IMG/VR virus record: IMGVR_UViG_3300029319_000460
Coordinates: 1-25,304 of that record
DNA length: 25,304 nt
DNA from: a virus
Direction: 5' to 3' (one strand)
The notes under the pieces were generated by a model. It had not been told where the DNA came from. It worked only from the letters and a program-made list of their open reading frames with translations, and ran no database searches. This document shows positions 1-25,304 of the stretch, one piece after another. Each line of letters begins with the position of its first letter. The stretch's first letter is position 1. Made by a program: the position numbers and the translations under genes.

Positions 1-40
1 GGGCATGATAAAATGTGCTTGTAGGCTTTTGCCTTGTGCA

Positions 41-69
41 TTTCTATTGTAGTACATGGACAAGATAAT
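41..69 (+). promoter_or_regulatory. Possible promoter for the replication operon
   Basis: A GATAAT box at 64-69 lies 17 bases after TTTCTA at 41-46. The -10 is good and the -35 is poor. The element TTGTAGTACA, which recurs almost unchanged near 2777, overlaps the spacer. Transcription from here would place the 90-122 hairpin in the leader of the primase-helicase gene. This is inferred from position and sequence only. Confidence 0.25.
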
Positions 70-86
70 GTAAATAGACTACAATT

Positions 87-122
87 AAAAAACCCCCAAG
101 GAAGGAAGATCCTTGAGGGTTT
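87..122 (-). terminator. Rho-independent terminator, minus-strand orientation
   Basis: Arms at 90-102 and 110-122 pair over 13 positions (12 Watson-Crick plus one G-U when read on the minus strand), with a 7-base loop. On the minus strand the stem runs into six T (87-92), a classic intrinsic terminator. On the plus strand no T-run follows. The stem lies just ahead of the first plus-strand gene, so no minus-strand gene in the first 6.8 kb would feed it. It could block antisense transcription, end a small antisense RNA, or act as a leader hairpin. Confidence 0.75.
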
Positions 123-155
123 GAACACATAAGTCCACAGTAGGTATTGTATCAC

Positions 156-2528
156 ATGAATCTGCAACAGTTTGTAAAGATGTTACCAAAACATCTTGTT
201 TACGCTCCGATATATCGCAAAGGGGTTGAGATAAAATCTAAAGAAGGAAAGATTTTAGAGGCAACAGGAAAGAATCCTTATGGAGAATCCTATGAAAGAA
301 ATTTCTCTCCAGATGATGTTACTTATGTATTAGAAAAGTATCCTGATCGTTTTGGTGCTATTGGTTTATTTACAGGCTTAAAAGGTAAAGGTTTAGTTAT
401 TCTTGACGTTGACAAAAATTTAGCTATCCATAAAAAGAAATGGGGAGACACTTTAGATGGTGCTCCCTGTATTACCAGTACAAAGAAAAATGCTGCTAAA
501 TATATATTTAATGTTCCAGAAGAATTATGGTCTAGCGTTAAAGGTAGATTTCTTTCTGAGCAAACTTCCACTTGTTATGAAATTTTGTGGAATAGACAAG
601 GTGTAATATTTGGTTCTTATCCTGGTTCAGCTACTTCTTCAGAGGGTAATTATGGTTTTAAAGGGGATTTAGATAACATTCCTAATGCTCCAGATTGGTT
701 GATAGCTGAAATGAAGCATTTAAAAGCAAATGAGGAAAAAGCTGGCTTTGTTAAAAATAGAAGTGGTTTAGTTTTATCAGATAGAACTGAAGATGAAAGA
801 GCACAAATAATTCAAGAGTGTTTAAGTGTTATTCCAACTAAAGGTGCTGGTAGTAGAGAGCATTGGTTATACGTTGGTATGTCTATACATTCTGAACTAC
901 CTAATGATGTGGGTTTAGAACTTTGGTCAGTATGGTCTAAAAACGATCCTGACTACATTAACGATTGGGATAAGCATAATCCATGCGAAGCTGTTTGGAA
1001 GTCCTTTAAAGGCTCTGGAAGGGGCATAGGATCACTAATACATGATGCTGATGAAGTCGATCCAAAAAGATTACGTTTTAGTCCTATAAGCAAAGATATT
1101 GTTGATAAGGCTCAAAATGAATTACTGGTAAGAACAAGACGAGTAAAAATGTCTTTCCAGGAAGTCAAGAAAGAATATATGCGTATCTGTGAAGAGGTTG
1201 CTGATCCAGGAGAACAAGATTTTTTGATGCACCAGTTAGCTGTGGATAATGAATTTAAAGATTTAGAAAGACTAGAAAGCTGCTTAATGAGTAGTGAAGC
1301 ATTTGATTTAGGTAGTGAAGAAATGACTGCTTCTGAATTAGATGCTGAAGATTTATCTCGTAGCTATGTAATTCCTGAGATACTTCCTACTCCTGCTGTA
1401 TTCCTACTTTATGGTGCTGGTGGAGATGGTAAATCAATGGCTGCCTGGGCATTAGCTAAACACATATCATTAGGTTTACCTTTTGAAGTGCAAAACAATA
1501 TCGTTCCAATAAAGAAAGGTAAGGTTTTAATTCTTAATGCTGACCAGCCAAAAGTGCAGTTGCGTGAACAGTTAAGGGAACAGGATTACAAAATGGATAA
1601 CAATACTGTTGTTATTAATGGTTTTCAAATTAAGCGTGAATATTACTTTGCTCAACTAATTAAAAAACATAAACCAACATTAGTTGTTATTGATTCACTA
1701 ATTGGTTCTTCTGCTGGTAGAGCGTTTGATGAAAACAAAAGTTCTTTTGCATCTCCTTTGTACAGACTTACCAATAACAATGGTCATAGTTTTCCTGCTA
1801 CAACTATCCTTGTCATTCATCATGCTAATAAACAAGGTGGATTTAGAGGTACAAGTTCTATTAGAGATGCGGTTGATGAAACTTGGAAATTAAGCAAACC
1901 AGATAAAGAGTTAGCTGAACAGTTAGGAACTAATACAAGAATTATTAGAGTTGAAAAGAGTAGATTTAGTCGTATGGGCAGTTGCCTTCTTCTAAAACAA
2001 TTAAGTGATCTTAGCTTTGAGTTAAAAGATTACAAACCAAAGGTAGAAAATTCTTCCCCTGCTTCAATAATTGATCGCATACTTGAAAAACTTAGAACTG
2101 TTTATCCAGAAACTAGATCCAGGATTGATCTTAATGCCGATCCACTAATCGGTGGTAATGTTACTGCTATCAGAAAATCATTAGAAAGGTTAGTTGATAG
2201 AGGATTAATTCAAATTTGGGAGCAAAAACCTTCGGTTAATGGTGGTCGGCCCACTAACTACTACAAAGCTATCCTCGTGCGGGGAGACAAAAAATCTGTC
2301 GCATTGAATGGAAAGCCTAGTGATGACAGTGATTTAGCAATGCGACAGGTAAATAAAAAAGAAAGCTGTCACATTGGTACGGATGAAGCAATGCGACAGG
2401 AAAAAGAAAAAGATAAGTGTCGCATTGATAAACCCTTACCACAACAGGAATCTACTACCAATGCGACAGGTAATTTATATTCCCCCGTGCGAGGAGATGA
2501 AAAAGATGCGTGGAAGGCTTGGAGATGA
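156..2528 (+). CDS. Primase-helicase (AEP-like primase, PriCT-type domain, RecA-fold helicase, C-terminal winged helix)
   Basis: Replication protein of 790 residues, expected to synthesise primers and unwind the phage replication fork. ATG 156 is preferred over TTG 147 because GTAGG lies about 11 bases upstream of it. Visible layout: an N-terminal AEP/prim-pol-like domain with the metal-binding LDVD (D84, D86); a PriCT-like domain around 215-297 (EHWLYVGMSIHS then SVWSKNDP); a RecA/RepA-type ATPase with Walker A GAGGDGKS (420-427), Walker B LVVIDS (509-514) and VIHHANKQGGFRGTSS; and a winged-helix-like segment around 635-705. The usual AEP motif II histidine is not evident (TSTKKNAAKYIF), so primase activity is less certain than ATPase activity. 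Residues 705-777 are a low-complexity polar tail whose DNA contains the symmetric repeat array. The gene opens the replication operon and overlaps the next gene by 4 bases. Confidence 0.88.
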   Translation: MNLQQFVKMLPKHLVYAPIYRKGVEIKSKEGKILEATGKNPYGESYERNFSPDDVTYVLEKYPDRFGAIGLFTGLKGKGLVILDVDKNLAIHKKKWGDTLDGAPCITSTKKNAAKYIFNVPEELWSSVKGRFLSEQTSTCYEILWNRQGVIFGSYPGSATSSEGNYGFKGDLDNIPNAPDWLIAEMKHLKANEEKAGFVKNRSGLVLSDRTEDERAQIIQECLSVIPTKGAGSREHWLYVGMSIHSELPNDVGLELWSVWSKNDPDYINDWDKHNPCEAVWKSFKGSGRGIGSLIHDADEVDPKRLRFSPISKDIVDKAQNELLVRTRRVKMSFQEVKKEYMRICEEVADPGEQDFLMHQLAVDNEFKDLERLESCLMSSEAFDLGSEEMTASELDAEDLSRSYVIPEILPTPAVFLLYGAGGDGKSMAAWALAKHISLGLPFEVQNNIVPIKKGKVLILNADQPKVQLREQLREQDYKMDNNTVVINGFQIKREYYFAQLIKKHKPTLVVIDSLIGSSAGRAFDENKSSFASPLYRLTNNNGHSFPATTILVIHHANKQGGFRGTSSIRDAVDETWKLSKPDKELAEQLGTNTRIIRVEKSRFSRMGSCLLLKQLSDLSFELKDYKPKVENSSPASIIDRILEKLRTVYPETRSRIDLNADPLIGGNVTAIRKSLERLVDRGLIQIWEQKPSVNGGRPTNYYKAILVRGDKKSVALNGKPSDDSDLAMRQVNKKESCHIGTDEAMRQEKEKDKCRIDKPLPQQESTTNATGNLYSPVRGDEKDAWKAWR
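2296..2469. repeat. Mirror-symmetric array of six 11-base elements (candidate origin or operator)
   Basis: Six copies of CAATGCGACAG alternate in strand: minus 2296-2306, plus 2338-2348, minus 2366-2376 (one mismatch), plus 2389-2399, minus 2417-2427 (first base differs), plus 2459-2469. Centre-to-centre spacings are 42, 28, 23, 28 and 42, a mirror image about position 2382.5. Outer boxes CCTCGTGCGGGG (2273-2284) and CCCCGTGCGAGG (2483-2494) extend the symmetry to within one base. The copies fall in different reading frames of the primase-helicase gene (VAL, AMRQ, CHI, AMRQ, CRI, NATG), so the conserved unit is DNA, not protein. Adjacent copies can form three stems with loops of 31, 12 and 31 bases. 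The array suits iterons of an origin within the initiator gene, as in lambda O, or an operator. The function is inferred. Confidence 0.85.
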
Positions 2529-2767
2529 GAGATACAACAGTAATCATTTACTGTCATCGAGACAGGAAGGATGCTCCATTGGCTTCAGTTCGTTACACCA
2601 AATATGATGCTCTTGGCAGAGTTATAGATGTAGACCAGGTTGATTATGAGGATAAAACTTATTTTCATAGTGAGGTTTTACAAGCAGTTACTTGTGGTGT
2701 GGATGTACTTATATATACAGGCATGGATGGAATGTCTTTACAAAGAAAAATAGAAAAGTGGACATAA
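2525..2767 (+). CDS. Small unknown protein translationally coupled to the primase-helicase
   Basis: An 80-residue protein that begins at ATG 2525, overlapping the primase-helicase stop as ATGA; a GTG at 2510 would add five residues. The sequence starts RDTTVIIYCHRD and mixes short beta-like stretches (VIIY, ASVRYTKY, VLIYTG) with acidic segments, suggesting a small compact alpha/beta fold. I recognise no family or catalytic motif. Position between primase-helicase and polymerase, and the coupling, suggest an accessory replication role, but this is inference from context. Confidence 0.65.
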   Translation: MRDTTVIIYCHRDRKDAPLASVRYTKYDALGRVIDVDQVDYEDKTYFHSEVLQAVTCGVDVLIYTGMDGMSLQRKIEKWT

Positions 2768-2814
2768 TTTTATTATTGTAGTACACTAACAGAGTAAACT
2801 TATTGTCGCTACCC

Positions 2815-4647
2815 ATGACACAACCAAAATATTCCGTATTCTACGGCATCAAGGAATTGCATCGCCTACACGCAGCGTCAAGCCTTGCATTTGATACAGA
2901 AACACTACAGCTTCAGCCAGAAAAAGGCAAGCTGAGATTGATCCAACTCGGTTCTTACACCTTACGAACCATAGTTGTAATTGATTGTTTTGAACTAACA
3001 GAAAATAACTGGAATTACTTACAAAGATTCTTTACTAATGGAGCTAGATTTTGGCTTGCACATAACGCAGTTTTTGATCTTGGCTGGCTCCAAGAACACG
3101 ATATAGATATTCGTGGAAAGGTAAGATGTAGTATGTTAGCAAGTCGTTTACTTACCAATGGCATACCAAAAACTCAGCATGGTTTAGCTCATGTAGCAAA
3201 GAGATATTTAGATATTGATGTATCTAAAGAACAACAAGCATCACATTGGGGTGCTGATGTTTTGAGTCAGGCTCAACTTGAATATGCTGCTAAAGATATA
3301 GAAGTATTGCTTGAGCTAGATCAAATATTAGATCGTAAACTACAGACTGATCAATTAATGGAAGCGTACACATTAGAGTGTCTTGCTTTACCAGCTATGG
3401 CTCAAATGTGGAGAACTGGCCTTCCCTGGAATCGTTCTGCTCTTGAGCAAAGACGTATTGATTATGAAGATGATCTAAAAGAAATGTCTAAGGAGTTTCT
3501 TCGTGAACTTGATAATGCTTTACCAGAAACAGATAAGTTACCACGAGAACGTGATGGATCGTTTAATTTACGGGCGAAAGACGAAGGTTCTATACGATTG
3601 GGTACTAAAAAATATGCTGGATTCAATATTAATAGTCCTAAACAATTACTAGAAAAATTTACTCTAATACTTGGCACTCCACCTGTAGATGCTACTGGTA
3701 AACCCAGTGCTTCAAGACAGACATTAAAATCTTTTGCTGCTGATTCTGAGATTATTCAAACTTATCTAGTTTGGAAAAAGACAGAAAAACGTAGACAGAT
3801 GATTACAAGTATCCTAGAAAAACTAGATGATAAAGGTTATGTTAAAGCCTCTTATATGCAGTTGGGTGCTGATACAGGGAGAATGTCTAGCATCAAACCA
3901 AATAATCAACAGATACCTAGAGATTCTGAGTTTAGACAATGTGTAGAGGCTCCAGAAGGTTGGAAAATAGTTGATGCTGACTTTTCACAGATGGAGTTAC
4001 GTCTTGCTGCTGCTTTAGCTAACGATGAAAATATGATCCAGGCTTTTATTAGAGGAGAAGATTTACATGACTATACTGCTGAACAAATGGGTTGCGATAG
4101 ACAGATAGCTAAATCAGCTAACTTTGGTTTGCTTTACGGAGCAGGAGCAGAAGGCTTGCGTAACTACGCTGGTAGTAGTGGTGTTTTGATGACGCTCGAA
4201 GAAGCAACAAAAGTTCGTGATAACTGGTTGCGTACTTATAAAGGTGTACACGCTTGGCAGAATAAGAATTATCAGATTGCAAAAAACTCTAGTGGTAATG
4301 AATGGGCCGAAACTCGTATTCCTTTATCGAATATGCGTAGGTATCTTAAAGGCGATCTTAACAGAGTAACAGTTAGATGTAATACTCCGATCCAGGGTGC
4401 TGGTGCTGCCATACTAAAGTGTGCATTAGGAAACTTATGGACAGAAGTTAAAGAATGTGGAGAAGATAAAGTAAGGATCGCAGCAGCAGTACATGATGAA
4501 TTAATACTTTTAGTTAAGGAGCAATTTGCTGACGCATGGGCTCATAAACTTAAAGGTATTATGGAAAAAGCAGAATCAAAATGGTTAGGTAGAGTCCCTG
4601 CTGTTGCTGAAGTATCTGTCGGAAATACCTGGGAGGAAACTCATTGA
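2815..4647 (+). CDS. polA: Family A DNA polymerase with 3'-5' exonuclease
   Basis: Replicative DNA polymerase of 610 residues. ATG 2815 is preferred to TTG 2803. The DnaQ-like proofreading domain is complete: D27 and E29 in FDTET, D88 in HNAVFD, and Y157/D161 in YAAKD. The palm and fingers show motif A DADFSQMELR (D389), motif B RQIAKSANFGLLYG (R429, K433, F437) and motif C VHDE (H560-E562). There is no 5' nuclease domain, as is usual for phage Pol I enzymes. The residue equivalent to E. coli Pol I position 762 is Phe (codon 4123-4125). The helix before motif B is shorter than in E. coli. It lies 47 bases after the preceding gene, with a TTGTAGTACACTAAC element in the gap, and its stop overlaps the next start. 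Confidence 0.96.
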   Translation: MTQPKYSVFYGIKELHRLHAASSLAFDTETLQLQPEKGKLRLIQLGSYTLRTIVVIDCFELTENNWNYLQRFFTNGARFWLAHNAVFDLGWLQEHDIDIRGKVRCSMLASRLLTNGIPKTQHGLAHVAKRYLDIDVSKEQQASHWGADVLSQAQLEYAAKDIEVLLELDQILDRKLQTDQLMEAYTLECLALPAMAQMWRTGLPWNRSALEQRRIDYEDDLKEMSKEFLRELDNALPETDKLPRERDGSFNLRAKDEGSIRLGTKKYAGFNINSPKQLLEKFTLILGTPPVDATGKPSASRQTLKSFAADSEIIQTYLVWKKTEKRRQMITSILEKLDDKGYVKASYMQLGADTGRMSSIKPNNQQIPRDSEFRQCVEAPEGWKIVDADFSQMELRLAAALANDENMIQAFIRGEDLHDYTAEQMGCDRQIAKSANFGLLYGAGAEGLRNYAGSSGVLMTLEEATKVRDNWLRTYKGVHAWQNKNYQIAKNSSGNEWAETRIPLSNMRRYLKGDLNRVTVRCNTPIQGAGAAILKCALGNLWTEVKECGEDKVRIAAAVHDELILLVKEQFADAWAHKLKGIMEKAESKWLGRVPAVAEVSVGNTWEETH

Positions 4648-4733
4648 CCAAAGAACAACGTATTGAAGCTGCTCAAAAGCGTATAGCAGAATTAAGAAAA
4701 CTTATTTCAGAATGGACAAAACGTAATGGTTAA
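4644..4733 (+). CDS. 29-residue basic helical peptide
   Basis: TTG 4644 overlaps the polymerase stop (TTGA) and is preceded by a strong ribosome site, GGGAGGAAAC at 4631-4640, spaced 3-7 bases. The product is MTKEQRIEAAQKRIAELRKL followed by ISEWTKRNG: a single amphipathic, charged helix. The strong ribosome site at the end of the polymerase gene is the main argument that it is translated. No family is recognised. It may have a coupling role for the gene that starts inside its last codons. Confidence 0.5.
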   Translation: MTKEQRIEAAQKRIAELRKLISEWTKRNG

Positions 4734-4869
4734 AATCTTAAATACTACAAAAGGCTGGTGTTATCAAAGTAATACTGAGGTAACATACTATAAAACACTC
4801 CATGAAGTGATGGCTGCTGCTTATGCAAAAAAATTTAAGAGTCCAGGTAATTCAAAACCTATATGCTGA
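4726..4869 (+). CDS. 47-residue unknown protein
   Basis: It starts at ATG 4726, eight bases before the end of the 29-residue gene, and ends at TGA 4867-4869. It begins MVKILNTTKGWCYQSNTEVTY and is basic and mixed alpha/beta in character. Its last 47 bases overlap the next reading frame, which starts at 4823. No family is recognised. The overlapping start supports translation by coupling, but it remains a short unsupported gene. Confidence 0.45.
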   Translation: MVKILNTTKGWCYQSNTEVTYYKTLHEVMAAAYAKKFKSPGNSKPIC

Positions 4870-5047
4870 AGTTAGAAAGTCTAGAACAGGAGATTTATCC
4901 AGGGCTGTAGACTTTCTAAAGAAAGCTAGAGAAGTACATCAAGGTAAATCGAGCCAAAGAAAACAAGCTAGAAAGAATTATGTAAATCGCAAAGATTCTT
5001 TATACAAAAAGTTTGTTGAAAAAGCCGATTTGCCTTTTTGGTGGTAA
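4823..5047 (+). CDS. Basic helical small protein, unknown
   Basis: A 74-residue, strongly basic protein with Lys/Arg runs (KSSQRKQARKNY) and an aromatic end (PFWW). It is likely helical and could bind nucleic acid, but no motif is diagnostic. The only ATG in frame is 4823; a TGA lies 15 bases upstream and there is no clear ribosome site, so expression probably depends on coupling to the 47-residue gene it overlaps. The real boundary between these two frames is uncertain. Confidence 0.55.
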   Translation: MQKNLRVQVIQNLYAEVRKSRTGDLSRAVDFLKKAREVHQGKSSQRKQARKNYVNRKDSLYKKFVEKADLPFWW

Positions 5048-5071
5048 AGTAGTACAAGAGAGACTTATTTA

Positions 5072-5323
5072 ATGGCACTTAAACACGGAAACAAAAATTA
5101 TTACCAAGTTTTAATAGATCCACATAGATCAAAACTTATAGAAAAGGCAGCAGAACAAAAGGGAATGAAAGGTACAGCCTGGGTTAGAAAGGCTGCATAC
5201 AGTCAGTTAGAACGTGAATTTTCTAGTGCAGAATACAAAATAGCAGAAGCAAAAGATGAGTTGTTATGGAGAGAATCAGTACAAAGAAGAATAGATGGAA
5301 GAAAAGCTAATTCTGAAAGTTAA
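5072..5323 (+). CDS. Putative ribbon-helix-helix DNA-binding protein
   Basis: 83 residues. The pattern is a short beta strand (NYYQVLIDPHRSK), then helix A (LIEKAAEQKG), a turn (MKGTAWVRKAA) and helix B. This order of strand, helix, turn, helix resembles CopG/Arc-type regulators, which dimerise and insert the strand into the major groove. The C-terminal half is a charged helix. GAGAG lies ten bases before ATG 5072, just after a GTAGTACAAG element. It is one of two such candidate regulators in the left arm. The family call is moderate because no strict signature exists. Confidence 0.5.
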   Translation: MALKHGNKNYYQVLIDPHRSKLIEKAAEQKGMKGTAWVRKAAYSQLEREFSSAEYKIAEAKDELLWRESVQRRIDGRKANSES

Positions 5324-5390
5324 AGTTTCGTAACAGATTACATAGTGGTGGCACTTTGTTGCTATATTTCTAAGGAAGTTCAAATTTATT

Positions 5391-5774
5391 ATGACCACAA
5401 AGAAACTTTACAAATTCAAAACACAAACAGTTCTCTGCGAAGTATTTGAAGTAGAAGCTGAATCTTACGACCAAGCTATAGACCTTATAGATAAAGGTAA
5501 AGACAACCATGAAGATGACTACCCAATAGAGGTAGAACGTACAGGTTGGTGGTATGAAGAAAAACAGTATTCAGATGATGATGACTGTCCAGGCTTAGTT
5601 GCTATTTCTATAACTGAAGAGCAAGCTGATAAAACTCCCTACTACGATATATACAAACCAGAGGGTCATGTATGTAGTTACTGGAGAGAACCTACTGATG
5701 AAGAAATAGTAGATGATGAAAAGCAAGCTGTTGCAGATGGCAGATTAAAAGAAGAATTTGCACGCTACAACTAA
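5391..5774 (+). CDS. Acidic unknown protein
   Basis: 127 residues and very acidic, with DDDD near residue 63 and many Glu. The N-terminal strand-rich part (YKFKTQTVLCEVFEVEAESYDQAI) looks like a small domain in which a beta hairpin is followed by a helix beginning SYDQA, a layout seen in many short phage proteins. AAGGAAG at 5371-5377 gives a plausible ribosome site. The high negative charge would suit a DNA mimic or host-enzyme inhibitor, but that is only a possibility. Its stop overlaps the start of the next gene. Confidence 0.7.
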   Translation: MTTKKLYKFKTQTVLCEVFEVEAESYDQAIDLIDKGKDNHEDDYPIEVERTGWWYEEKQYSDDDDCPGLVAISITEEQADKTPYYDIYKPEGHVCSYWREPTDEEIVDDEKQAVADGRLKEEFARYN

Positions 5775-5959
5775 TGAGTATTTATTTTCGTTCATCACTT
5801 GGAATTAATTTTCCAAAATCTCCTTACATAGGTCAGATCCATTATGATCCTGACCTTAAAAGGACATTCTGTTATAAACAAAAAGATCCAATAGATTGTA
5901 TTTATGGCTGCATAGATATGTTTCGTTGGTTCGATATAACAGACGAAGAATTTTCCTAA
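5774..5959 (+). CDS. 61-residue unknown protein
   Basis: The start at 5774 overlaps the last base of the previous gene's stop (TAATG), indicating translational coupling. The protein is aromatic-rich, with two close cysteines (DCIYGC) and an acidic end (DITDEEF). No transmembrane segment or known motif is seen. It ends the first early gene block; the following 238 bases hold no gene but contain structured repeats. Confidence 0.6.
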   Translation: MSIYFRSSLGINFPKSPYIGQIHYDPDLKRTFCYKQKDPIDCIYGCIDMFRWFDITDEEFS

Positions 5960-5969
5960 TGTCTGAGGC

Positions 5970-6143
5970 AAGATCCACCTGTAATATCTCCCAGGTGGTT
6001 ACGCTGCTTTTTTGTAATCTTGGGAGCCATGACCCTCATACTCCGTACTAAGCAATTTTACAAATGATATTACAAGTTCTCATCGAAGATTTAGTGGGGG
6101 GTCTAAGGGGTTTTCTAAATTTCCCCTGAGTTAATGACCCACT
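5970..6143 (+). other. Structured gene-free gap: candidate RNA with pseudoknot and second stem
   Basis: The 238-base gap between 5959 and 6198 contains no gene. CCACCTG (5975-5981) pairs with CAGGTGG (5992-5998). Its loop TAATATC (5982-5988) is complementary to GATATTA (6066-6072), part of a perfect 9-base inverted repeat (5980-5988 with 6066-6074), giving an H-type pseudoknot or an alternative long-range stem. Downstream, AGTGGG (6093-6098) pairs with CCCACT (6138-6143) around an inner AGGGG/CCCCT stem (6106-6110 with 6123-6127). A T6 run at 6009-6014 is too far from the first stem for a textbook terminator. A non-coding RNA or 5' regulatory leader is inferred. Confidence 0.4.
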
Positions 6144-6175
6144 GAATAAGCTAACCTGATCTGTAAGTCCTCAGT

Positions 6176-6187
6176 CTACTATACTAC
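6176..6187 (+). promoter_or_regulatory. Candidate promoter/operator ahead of the RHH gene
   Basis: CTACTATACTAC contains a TATACT -10-like box at 6180-6185, 12 bases before ATG 6198, so the leader would be very short. No good -35 is visible. The same 12 bases occur once more, at 23229-23240, in another intergenic gap. The CTAC-TATA-CTAC direct repeat would suit autoregulation by the ribbon-helix-helix protein it precedes, but this is an inference. Confidence 0.4.
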
Positions 6188-6197
6188 ACTAAAAAAG

Positions 6198-6470
6198 ATG
6201 ACCGCTAAAAAAGAAAAACTTATCCGAACCACAGTTCAACTAAGTCCTCATCAACATAAGGCATTGGAGAATCTTAGTGGCCCTGGTAAGTCTATATCTG
6301 GCCTAGTTAGAACCGCTATTGATGAATACTTAGAGCCCTACTACGAGCAAAGTTACGAAAATCAAAAACTAGATCGTCTGATCGAAGAGGCTCAAGATAA
6401 GCTAGAAAAGCTAAATGAAAGAGCTACGTCAATAGAAGATATTTTTGACGATTTAAAAACTAAAGTTTAA
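6198..6470 (+). CDS. Ribbon-helix-helix (CopG/Arc-like) regulator
   Basis: 90 residues. The N-terminal strand LIRTTVQLSPHQHKAL has the alternating pattern of an RHH beta strand. It is followed by helix A (KALENLSG) and helix B (SISGLVRTAIDEYLE), with the G-x-S-x-S-x-LVR arrangement common in CopG-like proteins. Residues 57-90 form a charged helix likely to be a coiled coil for dimer or tetramer assembly. It probably represses or activates phage genes, possibly its own through the CTACTATACTAC element immediately upstream. Ribosome site is weak (AAAAAAG). Confidence 0.75.
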   Translation: MTAKKEKLIRTTVQLSPHQHKALENLSGPGKSISGLVRTAIDEYLEPYYEQSYENQKLDRLIEEAQDKLEKLNERATSIEDIFDDLKTKV

Positions 6471-6480
6471 TACTATCCCA

Positions 6481-6636
6481 ATGACAGAAAAAGAAAGAAG
6501 GGCTACTAAAGACTATTTCCAAGCACTAGCCAAATTGTCCGATAGATATTTGTTTGAGAATATGACAAACAAAGATTATGTAGAAGAAAGAAATGCCATT
6601 GAAACTAATTATCTAAAAACAATTTACAACAAGTAA
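6481..6636 (+). CDS. 51-residue helical unknown protein
   Basis: ATG 6481 follows the RHH gene by ten bases and the gene ends two bases before the next ATG. The product starts MTEKERRATKDYFQALAKL and is a charged helical protein without cysteines or hydrophobic segments. Tight packing and lack of alternative frames support it as a gene. No family is recognised. Confidence 0.55.
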   Translation: MTEKERRATKDYFQALAKLSDRYLFENMTNKDYVEERNAIETNYLKTIYNK

Positions 6637-6638
6637 AA

Positions 6639-6836
6639 ATGAAAAGAATAACATGGGTCGAGTGCCCAAGCTGTAAAATGTACAGCGATCAGAAGGTCAT
6701 TAAATCTGAACGGAACTCAAAGTTCATAACAATTCGCAGGAGACTTTGTTATGAATGTGGACACAAATGGTTTACAATTCAATATCCAGAAATGATAGTG
6801 CCTGACATACAGGCTCGCTACGCTTCCCGTGAGTGA
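6639..6836 (+). CDS. NrdR-like zinc-ribbon protein
   Basis: 65 residues with a four-cysteine zinc ribbon: C9-x2-C12 and C37-x2-C40. The context ECPSCKMYSDQKVIKSER, then TIRRRLCYECGHKWFT closely follows the N-terminal zinc ribbon of NrdR (C-x2-C, SR, IRRRR-x-C-x2-C, RFTT). The ATP-cone domain that senses nucleotides in NrdR is absent, so this is an isolated DNA-binding-type ribbon. It could bind NrdR boxes of host ribonucleotide reductase genes or serve as a general phage transcription factor; both are inferences. It is the last gene of the left plus-strand block and overlaps by 19 bases the end of a convergent gene. Confidence 0.7.
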   Translation: MKRITWVECPSCKMYSDQKVIKSERNSKFITIRRRLCYECGHKWFTIQYPEMIVPDIQARYASRE

Positions 6837-6843
6837 TTTTTTT
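6814..6843 (+). terminator. Weak terminator at the end of the early block
   Basis: CTCGC (6814-6818) can pair with GTGAG (6829-6833, one G-U), followed four bases later by seven T (6837-6843). The short stem includes the last codons of the zinc-ribbon gene. The position at the end of the plus-strand block fits a terminator, but the stem is weak. Confidence 0.35.
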
Positions 6844-7150
6844 GGTGCTGTTTTATCTGTCTTATAAGTTTTAGTTTTTCTATAAATAAACGAAATTTGT
6901 AAAATAATTTGTTCTTTATCGGTTTTGTTTGTAGTAAGGCTACCATCGCTTCTAGCTCTAACATACGCATCATTGCGTTAGACAGCACAATTTCAGTTCT
7001 TGCATGGTTTTTCATCATGTCTATGCAAAAAGCTTTCAACTTGTCTATATCATTACAGCCCATAACTTCCCTGCATCTCATTTCAACCGCTAACTGTGTC
7101 TCCATAGGTAGGGGAGTTGAGATGAATCTTATGAAGCTGTCGTTTTTCAT
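6818..7150 (-). CDS. Helical unknown protein
   Basis: 110 residues starting at ATG 7150, one base after the TGA of the upstream minus-strand gene (CAATGATATG), which favours coupling over the TTG at 7204. The protein is methionine-rich and mostly helical (PMETQLAVEMRCREVM, then AMMRMLELEAMVALL) with a very basic C-terminus (KLKLIRQIKQHQKNHSREA). There is no transmembrane segment. The plus-strand frame over the same bases looks artificial. The convergent overlap with the zinc-ribbon gene is 19 bases. No function is recognised; it may be a packaging- or lysis-region accessory protein. Confidence 0.65.
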   Translation of the reverse strand: MKNDSFIRFISTPLPMETQLAVEMRCREVMGCNDIDKLKAFCIDMMKNHARTEIVLSNAMMRMLELEAMVALLQTKPIKNKLFYKFRLFIEKLKLIRQIKQHQKNHSREA

Positions 7151-7151
7151 A

Positions 7152-7328
7152 TCATTGAAGATTTGTCGTAGAGCCTGGGAACATCCTGGACTCGATAAAA
7201 GCAACTGCCTGATCGTCTATTGAGTTATCTGTTTGTTTAGCTATTGCTTTTAATAGATCCATGATTAATCTTTTCATCGCTTTTGATTTGATGAATACGA
7301 GAAGAATCGGCTTTAAAATCTTTACCAT
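7152..7328 (-). CDS. 58-residue amphipathic small protein, unknown (holin-like style)
   Basis: It starts at ATG 7328 with MVKILKPILLVFIKSKAMKR and continues with LLKAIAKQTDNSIDD and a short tail; internal ATGs at 7277 and 7262 are alternatives. The N-terminal third is hydrophobic with basic residues, and the middle repeats the KxTDNxIDD style seen in some small phage lysis-region proteins, though I cannot assign it to a family. It is coupled to the downstream helical gene. No strong ribosome site is visible. Confidence 0.5.
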   Translation of the reverse strand: MVKILKPILLVFIKSKAMKRLIMDLLKAIAKQTDNSIDDQAVAFIESRMFPGSTTNLQ

Positions 7329-7411
7329 TTGTATATAGTGTCTACTTCTACTTTACCGCTATTTGCCAAACTTGGCCTCAATCCTTATATTTATAGTATA
7401 TCACTAAGATT
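7329..7411. promoter_or_regulatory. Divergent intergenic region, likely promoters both ways
   Basis: This 83-base gap separates the minus-strand pair from the plus-strand secreted-protein group, so both should start here. On the plus strand TATAGTATA (about 7391-7399) resembles a -10 and lies close to ATG 7412. On the minus strand TATATA lies a few bases before ATG 7328. Neither has a convincing -35. Confidence 0.35.
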
Positions 7412-7708
7412 ATGGCAACTCAAGACCCGAAAACCGACCCAGAAATAGACGAAAAAGAACAGAAAGAAGGTCCCTCTCTTCTATCAAATATTACGCAGAT
7501 GATTATACTTTTTTGGAGTTTGGGGGTAATTTCTTACGCATATTTCGGTAATTCACTTAAACAAATTGATACGACTTTCGCTGCTGGATTGCTCTCGGCA
7601 GTGATGAGTAATATGGGACTCCAAGTGAAAAACAACGCAAATGGCAAAAAGAGGCCATTTAATGTAGTATCTAATAAAGACAACAATGTTGGTGTCAGTA
7701 AAAAATGA
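7412..7708 (+). CDS. Small membrane protein, holin candidate
   Basis: 98 residues. The N-terminus is acidic and soluble (DPKTDPEIDEKEQKEG), followed by a transmembrane segment around 27-46 (TQMIILFWSLGVISYAYFG). A second, weaker hydrophobic helix lies around 53-70 (TTFAAGLLSAVMSNMGL), and the C-terminus is basic and hydrophilic. Size, two possible membrane helices and a charged tail match phage holins, but no lysin gene is next to it, so the call is tentative. Its end overlaps the start of the first secreted-protein gene by four bases. Confidence 0.6.
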   Translation: MATQDPKTDPEIDEKEQKEGPSLLSNITQMIILFWSLGVISYAYFGNSLKQIDTTFAAGLLSAVMSNMGLQVKNNANGKKRPFNVVSNKDNNVGVSKK

Positions 7709-8223
7709 AGAAGTTACTCCCTTTACTACTGTTATTATCAGCACCAGCTTATGCTGATATAACTTCAAAATTCACAACGAGTATAAGTGTAAAAGTAGAC
7801 GCTGCTATGTCACAAGCCACACGGATTGGTGCGTCTTATAGTGCTTCTGGCAGCAATATTGGAACAAGTAATACAGACGATCAAATTGGAGGTTTAAGTG
7901 TATCTGGTAGTGAAGTTACTCTTAATGCTGGAAATTACTCTATTAATGGTTGCGGAGACACACCATCTAACTGTGCAAGTACATGGTCATTAACAGAATC
8001 ATATACAGCAGCAGATACAATTCCATCAAATAATGGGACAGAAAATACAACAATTACTGCTGGAACAGTTCCTAACTTCGGAAGTGTAATTTCAACTGTA
8101 GCTGGAAGTGGAGCAGGTTTTGATGGAGATATTACATCTAGTCATGGAATTGAAAATTTAGAAGAAGGTGGTGCTGGTTCTACTGTTACAGGACAGTTTG
8201 TAACGGAGTTGACCATAAGATGA
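7705..8223 (+). CDS. Secreted Ser/Thr/Gly-rich protein 1
   Basis: 172 residues with a textbook signal peptide (MKKLLPLLLLLSAPAYA, cleavage after AYA). The mature part is rich in Ser, Thr, Gly and Asn, beta-rich and low in charge, with two cysteines (GCGDTPSNCA) that could form a disulphide. Such composition suits an extracellular or periplasmic beta protein. A phage-encoded exported protein could act on the host envelope, or be virion-associated after export, but the function is unknown. First of three consecutive genes with N-terminal export signals. Confidence 0.7.
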   Translation: MKKLLPLLLLLSAPAYADITSKFTTSISVKVDAAMSQATRIGASYSASGSNIGTSNTDDQIGGLSVSGSEVTLNAGNYSINGCGDTPSNCASTWSLTESYTAADTIPSNNGTENTTITAGTVPNFGSVISTVAGSGAGFDGDITSSHGIENLEEGGAGSTVTGQFVTELTIR

Positions 8224-8226
8224 TGT

Positions 8227-8667
8227 ATGAAAAAGCTCTTATTGTTGCTTCTGCTATATGCTATACCTGTTAAATCTCAACCCGTGGTTCCTAATTTTAC
8301 AACGGGAACACTCAGCAGCACCACAAATACAACAACCTCAATCAGTGAGACTATTACTTCTACAGATTATTTTGGTAATTCTTATGAGTACACTGTTACT
8401 GGATTGGGAGTCACAACCGATGGATCAGTCGCTCCAAATACAACGGATGTTACAGGGACTATAAATGGAGAGAGTCAGACATGGACAGGACTAGATTTAT
8501 CGACAGACAACAAACCAGTATTCACACTAAGCGACTCAAGTTCTGGGAACGCATTTCAATTTACAGAAACCTATCGTGGCCCAGGTGGGGTATCAAACGT
8601 GACCACGATCCAAAGAAATATAGAATCAACAAGCGTAATCACAAGTACTTCAGTGTTCTCTCAATAA
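8227..8667 (+). CDS. Secreted Ser/Thr-rich protein 2
   Basis: 146 residues. Signal peptide MKKLLLLLLLYAIPVKS with a likely cleavage near KSQP, then a Ser/Thr/Asn-rich mature part with repeated short beta-like stretches and an end TSVITSTSVFSQ. The style is close to protein 1, suggesting related function. It begins three bases after protein 1 ends. The last 187 bases (8481-8667) are shared with the next gene in another frame. Family unknown. Confidence 0.7.
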   Translation: MKKLLLLLLLYAIPVKSQPVVPNFTTGTLSSTTNTTTSISETITSTDYFGNSYEYTVTGLGVTTDGSVAPNTTDVTGTINGESQTWTGLDLSTDNKPVFTLSDSSSGNAFQFTETYRGPGGVSNVTTIQRNIESTSVITSTSVFSQ

Positions 8668-9263
8668 TTCTGCTATCTCCTGCACAAGTTTTAGCTAATG
8701 CAGTAAGTCAATCAAACAACGGAAGCGTCACGAATATGGCTGTACAAACGCTTACGGGCAATATGACAACTAATCAATATGGTGGGAATATCGTATGCCA
8801 AGGGCCAACTTTATCCATTAGCCCATTTACTACATTTGGAGCGAACTACCTCAAGCCTTATCGGGACTACTATGAAACACCCTTCTACGATCCAACAGAT
8901 GCAGATGACGATGGTGTGCCAGATAACCCAGGTAATGTGCTTTTCAATCAAAAAAATTATTCTGGAACGAATAAAGATAGTTATGCTCTGAACTTTGGAA
9001 TATCAGCCACGTTTAGTATTCCGTTAGATAGAGGTTTTCAAAATCAATGTAAATCTGCTGCTGATACACAGATAAATATACAAAAACAAGTACTAGAGAA
9101 TAAGAGATTAGATTGGCAGATAGCAAGAATCCGTGAATGTGGAAAATTAAAACAGGAGGGCATAATGCTGACTACCGATAGTCCCTTCTTTAATATCTGT
9201 AAGGATGTTTATTTAGTACCAAAAGCAAATCAAGTTATCCCACATACTCATAAATTAAAGTAG
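8481..9263 (+). CDS. Secreted protein 3 with Ca-binding-like repeat and helical end
   Basis: 260 residues. ATG 8481 is the only ATG, GTG or TTG upstream of the hydrophobic segment and has a good ribosome site, GGAGAGAG, at 8468-8475. This gives a basic N-terminal extension of about 55 residues before a signal-like segment (YFSVLSIILLSPAQVLANA, around 56-74). The mature part has PTDADDDGVPDNPG, which looks like a thrombospondin type 3-style calcium-binding loop. It also has conserved-looking aromatic stretches (FGANYLKPYRDYYETPFYDP) and a coiled, Cys-containing C-terminal half (DTQINIQKQVLENKRLDW). An internal signal segment is odd: true starts may be non-standard, or a frameshift may join it to protein 2. 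Confidence 0.65.
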   Translation: MDRTRFIDRQQTSIHTKRLKFWERISIYRNLSWPRWGIKRDHDPKKYRINKRNHKYFSVLSIILLSPAQVLANAVSQSNNGSVTNMAVQTLTGNMTTNQYGGNIVCQGPTLSISPFTTFGANYLKPYRDYYETPFYDPTDADDDGVPDNPGNVLFNQKNYSGTNKDSYALNFGISATFSIPLDRGFQNQCKSAADTQINIQKQVLENKRLDWQIARIRECGKLKQEGIMLTTDSPFFNICKDVYLVPKANQVIPHTHKLK

Positions 9264-9377
9264 GCAGTGACAGTCTAGTCCCGTAAGATTTCGAGGTATG
9301 CCTAAAGTAAGCAACTGACGCTCTAACAGAGCAGTGGCAGGAGATGTATCAGTTAGTCCGTTAAGATTGATTGTCAT
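9255..9377 (-). CDS. Possible 40-residue peptide
   Basis: A minus-strand frame from ATG 9377 to TAA 9255 encodes a peptide starting MTINLNGLTDTSPATALLER and ending GLDCHCLL. The DNA contains an imperfect 15-base direct repeat (9276-9290 and 9354-9368, 13 of 15) in the same frame, giving NLNGLT and NLTGLD. It overlaps the end of secreted protein 3 by nine bases. No ribosome site is seen. The region could instead be a structured transcript end between convergent groups. Confidence 0.3.
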   Translation of the reverse strand: MTINLNGLTDTSPATALLERQLLTLGIPRNLTGLDCHCLL

Positions 9378-9395
9378 TTAAGGACATAGACAATC
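9369..9395. other. Hairpin between convergent operons
   Basis: GATTGTC (9369-9375) pairs with GACAATC (9389-9395) around a 13-base loop. The stem sits in the 194-base gap between the plus-strand secreted group and the minus-strand membrane group. No T-run follows on either strand, so a rho-independent terminator is not supported; it may still slow convergent transcription. Confidence 0.3.
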
Positions 9396-9457
9396 TCAGT
9401 TCAAAGAACCTAACATACCATTCACAAAGCATGATGCTAGGTCTGGTTGCTTATGTA

Positions 9458-10099
9458 CTATTCTACATCTTTTTTCTTATTTGTCAGCTTTTTAACGATA
9501 TTTTTTATAGCTGGTTTTATTATATTGAGAATAAGAGGGCTACTCGCAGCCACAAGGCCAATAACAGCAGTAGAAACAATAGTGCTCGGTTCTGGGATGT
9601 ATTGATCCACAAAAGCAACCTTTTCATATAGAGTGATGCACTCAATCCCATCATCTCCTCTTTTATGACCTGTGACACGTTCTAATCGTTTTTCGTTACG
9701 AAAGTCTCCTACTCTTTGATCTTTGCTACCTGGGCATGGTTCTATCTTTATCTCTTCTTTCTCTTTTGGTATCTTAGGAATCTCAGGCGTTTTAGGTTCT
9801 GGGATATTTGCATTGTTTACAGGCTTTTCTTGCTTTTGCTCTACAATTTCAATTTTCTTCCTGTCATAATTTATTGGAACAAAAGATGGAATTTTACCTT
9901 CGGGGCAACTATAGAACGCTCCATTTGTATCATCTTCGATTATTTGTGTATTTTTTATGCTTGCATATCTATGAGTTTTGACACACCCAGGTAAATCTAA
10001 ACTTGGTAGAGGTACATTTAATCTTGGTAGTGGAGTAGAAATATAAGTATTGACATTGATCTGTGGGATCTCTGGTATTTTTATTTCACGAATCTCCAT
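9458..10099 (-). CDS. Proline-rich protein with C-terminal membrane segment
   Basis: 213 residues, starting at ATG 10099 (GGAAG just upstream); earlier ATGs would overlap the previous gene more. The N-terminal half is a Pro-rich extended region with spaced motifs (IPEIPQINVNTY, PLPRLNVPLPSLDLPGC, EPKTPEIPKIPK). The middle has four cysteines in pairs (GC, SC, PC, EC) and a basic block (RVGDFRNEKRLERV). Near the C-terminus STIVSTAVIGLVAASSPLIL is a likely transmembrane segment with a basic tail (KKLTNKKKDVE) that should face the cytoplasm. It could span the periplasm, as spanins do, but this is inference. Last gene of the minus-strand small-protein group. Confidence 0.65.
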   Translation of the reverse strand: MEIREIKIPEIPQINVNTYISTPLPRLNVPLPSLDLPGCVKTHRYASIKNTQIIEDDTNGAFYSCPEGKIPSFVPINYDRKKIEIVEQKQEKPVNNANIPEPKTPEIPKIPKEKEEIKIEPCPGSKDQRVGDFRNEKRLERVTGHKRGDDGIECITLYEKVAFVDQYIPEPSTIVSTAVIGLVAASSPLILNIIKPAIKNIVKKLTNKKKDVE

Positions 10100-10307
10100 C
10101 TTCCACATCTCCAATAGAAATAGACCAACCATCTTCTCCAAAAGTACCTTTTTCTATAATTTTCGGTTTTTTTATGTTTTTATCTAGTTCTTCGTGATAT
10201 TTTTTTATGTCATTATCTAGCTCTAAATTAAATTTTTGCATACGCAACCAAGTAACTAATTTATCAACGTAGTATTTTATTAGCTTCTTTATAAATCCAA
10301 AAACCAT
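10086..10307 (-). CDS. Amphipathic membrane-binding small protein, unknown
   Basis: 73 residues. The N-terminus MVFGFIKKLIKYYVDKLVTW is strongly amphipathic and basic, suited to lying on a membrane surface. A charged helix (ELDNDIKKYHEELDKNIKK) and a glycine/acidic end follow. Start ATG 10307 overlaps the previous gene's stop (TAATG), and the end overlaps the next gene by 14 bases. No family is recognised; location among small membrane proteins suggests a shared envelope-related function. Confidence 0.6.
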   Translation of the reverse strand: MVFGFIKKLIKYYVDKLVTWLRMQKFNLELDNDIKKYHEELDKNIKKPKIIEKGTFGEDGWSISIGDVEDGDS

Positions 10308-10456
10308 TAGTCGTAAGCATCTCTTCTCTTTAATATTTCTACATAAGAATCACATTTAGGACAGGTTAAATTAGTTTTTACAGAATATTCCGTATCATCT
10401 TCAATGTCGTGATCGCCACCCCAAATTAATTCTGTATCGCACCAATAACAATTCAT
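10307..10456 (-). CDS. 49-residue zinc-ribbon protein
   Basis: Begins at ATG 10456, overlapping the previous gene's stop as ATGA, and ends TAATG with the next start. The sequence starts MNCYWCDTELIWGG, with C3-x2-C6, and has a second pair in LTCPKCDSY, giving a four-cysteine zinc ribbon separated by an acidic loop (HDIEDDTEYS). Such mini ribbons occur in phage DNA- or RNA-binding proteins, but the role is unknown. The two overlaps strongly support translation. Confidence 0.65.
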   Translation of the reverse strand: MNCYWCDTELIWGGDHDIEDDTEYSVKTNLTCPKCDSYVEILKRRDAYD

Positions 10457-10674
10457 TTTTTAGGAATAGGAATAGATGGGCCAGATATGTCAGGCATCGC
10501 ATTATCTAATACTTTAGGCATAAGTGTTTGCACATTTGCCATAATTTGATTCATAACCTTTGCTTTAAACTGTTCTGATGTTACATACTTATAACCAAAA
10601 TACGCTCCACCACTCATGGAAGCTACCATTAAAAATGAGATAATACTCAGTACATTTGCAATTTTTTGAAACAT
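10453..10674 (-). CDS. Small single-pass membrane protein
   Basis: 73 residues. A transmembrane helix spans roughly residues 8-30 (VLSIISFLMVASMSGGAYFGY). A helical stretch (SEQFKAKVMNQIMANVQ) and a Pro-rich end (ISGPSIPIPKK) follow, probably outside the membrane. The start codon at 10672-10674 abuts the ATG of the opposite-strand gene at 10675. No clear ribosome site lies upstream. The family is not recognised; the size and topology are typical of phage lysis or superinfection proteins. Confidence 0.6.
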   Translation of the reverse strand: MFQKIANVLSIISFLMVASMSGGAYFGYKYVTSEQFKAKVMNQIMANVQTLMPKVLDNAMPDISGPSIPIPKK

Positions 10675-10806
10675 ATGTGGAAAGAAGCGTTTGCTAAAGC
10701 ATTAGTCCCAGTTACATGGGGAGTTCTTGCTCTGATAATAGGTCTAAGCCCACTATACCTAATAGGTGGAATGATGACTAGACAAATGCACGAAAAAGTT
10801 AATTAA
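10675..10806 (+). CDS. 43-residue membrane protein on the opposite strand
   Basis: ATG 10675 begins on the base next to the minus-strand start codon, as CATATG, and the stop TAA (10804-10806) overlaps the neighbour's stop TTA (10803-10805). The product starts MWKEAFAKALVPVTWGVLAL and has one transmembrane segment (VTWGVLALIIGLSPLYLIGG) with a polar tail. The frame exactly fills a 128-base gap in an otherwise continuous minus-strand group, which is the main reason to believe it. No ribosome site is visible, and any promoter would have to lie inside the opposing gene. Confidence 0.55.
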   Translation: MWKEAFAKALVPVTWGVLALIIGLSPLYLIGGMMTRQMHEKVN

Positions 10807-10979
10807 TCAGCAGCAGCAATAGTGATTGTTCCAGCAGCAACTTGTTCCATTATTTCTACATAATCTTTATTGCCTTCCGATATTGGAACTGAACATTTAA
10901 TACCATCAATAGTTACTGCTATGGCACTATTTTCTGTGTCGCCTTCAAATTTTGTGTATTTTGCGTTAGTGATAATCAT
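10803..10979 (-). CDS. Small structural-module protein after the tail fibre
   Basis: 58 residues, starting ATG 10979 and overlapping the fibre gene's stop as ATGA. It begins MIITNAKYTKFEGDTENSAI and is beta-rich then helical (DYVEIMEQVAAGTITIAAAD). Small proteins of this style often follow tail-fibre genes in marine phages and may assist fibre assembly, but this is a contextual inference. It is the last gene of the continuous structural operon before the opposite-strand gene. Confidence 0.6.
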   Translation of the reverse strand: MIITNAKYTKFEGDTENSAIAVTIDGIKCSVPISEGNKDYVEIMEQVAAGTITIAAAD

Positions 10980-12166
10980 AGTTCTGCCTCTGCTGTGTAT
11001 TGAAATGTAAAAGCTTGATGGGTTGTATCAGTTGCCAAATAACCGATAAATCTTTGGCAACCTCCACTGGGTTGTGCAGTAAGTCCAACCAAAGTATCTG
11101 AATTGTATTTGCTTACATTACCAGAAGTATTTGCAACTCCATCCCTAGCTGGATAAAAAACTACTGTAGGTTGATCTCTCATAAGAGTTGGAAAGTTACC
11201 TTCAAAAAATGCTCTATCTTGATCTCCATCAAGACATTTTGCTGGAACAGCACCATATTGACAATATGTAGCAACCCCTGGGAACCATTCCTGTGGTTGA
11301 CCAATATCTCCACTTTTATGGAAATACCGTTGGCATTTTAATAAATCTTCATTGAAAGTTAAATGTTCAAAATCTGTTGCTACGCTGCCCACTTCAAGCT
11401 GCATACCTGTTATTTCTAAGGTTGCATCATTTGTTGTGTACCATGTTTCTGTATTATCTTTAGTCTGTGTACCAGAAGCATAAGCTATCCATGTGTCTAA
11501 TGGAGTACTGTTACTTGTTCTACCAGATCCATAAAAACCAAAAATATCTATTTGAAAATTTTTTGCAGTATTATTATCAAACTGTAAATTAGAATTGCCA
11601 GGAACAGTTTTTGTAACCTTTGTCCAAGTATCAGCAGATAACGAGCCAGTTTCAAAAGCATAGTTATAACTTGTACCTTGTCTTGTTCTTAAACGCCCTT
11701 GAAAATTTTGTGCAACACTTGATTTAATCCAAAACTGTAGGGTTACAAAACTTGAACTTGATGTATAATTCCAACCGCTTTTTGCTATATCTTGTGCTTC
11801 TGCATAATATTGAAAATTTATATAATCAGTACTCCCTGCACCACTTGTTTGGTTTCCATTCGTGATTCTAAATGCTTTTCTAAATCCTAAAGTGTAAGGT
11901 GTAGTTCCACTTGCAACATCAACTTGAGCCTGTGTAGGTGCTTCATCTGTTCCGCTATGTTGTACCCTAAACCTGTCAACACTTCCATAACCAGAAATCG
12001 TTGATGATAAGTTGCGTTGGGCTATTTGAAATGCTCCGTTGATTATTAAATTCTTACCTTGCCTATTGGTTAAATTGGCAGTTGCAGTCCCATCGGTATT
12101 ATTGACAGTAATAGCAGCAGTAGTAGCTCCTACCCCTTTTATCGAATTTACCTTGATCTCTGACAT
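10976..12166 (-). CDS. Tail fibre / receptor-binding protein with jelly-roll-like domain
   Basis: 396 residues. An N-terminal attachment segment (MSEIKVNSIKGVGATTAAIT) is followed by NLIINGAFQIAQRN, a phrase common at the start of phage fibre distal domains. A beta-sandwich, carbohydrate-binding-like region of about 80-270 (FRKAFRITNG, YAEAQDI, LQFWIKSS, TWYTTNDATLEITGMQLEVGS) and a C-terminal part with EDLLKCQRYFHK follow. The LEVGSVATDFEH and CQRY arrangement is typical of distal tail proteins in marine phages. It is likely to contact host surface glycans. The gene lies in a packed series with three other fibre-type genes. Confidence 0.75.
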   Translation of the reverse strand: MSEIKVNSIKGVGATTAAITVNNTDGTATANLTNRQGKNLIINGAFQIAQRNLSSTISGYGSVDRFRVQHSGTDEAPTQAQVDVASGTTPYTLGFRKAFRITNGNQTSGAGSTDYINFQYYAEAQDIAKSGWNYTSSSSFVTLQFWIKSSVAQNFQGRLRTRQGTSYNYAFETGSLSADTWTKVTKTVPGNSNLQFDNNTAKNFQIDIFGFYGSGRTSNSTPLDTWIAYASGTQTKDNTETWYTTNDATLEITGMQLEVGSVATDFEHLTFNEDLLKCQRYFHKSGDIGQPQEWFPGVATYCQYGAVPAKCLDGDQDRAFFEGNFPTLMRDQPTVVFYPARDGVANTSGNVSKYNSDTLVGLTAQPSGGCQRFIGYLATDTTHQAFTFQYTAEAEL

Positions 12167-12168
12167 AA

Positions 12169-12495
12169 TTAACTAGGTTTTGGATTAGCGTCTTTTACCG
12201 CTTTGTTGTGTGCAGCAAAACTGCCAGTTGCATCTAGTTTACCTGCGATAATATCGTCATACAACATTGCTAATTGCTCTCCTGTTGGTGCGTAAGTTGT
12301 AGAACCATTAAGTGTTCTATCAGTTTTGTATTTAACTTTAGCAGCTTCTTCATCAAGCTCAGTTCTAGCTTTTTTTACAAGACTGTCATCTATGACTACT
12401 GACTTACCATCTTTATCAAACGCACCAGCAGAATCACTTGTAATAACTACTGTTGGATATGCCTTTCTAATGGCTTCGTGATCTAAAATTGTCAT
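12169..12495 (-). CDS. Tail fibre accessory protein
   Basis: 108 residues between two fibre genes, beginning MTILDHEAIRKAYPTVV. The middle is charged (KKARTELDEEAAKVKYKTDR) and contains TYAPTGEQLAMLYDDI followed by a Lys/Asn-rich tail; the RxAYP and GEQLAMLYDDI phrases occur in phage fibre-associated small proteins. Its start overlaps the upstream gene by four bases. A role as assembly chaperone or fibre junction protein is inferred from position. Confidence 0.6.
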   Translation of the reverse strand: MTILDHEAIRKAYPTVVITSDSAGAFDKDGKSVVIDDSLVKKARTELDEEAAKVKYKTDRTLNGSTTYAPTGEQLAMLYDDIIAGKLDATGSFAAHNKAVKDANPKPS

Positions 12496-13043
12496 GCTGC
12501 AAGCTCCATTACAAGTAAAGTTGGGGCATATATATAGTTTGTCGATTCTGTTCTTTGTGATGCCATCTGCATTTTAAAAGTGACTTGATTTGTAGTTCCA
12601 AAAGTGTCTTGTATTATTATGGTTGCTGGTGCTTTGGCCTGTAATCCTCCAGATCCAGATTCAGCAGCAACTATTATTGTATATCCTATATCACTACCAT
12701 CTTTTTGCATTTTCATCTTTACCTGTTGGTTATGACTTCCAGCAATAACTGTATTAGCAAAAGAAGTATAGATAGCTAAAAATTTATTTGACGAGGAAGA
12801 TGGTGTAATATTTAGCGTACAATCTGGAATATCAGCAAAACTTGTTGAATTTGTAGTAGCTGTAGAAATTGTTGAATTTCTTACTAGTTGTAAAACATTT
12901 TGCCCTCTATTTGTTGTTGTAATTAAAGTTCCATCGGCTGCATCGGGCAATGTCATTACCCTGTTGTTGCTAGATGAAGATGGTGCTTGTAAGCTGAAAG
13001 ACCCACCTCCTGATGCTGCGTTAAGTTTAATCTTAGCGGTCAT
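12492..13043 (-). CDS. Tail fibre protein
   Basis: 183 residues. The N-terminus MTAKIKLNAASGGGSFSLQA and VMTLPDAADGTLITT is a recurring attachment module of phage fibre proteins. The C-terminal 120 residues are beta-rich (LNITPSSSSNKFLAIYTSF, VKMKMQKDGSDIGY, VTFKMQMASQ) and resemble a fibre-knob domain. The one-base gap to the upstream S74 fibre gene places it in the same transcript. Probably a distal fibre or alternative tip. Confidence 0.7.
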   Translation of the reverse strand: MTAKIKLNAASGGGSFSLQAPSSSSNNRVMTLPDAADGTLITTTNRGQNVLQLVRNSTISTATTNSTSFADIPDCTLNITPSSSSNKFLAIYTSFANTVIAGSHNQQVKMKMQKDGSDIGYTIIVAAESGSGGLQAKAPATIIIQDTFGTTNQVTFKMQMASQRTESTNYIYAPTLLVMELAA

Positions 13044-14063
13044 TTATCCAGCCTCCAATGCAGCTACTTTTGTCTCTAATACTTCAATTTTAGCAATAGC
13101 TTCTTGTAATGCAGCAGTAAGTAAAGGCACAAGTTTACTTTGATCTATAGTTTGATAAATCGGATCGCCTTTTGGAATTGCTCCATCTTTTTCTGTTGAT
13201 ATCTGATCTTTTGTCCCTGTTACGGCTTCTGGTACGGCTGTTACTTCATGTGCAAAAAATCCATCAACTGTTGTACTTGGATCAGCTTTCCAATTAAATC
13301 TATATGGTTTTAATGTTTTTAACCTTGTTATGCCATCAGATATTGCAACAGCATTTTCTTTTAATCTGTAATCTGAACTCGTGTTATAAGATACTGACGA
13401 TCCGTTTGTAGTAATACTTCCTACTAATGATGTGTCTCTGTAGAAATAAATAAAATTAGATACATTAGTTCCAGTTTTACAATAAATAGTTGAAAAACCG
13501 CCAGATGTATTTGACGCAAAAACACCACCATATCCACCAGACGTTCCAGCATCACTAGCAAATTGTTCCGCAGATGCAGTTGAAACATTAGTGTTTGTAT
13601 TAACTTTTGTTCTTCCGTTTGGGTCTATAAAAAATGCTTCGTTTGTTATACCATTTGAATAATTATTAGAAGTTCCAAAACTTAAAGTACTTCCACTGCC
13701 TGTAATTTTTGTTGCAATACGACCTAAAGGGTTAGCACTTCCTGAATAAGTAAAATCTATTGCACTATAATCGCCACTAGCATAATCACTATTTGAAAGA
13801 CATAATGCACCTTTTGTTGTGCCTGTAAAAGATGTTAAATCTTCATCTGAGTTAATATGAAGTGCTCGTGTTGGAGCATCAATTCCTAGACCAAGTTTCC
13901 CTGTTGAATCTATTGTTGCTCTAGTACCTCCAGCCGTGCTGATTTTAAAAAGGTCAGTTCCAAAACTTATTCCTGTGTTGTTATCTGTTCCTTTTAGTGC
14001 TGGTGCGGAAGCTGACCCATCAATTCCGCTTATACCAGTTGTTCCATTAATAGATAAAGCCAT
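13044..14063 (-). CDS. Tail fibre with S74 self-cleaving chaperone
   Basis: 339 residues. Fibre-like N-terminus (INGTTGISGIDGSAS) and repeats, then a C-terminal intramolecular chaperone of the peptidase S74 (endosialidase) type. The cleavage signature SDYRLKEN places the catalytic Ser at 230 and Lys at 235, in the S-x4-K spacing known for this family. VDGFFAHEV follows, and the C-terminal coiled coil (AIAKIEVLETKVAALEAG) matches the trimerising helices. The chaperone (about 230-339) should fold the fibre trimer and then be released by autocleavage before Ser230. Confidence 0.88.
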   Translation of the reverse strand: MALSINGTTGISGIDGSASAPALKGTDNNTGISFGTDLFKISTAGGTRATIDSTGKLGLGIDAPTRALHINSDEDLTSFTGTTKGALCLSNSDYASGDYSAIDFTYSGSANPLGRIATKITGSGSTLSFGTSNNYSNGITNEAFFIDPNGRTKVNTNTNVSTASAEQFASDAGTSGGYGGVFASNTSGGFSTIYCKTGTNVSNFIYFYRDTSLVGSITTNGSSVSYNTSSDYRLKENAVAISDGITRLKTLKPYRFNWKADPSTTVDGFFAHEVTAVPEAVTGTKDQISTEKDGAIPKGDPIYQTIDQSKLVPLLTAALQEAIAKIEVLETKVAALEAG

Positions 14064-14065
14064 AA

Positions 14066-14707
14066 TTAAACGATAGAAACTACTGAACCAGAGGGAATTG
14101 TAAGAGTTGCATTAATAGTTAATGGACCAAATACTCCTGCATTTATATTAGACGTTCCATCTCCGATTGTATAGTCATTGTCCATAGTGTTTTCGTTTTC
14201 GTGAAATATTGCTTCTTTTGGTGTTCCTCCTCCAGTAGCTCCACCACCTCCACCAATAGCACCCCATGCTCCATTATTGTAGCCTTCAAATTGGTTGAGA
14301 GTGGTATTATGACGTATTTGGCCTACCGCAGGGCTGCTATCACGTTGGGCTGTTGTACCACTAGGCAGATTTAGTGAACTTGTATAATTATGAGTTATTT
14401 TGCCAGTAAAAGTACCGCCTGTTTTTGGCATCAAACCTAAATTAGCTTGTGAAATATCTCCTATTGTTGTAAATGTACCCGTTCCAGTGCTAACAGAAGT
14501 ACATATTTTTAATAGATTAGTTGATGTATCTATATGTGGTTGAAAAGCAACAACATTTGCTGCACCAGAAGGATCGCCACTAGCAGAGTTTATTGTCCTT
14601 AAAGCGGTAAAAATATCGTTTATACCTGCACGAACTTGAGCACCCGTTCCATTGGCTACATTAAAATTATTACCCGTTTCTTTGGTTGTACTATTTACTC
14701 TTGCCAT
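14066..14707 (-). CDS. Tail fibre / distal tail protein
   Basis: 213 residues. The N-terminus MARVNSTTKETGNNFNVANG is followed by helical IFTALRTINSASGDPSG, then a fibre-like beta region with PKTGGTFTGKI, a phrase seen in many tail-fibre shafts. QRDSSPAVGQIRHNTTLNQFEG (seen in short pieces) and a Gly-rich segment (GAIGGGGGATGGG) precede a final beta-rich domain. It is the first fibre gene after J, so it may attach at the tail tip. A 25-base AT-rich gap separates it from J. Confidence 0.72.
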   Translation of the reverse strand: MARVNSTTKETGNNFNVANGTGAQVRAGINDIFTALRTINSASGDPSGAANVVAFQPHIDTSTNLLKICTSVSTGTGTFTTIGDISQANLGLMPKTGGTFTGKITHNYTSSLNLPSGTTAQRDSSPAVGQIRHNTTLNQFEGYNNGAWGAIGGGGGATGGGTPKEAIFHENENTMDNDYTIGDGTSNINAGVFGPLTINATLTIPSGSVVSIV

Positions 14708-14732
14708 TTCTTAAATATTTTATTTTATTTTA

Positions 14733-17700
14733 TCATCCCTTACCAAATCCGACAGCCTGATATGTAAAATCTCTGCTAATCGAAGCATTTGATTGGTCTT
14801 TAAAATGTACTGAGAAACCTGTTCCAGATACATTTGTTATTTCAAAATAGTCTCCAGAAGCAAAACTTCCTACAGGTTGTACAGCAATAGATGGCAAGTT
14901 ACTATTAAGTCCACCGATGGATGATGTACCTGTAAAGAATTTATTAGTAAATGTTACTGCTTTTACACCAGCACCGCTAGTAATCGTTGTTGTGCTTTGC
15001 TCTGTTCTTCTTTGCAGTGTTGCAGTATAACCTAATTCAAAAACCCTTATATCTTGTGCAGGGTCATTACTTGTAAGATTTACTTTAAATTTAAATCCTC
15101 TACCCTTATAAGTTCCATTTGCAAATGTCTGAAAAGCTGTATATGTTGGCGAACCAGTTGAGGGGTCATCTTGTGTAACCGCTACAAGCATTTCAGCATT
15201 AACATTAACAGCAGTAGCTCCATCAAAATCAACAATACTATCTATTAAACCTCTTGAGTCAAATAAGTCTGACGGATAAAAACCTTCGGTTAAAAAATGT
15301 CGTTTTAAATCAAGACTAAATACACTGCCTAAATCAAGAAAAGATGTCGCTGCTGCTCCACCAAATTCGTATGTACCTAATGGAGAGATACCACCAACAT
15401 CATCTATTGAACCTTCCGCATCAAAATCTAATATGTTATCAAATAAACCAACACCAGTAAGATTTAAAGAATCTGTTGTTGCATCAAAAGCAACATTTGT
15501 TTTAGTTCCTTGAAATTTTGGTACATCTTGATCTTCACGCCTAGTAAGAGCAAGTAATGGGGCGAGATTATCAGGTAAATCTAATATTACACTTGTTTCT
15601 CCAGAACAAAATCTACCACCATCATCTTGAAATTTTAAAATATATTCGCCATCAAGATATGGCACAACAGCAGAAGTTGTATTACCAGCTAATGCTTGTA
15701 TTAAATCAGTACTATTCGTAAAAGTTCCAGTGCCATCAGTTTTTGGAGAATGTCTCACATATACCAATCCACCATGAGTAACATCTAAATCTGTTGATAA
15801 ATTCCAGCGTAATCTTACTAATTTTTCATTTATTGGTTCAGCAGTTAATCCTGTTACATCACTTGGTAATGCAGTTTTACCAATAGTATTAACTGTTAAA
15901 TCAGCAGAAGTAGGACTTGGTTGTAATGCATTGTTATAACTAAATACTTGAAATTCATATGTTCCAACATCAGTATTAAAAACTTCAAAATCGGGAGAAG
16001 ATACTGTTGTAGAAATAAAGTTACCATTATTGAATCTGTAGTTAACCTGATACTGCGTAACACCGACAATAGGTTGCCAACTTATAACAAGTTTTGCAAC
16101 CGCTTGATTATTGATTTCAACTATCGTTTCTTGAGCAGTTAAAGCAGAAGGAGGGGCTGTTGGTTGATTTAATATTGATACTGCCCTTGTTGGTAAACTT
16201 ACACCATCTTCAATAAATGGATATTTTCCATCAACATAAGACAATGCTGTAATTGCATAATTTATTCCATTAGATTCTTCAACTGTAATTACTCTATATT
16301 TTCGTGGCTCATCTGTATCATTTTCTAAAAGCCAAACTGTATTCACATTTGGTACTTGGGAAAAAGCAGAACCAACTGTTATAACAGCACCCGTCACATC
16401 TACTATTTGTCTTTTCTCAACAGTTCCATCAGGTAAAATTACACTTAAAAATGGATTGTTTGTATCTGGCAAATCTGTCGAAGCAGTATCATCTACTGTT
16501 ATTTGAGTCGTTGTTGCAGCAGTAACTCTTCCCCCTCTACGAATACCAGAACGAACAGGATCAGATATTTCTATAACAGCACCAGGTCTTACAACAACAC
16601 CAGAATCTATAGAAGTTGCAAACGCAACAACTTCACTTTCATTTTGTTCAGCAAATAAAATTGCTTTTGCCAATCTTCTTGCTTGCCCTCTTGATGTACA
16701 GGCAAATGCTTTTACTTGTTTTACAATTACACCAAATTTTGCTATAGCAGCAGCATCTTCATATACTTCAAAATCTATTTCTCTACTATCCATATTAAAG
16801 TAAGAAACAGAGATTACAGTATTTCTTGTTTTTAAACCACTTCCCGAATAGCTAAATCCTTCTTCAGTTACATTGGAAAGATTAAATAAATAGCTTGCAT
16901 CTTTTGGACTGTCCTGTGCAAGAAGAATACTACCAGCAGACCATATTGGCATACATCTCATTACACCAGCTAACTCATTAATTAAATTAAATGCCTCACT
17001 AGATGATTGGATATTTACATTGCAACTAAATCTAGCTTCTTGTCCTCCAAATCCATCGGATACCAATGTATTTGCAAATTTACTAGCAGTAACAAAAGAA
17101 AATAGATCAAGAGAACTTTCTGTTATATGATTTCCAAATCCATAGCGTGTATCTGTAAGCAGATCAAGAAGTATCATGGCAGGGCATGAACACCATTGGG
17201 CTGCTCCGAGTACTCCGTTAAAGACGTAGCCGTCAGGATAAATAATTCTTCCAGTTTGTAAATCTACAGTTGGCGTACCAGAATTATTAGCTCCTGCTCC
17301 TGGTATCTTTACCTTAATACCTCTAACACGAAATTTTCTTGTGGGAATTGATTGGAACTGCATTGAGTCCAACCTGAGAGCAGTATACGCACTATTTGGA
17401 TAAGTATTAGCATCATCTATTATTTCGCCAAAACTTGTCCAATTAAACTCATTTTGTGTTTGTATATTTGGTGGATCTGCTGTTATTCTTGTGACTCTTA
17501 TATCAACAGGAAAAGCACCTGTTAAATTTACTCTGTAATCTTTTTGGTACGCATCTGCACTTCTACCTGTAATTGTGTCTGTAATAACATCAGTAAAGCC
17601 ACCAGAATTATATTGAACACTAATTTTAAGAGAAACAGTTGAACCTAATAAATCGCCTTTATCAGTAGCTACCTGTAACACAGGAACAGTAATCGTTACA

Positions 17701-18140
17701 TTTACCGCATCAACATTTGTATTTGTTATTTGTCTTGTAACAGGAGTTGATTGAGTTACAGTTACTCCCACTGCAATTATAGAAGAACTGCTTTCAACCC
17801 CAGAAATTTTTGTTTGATTTGATGTGCCGAATTTAGATTGTAAAGTAACATCTTGATAGTTAAAATCAGCATTTGTTGGATTAGTAGAACTAGCTGTTCC
17901 TCTTAAAATTGGTGTATCGTTTAGAAAAATGTCTTTAAGTGAAGCATTTTGATAAGCAGTTGTACCTTGAGTCAATCCTTCTTTTGATGCTGTTGCAAAA
18001 CCCTCTATCTCGCCTTCAGAAATAAGGTCAAGAAAAGTAGCAAACTGTCTACTGTGTAAAGTATCAGGTGTTCGTACAGGTGGTGGTGGTCTGCGTGGTT
18101 TTCTACCCCCAGAACCTTGAATAGGATTAGGTTTTGTCAT
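14733..18140 (-). CDS. J: Tail tip / host-specificity protein J
   Basis: 1135 residues, comparable to lambda J. The N-terminus is typical: a basic Pro-rich leader (GGRKPRRPPPPVRTPDTLHS) then FATFLDLISEGEIEGF. The central part contains the long beta-rich hub region with FRVRGIKVKIP and DLLTDTRYGFG, both common in J proteins. Two fibronectin type III-like units follow, around 653-750 and 755-853. The C-terminal 280 residues carry a beta-rich distal region likely to reach the receptor. It overlaps the I-like gene by four bases and is placed as in lambda (K, I, J). Confidence 0.92.
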   Translation of the reverse strand: MTKPNPIQGSGGRKPRRPPPPVRTPDTLHSRQFATFLDLISEGEIEGFATASKEGLTQGTTAYQNASLKDIFLNDTPILRGTASSTNPTNADFNYQDVTLQSKFGTSNQTKISGVESSSSIIAVGVTVTQSTPVTRQITNTNVDAVNVTITVPVLQVATDKGDLLGSTVSLKISVQYNSGGFTDVITDTITGRSADAYQKDYRVNLTGAFPVDIRVTRITADPPNIQTQNEFNWTSFGEIIDDANTYPNSAYTALRLDSMQFQSIPTRKFRVRGIKVKIPGAGANNSGTPTVDLQTGRIIYPDGYVFNGVLGAAQWCSCPAMILLDLLTDTRYGFGNHITESSLDLFSFVTASKFANTLVSDGFGGQEARFSCNVNIQSSSEAFNLINELAGVMRCMPIWSAGSILLAQDSPKDASYLFNLSNVTEEGFSYSGSGLKTRNTVISVSYFNMDSREIDFEVYEDAAAIAKFGVIVKQVKAFACTSRGQARRLAKAILFAEQNESEVVAFATSIDSGVVVRPGAVIEISDPVRSGIRRGGRVTAATTTQITVDDTASTDLPDTNNPFLSVILPDGTVEKRQIVDVTGAVITVGSAFSQVPNVNTVWLLENDTDEPRKYRVITVEESNGINYAITALSYVDGKYPFIEDGVSLPTRAVSILNQPTAPPSALTAQETIVEINNQAVAKLVISWQPIVGVTQYQVNYRFNNGNFISTTVSSPDFEVFNTDVGTYEFQVFSYNNALQPSPTSADLTVNTIGKTALPSDVTGLTAEPINEKLVRLRWNLSTDLDVTHGGLVYVRHSPKTDGTGTFTNSTDLIQALAGNTTSAVVPYLDGEYILKFQDDGGRFCSGETSVILDLPDNLAPLLALTRREDQDVPKFQGTKTNVAFDATTDSLNLTGVGLFDNILDFDAEGSIDDVGGISPLGTYEFGGAAATSFLDLGSVFSLDLKRHFLTEGFYPSDLFDSRGLIDSIVDFDGATAVNVNAEMLVAVTQDDPSTGSPTYTAFQTFANGTYKGRGFKFKVNLTSNDPAQDIRVFELGYTATLQRRTEQSTTTITSGAGVKAVTFTNKFFTGTSSIGGLNSNLPSIAVQPVGSFASGDYFEITNVSGTGFSVHFKDQSNASISRDFTYQAVGFGKG

Positions 18141-18733
18141 TTTTGTACCTGTTGGGTGTCAATAGCACCACTTATGACAACTGATCCTGTAATTATCTCG
18201 CCATAAACTATTGGAACGGGTGTACCTGCTCGTGATGTATTTTGCGTTCCAGAAAAACCAAATGAAATCCGTGGGTCTTGTTCGGAACTAAACTCAGGTG
18301 GTTTTGGCAGAGGAAATAACATTTCACTAACACCTTGCAAAGCAAGACTAACACCTAAAAAACCAACAGCCTTAGAAACTAACAAAGGAGTACCTCCAAA
18401 AGTTCCGATTGCTGCTGTTCCAAATGGATTAACGATAGCTAGACCAATTAATGCTGCACCTAAAAAGAATCGCCCAAGACCTCTACCAGCACCACTTATA
18501 ACAGGAACAATATGTATATCTTGTTGTCCTATGGGATGATGTATCTCATCTTGGTTAATGGCATAATTACCAACTTTTACTTGGTAGTATTTAGGATTCA
18601 TATATTTTTCTACTTGCGGAAAGTTATTAATTAAAAAACTAACTGCTTTTGCAAGACTATCTACCTGTATTTCAAATTCTTTATGACCTACAAATTCTGC
18701 AAGCTCGCCATATAATTTTAATTTACGCAACAT
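18137..18733 (-). CDS. I: Tail assembly protein I-like
   Basis: 198 residues. The first about 78 residues are a beta-grasp (ubiquitin-like) domain starting MLRKLKLYGELAEFVG. A Gly-rich hydrophobic section (ISGAGRGLGRFFLGAALIGL) and a C-terminal part with DPRISFGFSGTQNTSR and PVPIVYGEIITGS follow, which is the usual contact region with J. In lambda, I is needed for tail tip assembly and is not found in the finished tail. The gene lies between K and J, overlapping both. Confidence 0.88.
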   Translation of the reverse strand: MLRKLKLYGELAEFVGHKEFEIQVDSLAKAVSFLINNFPQVEKYMNPKYYQVKVGNYAINQDEIHHPIGQQDIHIVPVISGAGRGLGRFFLGAALIGLAIVNPFGTAAIGTFGGTPLLVSKAVGFLGVSLALQGVSEMLFPLPKPPEFSSEQDPRISFGFSGTQNTSRAGTPVPIVYGEIITGSVVISGAIDTQQVQK

Positions 18734-19424
18734 AACGATACCTACCTCCTGTGCATTTTAACAACCATTGAGAATAAGGCTCTCTACAGGATAGTCTATC
18801 GGTTAAATGATGTAAAACATCCCCATTTAAAAAAATAGCTACATGATTTAAACCAGTAGATCCAATAGACATAAGCAAAGCATCGCCATCTATTGTCTTT
18901 TCGTCTGGTCTGAGTTCTCTAAATCCAGTTCTCCAAGCACAATTTTCAAATAAAGGATTCAATATAAATTCCTCTGGAGTTGTAGGTCTATCCCAATCTT
19001 TTAATTCAATGCCTTTTTCTTCTTTATACCAATCTCTTACTAAACTCCAACAATCAGTTACACCCCAAACCCAGGGTCTACCAATTAAAGGTGGTTTATA
19101 TCCACATGGTTCGCAATACCCCCATTGTTCTGTTTTTGGATTAACAATATGCCACGGAAGGTTGCTTTGTTCACAACTGATTTTATCTGCCTGGCTGGGA
19201 ACAGGAGGTGTTATAGGATGACTATGAACAACAGCCGTTATATCTCCAGTATTGTCTGCTTTTACATAATCTTCTGGGTCAAGAATAAAGCATTGATGGT
19301 CTGTCATTGAAAGATTACGACAAGGGTAATATCTTTCTTTTCCTCGAATATTTAACAACAACCCACAAGACTCTTTAGGATCTTGGCTTTTCGCATGAAC
19401 AAGTGCCTCTTCTTTCCAATTCAT
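18723..19424 (-). CDS. K: Tail tip protein K-like (JAMM peptidase plus NlpC/P60)
   Basis: 233 residues from ATG 19424, which overlaps the upstream stop as ATGA; an ATG at 19466 would overlap the L gene by 46 bases. N-terminal JAMM/MPN+ metalloprotease: E18 in KESCG, then HSH (67-69), S77 and D80 in the H-x-H-x7-S-x2-D pattern. C-terminal NlpC/P60 hydrolase: Cys125 in VTDCWSLVRDWY and His194 in LNHVAIFL. All catalytic residues are present. The second domain probably cleaves peptidoglycan during DNA entry, while the first may act in tail assembly. Position and domain order match lambda K. Confidence 0.92.
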   Translation of the reverse strand: MNWKEEALVHAKSQDPKESCGLLLNIRGKERYYPCRNLSMTDHQCFILDPEDYVKADNTGDITAVVHSHPITPPVPSQADKISCEQSNLPWHIVNPKTEQWGYCEPCGYKPPLIGRPWVWGVTDCWSLVRDWYKEEKGIELKDWDRPTTPEEFILNPLFENCAWRTGFRELRPDEKTIDGDALLMSIGSTGLNHVAIFLNGDVLHHLTDRLSCREPYSQWLLKCTGGRYRYVA

Positions 19425-20413
19425 ACTATAAATGTACCAATAGAAGGAAAGTCTGTCCTTGTGCATTGTCTTTTTGGAGCACGAATACCAGCCAGATCAA
19501 ATACTGCTGCAAGTTCAAATGTAACAACTTCTCTATTTTCTGATGCTTTTCTGTCTATTTTATAAATTTCTCTTGGAAACTCTGCTGTAGGATCTGGTGT
19601 ACCCAATGGATTTACCTGTTGAGATGTGGTAGTCGTTGTTTCTTGGGTCGTTGTATTTGGATCATTCATTGTAATCGTATTACCCATGCCATTACCATGA
19701 ACTGTGCAATAATATCTCAAATCATTTGGAGCAGAAGGATAAGCTGGCTCGTAAGTCACAGTTGCATCAGTTCCAAGCGTACCAGCGTTTGTTGTGGTTT
19801 GTTGCCCTCCAGCATCAGACTTAATCCTTAAAGGATGCCCAACATTAGAACTATGAGCCTGATTAAAAATATATGTTGACCCTCGTTTCATTGTGATGAC
19901 AGGTTTTTGAACTCCATTTATTGCAAAAACATTATTACCTCCAGAATCTTGCACAACTGTCACTGTATAAGTCACAGATTCAGCATCAGCAGGGTCAGCA
20001 ATAGTTGTAGTCGTTGTAGTACTAGTTGTTGTTGGTGGAAAGTTACCAGCGTCAAGATAACGTGCCAATGTCCTTATTCTGGTTACAGTTGCACCTGTAA
20101 GATCATTACCAGTAGTAACCCTATTAACATTCAGTAAAATAGCTGTGAAAGTTCCAAGTGCGTTGCTTACAGTGAGAGTTGGTCTTGGTAGTTGACCTTT
20201 TTGAAATGCAAATCCCTCTGCTTTTATAGGCAACTTTAGATAAGAGTTTCCAGCCCAAATAATATCACTACTATTGTTTAAATTTGACCCGTTATGAAAA
20301 CGATAAGTTTGTGCAGAACCATGTAGGGTCGCATCTGTAGTTAGCGTAAATAACTCAATTATTGCTGAAGGATTGATCTTTTGTAGATCAGTAACAATTG
20401 GAGCAGTACTCAT
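19421..20413 (-). CDS. L: Minor tail protein L-like with inserted cupredoxin-like domain
   Basis: 330 residues. Residues 1-127 and 264-330 match the L-type tail tip protein (IIWAGNSYLKLPIKAEGF, ADPTAEFPREIYKIDRK in its short form, FELAAVFDLAG). Between them lies an insert flanked by Thr-rich linkers (128-137 and 255-263). It is beta-rich, with GHPLRI (H193) and YYCTVHGNGMG (C236, H239, M243), the ligand set of a type 1 copper centre. The linker DNA is repetitive. The C-terminus has one Cys only (RQCTR), whereas lambda L carries a four-Cys iron-sulphur site; that site appears absent here. Confidence 0.82.
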   Translation of the reverse strand: MSTAPIVTDLQKINPSAIIELFTLTTDATLHGSAQTYRFHNGSNLNNSSDIIWAGNSYLKLPIKAEGFAFQKGQLPRPTLTVSNALGTFTAILLNVNRVTTGNDLTGATVTRIRTLARYLDAGNFPPTTTSTTTTTTIADPADAESVTYTVTVVQDSGGNNVFAINGVQKPVITMKRGSTYIFNQAHSSNVGHPLRIKSDAGGQQTTTNAGTLGTDATVTYEPAYPSAPNDLRYYCTVHGNGMGNTITMNDPNTTTQETTTTTSQQVNPLGTPDPTAEFPREIYKIDRKASENREVVTFELAAVFDLAGIRAPKRQCTRTDFPSIGTFIV

Positions 20414-20757
20414 GGTTCAAATACCTCTCTAAATGTTGCCTGTATTGTAGCTCTATTGTTGTATGGGATAGATTTCGACCATGTTTCACAAACAAATTTT
20501 TGTGCAGCAGTTTCTCCAGGTGCTTCAAAATCAAAGCTGGCACTATCGTTTGCTCTAGCATCTAAAAATGTTTCTATAGTATCTGCTTCTGTCTCTGATA
20601 CATTGAAAGTAAAGTTATAAACTTTTGGATTTTGATGTTCTGCTAATCCAAATAATATTCTATGTTCAAAACCATCAGCGAAACGAACAGTTCTAGTATT
20701 TGGTGCGGATCTTTTTTGTTGTCCGTATGTAGGTTTTATTGAAGGAAACGTAGCCAT
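20410..20757 (-). CDS. M: Minor tail protein M-like
   Basis: 115 residues. The sequence FADGFEHRILFGLAEHQNPK and the pattern NFTFNVSETEADTIETFLDAR followed by F and WSKSIPYNN fits the M-type minor tail protein family, which joins the tail tube to the tip. Length is as expected. It sits between tape measure and L, exactly as in lambda, and overlaps L by four bases. Confidence 0.88.
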   Translation of the reverse strand: MATFPSIKPTYGQQKRSAPNTRTVRFADGFEHRILFGLAEHQNPKVYNFTFNVSETEADTIETFLDARANDSASFDFEAPGETAAQKFVCETWSKSIPYNNRATIQATFREVFEP

Positions 20758-22616
20758 TATGCGAGTAAACCTCCTGGTCGTTTTTGTTTAATTAATTCTG
20801 ATTGTATAGCAACAGAAATTAATTGACCAAGTTCTCTACCACCTTGTTCATCTCCTTCAACAGAGGATCCAGAAGCATCTACGTTTACCACGATGTTTGT
20901 TAATCCACCAAGAGCATGATTTGGTGTAATCATTCCAGATACACCTGGAGTAAACATTTCTGGTCCACGTTCTCCCACAAGATACTGACTTCCTCCTTTT
21001 ACTGGACCTCCTGCTTCACGCTTGATTGTTGAAATACCAAAAGATCCTGCTGGTAAATTTGCTCCACTGGGTATTCCTGTTCCAAAAGTCGGGTCTGGTA
21101 CAGGACTAAATAAACTTCCAATTCCACTAAATAGCGAACCAAGTAATCCTCCACCTCCTAAAGAACCTTGTGGATTACCAAACATAGCCATGTTGAAAGC
21201 TGCGTCTATAAGTTTGTTCAATACGTTATTCAACATATCGTTCAATGTGGAAGTACCACGAATCATTCCCTGGATTCCCTGTGATATGTCAGTTGCTATT
21301 GTCTGAGACATTTTTTCAAATGCTGCTGCTGTTTCCAGAGCTAATTGCCTCTCTTTCTGTAAAGCATCTAGTTTTCTCATTTTATTAGCAAGTGCTTCTT
21401 CATCTATCTGAATATCTCTATCTTTAAGTTCCTGTATTTTTTGTTGTATTTCAAATTCTAATTCGGATAAATGACCTTCTTCTCTACTAATTTCCAGTAA
21501 TTTTATGTCTGCATTTAATTTTTTTTGAGCAGCCTTATTTACAGCTTCATTTATTGCCTTTATCTCTTTTTCTGTATCTCTTCTTTTAAATAAAGCATTT
21601 ATTTCATCTAGTATTCTATCTTTTTCTCGTTTATCAGCTTGAGGATCTTTAAAACCCTGTATAAAACTACCAATTAGACCTCTATCCTTACCTACATTTT
21701 GAAACTGATTTAGTAGTTTAGCTACTTCAGGATCATTAGGTGCTTCTCTTTGGGCACGACCAAACGCTATGTCAGTTTCAACTTGTCTAGTTAATGCTCT
21801 TAAAACTCCAGATTGCTCTATAAGATTTGCTAGTCCTACTCGCATATTTAACATAAAAACACTAAAACTTGTAGTTAAGTCTTGAGCCTGATCCCCAAAT
21901 CTACTTAAAGAATCAACTCCATCTTTACCTATTTGTTGAGTCATTTTTTGTCTTACTAACTCAAAAGCTGTTTCTTTATCTCCTAATTGTTCTATTATTT
22001 TTATCTGTCTTTCAAAGCTGCTTCCGACTAAGCCTAAAGATTCTATTAAAGGTGTTGTATCTTTATTAACACTATTCAAAGCCTGACCTAATTTGGCTGT
22101 CTCAATTCCAAATTGTTGAATGGGAGTAATAACAGATGTAGCAAACAAACCTCCTGCAAAACCTCCCATCTGACCACCAACTGCTGCTCCAATTCCACCA
22201 CCTAATGCACCAGCAGCACCTACTAATGGGCCTTGCCCGAATAATAGGGGAAATGCACCAGAAATAATTGCACTTGATAATATACCTGATCCACCTCTAT
22301 TTCTTGTTGATCCTGTATTTCCTCTTCTATTATTAATAGGTCTATTAAGAAAATTTGATTTTTGTTTTTCAAGTGCAAATTGTTGTTTATCCAACTTAAA
22401 TTCATTTTGTTTTAGTTTTAAAATATTTTCATTTTGTTTTAGTTCTAAATTTCCTACTTTAATTTTTTCTTTATCTACTGTTAATGCTTGTCTACTTGCT
22501 TTGCCACTAAGGGCCATTTTATTTAAGGCAGCAATACGATCCTCTAATTTTTTTAACTGTGCCTTTGCACTTCTTGTATCTAAATTAATATTTACTTCGT
22601 AATTAGAGCCAGCCAC
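20757..22616 (-). CDS. H: Tail tape measure protein
   Basis: 619 residues. An N-terminal coiled region (RSAKAQLKKLEDRIAALNKM and repeats of KLKQNEFKLDKQQFALEKQ) precedes a Gly/Ala hydrophobic segment around 110-165 (LVGAAGALGGGIGAAVGGQM), suited to membrane insertion at infection. Long helices follow, and then the standard C-terminal motif GGPVKGGSQYLVGERGPEMF. Using the usual 0.15 nm per residue, the tail would be about 90-95 nm. It lies immediately after the G/T chaperone and before M, as expected. Confidence 0.9.
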   Translation of the reverse strand: MAGSNYEVNINLDTRSAKAQLKKLEDRIAALNKMALSGKASRQALTVDKEKIKVGNLELKQNENILKLKQNEFKLDKQQFALEKQKSNFLNRPINNRRGNTGSTRNRGGSGILSSAIISGAFPLLFGQGPLVGAAGALGGGIGAAVGGQMGGFAGGLFATSVITPIQQFGIETAKLGQALNSVNKDTTPLIESLGLVGSSFERQIKIIEQLGDKETAFELVRQKMTQQIGKDGVDSLSRFGDQAQDLTTSFSVFMLNMRVGLANLIEQSGVLRALTRQVETDIAFGRAQREAPNDPEVAKLLNQFQNVGKDRGLIGSFIQGFKDPQADKREKDRILDEINALFKRRDTEKEIKAINEAVNKAAQKKLNADIKLLEISREEGHLSELEFEIQQKIQELKDRDIQIDEEALANKMRKLDALQKERQLALETAAAFEKMSQTIATDISQGIQGMIRGTSTLNDMLNNVLNKLIDAAFNMAMFGNPQGSLGGGGLLGSLFSGIGSLFSPVPDPTFGTGIPSGANLPAGSFGISTIKREAGGPVKGGSQYLVGERGPEMFTPGVSGMITPNHALGGLTNIVVNVDASGSSVEGDEQGGRELGQLISVAIQSELIKQKRPGGLLA

Positions 22617-22643
22617 TAATTTTGGGAAAACATTACATTTAGT

Positions 22644-22844
22644 TTAGCGTACCTTACGATATTGAGCTTTCTTTTTCATATCTTCATACGCTTTTTCTTC
22701 TCTTTCATTTTTTAATCTAAAATATGCACTCCAGGCATACAACTCCTCTATGGTCATATTCTTTTGTAAATGACCTAAAGTAATTCCTAAAGTTTCTGCA
22801 ACGAAAAACTGTAAATATAAATAATTATCTTTATCAAGTTGTAC
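22644..22844 (-). CDS. T: T-domain of the tail assembly chaperone (frameshift extension)
   Basis: A 66-residue frame without its own ATG at the left end starts VQLDKDNYLYLQFFVAE and contains MTIEELYAWSAYFRLKNERE, the helical pattern typical of T-type chaperone ends. It is in the +1 frame relative to G and can be reached by slipping at the A-run 22845-22849. The fusion would be about 186 residues (120 from G plus 66). In lambda a -1 slip makes gpGT, which recruits tail tube subunits to the tape measure. An internal ATG at about 22754 could also give a 37-residue product, but this is less typical. Confidence 0.75.
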   Translation of the reverse strand, partial: VQLDKDNYLYLQFFVAETLGITLGHLQKNMTIEELYAWSAYFRLKNEREEKAYEDMKKKAQYRKVR

Positions 22845-23205
22845 TTTTTACGGCATCAGGGGTTGCCTCCTCGCCCACCTCCTGCATTTTTGTCATAAGT
22901 TCCAGTAATACAGCTAAAGGTATTTCTCTTCGTAAACTTGCCTTATCTGCTTCAACAAATAATTTTTGTCCGCTTTCATCTTCGGCTTTGTTAATTATTA
23001 CTTGAAGTGCAAAATCTAAACTACCCTCTTCCTGCCCTTTGTTAGCTCTCATTAGAGTAGCATTTATGGAGTCTCTATCTGCAATAGTTAAAGGTGTCCA
23101 ATAAACTTTTAAAATTAGTTCTCCGTCTTTATAAATAGGGTAACTGCTTTTGCTATTTATGCTAAATGCTTTTTTTAGCTTGTCGATTGCTCTATCTGTA
23201 GGCAT
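22834..23205 (-). CDS. G: Tail assembly chaperone G
   Basis: 123 residues. N-terminal region LKKAFSINSKSSYPIYKDGE and the ILKVYWTPLTIADRDSIN segment resemble the tail assembly chaperones that precede tape measure genes. The tail end is acidic. The gene position immediately upstream of the tape measure and the overlapping T frame fit the lambda G/GT arrangement. It lies 42 bases from the upstream gene, in a gap with the repeated CTACTATACTAC element, so it may have its own promoter. Confidence 0.78.
   Translation of the reverse strand: MPTDRAIDKLKKAFSINSKSSYPIYKDGELILKVYWTPLTIADRDSINATLMRANKGQEEGSLDFALQVIINKAEDESGQKLFVEADKASLRREIPLAVLLELMTKMQEVGEEATPDAVKSTT
22842..22851 (-). promoter_or_regulatory. 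Candidate programmed +1 frameshift site
   Basis: On the minus strand the zero-frame codons GTA AAA AGT ACA ACT TGA end gene G. The Lys tRNA on AAA can move one base forward within AAAAA (22849-22845) and still pair fully with AAA, after which GTA CAA CTT opens the T frame. A -1 slip is not possible here because the -1 frame stops soon after. A sequencing error in the 5-A run cannot be excluded. Confidence 0.65.
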
Positions 23206-23228
23206 ACAAAATAAATTAGTATATTCAT

Positions 23229-23240
23229 CTACTATACTAC
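23229..23240 (-). promoter_or_regulatory. Second copy of the CTACTATACTAC element
   Basis: Exact 12-base match to the element at 6176-6187. It lies in the 42-base gap between the gp10-like gene and G. On the minus strand it reads GTAGTATAGTAG with TATAGT as a possible -10, and G starts at 23205, about 24 bases downstream. A shared operator for the phage's ribbon-helix-helix protein is one possible reading, promoter another. Confidence 0.35.
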
Positions 23241-23247
23241 TACTTTA

Positions 23248-23742
23248 TTACTTAAAGCCAACTGTTTTAAATCCTTTTGTGATGTCCTGATTAATAAAAC
23301 CTCCCAAAGTATAAATGTTATACCAATTAGATCCTTTTCTAGCTGTTAGTTTAAATCCCTGTTGACCATGTTTTTTATAAGTTACAGGTTCTCCGTCAAT
23401 ACCAGGTCTTGTTTGCCCTGGTGCGTTGATCGCAAAGCCAGCATATTTAGCTCGATTTCCAATAAATAAGTTTTGATCTAACGTGACATTTGGAACTCTT
23501 GGGTTTTTTATTTGTCTGGCTGTAGGATCTGGTATTAAATAATTTGAAAAATCTGGTTTTCTCTTTCTAGTAGGTTGAACAGGATTTTTTGACACTATCC
23601 AGTTTTCTCCAAATGTTCCTGTCCACCACGGACCTTCTTCTATTAATGCAATAGCTATTTTTTTAGCTGCTGCTTTTTTACCTTTTATTAACTTTTTTTC
23701 TAAATCTTCAGTTAATTTAAGAATAGATTTTCTTCTAGGCAT
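23248..23742 (-). CDS. Head-tail joining protein, gp10-like
   Basis: 164 residues. Basic N-terminal helix (RRKSILKLTEDLEKKLIKG), then EGPWWTGTFGENWIVS, a phrase often seen in head-tail joining proteins of the HK97 gp10 type (small neck proteins with the pattern TGxFxxxW). It then has beta-rich segments around FIGNRAKYAGFAINAPG. Location between the tail terminator-like gene and G fits a neck or tail completion protein. The start overlaps the upstream gene by eight bases. Confidence 0.68.
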   Translation of the reverse strand: MPRRKSILKLTEDLEKKLIKGKKAAAKKIAIALIEEGPWWTGTFGENWIVSKNPVQPTRKRKPDFSNYLIPDPTARQIKNPRVPNVTLDQNLFIGNRAKYAGFAINAPGQTRPGIDGEPVTYKKHGQQGFKLTARKGSNWYNIYTLGGFINQDITKGFKTVGFK

Positions 23743-24163
23743 TGGCAGTAAAATCGCAACTTACAACAGCCAGATAATGACTGTCCTCTTCAACATTTAC
23801 AGAAGTCGGTCCTTCGATTGCCGATACTCTTGGACTTACTGAAAATGTATCTGAATACCCTGGTGCATTTACTGAAGTCAATCCATCAATAACAGATTCC
23901 GCTATGGCAGATGCAACGGCACTTCCTTTATTAGGCGGTGTCATTATTCCACATCTTATTGAGCCAGCATAGTAATCCTGTGCAGCACCATGAGTCTGAG
24001 TAGTGGATTGTGTAAAATCAAGGCTTACCATCACATATTTTTTGTTTTTTCCTGGAGTCGTAAATGGCATATTGTCAAATATGACTGTCACTGTATTGTC
24101 AGCAGCAGTTACGGCAGTTTTTATTGCGGTTTCAAATGCTGCTCTTGCGTTTACTAAAGTCAT
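23735..24163 (-). CDS. Tail terminator-like protein
   Basis: 142 residues. The N-terminus (LVNARAAFETAIKTAVTAA) forms a helix, followed by FDNMPFTTPGKNKKYVMVSLDF, which resembles phage tail terminator proteins (helix, FDNxPF and a Pro-Gly turn, then a beta strand). It continues as a small alpha-beta domain. Such proteins close the tail tube at the head side. It sits between the head-completion gene and the gp10-like gene with a one-base overlap to the upstream gene. Confidence 0.65.
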   Translation of the reverse strand: MTLVNARAAFETAIKTAVTAADNTVTVIFDNMPFTTPGKNKKYVMVSLDFTQSTTQTHGAAQDYYAGSIRCGIMTPPNKGSAVASAIAESVIDGLTSVNAPGYSDTFSVSPRVSAIEGPTSVNVEEDSHYLAVVSCDFTANA

Positions 24164-24546
24164 TAGAAAATAACGTCAATACGGAATAAGTATTCTTGAC
24201 CGCCTTTTACAGTAAGAACATTTGTAATTTTAGCTGATCTGGTAGATCCAGAAAATGTAAGCGTTATTTCATCTTGTAATAAAGGCTGACTGTCTCCTAT
24301 TAAATCTGGTGTTACATATAACCTGGCTACATTTTCCTGGAATCCAGTTTCCTCTGATGATCTAACAAATTCAATCGGTACTTTTATGCTGTAGCTGACA
24401 TCGGTTGTAGATACTGCACCAGTTGAAGTGTTGTAAACAGGAGATGTTTTTCTTGTATAAGTAATACTGGTATCTAAAGAATCTCCTAAATCAGCTATAA
24501 CTTGTTTAGCTATATTTTTTAGTGCTGTGTCTAGTTGTCCTGCCAT
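24163..24546 (-). CDS. Head completion / stopper-like protein
   Basis: 127 residues. It begins with a helix (LDTALKNIAKQVIADLGDSL) and continues as a beta-barrel-type sequence (SYSIKVPIEFVR, ARLYVTPDLI, DEITLTFSGST, YLFRIDVIF). The length and secondary structure suit a head-tail stopper between the connector and the tail terminator. It overlaps the next and previous genes by one base each. Assignment is by context and length rather than a signature motif. Confidence 0.6.
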   Translation of the reverse strand: MAGQLDTALKNIAKQVIADLGDSLDTSITYTRKTSPVYNTSTGAVSTTDVSYSIKVPIEFVRSSEETGFQENVARLYVTPDLIGDSQPLLQDEITLTFSGSTRSAKITNVLTVKGGQEYLFRIDVIF

Positions 24547-25076
24547 TATCCTCTAACCGCCCGTAATTGAAAACTTCCTGCTCCACCTAACATATACGCT
24601 CCAAGATAACTTTGTAACCAAGGGTACACATCTAAAATATTATTTATAGATCCTGTTCCCTGACTTGCAGTATTGTATTTAACTTGAATATCCCCCAGTT
24701 TTACTTCTTCAAAATTTCCATCTTTTCCTGTAGTTCCTGTAATAGCATCAGTATCATTTGCCAATGCCCTGGCTAACTCATATTGTGCATATTTAATTGG
24801 ATTAGGAATTTTAGAACAAGCTAGTTCCACACCATCTACCTGATAATTGTTTCTTGGGAATTTTAATGCCTGTCCATCATCACATCTATCTCCATAAAAA
24901 ACTAAAGTATCAATCCATCTAGCAGCAGATATTAATGATCTTTTCTTTTGATCGTCTGTTTTATTTGTCCAAGTAGAAGAATCTGGAGAGGTATCAAAAT
25001 AATCATTAGCTTCTGTCAATGTGACATAACTATTGGCATTTTCTCCTTTTATTGTTGCGTCTATAGTAGCTGCCAC
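24546..25076 (-). CDS. Head-tail connector, DnaT-like ssDNA-binding family
   Basis: 176 residues. The pattern ANSYVTLTEANDYF near the start, KKRSLISAARWIDT with FYGDRCDDGQALKFPR, and IPNPIKYAQYELA is the typical signature of the phage connector family annotated DnaT-like ssDNA-binding. It probably sits on the portal ring as the first adaptor of the neck. First gene after the terminator at 25114-25143, so it starts a new transcript or lies downstream of partial readthrough. Confidence 0.8.
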   Translation of the reverse strand: MAATIDATIKGENANSYVTLTEANDYFDTSPDSSTWTNKTDDQKKRSLISAARWIDTLVFYGDRCDDGQALKFPRNNYQVDGVELACSKIPNPIKYAQYELARALANDTDAITGTTGKDGNFEEVKLGDIQVKYNTASQGTGSINNILDVYPWLQSYLGAYMLGGAGSFQLRAVRG

Positions 25077-25113
25077 GATTATTAAAGTAATTTAGTTTTA
25101 TTGTAGCGTAAAG

Positions 25114-25143
25114 AAAAAACCCCACCAATAATTGATGAGGTTT
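25114..25143 (-). terminator. Rho-independent terminator after the partial structural gene
   Basis: Arms at 25117-25129 and 25131-25143 pair on the minus strand, with two G-U pairs and an AT-rich apex opening into the loop, and run into six T (25119-25114). The design matches the terminator at 87-122. It lies 22 bases after the stop of the partial gene, so it should reduce transcription of the downstream neck and tail genes relative to that gene. Confidence 0.85.
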
Positions 25144-25164
25144 GATGACCACACTTTAATGATA

Positions 25165-25304
25165 TTAAGGATTAGTACCAGTATCAAGTGGGGAGTTAAC
25201 GATTAGTTCAACTATAGGAATTAAATCAGCATCATATGTGATTGCCCAGTTGTTATCGTTAGCTAATGCAGCGTTAGTTGGGTTGTCTGAAGCAGATGTC
25301 CACT
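25165..25304 (-). CDS. C-terminal end of a virion-type gene (capsid or major tail candidate), partial
   Basis: Only the last 46 codons, counting the stop, are present. The readable end includes WTSASDNPTNAALANDNN, then WAITYDADLIPIVELIV and LDTGTNP before TAA 25165-25167. The neutral, Asn/Asp-rich end and the following strong terminator are typical for a highly expressed virion gene. Position upstream of the connector favours a capsid protein, but the absence of a major tail gene further down leaves a major tail protein possible. The 5' end lies outside the window. Confidence 0.6.
   Translation of the reverse strand, partial: WTSASDNPTNAALANDNNWAITYDADLIPIVELIVNSPLDTGTNP

Follow-up and report, generated by a model that had tools for sequence, protein, structure and literature searches.

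Organization of the initiator locus

The window, by which we mean the whole 25,304-base virus record analysed here, comes from a marine phage and carries a gene whose product unites primase, helicase and predicted DNA-binding domains in a single chain (Table 1). An earlier sequence-only reading of this DNA had described the gene as a primase-helicase, and profile searches bear this out, identifying Prim-Pol, PriCT_2 and AAA_25 domains. The sole PDB relative of the helicase family by profile is RSF1010 RepA (1g8y, E 7e-4). That reading had further put a winged helix near the C-terminus, immediately ahead of the array of repeated elements described below, in agreement with an AlphaFold2 model (built from 44 window and locus sequences), in which the segment just 5' of the array is a winged helix with a pLDDT of 81; the Foldseek matches of the modelled domain are winged helices of the PadR, ArsR-like, TFE and RTP kinds, none of them with E < 0.001.

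Table 1. Positions of the initiator gene, its domains, the array and neighbouring features in the window.
Feature	Position	Strand	Remarks
Initiator gene	156..2528	+	Prim-Pol, PriCT_2, AAA_25 (RSF1010 RepA-type), C-terminal winged helix, array-containing linker, short tip DAWKAWR; profile search
Prim-Pol domain (AEP-type primase)	258..698	+	residues 34-180, E 4.5e-5
PriCT_2 domain	810..1049	+	residues 218-297, E 5e-14
AAA_25 RecA-fold helicase domain	1326..1838	+	residues 390-560, E 4e-18
Winged-helix DNA-binding domain, proposed array binder	2067..2270	+	AlphaFold2 and Foldseek
Recognition helix NVTAIRKSLERLV	2160..2198	+	R and E four residues apart, co-varying with two adjacent word letters
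Left outer inverted arm TCCTCGTGCGGGG	2272..2284	.	matched by 0/200 shuffles; most relatives have comparable arms
Site 1, CAATGCGACAG	2296..2306	-	exact
Left gap, box B position	2319..2337	+	degenerate in the window (AGTGATGACAGTGATTTAG); relatives have AGTGMTGGAACGGGATYT
Site 2, CAATGCGACAG	2338..2348	+	exact
Site 3, CAATGTGACAG	2366..2376	-	one mismatch
Centre box TTGGTACGGA	2374..2383	+	box B-like TGGWRCGG
Site 4, CAATGCGACAG	2389..2399	+	exact
Site 5, CAATGCGACAC	2417..2427	-	one mismatch
Right gap, box B position	2438..2459	+	degenerate in the window
Site 6, CAATGCGACAG	2459..2469	+	exact
Right outer inverted arm CCCCGTGCGAGGA	2483..2495	.	partner of left outer arm
Family A DNA polymerase with 3'-5' exonuclease	2815..4647	+	same replication module; profile search

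The linker that follows the winged helix contains six elements, four exact and two with one mismatch, whose strands strictly alternate and whose centres are spaced 42, 28, 23, 28 and 42 bp apart; all six lie at the positions and in the orientations originally described. A scan of the whole window recovers these six as the only matches at one mismatch or fewer, and the decamer CAATGYGACA has one copy outside the array, at 25017. When six oriented sites are placed at random in the same span, full mirror symmetry arises with P ~0.002. The outer inverted arms share their centre with the array to within 1 bp (2383.5 versus 2382.5), and therefore the whole 224-bp region can be described as one large imperfect palindrome. 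A distinct AT-rich element for unwinding is not evident: the arrays average 51% AT against 52-53% in their flanks, though an 11-bp TAATTTATATT run is present at 2471-2481. Cumulative GC skew had been suggested as a means of locating an origin near 2380, but no turn was found at the array in the window; since the skew mostly follows gene orientation, we regard it as uninformative as an origin marker.

Several features of the gene and its surroundings are worth recording separately. After the linker, the protein ends in a short, tryptophan-rich tip (2502-2525), which takes forms such as DAWKAW, KNDAWTKW and QEAARMWD in the window and its relatives L017, L018, L024, L055 and L057. The tip is kept in most clades with a coding array and is absent where the gene stops early, and it is possibly a partner-binding peptide; in two window-clade relatives, L101 and L103, another, longer C-terminal extension takes its place. 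The small gene at 2525-2767, conserved 3' of the array in several relatives (L207, L017) and carrying a motif like APLASVRYTKYD, has no Pfam or PHROG match. The primase part (258-1049) is weakly related, at 29%, to the CyRepA1 replication protein of a 7.8-kb plasmid of S. elongatus, a resemblance that hints at a cyanobacterial host; a search for an array on this small plasmid found none. One further relative of the phage gene (L166) is located on a contig that binning assigned to an uncultured proteobacterium, which may reflect a prophage or a binning error.

Selection on the array acts at the DNA level

A protein search of IMG/VR yielded 80 related loci; relatives in that database number more than 460, the best 80 of which were retrieved. 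Among the close relatives (81-98% protein identity) that contain the whole array, all six elements and their spacings are kept in every case except L015 and L060, which have 12 extra bases inserted exactly at the centre and so read 42-28-35-28-42. In 16 close-relative genes the mean pairwise difference is 0.052 within the elements and 0.212 in the spacers, and moving the element mask circularly, in 190 different shifts, never gave a value as low as that of the true mask. Among close relatives, elements and spacing are conserved while the spacers diverge, which is what the sequence-only reading had proposed to look for.

The same 16 genes indicate that this conservation is not of the kind expected from a protein. 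Differences at codon positions 1 to 3 are 0.051, 0.062 and 0.045 in the elements, which amounts to no codon-phase signal, as against a normal pattern of 0.077, 0.027 and 0.327 in the part coding for the winged helix. The array also persists as non-coding DNA in several clades at greater distance, where a stop codon ends the gene ahead of it or partway through it. Selection on the array, as judged from these comparisons, acts on DNA rather than on protein, as had been proposed. The supporting observation that identical words are read in different frames holds in part: two codon phases are used, rather than all three, and AMRQ occurs twice in the same phase. That the repeats belong to the protein, or are a recent repeat expansion with no function in DNA, could be entertained given that the window sites lie within coding sequence, but the missing codon-phase conservation, the use of two reading phases, the alternating strands and the persistence of the array where it is non-coding leave this explanation a negligible probability.

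A mirrored template whose word changes as a set

When repeated 8-mers are counted in an unbiased way, an array appears at the same position in nearly all loci that cover the region. Relatives at greater distance (for the most part 46-56% identity) usually repeat the word TGGGACA, with CTGGACA, TAGGACA or GGGGACA in others. Within each divergent array the word is the same or nearly the same throughout, so that it changes as a set, and it is confined mainly to the array (6/6 copies in G007 and 5/6 in G012). Sites are weak or few in three divergent relatives (L057, L062 and L163).

Counting distances between 7-mer starts, these arrays follow the template [- 44 + 13 + 16 -] gap [+ 16 - 13 - 44 +], that is, two mirrored and rigid half-arrays. 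All eight sites fit in 44 loci and seven of eight in 22 more, compared with never more than three of eight in 200 shuffles; many of the fitting loci are near-duplicates, and the better-fitting arrays reduce to 30 distinct ones, that of the window included. The window array spans exactly what the template does with a gap of 19 (165 bp), with two inner sites missing and the two central ones displaced 3 bp outwards. This comparison shows the six-site array to be a reduced version of the eight-site layout.

The central gap falls into clusters at 9, 18-22, 31-32, 43, 52-55, 65 and 76 bp, in steps of ~11 bp or about one helical turn. Spacing of the gap by helical turns is suggestive, a grade we set because the clusters were recognized after the fact: the phasing test, matched by 0 of 5000 trials, used cluster centres picked by eye. 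The array centre itself, GGTACGGATGAA, is non-palindromic and of variable length. We considered a protelomerase-type site and rejected it on these properties, there being no perfect palindrome at the centre.

A second motif, which we term box B, has the core TGGARCG and the fuller form AGTGMTGGAACGGGATYT, and occupies both 44-bp gaps and often the centre too. In the 30 distinct arrays the core, written TGG[AT][AG]CG, has 47 copies on the + strand and 3 on the - strand; the background of the gene would predict fewer than one on the + strand. Box B lies nearly always on the coding strand, also in those clades where the array is non-coding.

Arrays beside other AAA_25 helicase genes

When the TGGGACA-site pattern was searched for in DNA, with no use of gene information, it led to contigs with an array directly 3' of a different AAA_25 helicase gene, the products having Prim-Pol/PriCT_1, PriCT_2 or Toprim_3 at their N-termini. 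At least five copies of one 7-mer are found within 330 bp after the gene at 53 of 56 loci, as opposed to none of 56 control windows taken from within the gene, in a set that comprises two AAA_25 families and comes nearly entirely from one of them. Single members of other AAA_25 families, L308 and L323, have the usual word replaced wholesale, by GGTACCC and GTATACC respectively.

Cultured phages are among the carriers of an array by an AAA_25 gene, each with its own word: Salicola CGphi29 (GGGGACA), Idiomarinaceae 1N2-2 (CGGTACA), Alteromonas PB15 (TGAACCA), Roseobacter CRP-811 (CTACAAA) and Rhizobium 16-3 (CGTGACA). The same holds for a 17-kb Klebsiella circular record (GCCGCAC) and the circular record Caenibius p1 (TGCGGAA), both of which include phage structural and integrase genes and therefore may be excised prophages. 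The arrays beside these other AAA_25 genes are of mixed strand, and the mirrored template was not found in them. An arrangement like that of the window is seen on the Anabaena cylindrica plasmid pANACY.03, where eight copies of TTGGACAA (3917-4136) lie inside an AAA_25 gene, right after the winged helix.

Arrays are not present in all AAA_25 phages, S-CBS4, Pam2 and vB_PstS-pAN having none; these three are among the annotated phages that match the window's own gene, all of them distantly. We also considered sk1, an AAA_25-type phage, as an experimental anchor and set it aside, its annotated putative origin lying around ORF47 rather than beside the helicase, and the helicase having a different architecture. 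The sequence-only reading had called the mirrored layout unusual: the layout is real and conserved, and arrays of the general kind prove to be widespread beside AAA_25 genes.

This distribution bears on whether the array is instead an operator. In that case the initiator's winged helix, or some other regulator of the phage, would bind it to control how the replication genes are transcribed, and the array would take no direct part in starting replication. Many initiators autoregulate, a mixed-orientation array could serve as a multi-site operator, and the array is situated between the initiator gene and the downstream small genes and polymerase gene. It is, however, at the 3' end of a gene and not at a promoter, promoter-like sites nearby are no more frequent than chance, the array recurs by helicase genes from several families, whose neighbours differ, and eight rigidly mirrored sites exceed what an operator usually needs. 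We consider a purely regulatory function unlikely.

A palindromic region might also act by folding, as RNA hairpins in the transcript, as a DNA cruciform or as a single-strand initiation hairpin, like the structures proposed for pRN1 and those of the RSF1010 ssi sites. Predicted folding is far above that of shuffled sequences (z -8.9 for RNA and -8.0 for DNA), and in pRN1 a 100-bp stem-loop that lies downstream of a comparable gene is essential. Strong folding is nevertheless expected of any inverted array, mirror partners among the letters flanking the sites agree no better than other inverted pairs, indicating no excess complementarity outside the words, and where C has become T or G in a site of the window clade, the partner site has no compensating change. 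It is for these three reasons that we rank a structural role low. In addition, the arrays of the same word in another AAA_25 family are largely same-strand and cannot form such stems, and an Rfam search of the array region gave no match. Folding as the function of the region thus appears quite improbable.

The winged helix and the letters of the word

The winged helix probably binds the array. At one position of its recognition helix (AIRK), arginine or lysine is found mostly where the word has G as its first variable base, and H, Q, T or G where this base is T or A. Glutamine four residues further on accompanies G as the second variable base, while the glutamate of the window clade accompanies C or T. 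Residues one helical turn apart that touch neighbouring bases are what is expected of a recognition helix. There are exceptions (L055, L144, L160 and L162), and the columns of highest mutual information include some that merely follow phylogeny, so that shared ancestry explains part of the signal; because of both, we take the match between winged-helix residues and word letters, of the sort a binder would give, as suggestive.

The covariation also weighs on whether the array is a packaging, partition or recombination site of a different protein that happens to lie near the helicase gene. Partition and resolution sites can be inverted arrays, which is in favour of this explanation, but the association with helicase genes is consistent across families and the letters of the word change along with the winged helix of the helicase itself. 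An unrelated DNA site of this type is, in our view, very improbable.

A proposed origin of replication

We consider it likely that the array is an iteron-type origin placed inside the gene of its own initiator, bound by the winged helix and loading two opposed helicases, in line with the opposing replisomes that the sequence-only reading had raised. What the comparisons show is the layout, its conservation as DNA, the joint replacement of the words and the association with AAA_25 helicase genes; binding by the initiator protein, function as an origin and the opposition of two rings are inferences. In such a scheme the winged helix near the C-terminus would bind the words (here TGCGACA, within the frame of CAATGCGACAG), one half-array, of four sites in relatives and three in the window phage, would position one helicase ring, and the mirror half-array would position a second ring facing the opposite way. 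Once loaded, the rings would open the DNA for priming by the Prim-Pol domain and extension by the adjacent family A polymerase, and two forks would move apart. Gap steps of about one helical turn suggest that the two complexes touch or need the same face of the DNA. The single orientation of box B breaks the mirror symmetry and is not accounted for by the two-ring model.

Somewhat short of an even chance, in our judgement, is the wider proposal that these loci represent a distinct class of bidirectional origin. Its members would consist of mirrored half-origins, each for one RepA-type primase-helicase ring, set face to face across whole-turn gaps, with a one-directional box B and a word that co-evolves with the winged helix, and could lie in the coding sequence of the initiator; the related unmirrored arrays would mark the origins of many AAA_25 phages and plasmids. 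If the array is an origin as proposed, those of many uncultured AAA_25 phages could be recognized from sequence by a word array next to the helicase gene, the coupled variants of word and winged helix together with the turn-spaced gaps would form a natural test of back-to-back loading of ring helicases in bacterial viruses, and a protein linker would double as space for a DNA element.

Relationship to known replication systems

Initiator genes with adjacent iterons are already known. We found no published account of arrays beside AAA_25 helicase genes in the open-access literature searched, where the word sequences gave chance matches only.

In the core origins of SV40 and the papillomaviruses, inverted pairs of sites assemble two opposed helicase hexamers. 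The proteins involved are unrelated SF3 helicases and the core is compact, in contrast to the two four-site half-arrays and turn-spaced gap of the phage array. RSF1010 is nearer in its helicase, RepA being the closest solved relative, and primase and helicase of this replicon likewise act at an iteron origin. Its RepA, RepB' and RepC are separate proteins, with RepC binding the iterons, and its origin combines tandem iterons with ssi hairpins; in the window, the primase and DNA-binding domains are instead fused to the helicase.

With lambda the likeness is in position, as the iterons lie inside the coding sequence of the initiator O. The parallel with lambda-type origins drawn in the sequence-only reading stands for this intragenic location and fails in other respects: the initiator of the window includes a helicase domain, and its sites stand in inverted orientation, unlike tandem same-strand iterons. 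Lambda O is not a helicase, and the window initiator is not of the type that recruits host DnaB; ori-lambda has four iterons beside an AT-rich tract (PMC7466680) and lacks mirrored half-arrays.

The origin of pRN1 lies just downstream of ORF904, a gene for a Prim-Pol, helicase and winged-helix protein, and a bidirectional start has been proposed for it (PMC4234260). It thus resembles the window in combining these three domains in one protein and in having its origin by the 3' end of the gene, but the pRN1 helicase belongs to SF3 and its origin is a stem-loop without iterons, as opposed to an AAA_25 helicase and an iteron-type array. A pRN1-like stem-loop origin was considered for the window and is disfavoured, as pairing is not conserved with diverging sequence outside the words.

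In the SaPI and SCCmec elements, the C-terminal domain of the Rep or Cch2 helicase recognizes iterons by its own gene, and two hexamers are thought to be involved (PMC7581432). These elements share with the window a self-contained initiator helicase, a C-terminal DNA-binding domain (with binding in the window predicted from sequence and model) and repeats at or within the 3' end of the gene. They differ in using other helicase families and in having iterons that are downstream and non-coding, compared with the RecA-fold RepA-type helicase and intragenic mirrored array seen here. Descent from a SaPI/P4 replicon was rejected, as it calls for a D5, DUF927 helicase, and that of the window is an AAA_25 RecA-fold protein nearest to RSF1010 RepA. 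Set beside all these systems, the intragenic, mirrored and turn-spaced form, with a fused RepA-type initiator and words that change as a set, appears to be new.
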